Assembly: GCA_022780515.1 (NCBI GenBank)
Contig: JALEUV010000029.1
Span: 1-54,905, forward strand
Direction: 5' to 3'
Origin: Anaerococcus sp.
GTDB lineage: Bacteria; Bacillota; Clostridia; Tissierellales; Peptoniphilaceae
DNA length: 54,905 bases
A program made the translations under genes and the position numbers. Positions within the stretch are counted from its first letter, which is position 1, and each line of letters starts with the position of its first letter. Of this stretch, positions 1 to 54,905 are shown piece by piece. The notes below the pieces were generated by a model that searched no databases, was not told where the DNA came from, and was given only the letters and a program-made list of their open reading frames with translations.

Positions 1-2493
1 TGCTGCTTGTGGAACTACTGTGTAATTGTAAGCTTTGCCTTTTTGAGCTTGTGGTAGTGGTGAATCTGTGATTAGGTAGTTGTAGCTTCTTACAGATTCA
101 AGAGTTTCACCCTCATCTACTACTGCCATTTTTGTATCAACTTTGAATGCTCCAGCTTCAATTGCTTTTCCTGTTACATTTCCTTTTTCATCCATTACCA
201 AGTCTTTTGGAAGACCTTCTGCAGTGTAGGTTGCTCCATCAACTACATTATCATTATTATTATTGAAGTCTTCATATTTTGAGCCCAAAGCTACAAAGCC
301 ATTTACTACAAATGAATCTATTCCTAACAACTCAGCATTCTTTCCATCTTTGCCAACTCTATAAAGTTTTGCTGTATAAAGTCTTGTTGTAAGATCATTT
401 ACATCTGTTTCAAGGTTAAATGGTGAGATTGTACCTGTTCCTGTTGGTTTTTCAGCAGGACCTGTTGCTACTACATTTCCTTTTTCATCTTCCCAAACAA
501 TCCTAAATGTATCTGAAGTTGTTCCAAAATATGGAAGTCCTTGAGTATCTGTGATGCCTGTATCTCCTGGCATAGCTGTATTTAAGTTTGTATCATAGTT
601 TGTTATGTTAAACTTAATTTCTCCTGGCGCTAGGTAGAAGTCTAGAGGAATTGTTCTAGATGAATTATTAGGAAGTCCAGCATACCATGATGTAATCTTA
701 CCCCAATTAGCTTGAGAACCACCCCAACCTGTGTAGTAGTTATCATTGTAAGGAGTCCAAACTCTTAGATTTTCTGTTCCATCCACTGATACATATGTCC
801 AATCGTAGTTGATATGCTTTTCATTTTTATTTAAAGCAGCATCTGCAAAACTACCATCATTTGGATTTGATGCAAGAGTGCCAATTCTTTCTTTTTCCTC
901 TTCAGAAAAACCTAATACATCTGTAGAGCTATATTCTCTTGCACCTTTATTTTGTTTGAAGCCCCAAAGTCCGTTAAATTGGATAATGTATTGACCTTCT
1001 GCATTTGTTTTTGCAGTCACAGTTTCAGCTATCCAGTTTGTAGGATCTTTTTCTACTTCTCCTCTAATCCAGTTTTGAAGAGTATCTTCTAACCTTGGAG
1101 ACCAACCTGTACCACGAATTTTATCTATACTATCTAGTTGTAACATTGTTGCAACTTCATTTGAATAAATTCTCTTCATAGCATAGTCTGAAAGATATGA
1201 TGCTCTTACAACAACATCTGCTACTGGAGTAGTTCTATCAGCAAGAGTTCCCCATTGAATTCCACCGACAGCAGACTTGTAATCATAATAAACTCCACCT
1301 TTGATTTGTCCACCGCTTTTTGCTGGAAGAGGTGTTTCTGTTGCATCTTCTCTATGCATTGTAGGCTTTGGTTTTTCCATCAACAAAACTTTCCAGTTAT
1401 CGTGTGTGTTTCTTACTGTTGAAGAAGAAGATCCACCTTGAGTTATTGTAAGACCCGAATCTGGGAAGATTACAGATTCTCCTGTTATATATTGAAGTTG
1501 ATAGCCTTCTGGAATTGTTGTTTCATCAACCCAAAACTTGTATCTTTCATTCCCTCCTGATATTGTTGTGTCAGCGTCAAATTTTATAAAGTTTCCATTT
1601 TTATCTACATATGGTTTCATTCCAATGTGGAATCTTCCATCTGATCCAGAAGTTGCTGTATAAACTGGTGATACTTTTCCACCATCTTCATACCATTGGA
1701 AATAAACTTTAACACCTTCTATTGGTAAAAATGCTTTTCCAATTTGATTTTCATAGTTTAGGTTTACATCTCCAGTTCTTTGAACTCCTACCCAACCATG
1801 AACTGCATCTCTTGCATCTGCACTTACTTCTGATTCCTCTGGTAGTGCAGCATCTCTAGTTGCAATACCCTCTGAGCTAACCGCTTGTTGCTTGGATTCT
1901 TCAGGTTTGTTACTTCCTATTTCTAGCGCATTTAAATCTTCTTCAGCTTCTGGATCTGCGCCTTTTCCAACAAGTGGTTGTACTTTGTTTTCTTCTTCAG
2001 TAGGTGTTTTATCAGCAACTTTTTGAGCTACAAATGCATCTACGTCAAAGTTTTCATCAGCTTCTTTTCTAGCTTTCGCTTCATCTTCGATGCTAGCGAT
2101 CTCTTCATCAGTGTAGCCTACTTCTTCTAGGCTAGCAACTTGCTCTGCTGTAAGCTTAAACTCTTCCTTAGCTTCTGGTTCTTCAACTAGTTTTTTAGTT
2201 TCAGCTGGTGCGACTTCTGTTTCTTTAACTGCAGCAGGAGTAGTTTCTACAGGTTCTTCCCCTTCTGCAGCATCTTTCTCTGTGCCTTTTAAACTATCCA
2301 ATGCAGCAGCTTCTTCCTCGGTTAATGTTACAGGATTTTCTTGGTCTGCAAATGCTACAGGCTCATTTGTAAAAATTAGGAATCCAAGCATGCATGAAAC
2401 TAATCCAATAGATAGTTTTCTAGTGGCATATTTTGGTTTTCTATTAGAAGATTTTTCTTTTTTGTGTTTTATATATTCTAATAATTTATCCAT
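1..2493 (-). CDS. YSIRK-signal cell-surface protein, C-terminus beyond window
   Basis: I translated 831 codons without a stop from the ATG at 2493 (AAGGAG eight bases upstream) to the window edge, so the C-terminus, including any LPXTG anchor, is missing. Residues 21-41 form a YSIRK-type signal (KYATRKLSIGLVSCMLG), with likely cleavage after the A-F-A near residue 49. A Glu/Ala/Pro-rich acidic stretch follows to about residue 230. Next come two segments that look like Cna-B/prealbumin-type folds (for example VKVYFQWYEDGG...SGSDGRFHIG), and a tryptophan-rich stretch near residues 500-580. Residues about 752-790 match the putative-Ig (He_PIG) pattern GLPKDLVMDEKGNVTG. The YSIRK class is normally exported at the septum and sortase-anchored, so a wall-anchored adhesin or matrix protein is likely. 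The ligand is unknown. Confidence 0.85.
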   Translation of the reverse strand, partial: MDKLLEYIKHKKEKSSNRKPKYATRKLSIGLVSCMLGFLIFTNEPVAFADQENPVTLTEEEAAALDSLKGTEKDAAEGEEPVETTPAAVKETEVAPAETKKLVEEPEAKEEFKLTAEQVASLEEVGYTDEEIASIEDEAKARKEADENFDVDAFVAQKVADKTPTEEENKVQPLVGKGADPEAEEDLNALEIGSNKPEESKQQAVSSEGIATRDAALPEESEVSADARDAVHGWVGVQRTGDVNLNYENQIGKAFLPIEGVKVYFQWYEDGGKVSPVYTATSGSDGRFHIGMKPYVDKNGNFIKFDADTTISGGNERYKFWVDETTIPEGYQLQYITGESVIFPDSGLTITQGGSSSSTVRNTHDNWKVLLMEKPKPTMHREDATETPLPAKSGGQIKGGVYYDYKSAVGGIQWGTLADRTTPVADVVVRASYLSDYAMKRIYSNEVATMLQLDSIDKIRGTGWSPRLEDTLQNWIRGEVEKDPTNWIAETVTAKTNAEGQYIIQFNGLWGFKQNKGAREYSSTDVLGFSEEEKERIGTLASNPNDGSFADAALNKNEKHINYDWTYVSVDGTENLRVWTPYNDNYYTGWGGSQANWGKITSWYAGLPNNSSRTIPLDFYLAPGEIKFNITNYDTNLNTAMPGDTGITDTQGLPYFGTTSDTFRIVWEDEKGNVVATGPAEKPTGTGTISPFNLETDVNDLTTRLYTAKLYRVGKDGKNAELLGIDSFVVNGFVALGSKYEDFNNNNDNVVDGATYTAEGLPKDLVMDEKGNVTGKAIEAGAFKVDTKMAVVDEGETLESVRSYNYLITDSPLPQAQKGKAYNYTVVPQAA

Positions 2494-3051
2494 AAGTTCT
2501 CCTTAAATTTAATGTTATAATTTTGTTAATACGCAAAGTTATTAAAGTTGGTAACGGTCTGTTGTTGAAGTAAGGTTTTAATCAAAGCCATACTTGTTCG
2601 GTTTACTTTTAGTAAATACTAATATTTGCTATTTTTTCTCAAAGATTTAATTTATCTATATTTTATTATTACCCCTCCCCCGGTGCATTTTATGGATTAT
2701 GGCACTTATTATAAAATAATATTAATAGGATACCTTTTATAATTAACTATATTTTACCTGCTTATCTTTCCAATGCAAGTAATTTTATGGAAATTGTGAA
2801 GATTTCTTTTTTGTGATCGATTGTCGTTATTTTTCGTCAATGTTTTTTACGAATTCCTCAATTTTTCCTCTATTATCTCTATTAAAAGAGCGGCCGACTT
2901 AGCTTAGCCAGGTCTTTTTGTGGCTTAGTCTTTTGAAGTATTTTCCGCCCTTGTCAATATGTCAGCCATTGATATTGATTTCAGTTTTTTTCCAATTTTC
3001 TTTGGCAGTTTAGGTAGAAAAGTCTTACGGGGCAGGTTTTGTATGGTATTA
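2494..3051. other. Intergenic region with possible decayed coding
   Basis: There is no intact gene here. The half next to the surface protein is its AT-rich upstream region and carries the palindrome at 2609-2622. The half next to the Rrf2 gene has minus-strand stretches that read like protein between stops: one ends in ADILTRAENTSKD near 2940, another reads KIEEFVKNIDEK near 2850. They may be remnants of a lost gene, or chance. No RNA gene or terminator is convincing. Confidence 0.35.
2609..2622. promoter_or_regulatory. Palindrome TTAGTAAATACTAA, candidate operator
   Basis: This is a perfect 14-base palindrome about 116 bases upstream of the surface-protein start. The identical 14 bases occur at 26736-26749, also upstream of a minus-strand gene (3-hydroxyacyl-CoA dehydrogenase). 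A second inverted repeat (TTTACT-TTT-AGTAAA) overlaps it here. A shared repressor site is inferred. Confidence 0.45.
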
Positions 3052-3477
3052 TTAACTTTTTAATAATTCATCTATCGGTCTGGTTTTGAGGTCGTGGATA
3101 GATACTCCCTTGAGAATATGTTCGAATCCTTCTTGGAATTTGAGGTAGAAGGACCTAACTGGACAGGTATCGTATGCTTTGAGAGAGCAGTTGTGTTTGT
3201 CATCTAAGCATTGGTTGATGTTCATGGTTGGCTCCATAGCATTAAAGACTTCGAAAAGGGAGATCTCTGTTGGGTCTTTGAATAGACGGTAGCCTCCGTC
3301 CTTTCCTCTAACTATTTCTACTATACCAGCCTTTTTCAGTCTTCTAAGTACACGCATGATAAAGTTCTGGTCTGTAGCTGTATTTTTTGCTATTTGTTCA
3401 CTTGTAACTAAGTCATCTTGCTTAGAGAGGTAGAGGATTATTCTAATGGCATAGTCTGTTGATTTATTTAGTTGCAC
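3052..3477 (-). CDS. Rrf2-family transcriptional regulator
   Basis: This is a winged-helix DNA-binding regulator of about 141 residues. Family features are the opening QLNKSTDYAIRIILYL, the recognition-helix region (TSEQIAKN...FIMRVLRRLKKAGIVEIVRGKDGGYRL) and three cysteines in C-x6-C-x7-C spacing. Those cysteines sit where IscR and NsrR bind an Fe-S cluster, so redox or iron-sulfur sensing is plausible. I chose the GTG at 3477 because AAAGGAG lies just ahead of it and Rrf2 proteins normally begin M-Q-L. An ATG at 3504 would place that ribosome site inside the gene and add nine unusual residues. It sits alone: no isc or suf genes are adjacent, so its targets are unknown. Confidence 0.85.
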   Translation of the reverse strand: MQLNKSTDYAIRIILYLSKQDDLVTSEQIAKNTATDQNFIMRVLRRLKKAGIVEIVRGKDGGYRLFKDPTEISLFEVFNAMEPTMNINQCLDDKHNCSLKAYDTCPVRSFYLKFQEGFEHILKGVSIHDLKTRPIDELLKS

Positions 3478-3748
3478 AAGCAATTGCTCCTTTCTTTTTG
3501 TCAATACATTGGTTTTATTAGCTTTGCTATTTAATTAGTTTTTTTAATTTGTGTAACTTATTACATTTCATTATGTACCCAAAATTTATCTAATGAAAAG
3601 TTTTTGCAAAAATATTAAGGGACATGAAAACAGAAAATCTTCCTAGTTGGTATGGAGATTGGGTTCTGGACTCGGTTTTGTGAATGATTTGCTTCTTTGC
3701 GATTAGAGGAGCTCACCTCTACGAACTGGTAGGTATGGAGAACTTGCC

Positions 3749-6562
3749 TCACAGAAGTTTTTTTAGGTATTGGCCTGTATAGGAGGTTTTGCTTTGGGCT
3801 ATTTGTTCTGGTGTCCCTGTTGCGACGACGTTTCCTCCTCCGTCTCCTCCTTCTGGGCCTAGGTCTATAATGTAGTCTGAGACTTTGATTACGTCTAGGT
3901 TGTGTTCTATTATTACTACGGTGTTGTTTTGCTCTACTAGTCTATTTAGGACTTCGATTAGTTTGTGGACGTCTGCTGTGTGAAGGCCTGTGGTTGGTTC
4001 GTCTAGGATGTAGAGGGTTTGACCTGTAGAGACCTTAGCTAGTTCTGTGGCGAGTTTGACTCTTTGTGCTTCTCCTCCTGATAGTTCGGTTGATGGTTGG
4101 CCTATTTTGATGTAGCCAAGTCCTACATCGTAGAGAGTTTGGAGTTTTCTAACTATGCTAGGGTGGTTTTGGAAGAATTCTATGCCTTCTTCTACTGTCA
4201 TATCGAGGATATCGGATATGTCCTTGCCCTTGTATTTTACTTCTAGGGTCTCTCTGTTGTATCTCTTGCCATGGCAGACTTCGCATGGGACGTAGACATC
4301 AGGGAGGAACATCATGTCGACCTTGATGGTTCCATCTCCCTTGCAGGCTTCGCACCTACCACCCTTGACGTTGAAGGAGAATCTTCCCTTGTCGTATCCC
4401 TTCATCTTAGCTTCGTTGGTCATGGCAAATACTTCTCTGATGGAGTCGAAGACCTTGGTGTAGGTTGCAGGGTTTGATCTAGGTGTCCTGCCTATAGGAG
4501 ATTGGTCTATGGCTATGACCTTGTCTATTTGGTCAAGTCCTAGGATGTCGTCATGCTCTCCTGGTCTTATCCTCGCCTTGTTTATGGTCTTGGTGGCTTG
4601 TTTGTAGAGGATTTCGTTAACTAGGGAGGACTTGCCTGAGCCTGATACTCCTGTTACTGTAGTGAGGGTGCCTAGAGGAATTTTGACATCTATGTTTTTG
4701 AGGTTGTTGACCCTAGCGCCCTTTATTTCTATAAAGTTCTCGGAGTTACGCCTTTCCTTGGGTACTGGGATTTGTTTCTTGCCTGATAGATAGGCTCCCG
4801 TAATGGACTCAGGTGTATTGATGATATCATCCAGGCTGCCAGCTGCTACTATCTCTCCCCCATTTACTCCAGCCTTTGGTCCTATATCTACTAGGTAGTC
4901 TGCTGCCCTCATGGTATCTTCGTCATGCTCTACTATGATGAGGGTGTTGCCTATATCGGTTAGGTTCCTAAGGGATTTAATTAGCTTGTCATTGTCCCTT
5001 TGGTGAAGGCCTATGGAAGGCTCGTCTAGGACGTAGGATACTCCCACAAGGCCTGATCCTATCTGGGTCGCAAGTCTTATCCTCTGGCTCTCTCCACCTG
5101 ATAGGGTGCTTGCTGACCTGTTTAGGGTTAGGTATTCAAGACCCACATCCCTGAGGAAGCTTAGTCTTGCCTTGATTTCTCTGATAATTAGTTCTGCTAT
5201 CTGGGTCTTCATAGGAGATAGGTCGAGATTTTCAAAGAAGTCTATAGACTTATCTACTGAAAGTCTAGTGAGTTCTGATATGTTTACTCCTCCGACCTTG
5301 ATAGCAAGGACTTCCTCCTTTAGTCTATCTCCATGACAAGTATGGCATTCTATCTCGCTAAGATATTGGCCAAGTCTTTTCTTTTGGGAGTCGGATGATG
5401 CCCTATTGAACCTATCGGATATGTTTCTGATAGCTCCTTCGAAGGTCCCAGTGTATTTCTTACGACCAGAGTAACGGGAGTCGAATACTACAGATATGTC
5501 GTAGTCGGTCCCATAGAGGATATCGTGGATAAAGCCCTCGGGTGCATCCATAAGGGGGATGTCGTAGTCGAAGTCGTAGTGATCAGCTATGGCCCTTATG
5601 ATTTCATAGTAATATGTGCCCTTAGATGCTGTGGAATAGGGCTCGATTGCTCCTTGGTTTATGGATAGTTTGTAGTTGGGGATGATGAGGTCCTTGTCTG
5701 CCTCTAGGTGAAAGCCAAGGCCATTACAGTCCGGACACATACCAAGGGGTGCATTGAAGGAGAACATATTTGGTGTGATTTCTGGTAGGGATACGTGGCC
5801 ATCAGGACAGGCGAGTCTTGATGAGAGGAGGATGTCTTCTCCGTCTATGACGTTGACTATGAGCTGACCATCTGCAAGGCCTAGGGCTGTTTCAATGGAG
5901 TCAGCAAGTCTTGAGTCGATACCTTCCTTGATGACTATCCTATCTACTAGGACTGATATGTCGTGTTTTTGGTTCTTGTTGAGCTCTATCTCTTCGTCTA
6001 GGTCGTATCTGTCTCCATCTACCATGACTCTGACATAGCCTTGTTTTTGGATGTTGGCTAGGGCCTTTTTGTGGGTGCCCTTTTTGCCACGGATGACTGG
6101 GGCTAGGATTTGGATCCTGGTTTTCTCTGGTAATTCCTTGATCCTATCTACCATTTGGTCTATGGTTTGGGCCTCTATGGGCTTGCCACAGACTGGGCAG
6201 TAGGCATCTCCAATCCTTGCATAGAGGAGTCTATAGTAGTCGTAAATTTCGGTAACAGTGGCTACAGTAGATCTAGGGTTCCTATTGGTTGTTTTTTGGT
6301 CGATAGATATGGATGGGGATAGGCCCTCTATGGAGTCGACATCAGGCTTGTCAATGTTACCTAGGAATTGCCTAGCGTAGGATGATAGGGACTCTACGTA
6401 TTTTCTCTGTCCTTCTGCATATATAGTATCGAAGGCAAGGGTAGACTTGCCTGAACCTGATAGGCCTGTGAATACTATCATCTTGTCACGAGGGAGGGTT
6501 AGGTCGATGTTTTTTAGGTTGTTGGTCCTAGCTCCCTTTATAACTATATTATGTTCTGTCAA
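3749..6562 (-). CDS. uvrA: Excinuclease ABC subunit A
   Basis: This is the damage-recognition ATPase of nucleotide excision repair, 937 residues, a normal full length. It has two ABC modules. The first has Walker [10 protein letters not shown] at residues 33-41 and signature [12 protein letters not shown]; the second has [10 protein letters not shown] and [12 protein letters not shown]. Zinc-finger cysteine pairs are visible (CPVCGKP near residue 120, CPDCNGLG in the insertion region, CEACKGDG and CEVCHGKRY in module two). Its start overlaps the end of uvrB by four bases, so the two are cotranscribed as uvrB-uvrA. The 244 bases between its stop and the Rrf2 start contain only a weak five-base hairpin without a U-run, so no clear terminator. 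Confidence 0.98.
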
Positions 6563-8529
6563 TTTATATCGCCTCCAAAGTCTTTTTTCATCTTGGCTAT
6601 TTGGTCACGCAGGTTGGCTGCTCTCTCGAAGTCCAATTCTTCAGCTGCCTTGTACATTTCGCTTTCCATGTTGATGAGGATAGCGCCTAGGTCTTCCTTA
6701 CTAAATTCTTGGACTTCTTCTTGGTCGTTTTTCTTGGTGATTTGGATTATCTCTGCTACGTCTTTTTTAATGGTGGTAGGGGTTATGCCGTTTTCTTGGT
6801 TGTAGGCTGTTTGGATAGACCTACGGCGGTCGGTTTCGTCTATGGCCTTTTGCATGGATTTGGTTATCCTATCGCCATACATGATTACCCTGCCCTCTGA
6901 GTTTCTCGCTGCCCTTCCTATGGTTTGGATGAGGGAAGTCTCAGACCTTAAGAAGCCTTCCTTGTCTGCATCGAGGATTGCTATGAGGGATACTTCTGGT
7001 ATGTCTAAGCCCTCACGAAGGAGGTTGATACCGACTAGGACATCAAATTCTCCCAGTCTTAGCTCTCTAATTATTTCGCTTCTCTCGATGGTCTTCACAT
7101 CAGAGTGGAGGTATCTTACCTTGATGCCTGCTTCTGTTAGGTAGGTCGTGAGATCTTCTGCCATACGCTTGGTAAGGGTTGTAACGAGGACCCTATCCCC
7201 CTTGTCTATGGTCTTGTGGATTTCTTCTATAAGGTCATCAATTTGGTTCTCTGTTGGTCTAACCTCGATGGTTGGGTCTAGGAGGCCGGTTGGTCTTATG
7301 ATTTGCTCTACAAGCTTGCCAGAGGTCTTTTCCATCTCGTAGGGACCAGGGGTGGCTGATACGTAGATGGCTTGGTTGATAAGTCTTTCGAATTCATCAA
7401 ACTTCAAGGGTCTATTGTCAAGAGCTGAGGGAAGTCTGAAACCGTAGTCGACCAGGTTTTGCTTTCTTGACCTGTCTCCCTCATACATACCTCCTACTTG
7501 GGGAATGGTAACGTGGGATTCGTCTACCATGAGTACAAAGTCCTTGGGAAAATAATCGATTAGGGTGTAGGGACGGGACCCAGGCTCTCTTTGGCTAAGG
7601 TGTCTGGAGTAGTTTTCTATACCAGAGCAGTAGCCGATTTCCTTAAGCATTTCAAGGTCGTACTTGGTTCTTTGTTCAAGTCTTTGGGCCTCTAGGAGCT
7701 TATTTTCCTTATTAAAAATATCTAGGGTTTCTTCCAGTTCCTTTTCTATAGTTACTACAGCCTTGTCCACCTTCTCACTAGATGTAGCGTAGTGGCTGGC
7801 AGGGTAGATATAGCCATGGCTTAGGTGAGCTAGGATTTTGCCTGTAAGGGCATCAAATTCTGAAATTTCTTCGATCTCATCTCCGAAGAATTCTACCCTT
7901 ATGGCCTTTTGGTCAAAGCCTGCTGGGAAGATGTCTAGGATATCCCCCCTACGTCTGAAGGTCCCCCTAGTGAAGTCGACATCATTTCTTACATATTGGA
8001 TGTCTATAAGTTTTCTCATAACGTCTTCTGGGGAAATCTCTTGGCCAGGACGAAGGGAGACTACCAGGTGCTTGTATTCGATAGGGTCACCTAGGCCGTA
8101 AATGCAGGATACACTTGCAACGATTATGACATCTTTTCTTTCAAAAAGTGACATGGTGGCACTGTGACGCATCTTGTCTATCTCATCATTCATGGATGAG
8201 TCCTTGGCTATGTAGGTATCTGTCGCAGCTACATAGGCTTCTGGTTGGTAGTAGTCGTAATAAGATACGAAGAACTCGACAGCATTTTCTGGGAAAAACT
8301 CCTTAAATTCTGTAAAGAGCTGATAGGCTAGGGTCTTGTTGTGGGCAAGGACTAGGGTAGGTCTTTGGACCTCGCTTATGATATTTGCCATGGTGAAGGT
8401 CTTACCAGAGCCTGTAACTCCCCTAAGGATTTGGCTCTTCTTTCCCTCCCTAAGGCCTTGAGATAATTTTTCTATAGCTTGGGGCTGATCACCCGTTGGT
8501 TTGTATGATGAATGTAATTTGAATTCCAT
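6559..8529 (-). CDS. uvrB: Excinuclease ABC subunit B
   Basis: This helicase-like protein receives damaged DNA from UvrA and recruits UvrC; 656 residues, normal length. Visible motifs are Walker A GVTGSGKT at residues 37-44, the damage-probing beta-hairpin region ([10 protein letters not shown]), DESH in motif II, and motifs V-VI ([22 protein letters not shown]). The C-terminal UVR domain ([20 protein letters not shown]) contacts UvrC. It is the first gene of the pair with uvrA. The ribosome site is weak (AAGAAAG), but the N-terminus [19 protein letters not shown] is canonical. I looked for a Bacillus-type LexA box upstream and saw none. Confidence 0.98.
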
Positions 8530-8635
8530 TAAAACTTCTTTCTATATACGCAATGTTAATTCCTAGTAAACTTGTATTAAAAGTATACTAATCTTTGAAT
8601 CATTTTCAATGGAGGATGATTTTACCAAAAAGTTA

Positions 8636-8664
8636 TTGACAAGGTAAAATTTTTGTTGTAATAT
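8636..8664 (+). promoter_or_regulatory. Sigma-A promoter of the metal-resistance operon
   Basis: A perfect -35 TTGACA (8636-8641) and -10 TAATAT (8659-8664) are separated by 17 bases. The -10 overlaps the operator at 8663-8682, so bound repressor would block RNA polymerase. Confidence 0.85.
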
Positions 8665-8682
8665 ATGAATATCAATTCATAT
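8663..8682. promoter_or_regulatory. ArsR/SmtB-type operator
   Basis: A perfect inverted repeat, ATATGAAT-ATCA-ATTCATAT, lies between the -10 box and the ribosome site. It has the TGAA/TTCA half-sites typical of CzrA/SmtB/CadC operators. Autorepression by the adjacent gene is inferred from position and family. Confidence 0.85.
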
Positions 8683-8694
8683 GAGGAGTCATTC

Positions 8695-9003
8695 ATGAGT
8701 GAATTTAAAATAAATTTGGAGAGCGAAGTTCTATATGATATGGCAGATTTTTTTAAGGTCTTTGCCGATCCTACTAGGATCAAGATCCTCATTACCCTCT
8801 ATGGGGGAGAGATTAGTGTCAAGGAGATTGCCGGAAAGCTTGGTATGAGCCATTCAGCCATCTCCCACCAGCTTTCTTATCTTAGGGATAAGGATTTGGT
8901 GAGGGCCAGGCGAGATGGTAAAAATATGGTCTACGACCTTGCTGATAAGCATATCAAGATAATTATGGAAACAGGACTTTGCCACATAAAGGAGAAGGTA
9001 TGA
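8695..9003 (+). CDS. ArsR-family metal-sensing repressor
   Basis: This is a winged-helix repressor of about 102 residues that should release its operator on metal binding. The HTH is clear (VKEIAGKLGMSHSAISHQLSYLRDKDLV...RDGKNMVYDL). The C-terminal helix has D and H residues (LADKHIKIIMETGLCHIK) resembling the alpha-5 zinc site of CzrA/SmtB. There is no N-terminal CxC motif of the CadC cadmium/lead site, so zinc or cobalt is the more likely inducer. I chose ATG 8695, after GAGGAG; the in-frame ATG at 8665 lies inside the operator and near the transcription start. The stop overlaps the next start (ATGA), indicating tight coupling to the HMA protein and ATPase. Confidence 0.9.
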   Translation: MSEFKINLESEVLYDMADFFKVFADPTRIKILITLYGGEISVKEIAGKLGMSHSAISHQLSYLRDKDLVRARRDGKNMVYDLADKHIKIIMETGLCHIKEKV

Positions 9004-9224
9004 AAAAAAGATTTAAGTTTGAAGGACTAAGGTGCGCTAATTGTGCCAACAAAATAGAAGATAGGATTAAGAACTTAGAGGGTGTCCTCGATGCTAATGT
9101 GTCTTACTTTACCCAAAGTATCAAGCTAGAATTGGCAGAAGGGGCTACGCTTGATAGGATAATAGATGAGTCTAACCAAATAGCAGATAGGATAGAGCCA
9201 GGTAGCAAGATAGTAAGGAAGTAG
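9000..9224 (+). CDS. Stand-alone heavy-metal-associated (HMA) domain protein
   Basis: This 74-residue ferredoxin-like metal carrier has its metal site at CANC near residues 13-16 (FEGLRCANCANKIEDRI), the HMA GxxCxxC pattern. It starts within the stop of the repressor gene (ATGA) after AAAGGAG, and stops two bases before the ATPase start. Most Cd/Zn/Pb ATPases carry this domain fused at the N-terminus; here it is a separate polypeptide and the ATPase has none. It probably delivers metal to the pump or occupies its regulatory site in trans. Confidence 0.88.
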   Translation: MKKRFKFEGLRCANCANKIEDRIKNLEGVLDANVSYFTQSIKLELAEGATLDRIIDESNQIADRIEPGSKIVRK

Positions 9225-9226
9225 CT

Positions 9227-11065
9227 ATGTTTAGGAATATGAGTGAAGAGCATAGACATAGGCTCTATGAGATAATTATAGTTAGTCTCCTTGCCCTATC
9301 TATCTTTCTTATGGGGCGTTTCTTCTTTCTGGGAGATCTCAGGAAGTGGGCCTTCCTCCTTATCTACCTCTATAGTGGTAGGGAGATTCTCTATAGGGCC
9401 TTTATGGGGATAGTCCGTAGGTCCTATATGGATGAGAATTTCCTTATGGCACTCGCTACCATAACTGCCTTTTTCCTAGGGGAATACTTTGAGGCTGTCG
9501 CCGTTATAATTTTTTATTCTTTTGGCGAGCTATTTGAGGATATGGCAACAGCGAAGTCCAGAGAGGAGATAGCCTCCCTAGTCGACCTAGTGCCAGAGAC
9601 AGCGAGTGTCATCCTCCCTGATGGCTCTATTGAAGAAAGGGATATCTATGATGTAGAAGCCGGCGATATCCTCCTAGTCCGCGAGGGCGAGAAGGTAGGT
9701 GTCGATGGAGAAGTTATTGAAGGAAAGGCCATGGTGGATGCCTCATCCATTACAGGAGAGAGCCTGGGAGTGATGGTAGGAGTGAGTGATGAGGTTCTCT
9801 CTTCGTCTATTGTGAGCCAGGGGATTATAAAGATTAGGGCTAGTAGGGACTATGATTCTTCCTATGCAGCGAAGATTATCGAGCTAATCGAGGATAGTGC
9901 ATCCTCCAAGTCCAAGTCTGAGAGGTTTGTATCACGCTTTGCCAGGGTCTATACTCCCATAGTGGTAGGTCTTGCCATCCTTATTGCAGTAATTCCTCCA
10001 GTCTTTATGGCTAAGCCCCTCAACTACTCCCTCTTTAGGGCTGCGACCTTCCTGGTCTTATCCTGTCCATGTGCCTTGGTCCTCTCAGTTCCCCTATCCT
10101 TTATAGCAGGCCTCGGCCAAGCTAGTCGTGAGGGGATCTTGATTAAGGGAAGTGAGTTTTTTGAAAAGCTTGATAAGGCTGATATCCTACTTCTTGATAA
10201 GACTGGAACTATAACCACTGGAGACTTTAAGGTTGGTAATATCCAAATCTATGAAGGCTTTGATAGGGAAGAAGTCCTCGACTATCTGGTGGCCCTTGAG
10301 TCCATGTCTTCCCATATTATAGGGAAGGCTATAGTAAGAGAGCTTGGTAGGGATATAAGGACTGATATCTTTAAGTCCTATGAAAATATCCTAGGCTCAG
10401 GCATGGTCGGTGTAACCTATGGAGGTAGCGAGGTCAAGGTCGGATCGCCTGCCTTTGTGGGGGCTGATGCATCTAGTAGTAAGACAGTCTTTATAAGTAT
10501 AGATGGAAGAGTCGCTGGAGAGGTCCTTATAGAAGATGAGATAAGGGCTAAGGCGAGTGAGACTATAGGAAGGCTCAAAGAAAGATTTAGAAATATTGCC
10601 ATAGTCTCAGGAGACCAAAGGGAAAATGTAGGTAAAATTGCAGAAAAACTTGGCATAGGTAAGTTCTATAGTGAGGTCAAGCCCCATGAGAAGCTTGCCA
10701 TCATGAGAGAGGCCAAGGCAGATGCCAAGGCCCTGGTCTTTGTTGGTGATGGGATAAATGATGGTCCAGTCCTCAAAAATTCTGATGTGGGTATATCCAT
10801 GGGAGAAACTTCTAGCGATATAGCCATAGATGCCAGTGATGTTTTGATAACTGGCAAAGACTTCTCAAAGCTTGCCACCCTCTTTGATATAGCAAGGCTA
10901 ACCAATAGGACAGTAAGGCAAAATATAACCTTCATCCTAGCAGTAAAGATTATTATCCTCATCCTAGGCCTTATGGGCTACGCCTCTATGTGGCTGTCTA
11001 TCTTTGGAGATGTGGGTGTATCTATAATATCCATCCTCTGGGCAAGGAGGATACTTAAGAAATAG
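9227..11065 (+). CDS. cadA: P1B-type heavy-metal-exporting ATPase (Zn/Cd/Pb class)
   Basis: This is a membrane pump of 612 residues, shorter than typical CadA/ZntA because the N-terminal HMA domain is a separate gene just upstream. Visible features are the intramembrane metal site SCPCAL, the phosphorylation motif DKTGTITTG, the hinge GDGINDGPVL, the actuator TGES, and in the last helices K (VKIIIL) and D (FGDVGVSI). The CPC plus K...DxG set is the P1B-2 zinc/cadmium/lead signature. Two usual residues are changed: the SEHP loop reads SSHIIGKAI, lacking the proline, and the actuator reads TGESLGVMVG instead of TGESxPVxK. All catalytic residues are kept, so activity is likely. Repression by the ArsR protein and termination at 11061 make this a self-contained resistance operon. 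Confidence 0.92.
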   Translation: MFRNMSEEHRHRLYEIIIVSLLALSIFLMGRFFFLGDLRKWAFLLIYLYSGREILYRAFMGIVRRSYMDENFLMALATITAFFLGEYFEAVAVIIFYSFGELFEDMATAKSREEIASLVDLVPETASVILPDGSIEERDIYDVEAGDILLVREGEKVGVDGEVIEGKAMVDASSITGESLGVMVGVSDEVLSSSIVSQGIIKIRASRDYDSSYAAKIIELIEDSASSKSKSERFVSRFARVYTPIVVGLAILIAVIPPVFMAKPLNYSLFRAATFLVLSCPCALVLSVPLSFIAGLGQASREGILIKGSEFFEKLDKADILLLDKTGTITTGDFKVGNIQIYEGFDREEVLDYLVALESMSSHIIGKAIVRELGRDIRTDIFKSYENILGSGMVGVTYGGSEVKVGSPAFVGADASSSKTVFISIDGRVAGEVLIEDEIRAKASETIGRLKERFRNIAIVSGDQRENVGKIAEKLGIGKFYSEVKPHEKLAIMREAKADAKALVFVGDGINDGPVLKNSDVGISMGETSSDIAIDASDVLITGKDFSKLATLFDIARLTNRTVRQNITFILAVKIIILILGLMGYASMWLSIFGDVGVSIISILWARRILKK

Positions 11066-11085
11066 GGGTTCGCTCCTATTTTTTT
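11061..11085 (+). terminator. Rho-independent terminator of the metal operon
   Basis: The stem AATAGGGG/CTCCTATT (8 pairs with one G-U) is closed by a TTCG tetraloop and followed by a T-run. The ATPase stop codon lies inside the 5' arm. Confidence 0.9.
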
Positions 11086-11471
11086 ATTGTGGATTTTATA
11101 AAATTGTAGGTTTGGTCAAAGAGATATAATCTTTTTTCTTCGTTGGTGAAGTTGTGGGCTGTATCCTTTATTTCAATATATCTCGCTTGGGGAAAGGCAT
11201 TTTGGAGCTCTTCTACATCTGCCTTTTTATTACCTTGTCCTTTTCTCCCCTGTAGCAGAAAAATCAAACCTCAGAATCAAGACTCCCCCCTAGTAAGGTA
11301 CTTGGATTCTTGGATGGACATATAATTAATCCCATTCCTATCATCCAAGAGGCCATGGAAGAAGATTAGCACAGGATATTTTTTCCCTTCATCAAAGTCA
11401 TCAGGAGCATTTAATACTCCCCTCAAGACATGGTCATTTGCTTTAATAATTTCCTTATAAATATATTTCAT
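11076..11471 (-). pseudogene. Alpha/beta-hydrolase remnant (middle deleted)
   Basis: Two minus-strand pieces belong to one alpha/beta-hydrolase fold protein. The first (11471-11277) has an intact start after AAGGAG and the N-terminal core KYPVLIFFHGLLDDRNGINY. The second (11267-11076) has the C-terminal core with the catalytic-histidine region (AFPQARYIEIKDTAHNFTNEEKR). Between them the reading frame changes and about half of a normal ~250-residue enzyme is absent, including the GxSxG nucleophile elbow. An internal deletion with a frameshift has inactivated it. The ancestral substrate cannot be told. Confidence 0.85.
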
Positions 11472-11505
11472 AAAAACTCCTTAGGGAATTTATACCCCAA
11501 GGAGT
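11472..11505 (-). terminator. Terminator of the PTS operon, overlapping a ribosome site
   Basis: On the minus strand ACTCCTTGGGG and CCCTAAGGAGT form a stem of 10-11 pairs followed by TTTTT. The 3' arm contains AAGGAG, which is also the ribosome-binding site of the hydrolase remnant whose ATG begins directly after the T-run. Confidence 0.8.
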
Positions 11506-11542
11506 TAATAATCATTAGACATATATAAGATTAATATAAATC

Positions 11543-13120
11543 TTATTTATTCATTTCCTTTTCAACAGATTGTTTTACTTCCTCTACTCCTAATCCTATA
11601 ATTATTTGAATATTATCTCCTGATTCGACAATTCCTTTAGAAGGATATTTTTCAAGAATATCTTTATTAACTTTACTAGGATCTTCAACACAAATTCTAA
11701 GTCTAGTATAACAGTTCTCTAAGGACTTTATATTTTCTTTGCCACCAAGACCATCTACTATAATATAGGCATCAGATTTATCATCACTTTTATCTTCAGA
11801 TATATTATCTTTTGATACTTTCTTTCCTTTTCTAGCATCTCTTTTTCTTTTTGCTTCTTCCATCTCTTCTTCTGTTGGCATTTTCCTACCTATAGTGTTC
11901 AGATCAAGCTTTTCAATTATAAATTTAAATACCGAATACTCAATAAATGTTAAAATAACAAATATTATCGGTATTAGCCATTGCCTTCCCATCTCTATAG
12001 GTACTGCCAAAGAATAGAGTAATGTTGTAATTACTGTTTCAACCATAACTCTTAACCCAAGTATAGATGATAGAAGCATTCCAAACCCATATATAATAGC
12101 ATGAGCAATCCACAATATAGGTGATCCGAATAAAAATAGGAATTCTATAGGTTCAGTAATACCTGCTAGTAGTGAAGCGGCTACAGCCGGATATACCATA
12201 GCTTTTACTTTTTCTTTATTTTCTTTTCTGGATGTTTTAATTAAAGCTAAAGCAATTCCGATAGGTAATGCAGTGTAACCAAAATTCACTATAGATCCAA
12301 TCGAAGGATCAATAGAAGATATTTTATCTAAATTTGCCAACTCAGCATACCGGATATTATTTGCCCCATAAAAAGTTTGTCCATTTATTACTGCCTGACC
12401 ACCAATTGGCGAGTATCCCATAGGTACCCAAAGCAAATGGTGAAGACCTAATGGTAAAGCTAGTCTGTTAACAAATCCGTATACAAAAAATCCTACAGGA
12501 CCTGAATTTGCTATCCAAATCATAAGTCTATTCAATACTATATTAAATATTGGCCAAATGTATGTAACTCCTATAGCTAAAATACTAGTAACTATAATCA
12601 TTATGAAGAAAGCAAAATTTGCACCTTCATAAATAGATAAGTATTTAGGAAACTTAACATCTTTACACTTATTTAACACAAATCCACTTATACAGCCTAT
12701 CAAAATCCCTAAAAATACACCCATATCGGTTACTTGTACTCCTAGAACCATACCTTGACCGCTACCAGATAATCCAAATTCTCCTTCTTGAGCTAAGCTT
12801 TCAGTATGGGCTAGCCAAAAATTATTAGCTTGTAAAAAGATTAAGAATGATATAATTGAAATGACAGCTGCCGCAGTTTTCTTATCAGGTACAAGGGCAA
12901 CCGCAATTCCGATACAAAATACCACCGAAAGATTACTTATCATCCCTCCTACTAGAACCTTATTTAAAAAATCACCAAATGATTTTATTATATCAGGCAT
13001 AAAATCTATCTTTAGAACAGCACTTATAGCAATCAAAATTCCTGCAACAGCCATAAACATTACTGGTTGAATTATGGCATGAGAGAACTTTTGCATTGAA
13101 TTATATAATTTATCTTTCAT
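11543..13120 (-). CDS. PTS sugar transporter, EIICB (glucose/alpha-glucoside family)
   Basis: This 525-residue permease takes up and phosphorylates a sugar. Residues 1 to about 415 are an EIIC domain of the glucose superfamily with about ten membrane segments and the substrate-region motifs GLHHLLWVP and GITEPIEFLFLF. A charged linker (KRKRDARKGKK) leads to a C-terminal EIIB domain whose phosphorylated cysteine is in NCYTRLRI. No EIIA is fused; the EIIA gene at 16246 probably supplies it. It is the third gene of a minus-strand operon after a GH4 glycosidase and a ChbG-like deacetylase, with a 14-base gap to the latter. The EIIC type and the alpha-type GH4 partner suggest an alpha-linked disaccharide. 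Confidence 0.9.
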   Translation of the reverse strand: MKDKLYNSMQKFSHAIIQPVMFMAVAGILIAISAVLKIDFMPDIIKSFGDFLNKVLVGGMISNLSVVFCIGIAVALVPDKKTAAAVISIISFLIFLQANNFWLAHTESLAQEGEFGLSGSGQGMVLGVQVTDMGVFLGILIGCISGFVLNKCKDVKFPKYLSIYEGANFAFFIMIIVTSILAIGVTYIWPIFNIVLNRLMIWIANSGPVGFFVYGFVNRLALPLGLHHLLWVPMGYSPIGGQAVINGQTFYGANNIRYAELANLDKISSIDPSIGSIVNFGYTALPIGIALALIKTSRKENKEKVKAMVYPAVAASLLAGITEPIEFLFLFGSPILWIAHAIIYGFGMLLSSILGLRVMVETVITTLLYSLAVPIEMGRQWLIPIIFVILTFIEYSVFKFIIEKLDLNTIGRKMPTEEEMEEAKRKRDARKGKKVSKDNISEDKSDDKSDAYIIVDGLGGKENIKSLENCYTRLRICVEDPSKVNKDILEKYPSKGIVESGDNIQIIIGLGVEEVKQSVEKEMNK

Positions 13121-13134
13121 ATTTAACCTCTGTC

Positions 13135-13890
13135 TTAAATATCTTTAAACGATACTAATTCTATATTATTTTCATTGAGTATTGTCTTTAACTTTTTATT
13201 TTTTAGCTCATGAAGAGTTACAGCTCTATCTACGTTTAGTGATGAATTATTTAATATAAAATAATCAACATAGCCTGGATGACACATTATTTCAATTGAA
13301 TCATAAGTTTTACAGTCCTTTATCAATAAATTAGTATCCATAGCTTTCCATATACCTTTTACTCTTCCAATAGTATCAAAATAACCTATTAGTTTATCGG
13401 TAGATTTATAATCTTGAGAAAAATTAAAATTATTTCTAATAGGTAGATTGTATTCTTTAGCCAATTTTAAAAATACATCCTTTATTTGTCCTACAGAATT
13501 TATATGGTGATGACTATCAAGGTGGGTAGGTTTAATTCCGTAATCTAAAGCCTTATCAATTTGTGTTTTCCATTCCCTATAAACTTCATCCAAATCAATT
13601 TTATCTAAATTTTCTTCTGACTCATAGAATGATAAATATCTAAATTTTCCATTTTCATCTACTATTGTCTTTAAGTCTTTATTTATAGGATACCAAAAAG
13701 TTAAGTTCAGATGAATTCCTATCCCCAATCCAGGATTTTCTTTTGCTAAAGTAACTGCTTCTTCAAATCCCGGAGTATTAGTCATTAAGGTTGTAGAAGT
13801 CAAAAGTCCTTCGTTATAAGCCTCTACTACTCCCTTATTGACACCACTACATATACCGAAATCATCGGCGTTAATTACTAATTTGCCCAT
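13135..13890 (-). CDS. chbG: ChbG/YdjC-family carbohydrate deacetylase
   Basis: This 251-residue member of the ChbG/YdjC/HpnK family uses a metal to remove acetyl groups from N-acetylated sugars; in E. coli ChbG deacetylates chitobiose phosphates. The metal-binding Asp pair is in NADDFGIC near the N-terminus, the first histidine in GIGIHLNLTF, and the second histidine cluster in THLDSHHHIN near residue 125. It lies 15 bases after the GH4 gene and 14 before EIICB, so all three form one transcript. Its presence implies that the imported sugar carries an N-acetyl group that must be removed before hydrolysis. This is inferred from context. Confidence 0.88.
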   Translation of the reverse strand: MGKLVINADDFGICSGVNKGVVEAYNEGLLTSTTLMTNTPGFEEAVTLAKENPGLGIGIHLNLTFWYPINKDLKTIVDENGKFRYLSFYESEENLDKIDLDEVYREWKTQIDKALDYGIKPTHLDSHHHINSVGQIKDVFLKLAKEYNLPIRNNFNFSQDYKSTDKLIGYFDTIGRVKGIWKAMDTNLLIKDCKTYDSIEIMCHPGYVDYFILNNSSLNVDRAVTLHELKNKKLKTILNENNIELVSFKDI

Positions 13891-13905
13891 TATGAATCAC
13901 CTTTC

Positions 13906-15216
13906 CTATTTTAATTCAACCCAGTAATCACCATTCGCTTCTATCATCTCATCTAATACTTTCTTGGCTACATCTGCATTAGGTACAGTTTGATTTAAAG
14001 TGAATGCTTCAAGAGCTTTTTGATATGAATTTTCAAAATGGGCATCTACTAAAAGTTTTTCAGCAGCTACCTGAGCTTCCATTAAACCTTTGTGGAAATC
14101 TGGAATGTTGTAACCTAGTCTTATAGGTTCGACCCCTTTAGCATTTACGTGGCAAGGAACTTCTACAGTTGCGTCAAACCTAACATTTGGAATTGCACCT
14201 CTATTAGGAACAATAAGCATAAATCTATCATTCTTGTTATAAAGAATTGATGTAGCAATATCAACTATATATTGTCCATGACTATCACTTTGATAGTCGA
14301 TACTTTCTAAATTAGGGTTTTCTTTGATCTGCTTAACAGTTTCTTTTATTTTCTTAAGTCTACTATCCATGATAGTATTTGCTCTTGTATAATTTATATC
14401 TGATTGTTCAACCATCATATTAGGATACAAATAATATTCTAAATAATTATTCGGAATATTTGTTGGGAAATTTTTAGCTAGTTTAGTCATATTTTCATAG
14501 GTCACCTTCCAGCTCTCTTCATATCCTTCTGTATCTAGACCTTCATTAATTATTTTTTCTATAATATCAGGCATGATATCTTTACCAGCTTCTGTATCAT
14601 AAATAGATTTATACCAACCAAAATGATTTAAACCATAATAATCTACAATCCAATTTGATCTATCGTATCCGAATGATTTGCTTACAATTTCTTCAATACC
14701 TATAGTCATATCACAAGCATTAACAATTTTCATGTTAGGATAAGCTCTTCTTACTGATTCAGAAACTATGCTCTCAGGATTGGTATAATTCAATATCCAA
14801 GCATCTGGAGCATACTTTTCAATATAGCTTACTAATTCTAAAAAACCTTTCATAGAACGCAATCCATATGCAAAGCCACCTAATCCACAAGTTTCTTGAC
14901 CTACAAGTCCATATTTTAGAGGTATCTTCTCATCTAATTCCCTCATTTTCATTTGTCCAGCTCTAATTTGAGAAAATACAAAGTCTATTCCTTTAAAAGC
15001 AACTTCCGGATCTTCAGTTCTTACCATCTTTACATCGTAATTTCCTTTTTCTAATATAAAATTAATAATAACTTCCATGTCTTGATTTCTTTCAGAATCG
15101 TTATCATATAACCTTATTTCTTCAACATTAATCTCTTTACTATTTAAGAGTGTTAGTAGCATACCTGGTGTATATCCACTTCCTGCTCCTGCAATTGCTA
15201 CTTTAATTGGTTTCAT
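13906..15216 (-). CDS. GH4 6-phospho-alpha-glucosidase
   Basis: This 436-residue glycoside hydrolase family 4 enzyme uses NAD+ and a divalent metal to split phosphorylated disaccharides in the cytoplasm. An N-terminal Rossmann fold (VAIAGAGSGYTPGMLL) is followed by LKYGLVGQETCGLGG. The metal-binding cysteine and histidine are in NACDMTIGIEE and GLNHFGW. The C-D-M sequence is the alpha-glucosidase (GlvA/MalH) version; beta-specific members have C-N-V there. GlvA itself has CDMP, so the threonine is a small departure. Length and the end motif NDYWVEL-like (ANGDYWVELK) match GlvA. It is the first gene of the minus-strand operon, with AAGGAGG ahead of its ATG. Confidence 0.9.
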   Translation of the reverse strand: MKPIKVAIAGAGSGYTPGMLLTLLNSKEINVEEIRLYDNDSERNQDMEVIINFILEKGNYDVKMVRTEDPEVAFKGIDFVFSQIRAGQMKMRELDEKIPLKYGLVGQETCGLGGFAYGLRSMKGFLELVSYIEKYAPDAWILNYTNPESIVSESVRRAYPNMKIVNACDMTIGIEEIVSKSFGYDRSNWIVDYYGLNHFGWYKSIYDTEAGKDIMPDIIEKIINEGLDTEGYEESWKVTYENMTKLAKNFPTNIPNNYLEYYLYPNMMVEQSDINYTRANTIMDSRLKKIKETVKQIKENPNLESIDYQSDSHGQYIVDIATSILYNKNDRFMLIVPNRGAIPNVRFDATVEVPCHVNAKGVEPIRLGYNIPDFHKGLMEAQVAAEKLLVDAHFENSYQKALEAFTLNQTVPNADVAKKVLDEMIEANGDYWVELK

Positions 15217-15257
15217 AAATCCTCCTTAGTTAAATAAAATGTTTTTCTTTAATTTTT

Positions 15258-15285
15258 ATATTATCAATTCCGTCAAAAATGTCAA
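15258..15285 (-). promoter_or_regulatory. Promoter of the GH4-chbG-EIICB operon
   Basis: On the minus strand TTGACA (15285-15280) and TAATAT (15263-15258) are 16 bases apart, about 42 bases before the GH4 start. Confidence 0.75.
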
Positions 15286-15341
15286 TTTTTCAACGTTTAT
15301 AGACATAGTTTTCCATTTTTGATTACTAAACGTATTCCTTA

Positions 15342-15355
15342 TGAAATTTTTTTCA
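15342..15355. promoter_or_regulatory. Inverted repeat TGAAA-TTTT-TTTCA, candidate RpiR site
   Basis: It lies between the divergent GH4 and RpiR promoters. RpiR-family operators often have this kind of TGAAA/TTTCA arm. The sequence is AT-rich, so chance is possible. Confidence 0.35.
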
Positions 15356-15452
15356 ATTTTATAATCATATTTGTGGTATCTAATTTTTATGATATTATAA
15401 TATATATGTGGTAAATGTTATTATATATTTATATGAATGTCAGAGGTGAATT

Positions 15453-16214
15453 ATGAATATAATTAATTACTTCGCAACAGTTAATAGAGATAAACTTTCT
15501 GATTACGATAAGGAAATCGTTAATCTGCTAGCAGATAATATAGATGAAATAGAATTTTTAACAATCAATGAGCTAGCACAGATAACTTATACTTCAACTT
15601 CTACCCTTTTTAGAATTGTTAAAAAATTAGGTTTTGATAGTTTTTCGGATTTTAAATACGCTATCAAAAATAGCCTTGATGATTATAATAAATATAATCC
15701 TAAAAAGAATAATTTTTTCTTAAGCAAGGTATTTGATTCACTTGAAAAAACTGATGTATTAATAGATGAATATATAACAAATGCTGCAAAAGCCATATCT
15801 GACTCTAATATTCTCTATATATATGGAACTGGTTGGAAGCAACTTAGAGAATTGGATTTATTTGCTACAGACCTAAACTTATACAATATTAAATTTGAGC
15901 ATATAAGGTCTAAGGATGAATTTGATAGAATTAACAAGTATAAAAGAACAATAATCATGATCGTTTCGTTGAGTGGAAATATAGAGAATTTGTATGATAA
16001 ACTAATTCGATTAAAGAAAAAAGGTGTCAGAATTGTAGGTGTTTCTTCTGAATCAAATAATCTACTTAATGACATAGCTGATTTTAAATTGCAATACAGT
16101 AGCTCAGATATTGACGATAAAATTTTACATTGGCAAACTATTACACTTAGTTATATTTTAGATAGGTTGAAATATGAAATAGCTTCATTAGTAAATAGTG
16201 GTAAAGATAAATAA
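15453..16214 (+). CDS. RpiR-family transcriptional regulator
   Basis: This 253-residue regulator has an N-terminal HTH_6 domain (FLTINELAQITYTSTSTLFRIVKKLGFDSFSDFK) and a C-terminal SIS phosphosugar-binding domain (ILYIYGTGWKQLRELDL...TIIMIVSLSGNIENLYDKL...VRIVGVSSESNNLL). It is divergent from the GH4 operon, with a TATAAT -10 box at 15396, and is followed 31 bases later by the EIIA gene. It most likely controls both transcripts in response to the phosphorylated disaccharide or an amino-sugar phosphate. The SIS domain keeps the glycine/serine loop, so ligand binding is plausible. Confidence 0.9.
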   Translation: MNIINYFATVNRDKLSDYDKEIVNLLADNIDEIEFLTINELAQITYTSTSTLFRIVKKLGFDSFSDFKYAIKNSLDDYNKYNPKKNNFFLSKVFDSLEKTDVLIDEYITNAAKAISDSNILYIYGTGWKQLRELDLFATDLNLYNIKFEHIRSKDEFDRINKYKRTIIMIVSLSGNIENLYDKLIRLKKKGVRIVGVSSESNNLLNDIADFKLQYSSSDIDDKILHWQTITLSYILDRLKYEIASLVNSGKDK

Positions 16215-16245
16215 TAATTTTATAGAATTTAAAGGAGATAAGTTT

Positions 16246-16728
16246 ATGTTTAAAAATTTATTTAAAAAAGAAAAAATTGAATCTTTTAAGAATTTCGTTG
16301 AGGGTAATCTTGTTTATATAGAGAATGTTTCTGATGAAGTTTTTTCTCAAAAAATGATAGGTGATGGTTATGCTATTAAACCTACAGATTCCAATGTTTA
16401 TGCACCTATGTCCGGTAAGGTAACTTCCTTATTTCCAACAGGTCATGCAATTGGTCTAACTCTTAATAATGGCCTAGATATTATGTTGCACTTAGGGATT
16501 GATACAGTTGAATTAGAGGGTAAAGGTTTCGAAATAATGGTAAAAGAGGGGCAAGTTGTTAAACAAGGTGATATTTTAATAAAAGCTGATTGGGATTATA
16601 TTTCTAAAAGTGGTTATGATACTGTTTCTATATTAGTATTTCCTAACGGAGAAAAGATAGATCTAAGAAAAAAAGAAGGAGAGCATGTAAGTTCATTAGA
16701 AGAGAATGTAATCGAAATAATAAAATAA
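16246..16728 (+). CDS. PTS EIIA component, glucose (Crr) type
   Basis: This 160-residue soluble phosphocarrier accepts phosphate from HPr on the histidine in IMLHLGIDTVELEGKGF and passes it to EIIB. The usual EIIA-Glc blocks are present: YAPMSGKVTSLF, then VKQGDILIKADWDYI. I chose ATG 16246, six bases after AAAGGAGATAAG; longer in-frame starts would run into the RpiR stop. It forms a two-gene operon with the RpiR regulator and faces away from the EIICB operon, so one transporter is split over two transcripts. It may also serve other glucose-family permeases lacking their own EIIA. Confidence 0.9.
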   Translation: MFKNLFKKEKIESFKNFVEGNLVYIENVSDEVFSQKMIGDGYAIKPTDSNVYAPMSGKVTSLFPTGHAIGLTLNNGLDIMLHLGIDTVELEGKGFEIMVKEGQVVKQGDILIKADWDYISKSGYDTVSILVFPNGEKIDLRKKEGEHVSSLEENVIEIIK

Positions 16729-16771
16729 TAGGTATCCAGTTACAATAAATTACAACTAAATAATATATTTT

Positions 16772-16799
16772 AAAATCACCTACTATAGAGTTGATTTTT
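16772..16799 (+). terminator. Weak terminator after EIIA
   Basis: AAAATCA and TGATTTT pair across an imperfect 13-base loop and end in T's, 44 bases past the EIIA stop. The stem is AT-rich, so this is a weak call. Confidence 0.45.
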
Positions 16800-16803
16800 G
16801 GTT

Positions 16804-16837
16804 AAAAAATCCCTCCTTAGCTTGTGGCCAAAGAGGG
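16804..16837 (-). terminator. Terminator of the feo operon
   Basis: On the minus strand CCCTCTTTGGC and GCTAAGGAGGG form an 11-pair stem (two G-U) with loop CACAA, then ATTTTTT. Confidence 0.85.
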
Positions 16838-16859
16838 TTTTGGGGAGGTCTAAATACTT

Positions 16860-19007
16860 CTATGCGTATGTTTTTTCTAGTGTTAGATTTCTTTTGTCTA
16901 CCTCTGGTTTTCTTATTAGCATTATTATAAAGAAGGCTAGGGCTACGAAGCCTATGATTACTCCTAGGTCGAAGTTAGCGAAGATGAAGAATCTTCCTAG
17001 TTGGTAAACTATTAGGGATACTAGGTAGGCAAAGCCCATTTGGTAGGCTACTGTGATTAGGGTCCATTTTCTAGATCCCATCTCTGTTCTGATTGCTCCT
17101 ACTGCTGCAAAGCATGGCATACATAGCATATTGAAGAGTAGGAAGGAGTAAGCAGCTAGTTGGCTAGGTAAGAGTCCTCCCATAGCCGTAAGTAGGCTAG
17201 TAGTTGTTTCTGTTACTTCTGATCCAACTCCTAGGACTACTCCCATGGTTGCTACTACGTTCTCCTTGGCAACAAAGCCTGTGATTGTGGCAACTCCTGC
17301 TTCCCACTTGTTAAAGCCTAGTGGGGCAAAGATTGGAGCTATGAATGATCCTATTTGACCTAGGATTGATCCTTGGCTTTCTCCTTCTACTAGTTGGAGG
17401 TTAAAGCTAAAGTTAGATAGGATGTAGATTACTACTGTTGAGAGGAGGATTATTGTACCTGCTCTCTTGATGTAGGCCTTGGTCTTAAAGAGTACATCCC
17501 TTAGGACTTGCTTAGGTCTAGGCATGTGGTATTCTGGTAGCTCCATGATAAATGGTGCTGGGTCTTCTTTAAGTTCCTTAAATTTCTTTAGGATTATGCC
17601 TGAAGTTATAATGGCTAGTATTCCTATGATATAAAAGGAGAAGGACATTATAGTTCTATGCTCTGGGAAGAAGGCTCCAGCTATTAGGGCTATAACAGGA
17701 AGTTTGGCTGAGCAAGGCATGAAGGATGCTGTCATTATAGTAATCTTCTTATCTCTTTCTGATTCTATAGTTCTAGAAGCTTGGATGCCTGGTACTGCAC
17801 AACCTGTAGCTATCATGGCTGGGATGAAGGATTTTCCTGATAGTCCAAATTTTCTAAATAGCCTATCCATAACGAAGGCAACTCTTGACATATAGCCTAT
17901 ATCTTCAAGGATTGAAAGTAAGGCAAAGAGTACCATCATTTGTGGAATAAAGCCAAGAACTGCTCCAACACCTGCGAGGATTCCATCTGTTATAAGTCCT
18001 GCTACAAGAGGATTTACATTGATAGTCTCTAGGAAGGATGCTGCCCCTGGGATTATTCTCTCTTCAAAGAGTCCGTTGGCAAAGTCTGTAGCTAGGGTTC
18101 CTGGTGAGTTTGAATAAACTGATAGGAAATATACCAAGAACATTACTAGGGCAAAGATAGGTAGGCCCCAGATCTTTGATGTAACGACCTTGTCTATCTT
18201 GTCAGTTAGGGATTGCTTTGGTGCTGCCTTGGTTAGGACTGAGCTTGTAATTTCTTCTATGGCATCATACCTAGCTGAGCTTATGATTGATTGGCAATCA
18301 TCATCAAAGTATTCTTCGCTTTCTTTTCTAATTTTTACAATGTTTTTTGAGTCTTCTTGGCTAAGACTATTGCCAGCAAATTTATCTATTAGGTCATTGT
18401 CTTCTTCAAAGGCCTTTATGGCAAAAAATCTTGTAAGTCTAGGGCTAACCTTGCCATCAAAGCTTGCTTCGATTTCTCTGATATTTTCTTCGAGCTTATT
18501 ATCAAAGTTAAAGGCTTGGCCGACTTTTGGATTTCCCTTGAGGATCTCTCCTTTTAGTTTGTCTACTCCCTTGCCCTTGCTAGCTACTATCTCAATAATA
18601 GGGAGGTTTAGGGCCTTGCTAAGGGCTTTCACATCGATCTTATCTCCCCTAGCTTCAACTATGTCTGTCATATTGAGGGCTATTACCATAGGGATGTTTA
18701 GTTCAAGTAATTGACTTGTTAGGTATAGGTTCCTCATCAAGTTTGATGCATCTACTAGGTTAATAATTAGGTCTGGCCTATCTTCCAGTAAATAATTTCT
18801 TGCAATAATTTCTTCGCTTGTATATGGTGATAGGGAATAAATTCCTGGTAGGTCCTCGATTATTACTTCCTTGTGGCCCTTAAGTATTCCTTCTTTTTTG
18901 TCTACTGTAACTCCTGGCCAGTTACCTACTCTTTGGTTTGCTCCAGTTAGGGCATTAAAGAGGGTAGTCTTGCCGGAGTTTGGGTTTCCTGCTAGTGCAA
19001 CTCTCAT
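16860..19007 (-). CDS. feoB: Ferrous iron transporter FeoB
   Basis: This 715-residue Fe(II) permease has an N-terminal G-protein domain: G1 GNPNSGKT (residues 7-14), G2 and G3 regions (NWPGVTVDKKEG, DLPGIYSLSPYTSEE) and G4 NMTD. A helical GDI-like spacer follows, then a polytopic membrane part with the two inverted gate repeats (GFIPQMMVLFALLSILEDIGYMSR; SFIPAMIATGCAVPGIQASR; later FVAKENVVATMGVVLG and NMLCMPCFAAVGAIRTE). Its start overlaps the end of feoA by four bases. Two feoA genes precede it, and a strong terminator follows. Confidence 0.97.
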   Translation of the reverse strand: MRVALAGNPNSGKTTLFNALTGANQRVGNWPGVTVDKKEGILKGHKEVIIEDLPGIYSLSPYTSEEIIARNYLLEDRPDLIINLVDASNLMRNLYLTSQLLELNIPMVIALNMTDIVEARGDKIDVKALSKALNLPIIEIVASKGKGVDKLKGEILKGNPKVGQAFNFDNKLEENIREIEASFDGKVSPRLTRFFAIKAFEEDNDLIDKFAGNSLSQEDSKNIVKIRKESEEYFDDDCQSIISSARYDAIEEITSSVLTKAAPKQSLTDKIDKVVTSKIWGLPIFALVMFLVYFLSVYSNSPGTLATDFANGLFEERIIPGAASFLETINVNPLVAGLITDGILAGVGAVLGFIPQMMVLFALLSILEDIGYMSRVAFVMDRLFRKFGLSGKSFIPAMIATGCAVPGIQASRTIESERDKKITIMTASFMPCSAKLPVIALIAGAFFPEHRTIMSFSFYIIGILAIITSGIILKKFKELKEDPAPFIMELPEYHMPRPKQVLRDVLFKTKAYIKRAGTIILLSTVVIYILSNFSFNLQLVEGESQGSILGQIGSFIAPIFAPLGFNKWEAGVATITGFVAKENVVATMGVVLGVGSEVTETTTSLLTAMGGLLPSQLAAYSFLLFNMLCMPCFAAVGAIRTEMGSRKWTLITVAYQMGFAYLVSLIVYQLGRFFIFANFDLGVIIGFVALAFFIIMLIRKPEVDKRNLTLEKTYA

Positions 19008-19231
19008 AATTCTTCTACTCCTATGTGTTTGGCATCATCTTTTCTTATAGATAGGTCATAGCCTCTGACCCTAAGTTCTATAGGATCTCCTAGGGGTGCT
19101 AGCTTGAGCACGTTAACTTCTGTGTTTTTGGTAAGACCCATATCCATGAGCCTTCTCTTGGTAGGCATATCTCCTGTTACCTTAACTATCTTTACAGATG
19201 AGCCTACAGGTATTTCATTGAGTGTCCTCAT
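19004..19231 (-). CDS. feoA: FeoA domain protein, second copy
   Basis: This 75-residue SH3-like protein probably stimulates FeoB. The FeoA pattern is clear: SVKIVKVTGDMPTKRRLMDMGLTKNTEVNVLKLAPLGDPIELRVRGYDLSIRKDDAKHI. It overlaps the other feoA and feoB by four bases at each end, giving fully coupled translation. Confidence 0.93.
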   Translation of the reverse strand: MRTLNEIPVGSSVKIVKVTGDMPTKRRLMDMGLTKNTEVNVLKLAPLGDPIELRVRGYDLSIRKDDAKHIGVEEL

Positions 19232-19449
19232 CTTAACTCCTTTACATAAATTCTTCTGGCAAGGTCAAAGCTTATCGCTATCCTGCTAGCATCTTTGAGG
19301 AGGATGAAGTTATCTCCGTCCTTCTTGTAGATCTTAAACCTTTGGCCCTTGGTAAAGCCAAGGCTTGCAAGATGCTTTCTAATATCGTCCTTGCCTTTGA
19401 TATCTTCTATCTCTAGTTCGCTTCCTTCATCAAAAAATGTTAGTAACAT
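19228..19449 (-). CDS. feoA: FeoA domain protein, first copy
   Basis: This 73-residue protein is the first gene of the operon. It has the FeoA fold pattern (IRKHLASLGFTKGQRFKIYKKDGDNFILLKDASRIAISFDLARRIYV) but diverges from the second copy and lacks the PLGDPIELRVRGYDL core, so the two may have different jobs. Its ATG follows GGAG by five bases. The palindrome at 19461 lies in its leader. Confidence 0.88.
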   Translation of the reverse strand: MLLTFFDEGSELEIEDIKGKDDIRKHLASLGFTKGQRFKIYKKDGDNFILLKDASRIAISFDLARRIYVKELR

Positions 19450-19460
19450 ATTAACTCCAT

Positions 19461-19476
19461 ATAAATGCGCATTTAT
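19461..19476. promoter_or_regulatory. Perfect 16-base palindrome at the feo promoter
   Basis: ATAAATGCGCATTTAT reads the same on both strands. It lies directly downstream of a minus-strand -10 box TATACT (19488-19483), at the expected transcription start, and 11-27 bases upstream of the first feoA. An operator for a metal-responsive repressor is likely. The sequence does not match the Fur, DtxR or MntR consensus that I know. Confidence 0.6.
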
Positions 19477-19543
19477 TTTTTAAGTATATTTAAATATAAC
19501 TAAAAATATCTTTCTATAAGATAATAATATCACATATTAAAAT

Positions 19544-19566
19544 AATAATCAATATCATTATCAATA
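19544..19566. promoter_or_regulatory. Possible Fur-like box
   Basis: On the minus strand TGATAATGATATTGATTATT resembles the repeated GATAAT units of Fur boxes. It sits between feoA and the divergent aldolase gene. The match is imperfect and the region is AT-rich. Confidence 0.4.
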
Positions 19567-19667
19567 AATTTATGAAATTTTTTGGCGAGGTCCACAATTC
19601 TAGGTCTTTAGACAAAAAAATTTTTATTTATCAGGAAGTATAATATAATATTTTGTAGAGGTGAAGT

Positions 19668-20681
19668 ATGTATTTTTTTGTAAATGATTATAATTCAATT
19701 TGTTATGAAGAAATTTTAGATGCCCTAAGGGAGAGTCTAAATGAAAAAAATATAGGCTATGGCTTTGATGAGCATAGCGAAAAGGCCAGGGCCTTGATAA
19801 AGAAGGCTTTAGGAAATAAAGAGGTCCTTATAAGGTTTGTGCCAGGTGGGACTTCTGCCAATATCCTAGGCCTTACTTGTGGAATGCGCCAACAGGATTC
19901 AATCCTCGCCCTAGAGTCTGGCCATATCAAAGGCCATGAGGCAGGATCAATCGAGGCAACAGGACTTAAGGTTGAGCTTATTTCTTCTCCTAATGGCAAG
20001 CTTAGCAGGAAATTACTAGAAGAAAAAATCGCCGACTTTGACAGCGAATATGTGACCCACCCTAAGAAGGTCTATATATCAAATACCACAGAGCTTGGGG
20101 AAGTCTATAAGAAAGAAGAGCTAAGGGAAATCTATGACTTCTGCAAGGCCCACGATATGTATTTATTTATAGACGGGGCAAGGATAGCGGCAGCCCTTGC
20201 TAGTGATAAGTGCGACTATGACCTAGCAGAGCTTCCTTCCCTATGTGATATTTTCTACCTGGGTGGAACCAAGGCAGGCTTTCTCTTTGGCGAGGCCCTA
20301 GTTATAGTAAATAATGAGCTAAAGAAGGACTTCCTCAACCTAGAGAAGCAAAAGGGAGCCATGCTCGCCAAGGGCTTTGTATCTGGCATTATGTGGGAGA
20401 GGGTATTTTCCGAAGAGGACTTCTACCTAAGAGGAGCTAGGAAGGCCTTTGCTAGGGCAAAGAAACTTAGCCAGGGACTAGTATCTAAGGGCTATGACCT
20501 CGCCTATCCCTTCGAGTCTAACCAGGTCTTTGTCCTCCTAGACGAAAAAGACCTTAGCCATTGGCAAGAGCTCGCTCATTTTGAAGTAACTGGTTCTAGG
20601 GATGATAAGAAAATTGCAAGGCTTGTTACGACCTTTAGGACAAGTGAAGAAGATGTAGATGGATTTTTGAGGGAAATCTAG
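19668..20681 (+). CDS. Threonine aldolase / beta-eliminating lyase family, PLP-dependent
   Basis: This 337-residue fold-type I PLP enzyme resembles low-specificity L-threonine aldolases, which split threonine to glycine and acetaldehyde. Visible are the phosphate-binding GGTSAN, the stacking histidine region (SGHIKGHEAGSIEATG), the PLP aspartate (LFIDGARIAAAL) and the Schiff-base lysine in YLGGTKAGFLFGEALV. The GGTKxG lysine context belongs to a broad subgroup of this family, so substrate specificity is open. GAGGTG precedes its ATG, and the next gene starts directly at its stop, suggesting an operon with the MORN-like and acyltransferase genes. Confidence 0.88.
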   Translation: MYFFVNDYNSICYEEILDALRESLNEKNIGYGFDEHSEKARALIKKALGNKEVLIRFVPGGTSANILGLTCGMRQQDSILALESGHIKGHEAGSIEATGLKVELISSPNGKLSRKLLEEKIADFDSEYVTHPKKVYISNTTELGEVYKKEELREIYDFCKAHDMYLFIDGARIAAALASDKCDYDLAELPSLCDIFYLGGTKAGFLFGEALVIVNNELKKDFLNLEKQKGAMLAKGFVSGIMWERVFSEEDFYLRGARKAFARAKKLSQGLVSKGYDLAYPFESNQVFVLLDEKDLSHWQELAHFEVTGSRDDKKIARLVTTFRTSEEDVDGFLREI

Positions 20682-21047
20682 ATGGACTATGATAAATTTT
20701 TAAAAAATCTTGCCAAGGCCTACTTGGTCATGATAGTCTTCGCTATAATTTTTCTTCTTAGGGGAAGGCCATCTAGAGTCAAGGACTATAAGCTTAGTGA
20801 AGATATAACTTATAGCGGCGAGATGGATGGGAAGAAGTTTTATGGCCAGGGGGCTCTTTTGACTAAGGATGGCCTCTATAAGGGGAATTTTAAAGATGGT
20901 CTTATGGAAGGCGATGGGGTCTATATAGGCGATGACTATTATTATATAAGAAAGGGCAAGGATACCTATATCAAATATAATGACGGTAGGATTTTCCGTA
21001 AGGATAAGGATAAGTGGGAGCAAGTAGATGAAAAAAGAGAAGATTAA
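20682..21047 (+). CDS. Small membrane-anchored MORN-like protein
   Basis: This is 121 residues. Residues about 9-27 form one membrane helix (LAKAYLVMIVFAIIFLL), followed by an extracellular or periplasm-side part with two MORN-like repeats: YSGEMDGKKFYGQGALLTKDG and LYKGNFKDGLMEGDGVYI. The tail is rich in Lys, Asp and Tyr. It starts right after the aldolase stop and overlaps the acyltransferase gene by 20 bases, so it is cotranslated with that enzyme. MORN repeats often bind lipids or mediate contacts. A role beside the acyltransferase at the membrane is inferred from the overlap. Confidence 0.75.
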   Translation: MDYDKFLKNLAKAYLVMIVFAIIFLLRGRPSRVKDYKLSEDITYSGEMDGKKFYGQGALLTKDGLYKGNFKDGLMEGDGVYIGDDYYYIRKGKDTYIKYNDGRIFRKDKDKWEQVDEKRED

Positions 21048-22809
21048 TGGACTAGACCTAATCCGTCTATATGGGATAGGTTTAATTTTACTTTATCATA
21101 TTTTTAGGGGCTTTCTCCCTGGTGGCTTTATTGGGGTAAATATAATGTTTGTCCTATCGGGCTTTTTGGTAACCTTCCACTTGTTGGGGGAGATTTATGA
21201 GAAAGGCTCGATAGATCTATCTTCCTACTACAAGAAGAGGTTTCTAAGGATCTTCCCTGGACTTTTCTTTATGATCCTTACGGTATCTATCCTAGCGATT
21301 TTTATAAATAAGGACTACACAGTAGATTTCTTTGACCAGTTTTTGGCAAGTTTTTCTTTTACTACCAACTACTATGAGATCCTAAGTGGTGGATCCTATG
21401 AGGCCCAATTTGTAGACCACCTCTTTGTCCATACTTGGTTCTTGGCTATAGAGGTCCATTTTTATATAATCTGGCCCTTACTTATAAGTTTTCTATATAG
21501 GCTTATGAGTAAGGCAAAGAATAGAATAAAGACCTTTTCTAAGTATTTCTTGCTAATAAATTTGGCCCTCTTCGGTCTAACTAGTCTTTTGACAATAAGA
21601 ATAACCCTAGTAGGAGGTCACAGGTCCTTTGTCTACTTCTCGGACTTTACTAGGTTCTCCTCATTTTTTATGGGAGCCATGCTAGCTTGCTTTGTGAGGA
21701 GGTTCTCCTTTAGGCAAATCCACTACAAGAAATTTACCTATGGACTAGGAATAATAATCTTCCTTATGGCCCTCATTCTTTCTTATGACAAGGACCTAAC
21801 ATATATCTTGGCCTTCCCTTTAGTTGATATAATGGCTGGCCTTGGTATCCTTACGGCTTATTCCAACAGGGCAAGGGATGAGAATCCTTTGATAAGTAAG
21901 GCAGCACGATTTACTTATCCAATCTACCTCATCCACTGGCCTATCTATGTGATAGCCTCATCTTTCTTGAAGACTTTGCCTGCCATACTTCTAACAATCC
22001 TTGCAAGCAGCCTGTGGGTTATAGTGGACTATTATATCTATGAGCCTATTTTTCTAGGTAAGGAGCTTATGATACCTGGCACAGGTAGGGCTTTTGACCC
22101 CAAGGCTCCTACTAGGATAAGGACAGTCATAGGATCCTTTCTTCTGGCCTTTGGGGTGGCTGGAGGAGTATCCTATGCTAGTGATGATATGGTCTCTTTG
22201 GAAAAAGATATTTGGCTTAAGTCTATAGAGCAAGATCTAAGGACTATAGCTAGGGATAAGAAGTCTCTGGATGACTTTGTAGCAAGGTCAGAAGAAGAGA
22301 TAGCAGCAGCCACTACTATTACTGGTATTGGAGATTCGACCCTCCTTGGCCCTAGCCAATATTTGGAAGAAAATATCAGCAACTTGTATATAGATGCAAA
22401 AAAATCTCGCCCTATAGATGAAGGGGCTGAGCTAATTAGGTCTATGGAAAATGAGGGTAGCCTAGGCGATATAGTCCTCCTTGCCCTCGGGACCAATGCA
22501 GAAGGCGATCCAGATACTTCTCTTAGAAATATAGTGGAGGCCCTGCCTGATGGTAAGAGGCTAATCCTAGTTACCTGCTATGATGGAAGGTATGATAGTC
22601 CCCATCCTGTAAGTGTCGCTATGGAAAAGATTGCCAAAGAATATGACTTCATTAGCCTAATGGATTGGGAGAAGGAAGCCCTCGCCCATCCAGAATACTA
22701 TGAGGGAAGCGACCAGGTTCACTTCTATGGCAATATGGATGCCTATGAGGCCTACAAAAATATGTTGGATGATGCAATAAAGGAAGCTTTACAAAAAAAT
22801 AGCAAATAA
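21028..22809 (+). CDS. OatA-like acyltransferase (acyltransferase-3 plus SGNH domain)
   Basis: This 593-residue protein has two parts, as in peptidoglycan O-acetyltransferase OatA. Residues 1 to about 370 form an acyltransferase-3 membrane domain with the conserved histidine in LLYHIFRG and the motif GFIGVNIMFVLSGFLVT. Residues about 430-590 form an extracellular SGNH esterase-like domain with the nucleophile serine in GIGDSTLLG, an asparagine block in LALGTNA, and the Asp-His pair in SDQVHFYG. OatA acetylates N-acetylmuramic acid and confers lysozyme resistance. Acceptor identity is inferred from architecture. A strong terminator follows. Confidence 0.88.
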   Translation: MKKEKINGLDLIRLYGIGLILLYHIFRGFLPGGFIGVNIMFVLSGFLVTFHLLGEIYEKGSIDLSSYYKKRFLRIFPGLFFMILTVSILAIFINKDYTVDFFDQFLASFSFTTNYYEILSGGSYEAQFVDHLFVHTWFLAIEVHFYIIWPLLISFLYRLMSKAKNRIKTFSKYFLLINLALFGLTSLLTIRITLVGGHRSFVYFSDFTRFSSFFMGAMLACFVRRFSFRQIHYKKFTYGLGIIIFLMALILSYDKDLTYILAFPLVDIMAGLGILTAYSNRARDENPLISKAARFTYPIYLIHWPIYVIASSFLKTLPAILLTILASSLWVIVDYYIYEPIFLGKELMIPGTGRAFDPKAPTRIRTVIGSFLLAFGVAGGVSYASDDMVSLEKDIWLKSIEQDLRTIARDKKSLDDFVARSEEEIAAATTITGIGDSTLLGPSQYLEENISNLYIDAKKSRPIDEGAELIRSMENEGSLGDIVLLALGTNAEGDPDTSLRNIVEALPDGKRLILVTCYDGRYDSPHPVSVAMEKIAKEYDFISLMDWEKEALAHPEYYEGSDQVHFYGNMDAYEAYKNMLDDAIKEALQKNSK

Positions 22810-22814
22810 AAAAT

Positions 22815-22865
22815 AGCTTCTTGGAGGAGTCTAGGATAATCTAGAAAACCTGCAAGAAGCTTTTT
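22815..22865. terminator. Bidirectional terminator
   Basis: AGCTTCTTG (22815-22823) pairs with CAAGAAGCT (22853-22861), and the stem continues after one mismatch (AGG/CCT). T-runs flank it in both directions, serving the converging acyltransferase and DJ-1 genes. Confidence 0.85.
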
Positions 22866-22867
22866 AA

Positions 22868-23452
22868 TTAAAATTTGAAAGAATAATAGTCTTCTACTCC
22901 AGACTGCATAATCTTAGGCTTTAGCTCTTCCTTGGCCTCATCGCCCTTGATAATTTCTACAAGTCTTAGGGCTAGGTAGTTAGTTAGGGCTGCTCCCCTA
23001 GATGTTGTAATATTGCCATCTGTTACGACAATCTCATCTTCTATATACTCTCCTACCCTATCCAATTCGTCTTTGACTGATGGATGGGAGGTTGCCCTCT
23101 TATCCTCTAAGACTCCAGCCCTATTTAGGACTATAGGGCCTGCACAGATAGCTGCAATTGTTTTTCTCTTCTCATCAAAGTCCTTGACTAAATCTATTAC
23201 CTTATCATTATCCCTAAGGGCTATGGCTCCGTTGGTCCCTCCTGGTATATAGACACCAAAATACTCATCAGGATTTATCTCATCAAATAAGAAATCTGCC
23301 TTGTAGGATAGGCCATGGGATGTAACAAGCTCTAGGCTATCTTCTGTAGAAACTAGGTCTACAGGAACATCTGATCTCTTCAAATAATCATAAACTGTCA
23401 AAATCTCTATAGTTTCATTTCCATTTGCTACTAGTATCAAAAATTTGTCCAT
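22868..23452 (-). CDS. DJ-1/PfpI family protein
   Basis: This 194-residue member of the class I glutamine amidotransferase-like superfamily has the nucleophile cysteine in TIAAICAGPIVLNRAGVL and an N-terminal glutamate region (LILVANGNETIEILTVYDYLKR). The length and pattern match the DJ-1/YajL/ThiJ group, linked to protein or glyoxal detoxification and oxidative stress. It is 10 bases downstream of rlmH on the same strand, so probably cotranscribed. Confidence 0.88.
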   Translation of the reverse strand: MDKFLILVANGNETIEILTVYDYLKRSDVPVDLVSTEDSLELVTSHGLSYKADFLFDEINPDEYFGVYIPGGTNGAIALRDNDKVIDLVKDFDEKRKTIAAICAGPIVLNRAGVLEDKRATSHPSVKDELDRVGEYIEDEIVVTDGNITTSRGAALTNYLALRLVEIIKGDEAKEELKPKIMQSGVEDYYSFKF

Positions 23453-23462
23453 ATAAACTCCT

Positions 23463-23945
23463 TTACTTATGGTAGGTACGGTTATTAATTATCATAAAGG
23501 CCCTATAAATCTGCTCGGTCAATATAACCCTCATGAGCTGGTGGGGGTAGGTCATCTTGCCAAAGGATAGGGACTTATCGCATCTCTTTAGGACATTTTC
23601 CCCAAGTCCGTTGGACCCACCTATTACAAAGACTAGGTCCCTACCAAAGCCATTTACCATCTCATCTTTTATAAGGTCTGCAAAGTCAAGCGAATCCATC
23701 TCCCTGCCCCCAATCTCTAGGATAATAACTAGGGCATCATCTTTTATTTTAGATAAGATCCTCTCTCCTTCTTTTTCCTTTACATCACAAAGCTCCTTAT
23801 CTGATAGGGCCTCGGGGGCCTTCTCATCATTAACTTCCACTATCTCAACCTTGCTAAATACAGTAAGCCTTTTGAGATACTCCCCTATAGCCTGCTTATA
23901 AAATTTTTCTTTAATCTTTCCTACACAAATAATCTTTATATTCAT
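23463..23945 (-). CDS. rlmH: 23S rRNA (pseudouridine1915-N3)-methyltransferase RlmH
   Basis: This 160-residue SPOUT methyltransferase modifies 23S rRNA helix 69. It begins MNIKIICVGKIKEKFYKQAIGEYLKRL. The knotted SAM-binding region is FVIGGSNGLGENVL, and the C-terminus is SFGKMTYPHQLMRVILTEQIYRAFMIINNRTYHK, which is diagnostic. Its ATG directly follows the stop of the upstream ATP-cone gene without a spacer base. Confidence 0.97.
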   Translation of the reverse strand: MNIKIICVGKIKEKFYKQAIGEYLKRLTVFSKVEIVEVNDEKAPEALSDKELCDVKEKEGERILSKIKDDALVIILEIGGREMDSLDFADLIKDEMVNGFGRDLVFVIGGSNGLGENVLKRCDKSLSFGKMTYPHQLMRVILTEQIYRAFMIINNRTYHK

Positions 23946-24341
23946 CTAGTCCTCTTCTATATAGGCTATGTAGTTTTCATAAACAAGCTTGTAGCCTTCA
24001 TCTAGAAGGGCCTCTCCTACAAATTTCTTTATTTCAGAGGTCCTATAAATTTTCCTATCAAGGCCATCAAGCTTCTTAGCAAGATCTACCATAATTATAT
24101 CTATATCTGAAGAGTTAAGTATTTGCTTGGATGTATGGGTGGCATTTCTAATAGACCTCTCTATCTTAGCTGGGTCATACTCCTCTATATTACCGCTCTT
24201 CTTGATAACATATTTTTTGTCATGATCAAGCAAGTCATCAAGGACTTCTATCTCCGTCTTCTTCAATAAATCCTTAAGGTCAGATAAGTCCAAATTATTT
24301 TCCTTCAAGTATCCAATTATCGTATCACTAAGTTTACTCAT
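23946..24341 (-). CDS. Stand-alone ATP-cone domain protein
   Basis: This is 131 residues. Residues about 42-130 match the ATP-cone, the allosteric nucleotide-binding module of ribonucleotide reductases and NrdR: KKYVIKKSGNIEEYDPAKIERSIRNATH, then RTSEIKKFVGEALLDEGYKLVYENYIAYI. The first 40 residues are a helical leader (DTIIGYLKENNLDLSDLKDLLKK). There is no zinc ribbon, so it is not NrdR, and no reductase gene is nearby. It abuts rlmH. It probably senses ATP/dATP for an unknown partner. Function is not established. Confidence 0.8.
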   Translation of the reverse strand: MSKLSDTIIGYLKENNLDLSDLKDLLKKTEIEVLDDLLDHDKKYVIKKSGNIEEYDPAKIERSIRNATHTSKQILNSSDIDIIMVDLAKKLDGLDRKIYRTSEIKKFVGEALLDEGYKLVYENYIAYIEED

Positions 24342-24451
24342 AAGCTCCCCCTAAAATAGTTATACCCAAATTTGATTGGGAATATTATAAAAATTTTAGA
24401 TAGATAATTATAATTTTAGGTTAATTGAGTAGCTTTTAATGATTTTTCTAG

Positions 24452-25090
24452 TTGTCGTATCAAAAATTTAATAATTTTTTTCATGATTGTAAGGAACTAG
24501 GCATAGAAATAGTCGCCAATGAGTCTTATGGGGAAAATGATACAGACTTCAAGGCCCAACTTACAACTATTGCTGGGGCTAAGCCTGATGTCCTATTGTT
24601 GCCAGAATATTACGAAAAATTATCACTTATAACCCCTAAGGCAAGAGAAGCCAATATAGAGGCTACCTTCCTAGGTGAAGATGGATGGGATGGGATATTA
24701 AAGACCATGGATGAGTCAAGCTATGATATTATTCAAGATGCTTACTTTGCAAATCATTTTAGTATAGAAGATACTGACCCTGAAGTTAAAGAATTCATAG
24801 ACACCTATAGGGAAAAATACGGCGAAGACCCTACAGCCTTTTCAGCCCTAGGTTATGATAGTGTTTATATAATCAAGGACGGATTTGAAGCTAGCAAGTC
24901 TGATTCAAATGAAGATAGGATAGCTGCTATCAAGGCTATAAACTTCGAGGGTATCACAGGAGACTTCTCCTTCGATGAAAATAACAACTCTCAAAAGTCA
25001 GCTGTAATGATGAAAATAGATGATGGCAAGTATACCTTTGATTCTGTGCAGGAAAAACAACCACCTTGCAAGCCATATCAGGACTCTTGA
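24452..25090 (+). pseudogene. livJ: livJ remnant, branched-chain amino acid binding protein
   Basis: The frame encodes the C-terminal 200 or so residues of a periplasmic-binding-protein-like LivJ (GIEIVANESYGENDTDFKAQLTTI, KPDVLLLPEYYEKLS, DPTAFSALGYDSVYIIKDG). The signal peptide, lipobox and first half are missing, and the upstream codon is a stop. The only available start is TTG without a ribosome site. At about 25046 the sequence jumps into the Walker A of livF, so the last 13 codons are livF DNA read out of frame. It is almost certainly not functional. Confidence 0.88.
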
Positions 25091-25644
25091 GAGCAAAAAG
25101 TGGAGATATATTATTTAAGGAAAAATATATCAAAAAAGAAAAAGCCTACCGTATAAGTAGGGCAGGCATAGGCCATGTTCCTGAAGGAAGGAGGATCTTT
25201 AGCGATTTAAACGTTGAGGATAATCTTATAGTTGCAACTATAGCGATCAAAAATAATGACACTAAAATAAATGAGGAAATAGAAAAAATATATGACCTCT
25301 TCCCTGTTCTAAAAGAAAGAAAATCCCAGAAAGCAGATACCCTATCAGGAGAAGAACAACAAATGCTAGCTATGGCAAGGGCCCTTCTTGCAGGAGCCAA
25401 GGTCTTGCTATTGGACGAGCCTTCCATGGGATTATCACCCTTATTTGTAGAAAAAATTTTTGATACCTTAAAAATCCTAAAAAAAGCTGGCGAGACAATA
25501 TTGCTAGTTGAACAAAATTTAAACCTTGCCCTAGATATTGCTGATAGGGCCTATGTTCTTGAAACAGGAAAAATTGTCAAAGAAGGACAGGCATCTGATT
25601 TGAAAAATGATTCAGCCATAAAATCTGCCTACCTAGGTATGTAG
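25048..25644 (+). pseudogene. livF: livF remnant, branched-chain amino acid ABC ATPase
   Basis: In frame from 25048 it reads A-G-K-T-T-T-L-Q-A-I-S-G-L-L: the end of a Walker A, then the rest of LivF: GIGHVPEGRRIFSDLNVEDNL, signature LSGEEQQMLAMARAL, Walker B VLLLDEPSMGLSP and the H-loop region LLVEQNLNLAL. About 37 N-terminal residues and the start codon are missing. The signature reads LSGEEQ rather than LSGGEQ. A first ATG at 25066 would give a protein lacking Walker A. With livH, livM and livG absent, no transporter can form. Confidence 0.9.
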
Positions 25645-25651
25645 GCAATCG

Positions 25652-25684
25652 AATAGGGGCTAGATTTTAGCCCCTATTAGATTT
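25652..25684 (+). terminator. Terminator after livF remnant
   Basis: AATAGGGGCT and AGCCCCTATT form a perfect 10-pair stem with loop AGATTTT, followed by a short T stretch. Confidence 0.75.
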
Positions 25685-25687
25685 TAC

Positions 25688-26653
25688 TTAGTCTATTTTA
25701 TTTCCATCTTCATCATATTTGTAGAAGCCTTCTCCAGTTTCTACACCTATTTTTTCATCATCTATTTTTTCTTTTAATACATCTTGGATTTTTTCAAAAT
25801 CGTATACGAAGTTTTCCTTTGGATTTTTAGCTAAATCTTCGTTTATAGAATAAGGAGTCTTTAGACCAACAATATCATATATATCAAAAGGTCCCATTGG
25901 AGCGCCTGTTCCTATCTTCCAAGCATTATCTATATCTTCAATGTCAGCAACACCTGTAGCATATAGGTCAAGAGCTGATGTTAAGAATGGAATTAGTAGT
26001 GAATTTAATAGATATCCTGCTTTTTCCTTCTTAAGAACTAGAGGTTGCATTCTAATATCCTTAGCAAATTGAGTTACTATATCAACATATTCATCTTCTG
26101 TTTCTGAAGTTCTCATAACTTCTACAACATTCATCTTGTGGATACCATTTGCAAAGTGTAGAGCTAGGAATTTTTCTGGTCTTCCTGTAGCTTCCATGAA
26201 GCTTGATGGAAGTAGAGAAGATGAGTTTGTACAAATTATTGTTTTTTCTGGTAGGTACTCTTGTATAGACTCATAGAATTCTTTCTTTTGGTCAAGATTT
26301 TCTGTCATAGCTTCTATGATTATATCACAGTCATCAAAAGCCTTCTCCATATCTGTTTCAAGGGTTAGCTCTTCGTGAGCTTTTTTAACTTTTTCTACTG
26401 TTTCTTCATAATCAAAATCATCATAAGAGTCAACAAGACCACCTGCAAAATTGAATTTTGTTTGTTCTTCTTTCATAAGCTCTAGATCGTTAAGACGTTG
26501 TTCAGTAAATTTTTCAAGTCTTGGTTTAGCTCTTTCTACTGATCCTTCACTTCTTAGCCAAACAGTTGTATCAAATCCACTATATTGAGCTTGTAGAGCG
26601 ATTTGTGCTCCCAAAACTCCACTGCCACATACTACTACTTTTTTAATATCCAT
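25688..26653 (-). CDS. 3-hydroxyacyl-CoA dehydrogenase family protein
   Basis: This 321-residue NAD-dependent enzyme has an N-terminal Rossmann fold (VVVCGSGVLGAQIALQAQYSGFDTTVWLR), the acidic motif IIIEAMTENLDQKKEFY, catalytic serine region TNSSSLLPS, catalytic histidine in LALHFANGIHKMNVVEV (HFFNP in classical members) and catalytic asparagine in KAGYLLNSLLIPFL. The C-terminal domain carries GTGAPMGPFDIYDIVG. It could act in butyrate-type fermentation, but no other acyl-CoA genes adjoin it. It stands between two broken genes. Its promoter region carries the palindrome shared with the surface-protein gene. Confidence 0.9.
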   Translation of the reverse strand: MDIKKVVVCGSGVLGAQIALQAQYSGFDTTVWLRSEGSVERAKPRLEKFTEQRLNDLELMKEEQTKFNFAGGLVDSYDDFDYEETVEKVKKAHEELTLETDMEKAFDDCDIIIEAMTENLDQKKEFYESIQEYLPEKTIICTNSSSLLPSSFMEATGRPEKFLALHFANGIHKMNVVEVMRTSETEDEYVDIVTQFAKDIRMQPLVLKKEKAGYLLNSLLIPFLTSALDLYATGVADIEDIDNAWKIGTGAPMGPFDIYDIVGLKTPYSINEDLAKNPKENFVYDFEKIQDVLKEKIDDEKIGVETGEGFYKYDEDGNKID

Positions 26654-26735
26654 AATATCTCCTTATATTTTTCACTTAATTCCTATTGTCATTTTATTAT
26701 ATACCACAAACTTATTAACTCTAAACATTTGATTG

Positions 26736-26749
26736 TTAGTAAATACTAA
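26736..26749. promoter_or_regulatory. Second copy of palindrome TTAGTAAATACTAA
   Basis: Identical to 2609-2622, and about 83 bases upstream of the dehydrogenase start. It also lies downstream of the TSUP remnant, but the dehydrogenase is the gene it could control. Confidence 0.45.
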
Positions 26750-26808
26750 AGTAATTTATTAAGGAGTTTAAAATCTTAATTTAAGCCTGCAAAATAAATT
26801 TAAATTTT

Positions 26809-27522
26809 CTAAAAGAATAACTTCCAAATAGCTATTAGTACCTATACTATTCCTATTGTTAATTTTAATTTATTTTTATCTACTTTATCTGACTTACTAC
26901 TACCGAGATATACACCTATTACATGTCCTATGATTACGGCTGGCATGTATTCTAAAATTATAGCCATATCAGAATTAGCAGTATATCCAATAGCAGAAGG
27001 TATCGCAATGAATATTGAATTAAATAATGATATAGCTACCGATTGCTTTACTCCTATTCCTAAAAGTAATAGGATTAGTAAAACTATAATAGGACCACCT
27101 GCACCAGTTATTGAGCATATCAAACCTGTAATAAAACCAATTATTATTAAGAATAGGTTACTAACATATTTTTTGCCTGACTCTTTATTATTTCTAAAAA
27201 GAATAGATAGTACAGAAACTAAAACAACGCCATACAAAATTATTTCTACAATATCCGATGGAATTATTAGATTAAGCTTTACTCCTAAAAATGCAGATAC
27301 AAAACTTCCTATATTTAATATAGATGCATATTTTATATCCAATTGTCCTTTTTTGTAGTAATTAACGCTTGCTAAAACACCAGAGATTATAAAGGCAGTA
27401 AAACTTAATGCTAAAGCTTCAGTCGTATCAATTTTTAGAACACCTATTTAGAATATAGGTAGCAAAAATCCAGTAATTCCACTAATTCCTAGAGATATTC
27501 TAATAACGAATATTGTACTAGA
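26809..27522 (-). pseudogene. TSUP (TauE/SafE) permease with two nonsense codons
   Basis: Read on the minus strand in one frame, the region encodes a nearly full membrane permease. It has GISGITGFLLPIF, then TAA (27450-27448), then IGVLKIDTTEALALSFTAFIISGVL, the central repeat GFITGLICSITGAGGPIIVLLILL, then KLKLTIGIV, TAG, VLIAIWKLFF and the true stop at 26809. The TSUP family transports sulfoacetate, sulfite or similar anions. The frame has not shifted and no start codon is visible before the first stop. The longest open part (27342-26842) could still be translated but lacks the first helices. Confidence 0.88.
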
Positions 27523-27610
27523 CTAATTTAGACAATATTAAGGACTTGACTTTGCATCTCTAAGATATTGTCTAATAAATATCTTACATATATATTATAC
27601 CTATATAGGA

Positions 27611-27638
27611 TAAAAAAACTCCAGAACTAAGTCTGGAG
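27611..27638 (-). terminator. Terminator of the DUF1538/PII operon
   Basis: On the minus strand CTCCAGA-CTTAGT-TCTGGAG is followed by seven T's, just past the stop. Confidence 0.92.
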
Positions 27639-27644
27639 CGTGGT

Positions 27645-29459
27645 TTATAGGGCTGTTGACATGCAAGCTTCTACCGGTAGGACAAAGACTAGCTCTTCGC
27701 TATGGTGGCTTAGGTCAAGCTCATCAACTATGGCATTGACTATATTATTGCATGAGCCAAGGTCTGTTACCAGGTAGATTATTTCCTTTTCTGCTTGGAG
27801 CTGTAGGTCAAAGATCCTAGAGGCTGGGTTATCTGACCTCCTACCATGGAGGATGGTCGCTCCAGTAGCTCCCCTAGACCTTGCTATTTCTAATACTTCA
27901 TCAGCCCTCCCCCTATCAACTACGGCTACTACTGCCACATCTTGGTAGGTGTAGGCTAGGATTTCGGATGGTTCATAGCTTTCGACTTCATCTAGCTCTG
28001 CCTTCTTCCTTTTTAGTTTGAATAATGCACCGAGGCTCATTATTGATAGGATCGGTGTCATGGCTACCATGGCTATTACTCCAAAACCATCGACCAAGAC
28101 ATCAGCACTATCTATAAGCTCTGCTGCCCCTTGGGCAAAGGCTAGGATGAAGGTTGCAGTCATTGGCCCACTGGCTACTCCCCCTGCATCAAAGGCGATA
28201 CCAACAAAGATTGGATCAACATAGAAGGAGAGGATGATGGCAAGGAGAAAGCCTGGCAAGAGGAAGTGCCATAGTTTTAAGTCACCTACCATAATCCTAA
28301 GCATAGAAAGGCCTATAGCTATCCCCACACCTATAGATAGGGTAATCTTTATGGCCTTTTGGGGAATAGACCCACCACTTACATCTTCTATTTGCTCACC
28401 CAGTACATGGACTGCAGGCTCAGCCAAGACTACTATCATCCCCATAATAAGGCCTATGATAGGAAGGAGCTTGGCATAATTTTCTCCAAGACCCATGCCT
28501 AGGATCCTCCCCATCTCCATAAAGCCTGCATTGACTCCTGCGAGAAAGACGCCAAGGCCTAGGACTGTTAAAATTATTCCCACTAGGATGGCATAAAGCT
28601 CTTCCTTATCGATTTTAAATTTAAAATAGTTAAAGGCAAGAAAGAGTAGAACCAAGGGCAAGATTGCCATAAGAGCCTCGGGTAGGGTTGTCATAAGCTC
28701 AGCAAAAACTGGACCAAAGACCCCCTCGCTTACTTCAAAGGCTCCAGCCCCTCCTTCGATTTTGCTTTGAGCACTTAGGATTGATAAGAGCATGATTGCA
28801 AGGACTGGCCCTGAGGACATAAGACCTACCAGACCAAAGGAATCCTTCTCGCTATTTCCTCCTCCCCTGTATCTAGCTATCCCATTACCAAGGGCTAGGA
28901 CAAAGGGTGTGGTCAAAGCCCCAGTAGTCGCTCCACTAGCATCAAAGGATATGGCAAGGAACTCTTCAGCCACAAGAATGGCAAGGACAAAGATAAGACC
29001 ATAAATTATAGCCATAAACTTATTGAAGGCAAGACCCTTGAAGGTCCTCACTATACCAAGGGATATCATAAGACCTACCCCAAAGCTTACCACATAGACT
29101 ATAAGGCTAGAGCCAAGCTCGCCCCCACTGGCATCTTCTATCTGCTTACCAAGTATCAAGAGGTCAGGCTCAGCTACAGTTATCAAAAATCCGAGGACAA
29201 AGGTTAGTCCTATGGCCTTAAGGATAGATTTAGAGGTAACAATCTCTTCTGCCATATACTTACCAATCTTTTCCATAGAGACCTCGACCCCTATCAAAAA
29301 TACACTAAGTCCAACAAAGAGGAAGATACCACCCAGGATAAACCTCCCTACAAGATCTAAGTCAACTGGCACTAGGGTCATATTTATTACAAAGACTAGG
29401 CCCATAATAGGGAGCAAGGATGCCAAGACTTCCTTACTTTTTTCCTTAATCAGATCCAT
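27645..29459 (-). CDS. DUF1538 membrane protein with C-terminal PII-like domain
   Basis: This 604-residue protein contains two copies of DUF1538, each with about six hydrophobic helices. The copies share AEPDLLILGKQIEDASGG (residues 96-113) with AEPAVHVLGEQIEDVSGG (346-363), and SFDASGATTGALT (171-183) with AFDAGGVASGPMTA (422-435). The acidic and Gly/Ser residues conserved inside helices suggest an inverted-repeat transporter. Residues about 503-604 are a PII-like domain (DVAVVAVVDRGRADEVLEIARSRGATGATILHGR ...), presumably cytoplasmic. The upstream gene encodes two more PII-like domains and overlaps it by 14 bases. PII proteins gate transporters in response to ATP/ADP or other ligands, so this looks like a self-regulated transporter. 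The substrate is unknown. Confidence 0.88.
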   Translation of the reverse strand: MDLIKEKSKEVLASLLPIMGLVFVINMTLVPVDLDLVGRFILGGIFLFVGLSVFLIGVEVSMEKIGKYMAEEIVTSKSILKAIGLTFVLGFLITVAEPDLLILGKQIEDASGGELGSSLIVYVVSFGVGLMISLGIVRTFKGLAFNKFMAIIYGLIFVLAILVAEEFLAISFDASGATTGALTTPFVLALGNGIARYRGGGNSEKDSFGLVGLMSSGPVLAIMLLSILSAQSKIEGGAGAFEVSEGVFGPVFAELMTTLPEALMAILPLVLLFLAFNYFKFKIDKEELYAILVGIILTVLGLGVFLAGVNAGFMEMGRILGMGLGENYAKLLPIIGLIMGMIVVLAEPAVHVLGEQIEDVSGGSIPQKAIKITLSIGVGIAIGLSMLRIMVGDLKLWHFLLPGFLLAIILSFYVDPIFVGIAFDAGGVASGPMTATFILAFAQGAAELIDSADVLVDGFGVIAMVAMTPILSIMSLGALFKLKRKKAELDEVESYEPSEILAYTYQDVAVVAVVDRGRADEVLEIARSRGATGATILHGRRSDNPASRIFDLQLQAEKEIIYLVTDLGSCNNIVNAIVDELDLSHHSEELVFVLPVEACMSTAL

Positions 29460-30090
29460 CTAAATCCTCCTTTTCCTTATTGATACCTACAGTAGATAAG
29501 ACAGGAACAGAAAACATAAAGCCTGCTCCCTTTTTTTCTATATCAAGCTCTTCGCCTACTTCCTTCATGACCCTCTCCTTATCCTTGGCATTGACTACCA
29601 TAAGCAAGATGTTCTTCTCTTCCTCTATGACAAAATCAAAGGCGTAGGATGTAGGAAGGCCCGCTCCCCTTCCATTTAAAATACTTGCTCCTCTTTGGCC
29701 TGCCTGGTAGAGGGCCTTGGTTGCCTGGGTCCTTTGACCCTTTTCTATAATTACAAAGAGGCAGTACAAGTCACTAGGGGCAATGTTGTCATTGTAGTGG
29801 CCATTATAGCTAAGGAGGGGCATAGAAAATCCTATCCCAGTGTTCTTCTCATCAAAGTGGTACTTATCTCTCAAAATATTGATAATATCTTCTTCCCTTG
29901 ACCTAGGAAAGGCGAGCATAATCATCTCCTTATCCCTCTTAACTAGGCCAAGCCTCGACAAAAAGCCCTCCGGCGCTATTCCTTCAGCATGGACGACAGT
30001 ACCTCCACTAAGACCCAGAGCGTGGATGGCTGCAAGGATACTGTTAACCTTCTTCTTTTCTGATATTATAAAAAATATTGTGTCTTTCAT
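29446..30090 (-). CDS. Tandem PII-like domain protein
   Basis: This 214-residue soluble protein contains two PII-like units. Unit 1 (about 1-100) reads TIFFIISEKKKVNSILAAIHALGLSGGTVVHAEG...; unit 2 (about 110-205) reads LYCLFVIIEKGQRTQATKALYQAGQRGASILNGRG.... Each has the strand-helix pattern and glycine-rich turn before the T-loop position. Unit 2 is closer to the PII domain fused to the DUF1538 protein (GASILNGRG versus GATILHGRR). I chose ATG 30090, seven bases after GTGAGG; the GTG at 30102 is part of that ribosome site. It is the first gene of the pair. Together the two proteins supply three PII-like domains, which could form a mixed trimer. Confidence 0.85.
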   Translation of the reverse strand: MKDTIFFIISEKKKVNSILAAIHALGLSGGTVVHAEGIAPEGFLSRLGLVKRDKEMIMLAFPRSREEDIINILRDKYHFDEKNTGIGFSMPLLSYNGHYNDNIAPSDLYCLFVIIEKGQRTQATKALYQAGQRGASILNGRGAGLPTSYAFDFVIEEEKNILLMVVNAKDKERVMKEVGEELDIEKKGAGFMFSVPVLSTVGINKEKEDLDGSD

Positions 30091-30196
30091 TAAAATCCTC
30101 ACTAAAATATTATAATTTACTTATAAAAGTTTACTTATATTAATTATACGTATTTTTTATTAGATTACCATTTGCAAAACATATTCTTTATCTAAA

Positions 30197-30417
30197 TATA
30201 ATGAAATTACATTCATTTTTTGCTAATATGAAAATTTATTTAGCTTATTTTGTGCAAAAATTAATAGATAAGAATAAAAATGGAGAGGAAAATATAACTA
30301 CACATAAGAATGTAGACCTATTCATATCAGAGTCCTTCATTCTAAAAATCCTAATCGAAAATAAAATAGTAGCTTATAGCCTATAGGCACTTTAAGGGGC
30401 TAACACCTCTTTTTTTG
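30197..30417 (+). ncRNA. Candidate small RNA or small ORF transcript
   Basis: TTGCAA (30173-30178) and TATAAT (30197-30202) are spaced 18 bases apart and form a good promoter. A terminator hairpin (AAGGGG-CTAACA-CCTCTT, 30394-30411) followed by T's ends the unit, predicting a transcript of about 200 bases. An open frame of 61 codons (30201-30386) starts inside the -10 box, so its ATG would lie upstream of the predicted RNA; an internal ATG at 30228 lacks a ribosome site. A non-coding RNA fits slightly better. The 30103-30196 part holds only the PII operon promoter region. Confidence 0.4.
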
Positions 30418-30420
30418 CAC

Positions 30421-30446
30421 AAAAATAGGTGGCAGCATCTGCCACC
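30421..30446 (-). terminator. Terminator of the ribose operon
   Basis: On the minus strand GGTGGCAG-ATG-CTGCCACC is followed by TATTTTTG, 74 bases past the rbsB stop. Confidence 0.8.
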
Positions 30447-30519
30447 ACCTACTTTCATAATTATTTTATTTAGTTAAGTCTTTCCTTTATTGGCTATAAG
30501 TTATAAAAAGGCTAATATC

Positions 30520-31470
30520 TTATTCTTTACTTATTAGCTCAAGTGGTGAAGGTATTTTTTCTTCTACTTCTTCGCCATTTAGGTATTTAGAAGCTGTTTC
30601 TAAGGCAATCTTACCCATCTCTTCTGGTTTTTGGGCAACTGTTGCTGATAGGCTGCCGTTTTTTACTGCCTCTATGGCATCTTCGTTTCCATCAAATCCC
30701 ACTATGATTATATCATTATCCTTGCCTGATAGGGCTTCTGCAGCTCCTAGGGCCATCTCATCATTTTGGCAGAATACTGCTTTAATATCAGGGTCTGCTT
30801 GAATCATATTTTCCATAACAGTTAATCCATCTGCCCTATCAAAATTAGCGGTTTGAGATGCTGTTAGCTCGATTTTACCTTCGATTGCTTGGCTAAATCC
30901 TTCTCCCCTCTCTCTAGTTGAGCTTGCTCCAGGAACTCCTTCTAGTTGGGCGATTTTGTCATTTTCGCCTATATTTTCAAGTATATATTCTCCAGCCATT
31001 TTGCCGCCTTCGACATTATCACTTGCTATAAAGCTTACTATTTCGCCTTCATCAGATCCCCTGTCTACGCAGATAACTGGAATATCAGCTTCATTAGCAG
31101 ATAGGACTGATGGTGATACTGCTGTTGAGTCTACTGGGTTGATAATTATTAAATCAACACCTTGGGTTATCAAATCTTCTAGTTGGTTACTTTGTGTAGA
31201 GCTATCGTTTTGTGCATCTACTATTACTACTTCTAGACCCTTTTCCTTTGCTTCAGCCTCGATACCATCTTTTAATGAAATAAAGAATGGATTGTTTAGG
31301 GTTGATATAGATACACCTACTGTAAAATCCTTATCAGAGCTAGCTGTTTCATTTGCTGGAGCCTTCTCTGTGCTAGCTTCTTCTGTCTTTTCTTCTCCTT
31401 CAATGCTGCAACCAACAAGTACCAATAATGTTAGCACTAGTGCTGATATAGTTCTTAAAAATTTTTTCAT
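30520..31470 (-). CDS. rbsB: Ribose ABC transporter, substrate-binding lipoprotein
   Basis: This 316-residue extracellular binding protein has a lipoprotein signal with lipobox LVGC, cysteine 21, followed by an acidic Glu/Ser linker. The type I periplasmic fold is evident: FTVGVSISTLNNPFFISLKDGIE, LIIINPVDSTAVSP, VICVDRGSDEGEIVSFIASDN, AVFCQNDEMALGAAEAL, IIVGFDGNEDAIEAV. It is last in rbsR-K-D-A-C-B. A 179-base gap separates it from rbsC, which could hold an internal promoter or an RNA-processing site raising binding-protein output. Confidence 0.95.
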   Translation of the reverse strand: MKKFLRTISALVLTLLVLVGCSIEGEEKTEEASTEKAPANETASSDKDFTVGVSISTLNNPFFISLKDGIEAEAKEKGLEVVIVDAQNDSSTQSNQLEDLITQGVDLIIINPVDSTAVSPSVLSANEADIPVICVDRGSDEGEIVSFIASDNVEGGKMAGEYILENIGENDKIAQLEGVPGASSTRERGEGFSQAIEGKIELTASQTANFDRADGLTVMENMIQADPDIKAVFCQNDEMALGAAEALSGKDNDIIIVGFDGNEDAIEAVKNGSLSATVAQKPEEMGKIALETASKYLNGEEVEEKIPSPLELISKE

Positions 31471-31649
31471 ACTTCCCTCCTAAATTTTTAATGTCCTTAT
31501 AATTATTTGTAGATCCATAAGCAAAAGGTCTAAGGGGTCGTATAATTTTTTAGCCTAGCTAATATTTTTATTCCCTCCTCACTTTTTTTAACCGCCTTAG
31601 TTTATTTATGGCTCACTTTTAAGCTTCTAATTGTAGTTTTTAATTTTAG

Positions 31650-32597
31650 TTATTTATTTCTCTTTCTATCTATTAGGACAGCTATTAGAATAACAACACC
31701 CTTAACGATTTGTTGGTAAAAGCTTGATACTCCAAGTAGATTTAATCCGTTATTTAAAACTCCTAGTATAAGAATACCTATAAGGGTTCCAACTAGGGAT
31801 CCACTACCACCTGTCATGCTTGTTCCACCGAGGACCACAGCTGCTATAGCATCCATCTCATAGGCTGCTCCTGCAGTTGGTTGGGCAGAGTTTAGTCTTG
31901 ATGTTAGAACAAGACCTGATATAGTCGCAAGTACACCTGACATTGTGTAGACCATAGTCTTAACCTTGTCTATTTTTATTCCAGAAATAAAGCTTGCCTT
32001 TTCATTGCCTCCTATGGCGTAGACCTTTCTTCCAAAGGATGTCTTGCCTAGGATAGCCATTAATATGACAAAAGTTATTGCAAACAATATTACTTGAAAT
32101 GGTATACCAAAAACCTTGCCCCTACCTAAGAAGGCAAATATAAAATTATCTCTAGGTCCAGGAATTGGTCTTCCCTTAGTGAAGACTAGGGTTGCTCCCC
32201 TATAAATTGTCATTGTGGCGAGGGTTACTATAAAGGGTTCTAGTTTGCTCTTTGTTATAAATAATGCATTTATAAAGCCCAGGCCTCCTCCTATAATTAC
32301 TGCTAGAAGGATTGCGAGAATTGGATTGAGGCCATTATTTAATAGGCTTGCAAAGATTGCAGATGTAAAAGCCAGGGTCGATCCAACTGATAAGTCTATT
32401 CCTCCAGTTAGGATTACACAAGTCATGCCCAAAGCAATAAATCCATTAATGATTAATTGCCTTAATAGGTTCATTAAATTGGATACTTGCAAAAAATTGC
32501 TATTTAATATGCTAACAATTACAACTAGCAATATCAAGGCTATAATTGTACCAAAATTTGGATTTTCTTTTATTGACTTTCCTTTAACTTTTTTCAT
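31650..32597 (-). CDS. rbsC: Ribose ABC transporter, permease
   Basis: This 315-residue integral membrane protein has about eight to ten helices and is of the RbsC/AraH family. Motifs include GMTCVILTGGIDLSVGSTLAF and AVVLGGTSMTGGSGSLVGTLIG. Its start overlaps the rbsA stop by four bases. It forms the pore with two copies, energised by RbsA. Confidence 0.95.
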   Translation of the reverse strand: MKKVKGKSIKENPNFGTIIALILLVVIVSILNSNFLQVSNLMNLLRQLIINGFIALGMTCVILTGGIDLSVGSTLAFTSAIFASLLNNGLNPILAILLAVIIGGGLGFINALFITKSKLEPFIVTLATMTIYRGATLVFTKGRPIPGPRDNFIFAFLGRGKVFGIPFQVILFAITFVILMAILGKTSFGRKVYAIGGNEKASFISGIKIDKVKTMVYTMSGVLATISGLVLTSRLNSAQPTAGAAYEMDAIAAVVLGGTSMTGGSGSLVGTLIGILILGVLNNGLNLLGVSSFYQQIVKGVVILIAVLIDRKRNK

Positions 32598-34075
32598 ATC
32601 TTCCCTCCAGTAGCAAGGGTCATAACCCTCTCTTGACTCTTCTCATCCTTTCCTATTTCTCCTTGAAGCCTACCCTCATAAATTACATATATTCTATCAG
32701 ATAGGCTTAATAACTCTGGTAAATCACTAGATATCAATATTACTGATAGGCCATTTTCTACAAGCTTATTGATTAGGTCGTAGATCTCTCTTTTGGCTCC
32801 TACATCAACTCCCTTGGTTGGCTCATCGAGAATCAAAATTTTGGGATTGATGCCGAGCCATTTTGCAAGGACTACCTTTTGTTGGTTACCACCAGAGAGG
32901 TCTTCTATCTTATCCTCTACTCCCTCACACTTGATTTTTAGACCACTTTTATAGTTTTCTGCTATACTTTTTTCCTTATCTAGGTCAAGCAAGATGCCTT
33001 TTTTAATCTTATCAATATTGGTAAGGCTTATATTTTCCCTAATTGTTTCATTTAAGATAAGGCCTTCTTCTTTTCTATTTTCAGTTAGGAAGGCAATGTT
33101 ATTTTTCATGGCATCTGAAGGGCTTTTTATGTCTATTTTCTCCCCATCTAAGAAAATCTCTCCCGAATCCTTATCGTCTATTCCAAAAACAGACCTAAAT
33201 ATCTCACTTCTTCCAGCGCCCATGAGGCCTCCTATGCCTATAACTTCATTGGCCCTGACATTTAGATTTATATCTTCAAAATAACCTTCTCTAGTGAAAT
33301 TTTTAATTTCTAATCTTATTTCCCCTGGATTAGACTTTATTGTAGGGTAGAAATCTCCTATAGACCTACCAACCATGTGCTTTACTAGCTCGCTTTCATT
33401 AATTTCGTCGGTATTGAAGACACCAACTGATTTACCATCCCTCATTACGCTGATTCTATCAGTAAGGGCAAATATTTCTTCCATCCTGTGGGAAATGTAT
33501 ATCATGGAAACCTTCTTGTCTTTTAGTTTCTTTATCAATTTAAAAAGTTTATCAATTTCTACATTAGTTAAGGCAGTGGTTGGCTCATCAAGGATAAGGA
33601 TGTTAATCTTACCCATATTTGCCTTAGCTATTTCAAGCATTTGCCTTTGACCAATAGAGAGGTCTTTGACTAAGTCATTGGGATCAATATTTAAGTCTAG
33701 TTCCCTAAATATTTTTATCGCTTCTTCTTCCATTTTTTTATAGTCTAGGAAAAATCCCCTTTTAAGCTCCTTGTTCATAAATAAGTTTTCAACAACTGTT
33801 AATTCTGGGTAGTCAACTAGTTCTTGGTGGATAAATCTTATTCCTAAATCACTTGCAGCTTCGGTCGAATCTATGTCAGTTTTTCTTCCGTCTATATATA
33901 TCTCTCCTGAGTCTTTTGAAATAAGTCCAGTAAATATATTCATAAGGGTGGACTTGCCTGCACCATTTTCTCCAACCAAGGCATGGATTTCTCCCTCCCT
34001 TATATCAAAGTCTACTCCCCTCAACACATCATTATTTCCAAAGCTCTTATAAATTCCTTTTAGTTCTGCTCTCAT
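32594..34075 (-). CDS. rbsA: Ribose ABC transporter, ATPase with two ABC domains
   Basis: This 493-residue protein fuses two nucleotide-binding domains. The N-terminal one is canonical (GENGAGKST, signature LSIGQRQMLEIAKA, Walker B ILILDEPTTAL). The C-terminal Walker A is degenerate (GLMGAGRSE), as is normal for sugar-import ATPases, with LSGGNQQKVVLAKWL and ILILDEPTKGVDVGA. It follows rbsD by eight bases and overlaps rbsC. Confidence 0.96.
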   Translation of the reverse strand: MRAELKGIYKSFGNNDVLRGVDFDIREGEIHALVGENGAGKSTLMNIFTGLISKDSGEIYIDGRKTDIDSTEAASDLGIRFIHQELVDYPELTVVENLFMNKELKRGFFLDYKKMEEEAIKIFRELDLNIDPNDLVKDLSIGQRQMLEIAKANMGKINILILDEPTTALTNVEIDKLFKLIKKLKDKKVSMIYISHRMEEIFALTDRISVMRDGKSVGVFNTDEINESELVKHMVGRSIGDFYPTIKSNPGEIRLEIKNFTREGYFEDINLNVRANEVIGIGGLMGAGRSEIFRSVFGIDDKDSGEIFLDGEKIDIKSPSDAMKNNIAFLTENRKEEGLILNETIRENISLTNIDKIKKGILLDLDKEKSIAENYKSGLKIKCEGVEDKIEDLSGGNQQKVVLAKWLGINPKILILDEPTKGVDVGAKREIYDLINKLVENGLSVILISSDLPELLSLSDRIYVIYEGRLQGEIGKDEKSQERVMTLATGGKI

Positions 34076-34083
34076 AAATCACC

Positions 34084-34476
34084 TCAGAATATGTTCTTTG
34101 ATTGGAGGATTATGTTTGAATAAGGAGTATTCTCTCCTGTTCTTATGACAAACTTAACATCCTTCAATTTCTCTTTGAAGTCCTCATGACTTATGTACTG
34201 ACAATCCACATCTTCAAGTAAACTCTTGATATTATCCTCTTGGGTAGGATTTTTATCTTTTATTTCACTTGCCAAAATATATTTTTCTACAGAGAAATCT
34301 TTCAATACTTCATCTAGGACTTCTATAAAAGAAGGCACGCCCAACTTTAACGAAATATCAATCTTTTTGTCCTTATCTATAGGAAGCCCACAGTCACCTA
34401 TAGCTATCAAATCTGTATGACCTAGATCTGCCAAGGCCCTAGCTATGTTACTATTTAAAATCCCCTTTATTTTCAT
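34084..34476 (-). CDS. rbsD: D-ribose pyranase
   Basis: This 130-residue enzyme interconverts beta-pyranose and beta-furanose ribose, so that RbsK receives the furanose. The catalytic histidine is His20 in ADLGHTDLIAIGDCGLPI, and the C-terminus has FVIRTGENTPYSNIILQS. It overlaps rbsK by four bases. Confidence 0.95.
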   Translation of the reverse strand: MKIKGILNSNIARALADLGHTDLIAIGDCGLPIDKDKKIDISLKLGVPSFIEVLDEVLKDFSVEKYILASEIKDKNPTQEDNIKSLLEDVDCQYISHEDFKEKLKDVKFVIRTGENTPYSNIILQSKNIF

Positions 34477-35366
34477 AAACTCTCCTCTAAAAATTGTTCT
34501 ACCCTCTTAAAATCAGGTATAGAATTACTTGCTCCCTTTTGTGTAACTGCAAGTGCTGAAGCAGCTGACGCATACTTCAAGCATTCCTTAATTCCATATC
34601 CCTTTGACATAAGGCCCACAAAGTAGCCTGTAAAGGTGTCGCCAGCTCCTGTAGTATCAATGGTATCTACTTCGTATATTTCTTGGCTTAAAGAAAGGTC
34701 TTTATCAAAATATACCGATCCCTGCCTACCCCTAGTGATGACAAATTTTGTATTAGGGTAAGTTTCTTTTAATGTTGTAATAATATCGTTTTCTTTGTCC
34801 TTATTAGTAATTTCCCTCGCTTCATATTCATTCATTATTATTAGGTCAATTAAGCTTAAGTCTATTTCTAATAGGTCCCTATTTATAGGTGAAGGGTTTA
34901 GGACTATAAAGATATTTTTCTTCCTAGCCTCTTCTATAATATAGGATAAATTATTAATTTCATTTTGTAAGATAAGTATATCCCCTTGGTCAAAGTATCC
35001 TAGGACATAATCGACCTCTTCTTTGTCAATACTAAAGTTTGCCCCATGGTCTAAGACTATGGAATTTTCTCCATTTTTGTCTACCTGGATAAAGGCGCTG
35101 CCGGTAAGTTTATCAGACGTCTTTATAAAATCAGTCTTTATCTCATTTATTTTTAGGTACTCTACTATAAAAGAATCCTTATAATTTAATTTCCCAGCAT
35201 GATAGATCTTATCAGATACCTTGGCCAAGGCTACTGATTGATTTAATCCCTTTCCCCCAATCTTTTCTTGGTATGAATTTGAATCAATAGTTTCTCCTGG
35301 CCTTACTATATGCTCCAGGGTAAAGACTTTATCAATATTTATTGACCCAAAATTTAGAATCTTCAA
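34473..35366 (-). CDS. rbsK: Ribokinase
   Basis: This 297-residue PfkB-family sugar kinase forms ribose-5-phosphate. Signature 1 is GGKGLNQSVALAKV; signature 2, with the catalytic aspartate and anion hole, is DTIDTTGAGDTFTGYFVG. Its start overlaps the rbsR stop by four bases. Confidence 0.96.
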   Translation of the reverse strand: MKILNFGSINIDKVFTLEHIVRPGETIDSNSYQEKIGGKGLNQSVALAKVSDKIYHAGKLNYKDSFIVEYLKINEIKTDFIKTSDKLTGSAFIQVDKNGENSIVLDHGANFSIDKEEVDYVLGYFDQGDILILQNEINNLSYIIEEARKKNIFIVLNPSPINRDLLEIDLSLIDLIIMNEYEAREITNKDKENDIITTLKETYPNTKFVITRGRQGSVYFDKDLSLSQEIYEVDTIDTTGAGDTFTGYFVGLMSKGYGIKECLKYASAASALAVTQKGASNSIPDFKRVEQFLEESL

Positions 35367-36358
35367 TTTTTAACCTCCTTTACACTTTCTCTTTTTTTTA
35401 TCTTAGGGCTAACTAGTATTCTCTTTTCTTTAAGCTTATCATTGAGCAAATCGTCTATCATCTGGATAGATAATTTTGCTATCTCATCTATATTTTGATC
35501 TACGGATGTTATTTTTGGATTTACTATATCATTTATAAAAAGATTGTCGTAACTTATTATAGAAATATCTTCTGGCACTCTTATGCCAACTTTTTTAAAA
35601 TATTCCAATATTCCGTAGGTACTCATATCAGAAAAGGAAAATATGGCATCTACCTTCCTATCAGCAAAGTATCGTCCCGCTTCATATCCTCCCTCATAGG
35701 TATAATTACCATGAAATATGTTTTTTACATCATAGGTAATTCCAGTATCAAGCATACACTTAATAGCCCCTGACAACCTCCTTGTCGAGTTTGCTGTCTT
35801 GGATGGGCCTATATTTAGACCTATGTTTCTAAAGCCATTATCTATTAGGAATTGAGTAGCTATGTAGCCACCTTCTTCATTATTACCTGTTACAATATTT
35901 ATATCCTTCTTGTGGTAGTCAAACTCATCTAAGAAAACGATATTATTCTTCTTAATAATTTCTTCATCAAATGTTTTGATTCGCCTATCGACTATTATAG
36001 CTGATTGAATATAATTACTTTCTATTAGGGATGTGAAAGATTTCTCATCCAGTTTTTGATTTCTACTATTGTGGATATACAAAAAATATCCTAGCTTTTC
36101 TGCCCACATGGTGATTCGATCTGATAAAAAACTAAAAAATGGGTTTATTAGGTCTGGAATTATAAGAACTATGGACTTGCTCTTTTTGGTTACTAGACTT
36201 CTAGCTATGTTGTTGGGCCTATATCCTATATCTTCTGCTGCCTTGATAACTCTTTTTCTGGTCTCTTCGGATATCTTGTGGTTTGTTTTATTTAATACCA
36301 TTGATACTGTAGTGATAGAAACACCAGCTAGCTTTGCTACATCCTTTATTGTTGGCAT
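35363..36358 (-). CDS. rbsR: LacI-family ribose operon repressor
   Basis: This 331-residue regulator has an N-terminal HTH (IKDVAKLAGVSITTVSMVLN) and hinge (RPNNIARSLVTKKSK), then a type I periplasmic-binding-fold sensor (IVLIIPDLINPFFSFLSDRI). It is the first gene of the ribose operon, so it is autoregulated through the palindrome at 36370. Confidence 0.94.
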   Translation of the reverse strand: MPTIKDVAKLAGVSITTVSMVLNKTNHKISEETRKRVIKAAEDIGYRPNNIARSLVTKKSKSIVLIIPDLINPFFSFLSDRITMWAEKLGYFLYIHNSRNQKLDEKSFTSLIESNYIQSAIIVDRRIKTFDEEIIKKNNIVFLDEFDYHKKDINIVTGNNEEGGYIATQFLIDNGFRNIGLNIGPSKTANSTRRLSGAIKCMLDTGITYDVKNIFHGNYTYEGGYEAGRYFADRKVDAIFSFSDMSTYGILEYFKKVGIRVPEDISIISYDNLFINDIVNPKITSVDQNIDEIAKLSIQMIDDLLNDKLKEKRILVSPKIKKRESVKEVKN

Positions 36359-36369
36359 AATTACCTCAT

Positions 36370-36381
36370 TAAAACGTTTTA
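36370..36381. promoter_or_regulatory. LacI-type operator of the ribose operon
   Basis: TAAAACGTTTTA is a perfect palindrome with the central CG typical of LacI/GalR sites. It lies just downstream of the -10 and 12 bases upstream of rbsR. A CcpA cre role is possible because the consensus overlaps. Confidence 0.8.
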
Positions 36382-36390
36382 CTTAATACT

Positions 36391-36418
36391 AGTATATCAC
36401 TATTTTTACACTTGTCAA
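36391..36418 (-). promoter_or_regulatory. Promoter of rbsRKDACB
   Basis: On the minus strand TTGACA (36418-36413) and TATACT (36396-36391) are 16 bases apart, directly upstream of the operator. Confidence 0.85.
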
Positions 36419-36483
36419 CTATTTATACCTATTAAATTAAAAAATCATTTATTTTTGATGTCCTTAAGTTTTTTAGAATTTAT

Positions 36484-36525
36484 AATAAAAAAAGGTAGAC
36501 TTGCTAGAAATCTTTGAAGTCTACC
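36484..36525 (-). terminator. Terminator of the cysteine hydrolase operon
   Basis: On the minus strand GGTAGACTT and AAGTCTACC form a perfect 9-pair stem followed by seven T's. Confidence 0.9.
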
Positions 36526-36549
36526 CTTAAGTTATTTTTTATTTTAATT

Positions 36550-37155
36550 TTACTTCCTAAGCTCTTTCACTAGGTTTGAGATGAACTTGAAGTGTGGGTC
36601 TTTTGAGTCGTAGGCTAGGTCGTAGAGAATTGTTTCTGTGGATACTAGGACTGCTCCCATCTTTTCGTTGCTCCTAGCTGCCCTTTCTTTTTGGATTTGC
36701 TTAAAGGATGCTATGGCATCTAGTGGCAAATATACCTCTAGGCCCTTGTTTAGTAGGCTCCTTGCTGTTTGGTAAACACAGATATGGCCCTCTGCCCCAG
36801 TGATGACTACTTTTTTGATCTTTTCTTTTTCTATGAAGTCGATGACTTCTGGTCTTGCTGCATCGAATACGGTTTTTGCTATAAATTGATCTTCGTCTAG
36901 TTCTTCTAGAATTCTATCATCAGACCTACCAAGTCCCTTTGGGTATTGCTCTGTTGCAAGGATAGGTTGGTTAAATTCCTTGAAGGTCTTTATTAGGACT
37001 AGGGTGTTTGCTATAGCCTCTTCTCCCTTGTCCATGGCCTTCATTAGCTTTGGTTGTTCGTCTACAACTAGGAGCAAGATTTTTTCATCCTCCTTGTAGG
37101 TATCACTCTCTTTATCATAACCTTTCATGTAGTATTTTCTGTCTAACTTGTCCAT
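36550..37155 (-). CDS. Isochorismatase-like cysteine hydrolase
   Basis: This 201-residue protein of the isochorismatase/nicotinamidase superfamily has its catalytic triad visible as Asp in LLLVVDEQPKLM, Lys in IAKTVFDAARPEV and Cys in TGAEGHICVYQTA. The subgroup resembles YcaC-like hydrolases of unknown substrate; pyrazinamidase metal histidines are absent. It overlaps the end of the radical SAM gene by 13 bases. Confidence 0.88.
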   Translation of the reverse strand: MDKLDRKYYMKGYDKESDTYKEDEKILLLVVDEQPKLMKAMDKGEEAIANTLVLIKTFKEFNQPILATEQYPKGLGRSDDRILEELDEDQFIAKTVFDAARPEVIDFIEKEKIKKVVITGAEGHICVYQTARSLLNKGLEVYLPLDAIASFKQIQKERAARSNEKMGAVLVSTETILYDLAYDSKDPHFKFISNLVKELRK

Positions 37156-38069
37156 AAGTCCCCCTGTCTATAATTTTTATCCTTCATATACTTATCTAGA
37201 GATGACAAGATACCAGCCTTATTTTTTGACCAGTCTGGGTAGGCTATCTTGTCCCTTATCCCATCTCCTGTCAACCTATTTATCACAATATCTTTATCGA
37301 CTCTCCTAATGATTGCTGCCAAGATTTTTACATAGTCCTCTCTTGTCATAAGGTAGGATAGGTTGTTTTCCTTATAAAAATCTAAAAGCCTTGAATCTTT
37401 TTCTACAAAGAGGTTGTGGATCTTGACTCCCCAAAATTTTCTATGGTTGATGTAGTCAACATCTGCCATCCAGTCTTCGTAAGTTTCGTAAGGAAGCCCG
37501 ACTATAATGTGGACTAATACATTTATGCCCAAATTTTTAAGTTTTACCACAGCCTTATCGAAGACTTCCTGGTCGTAGCCCCTATTTATTAGCTCAATTG
37601 TCCTAGGATTGACAGACTGCATACCAAGCTCGACTATGAGAAAAGTTTTTTGGTTAAGGTCAGCTAGTAAATCTAGTACCTCATCAGACAAGCAATCTCC
37701 CCTAGTCGCTATGGATATCCCCACTATATCATCTTCTGCTAGGGCCTCCTCATAAAGGTCCCTTAACCTGTGGACTTCCCCATAGGTGTTGGTGAAGTTT
37801 TGAAAGTAGGCAAGGTAGCCTTCTTTTCTCCCTGGCTTTGAGAGCTTGGCCTTTTGGTCTCGTATTTGACTAGGTATGGAGAAGTCAGCTCCCAAGGTCC
37901 ACTCCCCAGTTCCCCTATCTGAGCAAAATATACAGCCTTCATTCGAGATGGTCCCATCACGATTGGGGCAGGTAAATCCTCCATCTAGGGGTAGCTTAAT
38001 AATTTTCTTCTTGAATTTTCTTTTGAAAAATGAATCTAGGTCATTGTATCTTTTCTTGTTAATTTCCAT
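37143..38069 (-). CDS. TIGR01212-family (YhcC-like) radical SAM protein
   Basis: This 308-residue protein resembles YhcC/TIGR01212 proteins. The cluster cysteines are in GGFTCPNRDGTISNEGCIFCS, with a longer spacing before CxxC than the classical CxxxCxxC, as is normal for this family. Other conserved stretches are GISIATRGDCLSDEVLDLL, IVELGMQS and HIIVGLPYETYEDW. The family relates to Elp3-type enzymes, but its exact reaction is not known. It is divergent from the HAD gene and cotranscribed with the cysteine hydrolase. Confidence 0.9.
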   Translation of the reverse strand: MEINKKRYNDLDSFFKRKFKKKIIKLPLDGGFTCPNRDGTISNEGCIFCSDRGTGEWTLGADFSIPSQIRDQKAKLSKPGRKEGYLAYFQNFTNTYGEVHRLRDLYEEALAEDDIVGISIATRGDCLSDEVLDLLADLNQKTFLIVELGMQSVNPRTIELINRGYDQEVFDKAVVKLKNLGINVLVHIIVGLPYETYEDWMADVDYINHRKFWGVKIHNLFVEKDSRLLDFYKENNLSYLMTREDYVKILAAIIRRVDKDIVINRLTGDGIRDKIAYPDWSKNKAGILSSLDKYMKDKNYRQGDLWTS

Positions 38070-38089
38070 AGGAAAAATATACTTTATTT

Positions 38090-38118
38090 TTCAAAAAAGT
38101 TTACTGGCAAGGTATAAT
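38090..38118 (+). promoter_or_regulatory. Promoter of the HAD gene, possibly leaderless
   Basis: A TATAAT (38113-38118) lies six bases before the ATG at 38125, with TTCAAA (38090-38095) 17 bases further up. The predicted transcription start is at or next to the start codon, and there is no good ribosome site. Confidence 0.6.
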
Positions 38119-38124
38119 TATCTT

Positions 38125-38952
38125 ATGATTAAATTAATAGCTATAGATGTGGACGGGACACTCGTTACCCCACTCAAAAGACTTACAAAAAAGAATAAAG
38201 CTGCTATAAAAAGAGCCAAGGACCATGGCCTTACCATCACCCTAGTATCTGGTAGGCCCTTTACGGGTCTCTATCCCTTGCTAGAAGAGCTTGAGCTTAC
38301 TGGAGTCAATTCTTATTCAGTTTGCCAAAATGGGTCTTATATTTTTGATAACAAAGACCAAAAACCAATAGAAAGTATGGGCCAAGGACCGAATGACCTT
38401 ATAGCTGTTGATAAAATGCTAGATGGCTACAAGCTTGAGCTTGCCGCTATGGATGACTTTGGCTTCTATACCAGGCACAAAAATCCTAGTATCTTTACCA
38501 AAATTGATGCCAAAATCTCAAATATCGACCTTAAAGTCGTAGCCTACGAAGACTGGCCAGCTGATAAGGTCTTTGGGAGGTATCTTATCCTTGGTAGGCC
38601 ATCTGAGATTAAAAGATTTATAAAAAACATGCCAGATGGTTTAAAAAATTCCTACTACCCAGTCCAAACTTCCCCCTTTATGATAGAGGTTATGAATAAG
38701 TCTGCCAACAAGGGGGTAGCCATAGAGAAATTGGCAGAGAAACTTGGAGTCGGGATAGATGAAGTAATGGCTATTGGTAACGAAAAAAACGACATCCCTA
38801 TGCTAGCTAGGGCTGGCTTTTCTGTCGCCATGGCCAATGCAGTAAGGGAAGTTAAGGATGAGGCTGACTTTATAACAAAAAGTAACCTTAGGTCAGGAGT
38901 CGGCCATGCCATAGATAGGCTAATAGATAATGACCTTAAGCCTTACAAGTAA
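38125..38952 (+). CDS. Cof-type HAD-superfamily phosphatase
   Basis: This 275-residue protein is a haloacid-dehalogenase phosphatase of the Cof/YbiV subfamily, type IIB cap. Motif I is IAIDVDGTLVT at residues 5-15, motif II VSGRPF, motif III lysine NKSANKGVAIEKL, and motif IV AIGNEKNDIPMLARAG. Such enzymes dephosphorylate sugar phosphates or flavin precursors; the substrate cannot be read from sequence. I chose ATG 38125 because the protein family begins here (MIKLIAIDVDGT). Longer in-frame starts would overlap the opposite-strand radical SAM gene. No ribosome site is evident. Confidence 0.93.
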   Translation: MIKLIAIDVDGTLVTPLKRLTKKNKAAIKRAKDHGLTITLVSGRPFTGLYPLLEELELTGVNSYSVCQNGSYIFDNKDQKPIESMGQGPNDLIAVDKMLDGYKLELAAMDDFGFYTRHKNPSIFTKIDAKISNIDLKVVAYEDWPADKVFGRYLILGRPSEIKRFIKNMPDGLKNSYYPVQTSPFMIEVMNKSANKGVAIEKLAEKLGVGIDEVMAIGNEKNDIPMLARAGFSVAMANAVREVKDEADFITKSNLRSGVGHAIDRLIDNDLKPYK

Positions 38953-38962
38953 GCATACAAAA

Positions 38963-38982
38963 ACCGGTAGTCGCCTACCGGT
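38963..38982. terminator. Bidirectional terminator
   Basis: ACCGGTAG-TCGC-CTACCGGT is a perfect 8-pair hairpin between converging genes, with TTTTTG following it on the minus strand. Confidence 0.85.
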
Positions 38983-38986
38983 CTCA

Positions 38987-39475
38987 TTATCTATACTTTT
39001 CTTCCTTTAGCTTTTTTAGCTCGTAGTTAATATTTTTCCTCTTGGTAACAAGCTTTCTAAAAACCTTCACCAAATTATTCTTGGCCTTGTTGATATCAAC
39101 TTCCTTGAGTCTAATATTGGTCCTAAAAACAATATCTGAGAGCTTGCTATTTACTTCCTCAAAACCAGTTAGCTTGGTAGGGAGGGTCAGGCTCTTAGCC
39201 AAGTCCTTATCATAAAGCATGAGCTTGGTTCTAAAATCGAGAATCTCAGCTTGAACCCTATCGATATTCTTGTTGACCTTGGAATGTTTGGAATGTCTTA
39301 GGGAATTGCCTACAAAATTTCCCCTAAGGATGTCAAGGCCAGGCACACTTGATAGGTCTCTTACCTTCCTTCTATAGACTTCTACATTACGAATTATAGA
39401 TCTTATCTCCTTGATAAACTTATCAATCTTATCTTTTTCCTTAATTAATTTTTCTTTTTTATCTGCACTATTCAT
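38987..39475 (-). CDS. Hypothetical basic, helical protein
   Basis: This is 162 residues, not recognised. It is lysine-rich and predicted mostly helical, with heptad-like stretches (KKEKLIKEKDKIDKFIKEI near the start and VKVFRKLVTKRKNINYELKKLKEEKYR-like at the end). There is no signal peptide or membrane segment. I chose ATG 39475, five bases after GGAGG; the ATG at 39487 lies ahead of that site. It is monocistronic and ends at a strong terminator. It could bind nucleic acid or a membrane surface, but nothing specific supports this. Confidence 0.7.
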   Translation of the reverse strand: MNSADKKEKLIKEKDKIDKFIKEIRSIIRNVEVYRRKVRDLSSVPGLDILRGNFVGNSLRHSKHSKVNKNIDRVQAEILDFRTKLMLYDKDLAKSLTLPTKLTGFEEVNSKLSDIVFRTNIRLKEVDINKAKNNLVKVFRKLVTKRKNINYELKKLKEEKYR

Positions 39476-39589
39476 AAAGTCCTCCATATGGATGTTATTA
39501 TATTTATACCCAAAAATCCAAAAAATTAAAGTTTGTTATCCAAAATATCATTAGTATAGTTATAATATATAAATAAAAGGAAGGTAATA

Positions 39590-40156
39590 ATGTCAAAAAT
39601 TTTATACTATAACCCTATAGATTTAGATAAATACGAAAGAATTAAAAAAATTGCTGCCAACCGTGGCATTGAAATAATTGAAGTAGGAAAAGATCACATA
39701 AACTCCAAGGTGGGCTACCTCCTAGGCCTTGATGGCTTCGATAGCGAAGAAGCCGATATCACTTACGAGGATGCCTTCGACTTTGACTTCGCCCTCTTCG
39801 ATGACTTTACCAACGAAGAGCTCTTTGGCCTAATAGATGAGCTAAGGGAAAATCAAGCAGCAGTTAGCCACAAGGCTGGCGTTACAGAGAATAATATTAA
39901 GTGGACCCTGGGAGAACTCCTTACAGAAAACGACAAGGAAGCTAAGGCCATGGGACTAATTAACAAGATAAATGCCCTCGTAGAAAAAAACGCAGCCTAC
40001 AAAGAAAAATATGGCGAAGATCCACAAATCAAGGCAATAATTGATGAAATCAACGCCTACTTTGCAAGTGCTGAAATCTTCGAACTAGACCTCGCCAAGG
40101 GCCTCTACCTAAGACTCCTAGACGAGACCCTAAGAGTTGAAAAAGAGCATGAATAA
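39590..40156 (+). CDS. DUF3783 domain protein
   Basis: This 188-residue acidic protein has residues 1 to about 115 resembling DUF3783, seen in clostridia: KILYYNPIDLDKYERIKKIA, VGYLLGLDGF, then ALFDDFTNEELFGLIDELR and NNIKWTLGELLTE. The C-terminal 70 residues are helical. The function is unknown in the family. It has a good ribosome site (AAGGAAGG) and its own terminator. Confidence 0.75.
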   Translation: MSKILYYNPIDLDKYERIKKIAANRGIEIIEVGKDHINSKVGYLLGLDGFDSEEADITYEDAFDFDFALFDDFTNEELFGLIDELRENQAAVSHKAGVTENNIKWTLGELLTENDKEAKAMGLINKINALVEKNAAYKEKYGEDPQIKAIIDEINAYFASAEIFELDLAKGLYLRLLDETLRVEKEHE

Positions 40157-40158
40157 CT

Positions 40159-40180
40159 AAGAGCCGGAAGGCTCTTTTTT
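40159..40180 (+). terminator. Terminator after DUF3783 gene
   Basis: AAGAGCC-GGAA-GGCTCTT (7 pairs, GNRA loop) followed by T's. Confidence 0.92.
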
Positions 40181-40338
40181 CTTGTCAAATTTTACACCTA
40201 GGCTACAATCCTATAAAGGCTTTACTAAGTATTTGTGAAATCATAAGAAATATTTTCTTAAATATCCTAGCTATTTTACTATTTTAGATAACTAATATAA
40301 TTAGATAGTAGGAGTATAATTATGGAAAGGAGACCCCT

Positions 40339-41433
40339 ATGGAAGAAAATAATTTTAAAAAATCTCTAGAAAATAATATCGATAAGGCTATTTATAATAA
40401 GGACTTTTCGAATATAAGTCAAAATATTAAGGAAAGTCTTGATACTTTTATAGATAAGAAGCTAAATCCTGTAAGTAGCAAGAAGCCTATAAAAAACCCT
40501 AAAATATGTAAGCAAAACTCCCCAGAAAAGCTAAAGGCCCATACATACAAACGGGTATCTTTTGGATTATTAACAACCGCAGCTTTTGGAACAATATCCT
40601 TGATAGGAGCCTTTAGTCTAGAAGATTTGATGTATATGGTGTTATTTGGAATCTCGGGATTATACTTATTAAAAAAATCAAAATTTTTAGAGAGGATAAG
40701 CCATAATTTTGAGAGATTCAAAAAAGAACTCGGACCCAATACCTTTATTCATATAAAAGATCTAGCATCAGCAGTAGGTCAAAATGAAGATAAGACCATA
40801 AAGGACCTCTTATATATGATAAATAAGGGATATTTTAAGCAAGGAAGAATAGTTGAAGATGATTCCTTATTTATCCTAGATATACCAACCTTTGACCTAT
40901 ATAAAGAAAGTAAAATGGGCCTAGCCCCATCTAAAGCTATATATAGAGATGATGACAAATCCTACAATAATGCTCAAATGGACAAGATAAAAGAGAGGGC
41001 TAAGAAAATAATAACTGCCTCCAAGGCCTCCATAGGCTCAATCGACTTGTGTATTTCTAGAATAGAAAATAGAGCTTTTTTAGAAAAGGTTATAGAGGTT
41101 AAAAAATCTATCCAAAATATTACGAATATAATAAAAAGATATCCAGAAAAAGCATATATCTTGAATAAGTTTATTGAATATTTCCTCCCTACAACAGTAA
41201 AGCTTATCGAGGCCTACACAGAATATGAAATGATGGGTAGTGATGATAAGGAGATTTTGTCATCCCTAAAAGAGATAGACGAAACTCTAGTAATTATAAA
41301 TGCTGCCTTTGAAAAAATTTGTCTTGAACTCCTAGAAGATAGGAACATGGATATTAAAGCCGATATCGATACTATGAAATTGCTTTTCAAGCAAGAAGGC
41401 TATATGGGAGAAGATTTTAATAAGGAAGACTAA
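40339..41433 (+). CDS. XpaC-family membrane protein
   Basis: This 364-residue protein has a charged N-terminal 75 residues, then two hydrophobic segments (about 76-112) forming a membrane hairpin, then a cytoplasmic helical region. The second half matches the XpaC family (named in Bacillus for 5-bromo-4-chloroindolyl phosphate hydrolysis): YPEKAYILNKFIEYFLPTTVKLIEAYTEYE, LIEIDETLVIINAAFEKICLELL-like, DIKADIDTMKLLFKQEGY. Residues about 145-190 resemble a small winged-helix (IKDLASAVGQNEDKTIKDLLYMINKGYF). XpaC is usually paired with TelA, but no telA is adjacent here. AAAGGAG lies six bases before the ATG. Confidence 0.8.
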   Translation: MEENNFKKSLENNIDKAIYNKDFSNISQNIKESLDTFIDKKLNPVSSKKPIKNPKICKQNSPEKLKAHTYKRVSFGLLTTAAFGTISLIGAFSLEDLMYMVLFGISGLYLLKKSKFLERISHNFERFKKELGPNTFIHIKDLASAVGQNEDKTIKDLLYMINKGYFKQGRIVEDDSLFILDIPTFDLYKESKMGLAPSKAIYRDDDKSYNNAQMDKIKERAKKIITASKASIGSIDLCISRIENRAFLEKVIEVKKSIQNITNIIKRYPEKAYILNKFIEYFLPTTVKLIEAYTEYEMMGSDDKEILSSLKEIDETLVIINAAFEKICLELLEDRNMDIKADIDTMKLLFKQEGYMGEDFNKED

Positions 41434-41524
41434 GCTGCTTTCCCATACATAATTTTCTCATATAGAAAAATCCCAGACTTCTCTATTATATAGTCCTACT
41501 TATTCTTTACTTAATAATTTTTAC

Positions 41525-41561
41525 AAAAAATCCTCCCGATTAGTTTTTCCTAACCGAGAGG
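41525..41561 (-). terminator. Terminator of the superoxide reductase gene
   Basis: On the minus strand CCTCTCGGTTAG and CTAATCGGGAGG form a 12-pair stem (two G-U), then ATTTTTT. Confidence 0.9.
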
Positions 41562-41600
41562 TTTTCTTTTACAATATTTTACTATTGAAAGATTATTTTA

Positions 41601-41960
41601 TTAGTTAAGCTCAGCACTTCCTTCCCATAGGCCGTGGATGTTGCAGTAGCTTAGGGCATAGAAAGTACCATTCTTTTCTGTTTCGATAACGCCTGTTGCT
41701 ATAGGTGTTGATAGGATGTCTCCTTCACCATGAGCTTTGAATTCGTAGCTAGCTACTTCTACTGGGAATTTAGCTCCTTCTGCTTGGAAGAAAACTTTGA
41801 TCCAAGAAATGTGGTGTTCTAGTGTGTTAGGGTGAGCTATTTCTGTTCCAATAGCTGCCTTTACTTCTACCTTGTTTCCATCAAGTCTTTGAACTGTTAC
41901 TTCAGGAACGTGTTTTTCGTTTGCAAAATCTCCAGTTTGTACTGTTTCAGTTAATTTCAT
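41601..41960 (-). CDS. Superoxide reductase (neelaredoxin/desulfoferrodoxin type)
   Basis: This 119-residue non-haem iron enzyme reduces superoxide to peroxide in anaerobes. The iron ligands are visible: His in EKHVPEV, His residues in IAHPNTLEHHISWI, and the Cys-His pair in SYCNIHGLWEG. The Glu-Lys of EKHVP is the substrate-guiding pair. It is the one-iron type, lacking the N-terminal desulforedoxin cysteines. It is monocistronic with its own terminator. Confidence 0.93.
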   Translation of the reverse strand: MKLTETVQTGDFANEKHVPEVTVQRLDGNKVEVKAAIGTEIAHPNTLEHHISWIKVFFQAEGAKFPVEVASYEFKAHGEGDILSTPIATGVIETEKNGTFYALSYCNIHGLWEGSAELN

Positions 41961-42032
41961 ATTTATACCTCCATATATAATCTTACAATATTATTATACC
42001 CACTTGGTTCAAAATTAATTATATATTTTTGA

Positions 42033-43325
42033 TTATTCTAATATTTTGTCGAGTGGTCTTGTAATTTGTTCTCCACTTTCCATATCTTTGATAGAAACTT
42101 GCCTTGAATTTAACTCATCTTCGCCAAGGATTATAACCTTCTTGGCTCCAATTTTATCAGCATAGGTCATCTTCTTTTTGAACTTGCCAGCTTCAAAGTA
42201 GATGTCAGCTTCCTTCTTGGCATCTCTTAATATCCCTAGGACTTCTATGGCATAGGAGTTTATTTTTTCATCCATTGGGATTATGAGGTAGTCGGTAAGG
42301 CCTTTAGATATTTCTTTTATGAGGCCTAGTTCTTGGAGCTTGTAGAAAAGTCTAGTTAAGCCTATGGACATACCAACTCCTGGTAGGTTTTGCTTGGTGA
42401 AGTTTTGGGCTAGGTTGTCATACCTTCCCCCTGAGCAGACTGACCCTATTGACTCGTGCCCATTGATGAAGGTCTCATATACTGTGCCTGTATAGTAGTC
42501 AAGCCCCCTAGTTATGGCAAGGTCGATTTTAATATTAGAATCTCCCACTCCAAAGTCTAGCATATATTTATAAACTTTAGATAGCTCATCTAGGCCTTCT
42601 TTAAATAAGTCGTTGCCCGAAAAAGTCGCAAGGTCTGCTAAGACTTGGTCATTGGCCTCATCCTTATTAATAAAGTCTATTATTGTTTTAGCCTTATCGG
42701 CTGATAGGATTTCAGCAAGGAGGTCATAGGTCTTATCTATGCCAATCTTGTCTTTCTTGTCTATTGTCCTTAGGACCTCGGTAGAGTCCTCTATTCCTAG
42801 GCTTTGGAAGAAGCCATTTAGGAGTTTTCTGTTGTTTATCTTGAAGGTGATATCCTCTAGGTCAATTTGGCTAAAGACATCGAGGATTACCCTTGGTAAT
42901 ATGGCATCGTTAATTATAGATAGACTATTGTGGCCAATGATGTCGATATCGCATTGGTAAAATTCCTTGTACCTACCCTTTTGGTTTCTCTCTCCCCTGT
43001 AGACCTTGCCTATATGGTATCTCTTGAAGGGGAAATTTAGGTCTTGGAAATGCTCTGCCACGAACCTCGCAAGGGGTACTGTTAGGTCAAATCTTAGGCT
43101 CATATCCTTGGAGTCAGATGCTATCTCGAAGATTTGCTTTTCAGTTTCTCCCCCGCCCTTGGCAAAAAGGATCTCATTTTTTTCGATAAGGGGGGTATCT
43201 ATTGGTAAAAATTGATAGTCACTAAAGGTTTTTGCTATTTTTGCTTTTATGTCATCAAAAACTACTTGCTCCTCGGGTAATAGCTCCATTACCCCTGCTA
43301 TAGTTGAAGGTTTTACAATATTCAT
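42033..43325 (-). CDS. hisS: Histidyl-tRNA synthetase
   Basis: This 430-residue class II synthetase has motif 2 in RYHIGKVYRGERNQKGRYKEFYQCDIDIIG, histidine-specific blocks GLDYYTGTVYE and SGGRYDNLA, and motif 3 near PGVGMSIGLTRLF. The C-terminal anticodon domain starts near ITDYLIIPMDEKI-like sequence. It follows the GME-fold gene after 38 bases. No T-box leader is visible. Confidence 0.97.
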   Translation of the reverse strand: MNIVKPSTIAGVMELLPEEQVVFDDIKAKIAKTFSDYQFLPIDTPLIEKNEILFAKGGGETEKQIFEIASDSKDMSLRFDLTVPLARFVAEHFQDLNFPFKRYHIGKVYRGERNQKGRYKEFYQCDIDIIGHNSLSIINDAILPRVILDVFSQIDLEDITFKINNRKLLNGFFQSLGIEDSTEVLRTIDKKDKIGIDKTYDLLAEILSADKAKTIIDFINKDEANDQVLADLATFSGNDLFKEGLDELSKVYKYMLDFGVGDSNIKIDLAITRGLDYYTGTVYETFINGHESIGSVCSGGRYDNLAQNFTKQNLPGVGMSIGLTRLFYKLQELGLIKEISKGLTDYLIIPMDEKINSYAIEVLGILRDAKKEADIYFEAGKFKKKMTYADKIGAKKVIILGEDELNSRQVSIKDMESGEQITRPLDKILE

Positions 43326-43363
43326 TCGGTCCTCTTTCTTTTTTCTTTATTATATCATATATC

Positions 43364-44035
43364 TTAGACTGCCATTAGGGATCCCAAATCTTTAAGGTCT
43401 AGGTCCTTGGGATAGACTAAGGTAAGTCCCGCCTCATCTGCATTTTCTTTTATTATTTCAAAGGATTTTAATCTTTCAATATCCCCATCAAAGATTAGCC
43501 TATCTCCATAAAGCCCGCAAGTGCCTCCTATAAAACCAGTTTCAAAGCCAGGAAGGTCTATATCTTCCCTAGGGAGCAAAATTATTTTAATCTCATCTCT
43601 TAGTTTTTTATAAATTCCATAGTCTCCTGTCAAAATCCTATCTCCCATGGGGATGATAGAGCACCTGGTGTAGCCTTGGTTGACCCTAAGGTGGGTCTTA
43701 TCCTCCATATGGGCTAGGATATGGCTTTCTGTTAGGTCATTATGGATAAAAAAGTCATCTCCCTCGTAGACATTGTAGATGCTATCGTAGGGGTACTTAA
43801 CTTTTACCGAGTCTCCTTCAATTATCTCATAGGTCGGAAGTTTTTCCCTATAATAGGGAGCAAGGACCTTGTCGACTAGGATTTTTCCATCTCCTAGGGG
43901 AAAGATTGATAGGTCTGGGTGGTCTCCTATTGGCTCATAGAGGTTGGGATTATCTATTGTTTCTATAAATTCTATATTTTCCTTGGCTAAAAATTTTCTA
44001 AATTCATCTTTAGCCTTGTTTGATATTATTAGCAT
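43364..44035 (-). CDS. GME-fold protein, DUF6873-like
   Basis: This 223-residue protein resembles a clostridial family with a guanidino-group-modifying enzyme (arginine deiminase-like) fold: HLRVNQGYTRCSIIPMGDRILTGDYGIYKKL, ILLPREDIDLPGFETGFIGGTCGLYGDRLIFDGD. The GFIGGTCG loop contains a cysteine where related enzymes have the nucleophile, but full catalytic identity is not clear. It precedes hisS on the same strand. Confidence 0.65.
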   Translation of the reverse strand: MLIISNKAKDEFRKFLAKENIEFIETIDNPNLYEPIGDHPDLSIFPLGDGKILVDKVLAPYYREKLPTYEIIEGDSVKVKYPYDSIYNVYEGDDFFIHNDLTESHILAHMEDKTHLRVNQGYTRCSIIPMGDRILTGDYGIYKKLRDEIKIILLPREDIDLPGFETGFIGGTCGLYGDRLIFDGDIERLKSFEIIKENADEAGLTLVYPKDLDLKDLGSLMAV

Positions 44036-44059
44036 AGTACCTCTTTGTTATTTGTATAC

Positions 44060-44083
44060 AAAAAAAGCCCTCCTAGGAGGGCT
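44060..44083 (-). terminator. Terminator of the tRNA operon
   Basis: AGCCCTCCTAGGAGGGCT is an inverted repeat forming a GC-rich hairpin, followed on the minus strand by seven T's. Confidence 0.93.
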
Positions 44084-44086
44084 ACT

Positions 44087-44160
44087 TGGAGGCGCCAATC
44101 AGATTCGAACTGATGGTAAAGGTGTTGCAGACCTCTGCCTTACCACTTGGCTATGGCGCC
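44087..44160 (-). tRNA. tRNA-Cys (GCA)
   Basis: The cloverleaf is complete: acceptor GGCGCCA/TGGCGCC, anticodon loop CTGCAAC (GCA), T-arm with TTCGAAT, discriminator T, as expected for Cys. The CCA end is encoded. Confidence 0.97.
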
Positions 44161-44166
44161 ATAAAA

Positions 44167-44241
44167 TGGAGCGGATGACGAGATTCGAACTCGCGACCCT
44201 CGCCTTGGCAAGGCGATGCTCTACCCCTGAGCCACATCCGC
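44167..44241 (-). tRNA. tRNA-Gly (GCC)
   Basis: Acceptor GCGGATG/CATCCGC, anticodon loop TTGCCAA (GCC), T-loop TTCGAAT, discriminator T and encoded CCA. Confidence 0.97.
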
Positions 44242-44281
44242 ATTAATTATATTATACACCAACTTTGGTTTTTGTAAAGGT

Positions 44282-44357
44282 TGGTGCCCAGAGGCGGAAT
44301 CGAACCACCGACACGGGGATTTTCAGTCCCCTGCTCTACCGACTGAGCTATCTGGGC
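44282..44357 (-). tRNA. tRNA-Phe (GAA)
   Basis: Acceptor GCCCAGA paired with TCTGGGC, anticodon loop CTGAAAA (GAA), T-loop TTCGATT, discriminator A and encoded CCA. It is the first tRNA of the operon. Confidence 0.97.
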
Positions 44358-44359
44358 TT

Positions 44360-44403
44360 AACAGTTACCTATATATAATACTACATAGGTAAGCTGTTGT
44401 CAA
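44360..44403 (-). promoter_or_regulatory. tRNA operon promoter inside an inverted repeat
   Basis: On the minus strand TTGACA (44403-44398) and TATTAT (44380-44375) are exactly 17 bases apart. The sequence 44360-44398 is an inverted repeat, AACAG-TTACCTAT paired with ATAGGTAA-g-CTGTT, with 12 bases between arms containing the -10 box. Confidence 0.8.
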
Positions 44404-44406
44404 ATA

Positions 44407-46272
44407 TTAATCAAGTTCTAGTCTACCTGTATAGAGTTGCCAGTAGGTTCCCCTTTCCTTCATAAGCTCCTCGTGGCTGCCCCTTTCGATTATTCTCCCA
44501 TCTTCCATTACCATGATGACATCTGAGTTTTGGATGGTTGATAGCCTGTGGGCTATAACTATAGAGGTTGACCCCTCCATGAGTTTGTCCATGGCCCTAG
44601 TTACTTCAATCTCTGTTGTAGTATCTATCGAAGATGTCGCTTCATCTAAGATGAGCATAGGAGGCTTGGAGATGGCAGCTCTTGATATGGAGATAAGTTG
44701 GTTTTGGCCATCAGATAGGGATGATCCATCTCCACGAATTTTGCTTTGGTATTTGTCAGGGAGTCTTTTGATAAAGGAGTTAGCTCCAGAAAGTCTCGCT
44801 GCATCTTTTATCTCATCTTCACTTGCGTCTAGCTTACCATACTTGATGTTGTTGCCAACGGTATCAGTAAACAAGTTGACATCTTGGAGTACCATACCGA
44901 ATGCCCTTCTTAGGGCGTCCTTCTTGATATCCCTTACGTCTATGCCATCAATTTCGATTGCCCCATTATCTATTTCGTAGAACCTGGTTATGACGTTGGT
45001 AATTGTGGTCTTGCCAGCACCAGTTGAGCCTACGAAGGCTATCTTTTGACCAGGCTTGGCATAGAAAGATATGTCCTTGAGGATTTTGTTTTTGCCATCA
45101 TAAGAAAAGTCTACGTCCTTAAAGACTATCTCACCTCTTAGTGGTTTGTAGTGGACATCTTCACCATCTTCCCACTTCCAAGCATAGAGGCCTGTTAGAT
45201 CGTCTGATGATTCAACCTTTCCATCTTCCTTTATTACAACATGGTCTAGGTCAATGATTCCCCTGTCTTCTTCGACTTCCATATCCATCACCTCAAAGAT
45301 CCTATCAGCTCCTGCTAGGGATTGGAAAACAACATTGGCTTGTTGGGAAATATTTTGGACTGGGTTTTGGATTTGCCTAATATTTGATAGGAAGGCTGCC
45401 AAGAGTCCTACTGTAATATAGTCATTAATTGTTAAATATACTCCCAGTACTGTAATTAGGGCATAGAGGATATTAACTGAATTAACTAGGAAGGGCATAA
45501 TCTTGCCGGCTGTGATTTGGGCCTTGGCTAGGGATTGCCTTAGGTCCTCGGATAGCTCGCCAAATTCTTCGTTGACCTTATCTTCCCTAGAGAAGACCTT
45601 GACTACCTTTTGGCCTGAGAGAATTTCCTCATCAAAGCCATGGATTTTGGAAATCTTCTTTTGAGCTTGGGCAAAGTTCTTGCCAGTCTTGATAGTTAGC
45701 CTTGATAGGGCAGGAATCATTACCCCAAGTCCTATAAGGAGAATGAGGGTTAGGTTAAAGTCCAGGCTAAACATAACGAGGAGGGTTCCAAAGAAGGTAA
45801 GGAGGGACCTTATGATTGTTGGAACTGTATTTGACATAGTCCCAGCCAAAACATCTATATCATTACTAAACCTAGATAGGATCTCTCCGTGCCTGTTTGT
45901 ATCAAAGAAATTTATAGGTAGGCTTTGGATTTTTTCATAGAGGTCATTTTTTATAGTCTTTATGGACCTTTGGCCAACCCTTACCATAAGTCTAGAGTAG
46001 ACCATAGAGGTGAGGGCTGATACTAGGTAGATAAAGGCCATCTTTACTACTGCCATCCTTAGACCAGGTAGGTCGCTTTTTAGGATATAGTCATCTATGA
46101 TTGGCTCTAGCATATTGACACCTATAATTTGGGTTATGGTTGATACCAATACACAGGCCATGACAAGGAACATTTGTAACTTGTAAGCAAAGAGGTAAGC
46201 CATGAGCCTTGATAGGGACTTGAAGGATACTTTTCTTCTATATTTGTTTTTTGTCATCTTGTAATCACTCAT
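44407..46272 (-). CDS. Heterodimeric ABC exporter, subunit with catalytic Walker B
   Basis: This 621-residue half-transporter has six membrane helices (about 20-310) and an ATPase domain. Walker A GSTGAGKTT, Walker B MLILDEATSSID with catalytic Glu, and H-loop IVIAHRLST are canonical. The signature is changed to LSDGQNQ. The usual linker before the ATPase domain carries an extra acidic insert (EDGKVESSDDLTG). I chose ATG 46272, about eight bases after AAGGAGG; an upstream ATG at 46353 would lie deep inside the partner gene. It overlaps the partner gene by eight bases. The drug or lipid substrate is unknown. Confidence 0.92.
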   Translation of the reverse strand: MSDYKMTKNKYRRKVSFKSLSRLMAYLFAYKLQMFLVMACVLVSTITQIIGVNMLEPIIDDYILKSDLPGLRMAVVKMAFIYLVSALTSMVYSRLMVRVGQRSIKTIKNDLYEKIQSLPINFFDTNRHGEILSRFSNDIDVLAGTMSNTVPTIIRSLLTFFGTLLVMFSLDFNLTLILLIGLGVMIPALSRLTIKTGKNFAQAQKKISKIHGFDEEILSGQKVVKVFSREDKVNEEFGELSEDLRQSLAKAQITAGKIMPFLVNSVNILYALITVLGVYLTINDYITVGLLAAFLSNIRQIQNPVQNISQQANVVFQSLAGADRIFEVMDMEVEEDRGIIDLDHVVIKEDGKVESSDDLTGLYAWKWEDGEDVHYKPLRGEIVFKDVDFSYDGKNKILKDISFYAKPGQKIAFVGSTGAGKTTITNVITRFYEIDNGAIEIDGIDVRDIKKDALRRAFGMVLQDVNLFTDTVGNNIKYGKLDASEDEIKDAARLSGANSFIKRLPDKYQSKIRGDGSSLSDGQNQLISISRAAISKPPMLILDEATSSIDTTTEIEVTRAMDKLMEGSTSIVIAHRLSTIQNSDVIMVMEDGRIIERGSHEELMKERGTYWQLYTGRLELD

Positions 46273-48028
46273 TGTCATCCCCTCCTTGTGCTTGGATATC
46301 GTAAGTTTGCCTATAAATCTTATTTCTTTGGTAAAGCTCTTCGTGGCTGCCAATATCTGCTATCCTGCCTTCATCCATTACTATAATCCTATCAACATAC
46401 TTAAAGGAAGATATTCTTTGAGAGATAATAATCTTGGTCAAGTCTTTACTATATTTGTTGATACCATCAATAATGGCAGATTCGGTCTTGGTATCGACAG
46501 CAGAAGTTGAGTTGTCTAGGATAAGAATCTTTGGCTTTTTGAGGAGGGACCTGGCGATGGTTAGCCTTTGCCTTTGGCCACCAGATACACCACTTCCCCC
46601 TTGACCAAGGACAGAATTATAGCCCTCATATCTCTGACTAACAAAGTCGTGGGCTTGGGCGATTTGGGATGCGAGTTTTACTTCTTCATCGCTAGCTCCT
46701 TCATCACCCCACCTTAGGTTTTCGGCTATAGAACCAGAAAAGAGAGTGTTTTTTTGGAGGACTATGGACACCCTATCCCTTAGGGTCTTTAGGTCGTAGG
46801 ATTTCACCTCGTGGCCACCTACCTTGAGAGTACCCTTGCTTATATCATAAAGCCTTGGTATAAGTTGGACGAGGGTTGACTTGGATGATCCAGTAGGACC
46901 AAGGATACCTATGGACTCGCCACTTTTTATATGGAGGTCAATATCTTCTAGTTGGTAGTCATCCGAATCTTGCTCATACTTAAAGGAGACCTTATCAAAG
47001 TCAATTGATCCATCTTCAAGGTCAAGCCCTTCAATCTTATCATCATTATCTAGGGAAATCTTCCTAGTCAAAACTTCTACCACACGGGATACACCAGGGG
47101 AAGCTGACATAAAGGTAGTAAGAACCATATTAAGCCCTATAAAGGCTCCTAGAAGCATGGTGGCATACATATTAAAGGAAATTAAATCTCCTACTCCAAG
47201 CCTTCCCTCTATTATCTCAACTCCACCAAAATATGTTATAGCCACAAAAGTCGTAAAGAGAATAATATTTGATATAGGGAAAATAAAGGACATATCTCCA
47301 TTTGATCCATCATCAAGCCTATAAAGTCCATCATTTTCTACTTCAAACTTATCCATCTCATAGTGCTTCCTTACAAAGGCCTTGATTACCCTCATATTTC
47401 TTAGATTTTCTTCTATAACCAAGTTTTGCCTGTCATATTGGACCCTGGCCTTCCTAAACTTAGGAATAGCAAAGGTCGTTATAGTCATAAGGACTGCAAA
47501 TAATAGGGGCACTCCTATCAAAAATATAAGAGATAGCTTGGCTGATGCCCTAAAGGCTAGGACAAAGGAAAAAATCGCCATAACCAGGGTCTTTATTACA
47601 AACCTTGTGGACATAAAGGTGGATTGGGCTAGCATTTGCATATCTGAAGTTATCCTAGTCATAAGGGATGGGACTCCAAAATATTCCAAATCCTCAAAGG
47701 CAAAGGTCTGAATCTTCCTAAACTCAGCTTCCCTAGTATTGGCAGCTATACCAGATCCCGTAAGTCCTGCGTTTTTGGTGGCCTGCATTCCACAGTACAT
47801 TGTTATCAAAGCTATAAATATCATAAGAAGGCCGTATTTGATAGCAAGGCCCAAGTCCTTATTATAAACAGCTGTATTCAAAATTTTTCCTACTAGCATG
47901 GGAATAAGAAGTTCAAAAATAGTTTCGAGGGTAGTAAAAATTCTCGATATAAATCTATTCTTCTTATACTTTCCCAGGTAATTTTTAAGGTAGCCAAAGG
48001 CCTTATAAAAATCTCTAATTGCCTGCAT
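46265..48028 (-). CDS. Heterodimeric ABC exporter, subunit with degenerate site
   Basis: This 587-residue half-transporter has an N-terminal six-helix membrane domain and a C-terminal ATPase. Walker A reads GPTGSSKST (Gly to Ser before the Lys), Walker B reads ILILDNSTSAVD with Asn in place of the catalytic Glu, and the H-loop His is Gln (IIISQRISS). Only its signature GVSGGQRQR is canonical. The partner has the opposite pattern, so the pair has one active and one degenerate ATP site, as in BmrCD, LmrCD and TM287/288. It follows the MarR gene after 12 bases. Confidence 0.93.
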   Translation of the reverse strand: MQAIRDFYKAFGYLKNYLGKYKKNRFISRIFTTLETIFELLIPMLVGKILNTAVYNKDLGLAIKYGLLMIFIALITMYCGMQATKNAGLTGSGIAANTREAEFRKIQTFAFEDLEYFGVPSLMTRITSDMQMLAQSTFMSTRFVIKTLVMAIFSFVLAFRASAKLSLIFLIGVPLLFAVLMTITTFAIPKFRKARVQYDRQNLVIEENLRNMRVIKAFVRKHYEMDKFEVENDGLYRLDDGSNGDMSFIFPISNIILFTTFVAITYFGGVEIIEGRLGVGDLISFNMYATMLLGAFIGLNMVLTTFMSASPGVSRVVEVLTRKISLDNDDKIEGLDLEDGSIDFDKVSFKYEQDSDDYQLEDIDLHIKSGESIGILGPTGSSKSTLVQLIPRLYDISKGTLKVGGHEVKSYDLKTLRDRVSIVLQKNTLFSGSIAENLRWGDEGASDEEVKLASQIAQAHDFVSQRYEGYNSVLGQGGSGVSGGQRQRLTIARSLLKKPKILILDNSTSAVDTKTESAIIDGINKYSKDLTKIIISQRISSFKYVDRIIVMDEGRIADIGSHEELYQRNKIYRQTYDIQAQGGDDNE

Positions 48029-48040
48029 ATTAACTCCTCT

Positions 48041-48484
48041 CTAATTTTTCATTAAGATAATTTCTTTACTAATAGCCTCTATAAAAAGAGACAGAGATCT
48101 CCTTAGAGCCTCTACATTGTCATAGCCCATATAGTCAAAAATCCTCTGGTTTGATTCATCCAGGGCCAATAGAATCTTCTCCGTCTTAGCCTTACCTTCC
48201 TCGGTTAAAACTAAGATCTTCTTTCTCTTGTCATCCTTACTTGGTATAAGCTCAACAAGTTTCTTTTCCTTAAGATTCATAATAGAATTATTGATAGTAG
48301 TCTTTGGAGCTCTCAGTCTATTACAAAGACTCTTTTGTGTTACTTCTTCCATAAAAGCTATATCTATTAAAATATAGGTCTCCAAGTCATTCAAGGTATA
48401 GAGCCTTAGCCTCTTCTTGGCAAGGTGGTTGGCCCTATATAGGCTATTAAAAACCTTGTGCATACACACTTCATCTTCTGTCAT
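48041..48484 (-). CDS. MarR-family transcriptional regulator
   Basis: This is a 147-residue winged-helix repressor. The HTH (EEVTQKSLCNRLRAPKTTINNSIMNLKEKKLVELIPSKDDKRKKILVLTEEGKAK) is typical. I chose ATG 48484, four bases after AAAGGAGG; the longer form to 48550 would read through the promoter. It leads the exporter operon, so it probably represses the exporter until a ligand binds. Confidence 0.9.
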   Translation of the reverse strand: MTEDEVCMHKVFNSLYRANHLAKKRLRLYTLNDLETYILIDIAFMEEVTQKSLCNRLRAPKTTINNSIMNLKEKKLVELIPSKDDKRKKILVLTEEGKAKTEKILLALDESNQRIFDYMGYDNVEALRRSLSLFIEAISKEIILMKN

Positions 48485-48498
48485 AAGACCTCCTTTTT

Positions 48499-48538
48499 TG
48501 GGACTTATATAATATAGTCCCATTTGGGACTTTGTCAA
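48499..48538 (-). promoter_or_regulatory. MarR operon promoter with three operator half-sites
   Basis: On the minus strand TTGACA (48538-48533) and TATATT (48516-48511) are 16 bases apart. TGGGACT occurs at 48499-48505 and 48525-48531, and its reverse complement AGTCCCA at 48516-48522. AGTCCCA-TT-TGGGACT forms a perfect operator between -35 and -10, and the third half-site pairs across a 10-base spacer. Confidence 0.85.
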
Positions 48539-48550
48539 GGACATAAACAA

Positions 48551-49077
48551 ATTTTCTTTGGCAAAGTTCTTTATTTATTCTTGGCTAGACTCCCCTTTAC
48601 CTCTCCTATATTCTAGGTCATAAATATTTTCTCCCAAGCAAAAGACGAAGAATGAGTGCTCCTCGCCTTATCTTATTTAATAATTTTTTTTAATACTATA
48701 TCACAAAGACCCTTATAGGTTAAAAATTCCACACCTTCATTTTTAATTTGTAAGGTAGATAATACTATATCCAATTACACTAAGCAAAAAGCCAATTATT
48801 TTACCAGGATATTTTTTCTTTGTTTTAGTCGATGATAGGATGGCATCAAAAAAATTATAAAACCTACAAAAGCTAGCATATATCCATAATTAGACTTTAG
48901 AAAATTAAAAATATCTACCATAATTATTCCCATTATAATAAGCAATAATTTTTGCTTTTTGATTCTTCTACTATGAATATACTCAAAATCTTATTTATAT
49001 TAATTTATATTACCCCATGAGGCTCACTCAAGTGAAAAAAATTATTTATACTTGTATAATAGCAGATGAGGTGAAAC
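48551..49077. other. Gap with gene remnants
   Basis: No intact gene is seen. Minus-strand codons 48667-48575 read as a plausible protein end (FCLGENIYDLEYRRGKGESS then stop) without a start. The 48743-48921 part holds a frameshifted small membrane-protein gene (separate entry). The last 60 bases are the promoter region of the MoxR gene, with TATAAT shortly before GAGGTG. Confidence 0.5.
48743..48921 (-). pseudogene. Small two-helix membrane protein with a one-base frameshift
   Basis: From ATG 48921 the minus strand reads MVDIFNFLKSNYGYMLAFVGFIIF. After a run of seven T's (48854-48848) it leaves frame. Adding one T restores FDAILSSTKTKKKYPGKII and then GFLLSVIGYSIIYLTN to a stop at 48743. The restored product has about 60 residues and two membrane helices. 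The ribosome site is poor. The homopolymer suggests a slippage mutation, phase variation or a sequencing error. Confidence 0.55.
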
Positions 49078-49983
49078 ATGATAGATTATTTAAGAGAAGA
49101 AAATATAGATGAAAATTTGATAAGGCAAGTAAAAGTCTACAGGGAAAAGAATAAGGCTTACGAAAATAGAAGAATTAGAAAGCCCCAATATAAATTTTAT
49201 GGAAAGGAAGTATTAGAAGAGGCCCTAGCAGCTCTCCTTGCTGGGAAAAATCTCCTCCTTACAGGAGCCAAGGCCACAGGAAAAAACGTCCTAGCAGAAA
49301 ATCTCGCCTATATTTTTAATAGACCAGTATATAATGTATCCATGCACGTAAACACAGATGCCGCAAGTCTAGTAGGTGCTGATACCTTTAAGGATGGAGA
49401 GGTTGTCTTTAGGAAGGGACCTATCTACAAGGCAGCAGAAGAGGGGGGCTTTGCTATCCTCGATGAGATAAATATGGCAAAGAATGAGGCGATTTCTGTC
49501 CTCCATGCAAGTCTTGACTATAGAAAGATAATCGATCTTGCAGGCTACGACCCAATAGAAATTGACCCAAACACTCGCTTTATAGGAACTATGAACTACG
49601 GTTATATAGGAACAAGGGAGCTAAACGAGGCCTTGGCATCTAGGTTTATGATAATCCATGTGCCAAGTATCACTAACGAAAATCTTGATAAGCTCCTAAG
49701 GGATACCTTCCCTACTCTTAAGGAAAAATATAGGAAGGCCTTTATAGACCTCTTTGAGAGCTTGAGATTAAAAAGCGAGAATAACGAAATATCATCAAGG
49801 TCTGTCGACCTAAGGGGTTTAATTGGTGCAATCGAGACCATGGAGATCGGTCTAAGTCCCTACAAGGCCCTACAAATCGGTCTCGTAAATAAGTCCTTCG
49901 ATGATTTTGAGAGAGAGCTTATCCTTGATACCCTAAGGTCCAAGATTCCAGAAAATATAGAAGAGAGTATATTCGATGAATGA
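49078..49983 (+). CDS. MoxR/CbbQ-like AAA+ ATPase
   Basis: This is 301 residues. Walker A is GAKATGKNVLAE (about residues 61-68), Walker B FAILDEINMAK, sensor 1 FIGTMNYGYIGTRELNEAL and arginine-finger region ALASRFMIIHVP. The ATPase belongs to the group that works with VWA proteins (NorQ/CbbQ-like) to load metals or remodel enzyme complexes. It overlaps the VWA gene by eight bases. AGGTG precedes the ATG. Confidence 0.88.
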   Translation: MIDYLREENIDENLIRQVKVYREKNKAYENRRIRKPQYKFYGKEVLEEALAALLAGKNLLLTGAKATGKNVLAENLAYIFNRPVYNVSMHVNTDAASLVGADTFKDGEVVFRKGPIYKAAEEGGFAILDEINMAKNEAISVLHASLDYRKIIDLAGYDPIEIDPNTRFIGTMNYGYIGTRELNEALASRFMIIHVPSITNENLDKLLRDTFPTLKEKYRKAFIDLFESLRLKSENNEISSRSVDLRGLIGAIETMEIGLSPYKALQIGLVNKSFDDFERELILDTLRSKIPENIEESIFDE

Positions 49984-51703
49984 CGATAAGTGGCAAAAGA
50001 TTCGTGAATATAATGTGATATGGGACTTTGCTAATAACTACAAGTTCCTACCCCAAAAGTCCTTCCCCATGGATCAAAAATACCTAAATATGGTCTATGG
50101 AGGGGCGAAGAAGATTTTTGATTTTTCCCTAATCGAATCTTTCTTTACCTATATCAAAAAGGACAATACCTTTTATGATGATTTCAAGTTTATGACAGAA
50201 CTCCTCATCTCCCACCTTGCCTACCTAGACCTAAGGGATGAGAACCTAGTTATAGACTCCGAGAGGATATCCTATGCCAAGAAGATTAGATCCAAGTATG
50301 AGCTAAGGGACCCACAAAATATAAGGGAGCAGTTTGAGAAGGCCTACTATGGAAAATTTTTGGGCTACCCCATCGTCGAAGGTGGATTATTTTTAACAAT
50401 CTACAAGGCCCTCTTTGCTATAGATACTAGGGATACAGCCACCCTAATAGAGGATCTAAATGAATTTTTTGGAAGGCACTTTGCCTTTGCAAGGTCTGCC
50501 CAAGATAGGGACAAGTTTGAAAATATGATCAAGGAGAAGAAGGCAAAGAACTTTGACCAGGTCGACACTGAGGAAGAAGAGCTTTCAGAAAACTTTATAG
50601 AAGATCAATTTGGTATAGGCTCTGCTGAGTTTTCTGGCAATATTTACTTTGAAGAAAAGAAGCTTGATAAGGACAGAAACCTCATGTTTCTTAATAAGGG
50701 AGATGAGACCTACCACGAATCAGCTGAATTTATTGAGGACTTCTATGGTCTGTCTGTTTTAAATAAGGAGAGGGTTAAGGCTATAGAAAACAAGGTAGCC
50801 AAGGGCATCCACTTAGGTAAGAAGCTCTACTTTACTAGAGGCGAGTATACCACCAAGGCCAACGCCCTCTTTTATAAGAAAAATCGCAAGAAACTCGCTG
50901 ATGAAACCAAGGACTTTATAGAAGGCAATAGGGCCATCAACAACAGGTCCATTAACGAGCTATCCATGACTATAAAAAACTCCCTAGCCAACTTCTATGA
51001 CTACGAAGAAACCTATAAGTCCTTTGGTATAATTGATTCTACCAAGGCATGGAGGGCAGGGACTCTAAATGACTACAAGGTCTTTAAGTACCAAGAAAAT
51101 AGGGAAGTAAACAAGTTTAAAATTGACCTACTCCTTGACGGATCAGCCAGTCAAATAAAGAGGGCAAAGCTTGTCGCCAACCAGGCCTATATAATAGAAA
51201 AGGCCATGGATAAACTAAATATCCCAATAAGGGTTATGTCCTACTCAACCCTTAGGGACTATACAGTCTTTAACCTCTACAGGGACTACGAAGAAAAGGA
51301 AAATAACGAAAAGATTTACAACTTTATGGCATCTGGATCCAATAGGGACGGACTCGCCTACAAGGCCATCCACCAAATAATCGACTCCAAGGATCCTACC
51401 ACCAAAAATATCCTTATAATCCTATCTGATGGCAAGCCAAACGACCTTAGGTCAAATATAAACACTGTCAAACTCTACGACAAGGACCAATATGTAGAAG
51501 AGAACGCTGTCGAAGACACCGGCAAAGAAGTAAGAAACCTTAGAGAAGATAACATAACAACCCTCGGAGTCTTTACAGGAGAAGATGAAGATGTACAAAA
51601 AGCAAAGCTAATCTATGGGGCTGATTTTTGTAGGATAACATCCATTGAAAACTTCTCTAAAATCGTATCAATCTTCCTAAAAAACCAAATATTTAAGGCC
51701 TAG
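49976..51703 (+). CDS. VWA-domain protein, NorD/CobT-like
   Basis: This 575-residue protein has a C-terminal von Willebrand A domain (about 375-575) with MIDAS motif LLLDGSASQ, then threonine/serine and aspartate positions (ASGSNRDG, IILSDGKPND). The first 370 residues are helical and charged with no recognisable domain (EEELSENFIEDQFGIGSAEFS-type acidic linker). Its partner is the upstream AAA+ ATPase. NorQ-NorD and CbbQ-CbbO pairs activate metalloenzymes, but no target enzyme gene is adjacent, so the client is unknown. There is no signal peptide, so it is cytoplasmic. Confidence 0.87.
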   Translation: MNDDKWQKIREYNVIWDFANNYKFLPQKSFPMDQKYLNMVYGGAKKIFDFSLIESFFTYIKKDNTFYDDFKFMTELLISHLAYLDLRDENLVIDSERISYAKKIRSKYELRDPQNIREQFEKAYYGKFLGYPIVEGGLFLTIYKALFAIDTRDTATLIEDLNEFFGRHFAFARSAQDRDKFENMIKEKKAKNFDQVDTEEEELSENFIEDQFGIGSAEFSGNIYFEEKKLDKDRNLMFLNKGDETYHESAEFIEDFYGLSVLNKERVKAIENKVAKGIHLGKKLYFTRGEYTTKANALFYKKNRKKLADETKDFIEGNRAINNRSINELSMTIKNSLANFYDYEETYKSFGIIDSTKAWRAGTLNDYKVFKYQENREVNKFKIDLLLDGSASQIKRAKLVANQAYIIEKAMDKLNIPIRVMSYSTLRDYTVFNLYRDYEEKENNEKIYNFMASGSNRDGLAYKAIHQIIDSKDPTTKNILIILSDGKPNDLRSNINTVKLYDKDQYVEENAVEDTGKEVRNLREDNITTLGVFTGEDEDVQKAKLIYGADFCRITSIENFSKIVSIFLKNQIFKA

Positions 51704-51713
51704 AAATTTGCCA

Positions 51714-51745
51714 AGAAAAAGCTCCAGATCAAAACTGACCTGGAG
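51714..51745 (-). terminator. Terminator of the degV remnant
   Basis: On the minus strand CTCCAG-g-TCA-gttt-TGA-t-CTGGAG is followed by CTTTTTC. It may also stop the VWA transcript in the other direction. Confidence 0.75.
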
Positions 51746-51751
51746 GAAATT

Positions 51752-52203
51752 TTATTCTAGGGGAAAGACTGAGCAAAGCAACGCCCCATCTCCCGTATGG
51801 ACTCCTATAGCAGGAGTAAGCTCTACTTCTAGATACAAGTCAGCCCCTGCTACTTCATCCATGAGGGCTTCTTTCATCATAGCGATCTTATCTGAGGCTC
51901 CAGCCCCACCTATAACTAGGATATACCTATGCTAACTTTTACAAAGATCTTTTATAATCTTAGTAAGCTCTTGGTAGGCTTTTTTCTTGCCAGTAGTTTT
52001 CTTAAATAGATGGAACAGATGTGCCTACCTTCCCTCACCCTGTCTAAACTTTTCAAAAAATTCTTCACTTGTTAATTAATATAGGTCTATGTAAGATTCA
52101 TCTTCAAAATTTATATTGAAGGGATAATTGATATATTATATTGCTTAGCCATAGCTAGGTCGACATTGCACCCAGAATCAGCTATAATCTTTACCTTGTT
52201 CAT
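51752..52203 (-). pseudogene. degV: degV-like fatty-acid-binding protein, degraded
   Basis: From ATG 52203 (after AGAGGAG) the minus strand reads MNKVKIIADSGCNVDLAMAKQYNISIIP, the DegV start, then frames shift. NFEDESYIDLY, stop, LTSEEFFEKFRQ follows in another frame. Later comes KKAYQELTKIIKDLCKS, stop, then ILVIGGAGASDKIAMMKEAL and the C-terminal TPAIGVHTGDGALLCSV, which matches the family's HxGPGA end. The total is about half of the usual 280 residues. It is dead. Confidence 0.88.
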
Positions 52204-52385
52204 AAATTCTCCTCTTTACTTGTATATTTATTGATTTTTTATTATATCTAGCAATCAATTTATATAATACTACTCTTTTATTTCAAAGACAATGCCCCTT
52301 TTAAATTTAATGATGAGGCTTTTATTATCATAGATAAAACTTGGATATTATCATAAGCAAAATAATCCATATAATTTTTGGCATA

Positions 52386-52407
52386 GAAAAAGCCCGGCTA
52401 ATCGGGC
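52386..52407 (-). terminator. Terminator of the WrbA-like gene
   Basis: On the minus strand GCCCG-ATTAGC-CGGGC with TTTTTC downstream. Confidence 0.85.
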
Positions 52408-52422
52408 CTTGTATATATCTTA

Positions 52423-53013
52423 TTATTTGCTAGCTACGTCTAATAGTCTCTTTGTTTGGTGGATTATAGCATTTTCTACATCATTTTTGATTGTATCGTC
52501 ATTGCCTGCTTGGATAGCTGATACTCCGTAAGGGTTTCCGCCTTGAGCATAGATTGAATCATCTGTATATCCTGTTGGAACTATGATTGATCCCCAGTGC
52601 ATTGCTGATGTATAAACTGTCTTGATTGTTGATTCTTGTCCACCGTTAGCATTTTGTGCAGATGTGAATGCTGTTACATATTTATTAACTAGTTGGCCCT
52701 TTGCCCAAACTCCACCGAGTGAGTCAATGAAGTCTTTCATTTGGCTAGCTATGTTACCAAATCTAGTAGGTGCTGATATAATGATTGCATCTGCCCATAC
52801 TAGGTCATCTGGAGTTGCAACTTCGATTTCTTTTTCTGCTTCGATTGTCTTAGCCCATGGTGAGCCTTCTCTAACGCCTGATGTATCTCTTAGTTCTGCT
52901 ACTCTTCTAAGCCTTACTTCTGCACCGTATTCTTCAGCTGTTTTTGCAGCAAGTTTTGCCATTTTTAAGTTTACGCCTGTTTGGCTGTAGTATACAATTG
53001 TTAATTTGCTCAT
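52423..53013 (-). CDS. WrbA-like NAD(P)H:quinone oxidoreductase (flavodoxin fold)
   Basis: This is 196 residues. The FMN phosphate loop is VYYSQTGVNLKMAKLA, the flavin-stacking regions are SAPTRFGNIASQMKDFID and FTSAQNANGGQESTI, and the C-terminal part is GNPYGVSAI. The length matches WrbA, which transfers two electrons to quinones and limits oxidative stress. It has a good ribosome site (AAAGGAGAA) and its own terminator. Confidence 0.92.
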   Translation of the reverse strand: MSKLTIVYYSQTGVNLKMAKLAAKTAEEYGAEVRLRRVAELRDTSGVREGSPWAKTIEAEKEIEVATPDDLVWADAIIISAPTRFGNIASQMKDFIDSLGGVWAKGQLVNKYVTAFTSAQNANGGQESTIKTVYTSAMHWGSIIVPTGYTDDSIYAQGGNPYGVSAIQAGNDDTIKNDVENAIIHQTKRLLDVASK

Positions 53014-53123
53014 GTATTTCTCCTTTACTTATTTTCTTCTCTATTTTCTATTACAATATTATATATAACCAATTTTTGTTTTTATAAACATTTTTTTGTT
53101 TTTAGGTCAAAAAAAGATAAGGC

Positions 53124-54662
53124 CTAGGCCCTACCTTTGATTTTTCTATTTACTTTGTGATATATTTCGTTGACCATGTTCATAACTTCTGGTATCCTTG
53201 CAAATAATATCAAGGCCCCATATACTAAGGCTGCTATAAAGATTGATGCAAATAGGCTTATCACTTGACCTGCCCTAGGATTTAAGAAGCTAAAGGATCC
53301 CTTGGCAACTAGGGTCATGATGACTGTTATTATGCTTATCTTTATAATAGATATGGCCGAAGATCTAAAGTTAAAGGCACCAAACTTATTTCTAAACCTT
53401 ATTAGCATAAGAACTGAACCGATAGCTGCTGATGCTACTGTTGCTATGGCTAGACCGTATAGGCCAAAGAATTTGACTAATACAAGGTTAAAGAGGATGT
53501 TTAAGCCTTGTTGGATAAGGACAACTACAACCGGGGTCTTGCTATCTCCCACTGCATAAAAGCCCCTATCTATAATATCTATCATGGATTGGAAGATAGT
53601 GTTTGGAGCGTAGGTTGCTATAAGGGCTGCCACTATGATTGTATCTTCTTGGCTAAAGGCATTTCTCTCAAAAACTACTGATACTATAGGCCTTGCTAGG
53701 ACTGCCATTCCCACACTTGCTGGTATTACTAGGAGCATGGTAGTAACTGCCGATGAAGAAATTGCCCTTTTCATTGACTTTATATTGCCAGCTGCTCCAA
53801 ACTCTGCAATCCTAGGAAAGATAGCTGTTGTTACTGATACAGTTATGATTCCTGAAATCATAGTAAGCATGGTCTTTGAATAAAATAACTTGCTGACTGA
53901 AGCCTTACCAAAGAAGGCTGATGCCATGGAGTTATCGATTATAATTGAAATCTCTCCTGCTGCTGACGATATAATAACAGGGATAGCTATTACCATAAGG
54001 CTTCTAACATACTTGTTATTTATATCGATTATTTTCTTATGCTTGTAGCCTCGTTTCTTGGCTGCCCTTGGAAAGAGGGCGTATTGGAGGACATTACCAA
54101 GCAAGGCTCCTATGATAATGAGGTAAGGATTCTTGGTAATGCCTGTAAGGATGGTAAAGGCTATTATAAAGATGTTCATTATAATACCAGTAATGGCTGG
54201 ATCTAGGAAGTTACCCTTGAGGTTCAAATACCCCCTAAATACTGAAGAATATAGGTAGCCAAAGACTGCAAACATCATAATCCTTGTATAATTAGTTGCA
54301 AGGTCCAGGTAGGCCCCCTCTAGGTCAGGAGATAGAATCTTGGAAAAAGGTCTTGCAAAGACTACTCCTATTATTACAGCTACTGTTCCAAAAGCCATAA
54401 GGATATTTACAATATTTGATGTAAAGGCCTCAGCCTCCTTCTCACCCTCTTCGTTTTTGACCCTATTGTATATAGGTATAAAGCCTGAAGCAATCCCCAC
54501 TGCTACGAAGTTTGCCATTACAACAGGCATAGTATTAGATGTAGTATAAATTGATTTTAGGTCGCCAGCACCTATAAAGGATGCCATAACAGCTTCTCTA
54601 ACAAAGCCAAAAATTTTAGATAGGATTGTAAGAAGCATTAGCATGATAGTAGTTTGTCCCAT
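53124..54662 (-). CDS. murJ: Lipid II flippase MurJ (MviN family)
   Basis: This is 512 residues with about 14 membrane helices. It shows MOP-family features: IFGFVREAVMASFIGAGDLKSIYTTSNTMP, NFVAVGIASGFIPIYNRVK, and arginines (R near residue 22 and others) in the central cavity. It flips lipid-linked peptidoglycan precursor across the membrane. A short hairpin with a T-run (near 53110-53125, overlapping the stop) may terminate it. Confidence 0.93.
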   Translation of the reverse strand: MGQTTIMLMLLTILSKIFGFVREAVMASFIGAGDLKSIYTTSNTMPVVMANFVAVGIASGFIPIYNRVKNEEGEKEAEAFTSNIVNILMAFGTVAVIIGVVFARPFSKILSPDLEGAYLDLATNYTRIMMFAVFGYLYSSVFRGYLNLKGNFLDPAITGIIMNIFIIAFTILTGITKNPYLIIIGALLGNVLQYALFPRAAKKRGYKHKKIIDINNKYVRSLMVIAIPVIISSAAGEISIIIDNSMASAFFGKASVSKLFYSKTMLTMISGIITVSVTTAIFPRIAEFGAAGNIKSMKRAISSSAVTTMLLVIPASVGMAVLARPIVSVVFERNAFSQEDTIIVAALIATYAPNTIFQSMIDIIDRGFYAVGDSKTPVVVVLIQQGLNILFNLVLVKFFGLYGLAIATVASAAIGSVLMLIRFRNKFGAFNFRSSAISIIKISIITVIMTLVAKGSFSFLNPRAGQVISLFASIFIAALVYGALILFARIPEVMNMVNEIYHKVNRKIKGRA

Positions 54663-54718
54663 AATTACCTCTCTTAATTTGCTTATATTATTATATCAAT
54701 TTAATCAATAAAGGTAAA

Positions 54719-54743
54719 CAAAAAAGGGAAAGTAAATTCCCCT
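54719..54743 (-). terminator. Terminator of the upstream edge gene
   Basis: On the minus strand AAGGGGAA-TTTAC-TTTCCCTT (8 pairs, one G-U) followed by seven T's. It lies between the edge gene and murJ. Confidence 0.85.
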
Positions 54744-54753
54744 TGCTTAAATT

Positions 54754-54905
54754 TTTATTTTTTCACTAGGACACTATCGTCTGGCTTGTCTTCTTCTGGG
54801 ATATGGTCATTATCATATGGTGATTCATAGATTGACTCATTGGAGAAGGCCTTTAGTGCCTTGGATGATTTTCTCTCATCAACGACAGTACCAGGGCCAC
54901 CTACA
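54754..54905 (-). CDS. C-terminal end of an unidentified protein (partial)
   Basis: The last 50 codons of a minus-strand gene cut by the window edge. It reads VGGPGTVVDERKSSKALK, then an acidic tail ending EEDKPDDSVLVKK and stop. The acidic, proline-rich end looks like a flexible tail. Not enough is visible to name it. Confidence 0.6.

Follow-up and report, generated by a model that had tools for sequence, protein, structure and literature searches.

The closest described system to the locus reported here is UmpAB of Halomonas zhaodongensis, which, according to the excerpts available of the original description, is a heterodimer of DUF1538 proteins that acts as a Na+(Li+, K+)/H+ antiporter, the evidence being complementation, co-immunoprecipitation, and vesicle assays (PMC5484666). 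Both umpA and umpB were required, and the construct that worked in E. coli consisted of umpA and umpB alone (PMC5484666, same excerpts); therefore a PII protein is dispensable for transport. As far as the available portions of these papers go, UmpAB was later reused as a positive control for K+/H+ exchange (PMC5996927), and a machine-learning study lists DUF1538 in a table of families that are key to pH adaptation (PMC13255231). PII proteins control the transporters AmtB, NrtABCD, UrtABCDE, and SbtA; those covered in the available part of a recent review carry nitrogen compounds or bicarbonate, and the control seems to be limited to transporters that are able to work as trimers (PMC10710835). 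No description of a pairing of DUF1538 with PII was found in the literature searched, subscription papers and preprints being outside its scope. The string 'P-II' has no match in the text of the UmpAB paper (PMC5484666), neither PII nor P-II is in the text of PMC6055358, which mentions DUF1538, the sole 'PII' match in PMC7221264, which also mentions DUF1538, is a motif string unrelated to it, and PMC12093952 names UmpAB with PII absent.

The locus that we describe lies in the window, by which we mean the whole stretch of 54,905 nucleotides that was analysed, and its arrangement is the form that a widespread DUF1538-PII unit takes in one lineage. It is like UmpAB in having two homologous DUF1538 halves, which in UmpAB are both needed together (PMC5484666, in excerpt), but both halves are in one chain, the NCBIfam scores are below the cut-offs, and PII-like domains are attached. 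As in GlnK-AmtB a PII protein is encoded beside its transporter, but the transporter is unrelated, the PII loops differ, the PII protein of the window is tandem and partly fused, and no Amt was found in the genome. With SbtB-SbtA of cyanobacterial bicarbonate uptake it would share a PII-like protein dedicated to one transporter, SbtB being AMP-dependent in the part of the review available (PMC10710835); here too the transporter is unrelated, and SbtB chains match the tandem PII profile weakly (about 40 residues, E 0.14-0.33). PstA, the c-di-AMP receptor, is likewise a short PII-like protein in Bacillota, but it belongs to a different family: the genome encodes its own PstA elsewhere (C69:5175-5498), along with a diadenylate cyclase, and PF06153 (PstA) is not among the Pfam families found for the 214-residue protein described below. 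In the genome (1.74 Mb, 89.7% complete) DUF1538 was found at the window locus only; the genome is placed in the Peptoniphilaceae, the nearest named relative found being Anaerococcus sp. AGMB09787 (93% identical).

Two overlapping genes occupy positions 27645-30090 of the minus strand, the one for the tandem PII-like protein being first and the one for the DUF1538 membrane protein second (Table 1). The two-gene unit with a 14-base overlap that the earlier note had described is borne out by the open reading frames and by the domain matches. The reading frame of the first gene extends over 29446-30102, and a length of 214 residues is counted from an in-frame ATG at 30090 that is preceded by AGTGAGG; a GTG at 30102 is also open as an alternative upstream start. 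Because hairpins of eight pairs with T tails, both on the coding strand (30446-30428 and 27639-27618), flank the unit, and because no further eight-pair terminator-like site was found between them (the scan gave 10 sites where 2.7 were expected), it is plausible that both genes are on one transcript. The promoter scan was no better than chance (8 found, 7.2 expected) and gave none on the minus strand upstream of 30090. A search of 24000-36500 against Rfam gave no riboswitch match at the gathering score.

Table 1. Positions in the window of the genes, domains, motifs, and signals of the DUF1538-PII unit
Feature	Position	Strand	Basis
Terminator-like hairpin that follows the preceding gene and lies ahead of the unit	30428..30446	-	hairpin scan
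Tandem PII-like protein, 214 aa	29446..30090	-	PF00543 in two stretches (47.9 bits); Foldseek with a weak model
First PII-like domain (d1), about aa 1-98	29797..30090	-	profile comparison, domain alignment
Second PII-like domain (d2), about aa 107-204; GRGxG and GxG B-loop kept	29479..29772	-	profile comparison, domain alignment
Gene overlap, 14 bases (ATGGATCTGATTAA); AGGAGG upstream of the second start	29446..29459	-	sequence
Membrane protein of 604 aa with two DUF1538 domains and a PII-like domain at the C-terminus	27645..29459	-	starts with ATG
DUF1538 repeat 1, N-terminal half	28776..29408	-	202.9 bits
Invariant AEP of repeat 1, aa 96-98	29166..29174	-	30/30 aligned relatives
DUF1538 repeat 2, C-terminal half	28026..28652	-	221.4 bits
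Invariant AEP of repeat 2, aa 346-348	28416..28424	-	30/30 aligned relatives
Fused C-terminal PII-like domain, about aa 507-598; without the conserved glycines of the loops	27666..27941	-	profile comparison, domain alignment
Terminator-like hairpin at the downstream end of the unit	27618..27639	-	hairpin scan

The 604-residue protein matches PF07556 (DUF1538) in two stretches with 410.4 bits against a gathering score of 22.6 (E 1.5e-123). The NCBIfam models for UmpA and UmpB (NF041627 and NF041628) gave 135.1 bits (E 2.3e-39) and 146.3 bits (E 1e-42), far below their equivalog cut-offs of 490 and 500 bits. The pair of homologous DUF1538 halves that marks UmpA/UmpB is present, in one chain here and as separate paired genes in relatives. 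Since the scores are under the equivalog cut-offs, transport could differ and the protein is not classed as UmpAB; at best it would work like UmpAB. The substrate, which had been put down as unknown, nevertheless has a precedent, and that statement is corrected here, because antiport of Na+(Li+, K+) against H+ has been demonstrated for UmpAB, a DUF1538 pair (excerpts of PMC5484666). The motif AEP...QIEDxSGG, which had been noted in both membrane halves, does occur in both halves of the window protein, but AEP is the only part of it that shows no variation in either half across the 30 relatives aligned. The remainder is well kept in the second half (Q356 in 30/30, E358 in 29/30, and G363 in 30/30) and less so in the first (Q106 in 26/30, E108 in 8/30, D109 in 4/30, and G113 in 23/30). 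D173 and D424 are likewise invariant among these relatives, and together with the AEP motifs they are candidate ion-path residues. A single-chain model of the protein, made from an alignment of 4, was unusable (mean pLDDT 37.8), and helices could not be counted cleanly from simple hydropathy; where the C-terminus would lie relative to the membrane was taken from a KRKK run that follows the last hydrophobic stretch.

The PF00543 (P-II) match of the 214-residue protein is well above the gathering score of 25. When a profile of 33 tandem PII sequences was searched against the PDB the top match was 9p1x_H (E 5.2e-7), followed by other PII and GlnK chains at E 0.0016 and weaker. Foldseek ranked PII structures first, with aspartate kinase chains also in the list; this counts as support only, since the predicted model is weak (pLDDT 60.1, from an alignment of 3 sequences). 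The protein is not a canonical GlnB or GlnK, as the GDGK-type B-loop is missing and the genome has no PF00909 match. The lysine after GDG in the B-loop of PII proteins has a role in ATP binding. At this position K or R is found in the two top-scoring PDB chains whereas the tandem PII profile has I, and in the domain alignment 50 of the 55 second domains have I directly behind GxG. Therefore, nucleotide binding by the tandem protein is not assured.

The C-terminus of the 604-residue protein gave no match to the Pfam P-II family at E<=1, and 14.7 bits against the cut-off of 25 in a separate scan. Profile comparison gave a different picture: a profile of seven fused C-termini aligned by hhalign with the profile of second PII domains at a probability of 99.7 (E 5.8e-26) and with that of first domains at 98.1, and in a pairwise phmmer comparison the C-terminus matched the PII protein of a relative (L014) at 8e-19. 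Thus, the earlier note was right that three PII-like units are encoded, by Pfam for the tandem protein and by profile comparison for the fused tail; its expectation that both would match PII profiles holds by Pfam for the 214-residue protein, whereas for the last 100 or so residues it fails by Pfam and holds by profile-profile alignment. A set of domains from 69 loci (L003-L071) comprised 55 first, 55 second, 21 single, and 9 fused domains, some of the single ones being cut by contig ends and the fused ones including near copies (L009/L010 and window/L033). The last glycine of the GRG loop, which follows the arginine, is present in 54/55 first, 55/55 second, and 21/21 single domains and in 0/9 fused domains, of which eight keep the G and eight the R ahead of it. 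The second B-loop glycine is found in 51/55, 52/55, 20/21, and 1/9, and the B-loop pattern [GN]xG in 46/55, 50/55, 19/21, and 0/9 of these classes, respectively, both B-loop counts being based on an alignment with gaps in that region. The GRG loop and the B-loop form part of the nucleotide site in ordinary PII proteins. Because the lost glycines sit in these loops, the fused domain has probably lost ligand binding, and because the conserved loop glycines are missing (0/9 copies) it looks like a degenerate docking domain.

The coupling of PII-like domains to DUF1538 transporters, which the earlier note had read from one locus, is strongly upheld in two phyla by co-occurrence, adjacency, and plasmids. 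In a phylum sample of 249 genomes, the one studied here included, 84 have DUF1538; a strong match to the PII subfamily was found in 83 of these 84 and in 0 of the 165 without DUF1538, where 'strong' is a threshold chosen after seeing the gap (weakest genome kept 1.0e-28, strongest excluded 8.7e-16) and where the genomes are related to each other, so that a Fisher p is not the true probability. In G115, the single exception, the DUF1538 copy is decayed and contains stop codons. Within the family of the window genome the 604-residue protein was matched in 38 of 61 genomes, and DUF1538 is fragmentary in three of the 38 (G010, G019, and G055). PII remnants adjoin the fragmentary gene in G019 and G055, and no PII was found beside it in G010 and G115. 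All 30 own-family loci that were fetched, the window among them, have PII adjoining or inside the DUF1538 gene, and with the loci of named kin (L033-L035) this becomes 33/33; for G023 and G051, also of this family, the match table places PII just downstream. Beyond the family and its named kin, PII is directly downstream of DUF1538 in 36/36 loci, made up of 30 from the best 30 of the 84 phylum-sample genomes and six from plasmids. Among 72,556 plasmid records, nine match the DUF1538 protein and the same nine match the single PII of Methylocystis; three of them are alphaproteobacterial, and the carriers seen include several Clostridia. In the Chelativorans and Methylocystis records two DUF1538 genes and a PII gene follow one another directly in that order, and in Chelativorans the first of them is annotated as short. 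Seven 'phage' records match DUF1538. They are 2 to 35 kb long, lack annotation, and are faecal or Listeria sequences; we take these for bacterial DNA and reject a phage origin of the unit. Among viral contigs the PII profile found no relative and the DUF1538 profile found one.

Based on these findings we propose, as the reading that we think rather probable, that the locus encodes a cation/proton antiporter together with its own PII control, as a self-contained unit. The transporter would be made up of the two DUF1538 halves, equivalent in a single chain to the UmpA/UmpB heterodimer, and would exchange protons against Na+, Li+ and/or K+. Its dedicated soluble regulator would be the tandem PII-like protein. 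The domains of this protein may respond to a small ligand, for which an adenine nucleotide is the most likely candidate, and would dock on the cytoplasmic face to restrain the antiporter, in the manner of GlnK on AmtB and SbtB on SbtA. The fused domain, which is most like d2, would probably serve as a permanently attached dock that keeps the tandem sensor at the transporter. With a cation/proton antiporter under a dedicated PII regulator, the reach of PII control would include pH and the balance of Na+ and K+; the unit suggests a little-described control of salt and acidity inside the cell. Such a regulator would also assign a function to adjoining genes whose sole annotation is 'DUF1538' or 'P-II family nitrogen regulator', the labels carried by neighbouring genes in five annotated plasmid records, and the degenerate fused domain would be a natural test of the docking mode of PII. 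A wider reading, that DUF1538 proteins are as a class PII-gated antiporters and that in one branch of the Peptoniphilaceae a sensor copy joined the transporter, lost its ligand loops, and as a built-in pseudo-PII docking subunit completes a mixed PII assembly together with the unfused tandem protein, is more tentative and we hold it as possible but doubtful; if true, PII gating across the class would tie nucleotide state directly to pH and salt balance.

Alphaproteobacteria are mostly without c-di-AMP, and since the same PII subfamily serves them, an adenine nucleotide is a better guess than c-di-AMP for the ligand of the PII domains. No match to Amt (PF00909) and no other PF00543 protein above the cut-off was found in the genome at its 89.7% completeness, and this argues against a shared nitrogen PII. 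It also bears on the alternative that the transporter moves ammonium, perhaps by NH4+/H+ exchange or export in amino-acid fermenters, with PII as a nitrogen switch. PII proteins classically control ammonium transport (PMC10710835, in part), NH4+ resembles K+, and the plasmid carriers include Clostridia as mentioned above; against this are the missing Amt, the fact that UmpAB carries Na+, Li+, and K+, no ammonium test appearing in the available part of its description (PMC5484666), and the gene neighbourhoods. In the flanks of 22 loci (in one of which, L069, the DUF1538 gene itself was missed by the non-overlapping ORF rule) six families outside the unit recur in at least three loci: ABC ATPases in six loci with 10 proteins, three of which were scanned and were all ABC_tran, and five families in three to four loci each, identified from the members scanned as an AAA ATPase, two families of phosphoesterase, an elongation-factor-like protein, and a SpoU methylase. 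These are generic ABC ATPases or, among close kin, housekeeping genes, and were rejected as metabolic partners; the survey for a consistent partner that the earlier note had called for therefore yielded none. We consider the ammonium alternative unlikely.

The simplest architecture found is umpA, umpB, PII; umpA, umpB, PII, PII and umpA, umpB, PII-PII are intermediate. Among the 33 loci of the family and its named kin, 24 have a fused umpAB followed by PII-PII (interrupted in L013 and cut in L023), and nine have the fused PII tail. The window type is PII-PII followed by umpAB-PII; the tandem PII gene is upstream in eight of the nine, broken in L034, and in L035 the contig ends. These counts bear on the suggestion that the three units are equal sensors forming one PII trimer on a 1:1 complex. 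There are indeed three PII-like units per transporter here and in the fused relatives, but relatives have one, two, or three, most of those examined having two, and the fused unit is without the conserved loop glycines in 9/9 copies; the equation of three units with one trimer, made in the earlier note, is thus not supported, and we regard this alternative as very unlikely. If PII control is limited to trimers, then DUF1538 proteins should be trimers of UmpAB units, UmpAB being described as a heterodimer. With such trimeric units three PII domains per transporter would be unneeded and one per unit would suffice, as in the simplest form found.

The window gene order fits a single origin in one branch of the family. 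In a tree of 45 rows, which took the fused rows that were long enough to enter and left out L034 and L035, the seven fused rows are one side of a branch with support 100/99, and the row next to it, L011, has the ordinary gene order. Among 67 domains, a branch with support 100/97 sets the 30 first domains apart from the rest, and in the best tree the fused domain falls with second PII domains; its grouping with first domains was not rejected (p-AU 0.47). Tandem arrays of DUF1538 and PII genes exist in L057 and L059, and these suggest that the fused domain may have arisen by tandem duplication and deletion, since the window order would result from a duplicated unit that then lost one of its transporter copies. 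In the copy of Peptoniphilus ovalis (L034:4700-5760) the gene is split by frameshifts, perhaps from sequencing error.

That PII does not act on the transporter at all, the genes adjoining through a common stress response while PII acts elsewhere, agrees with the tandem PII found without DUF1538 in three own-family genomes and with the activity of UmpAB without PII in E. coli (PMC5484666, in excerpt), but it is highly improbable in view of the covalent fusion in a whole branch, the co-occurrence of 83/84 against 0/165 in the phylum sample, and a pairing that persists where gene order changes. The three genomes (G031, G034, and G057) belong to the 38 matched by the 604-residue protein and to the 26 of the family without DUF1538, and their tandem PII genes (L073:5642-6268, L074:5656-6285, and L075:5415-6071) are beside unrelated genes; therefore, the PII protein can have another job. 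At two of these three loci, both of one genus, the tandem PII gene is followed by a 6-O-methylguanine DNA methyltransferase-like gene and a phosphoesterase gene.

Some neighbouring frames appear to be incomplete. At 24452-25644 on the plus strand of the window a Peripla_BP_6 match begins only at profile position 160 and overlaps an ABC ATPase frame that matches only from position 29, which looks like the remnant of a Liv-type ABC operon with its middle gone. At 26842-27342 on the minus strand a TauE/SafE permease frame matches PF01925 only from position 62, the N-terminal part being missing. Finally, a 148-residue frame at another locus (L076:5453-5899) has a partial PII-like match and overlaps the end of an aldehyde ferredoxin oxidoreductase gene.
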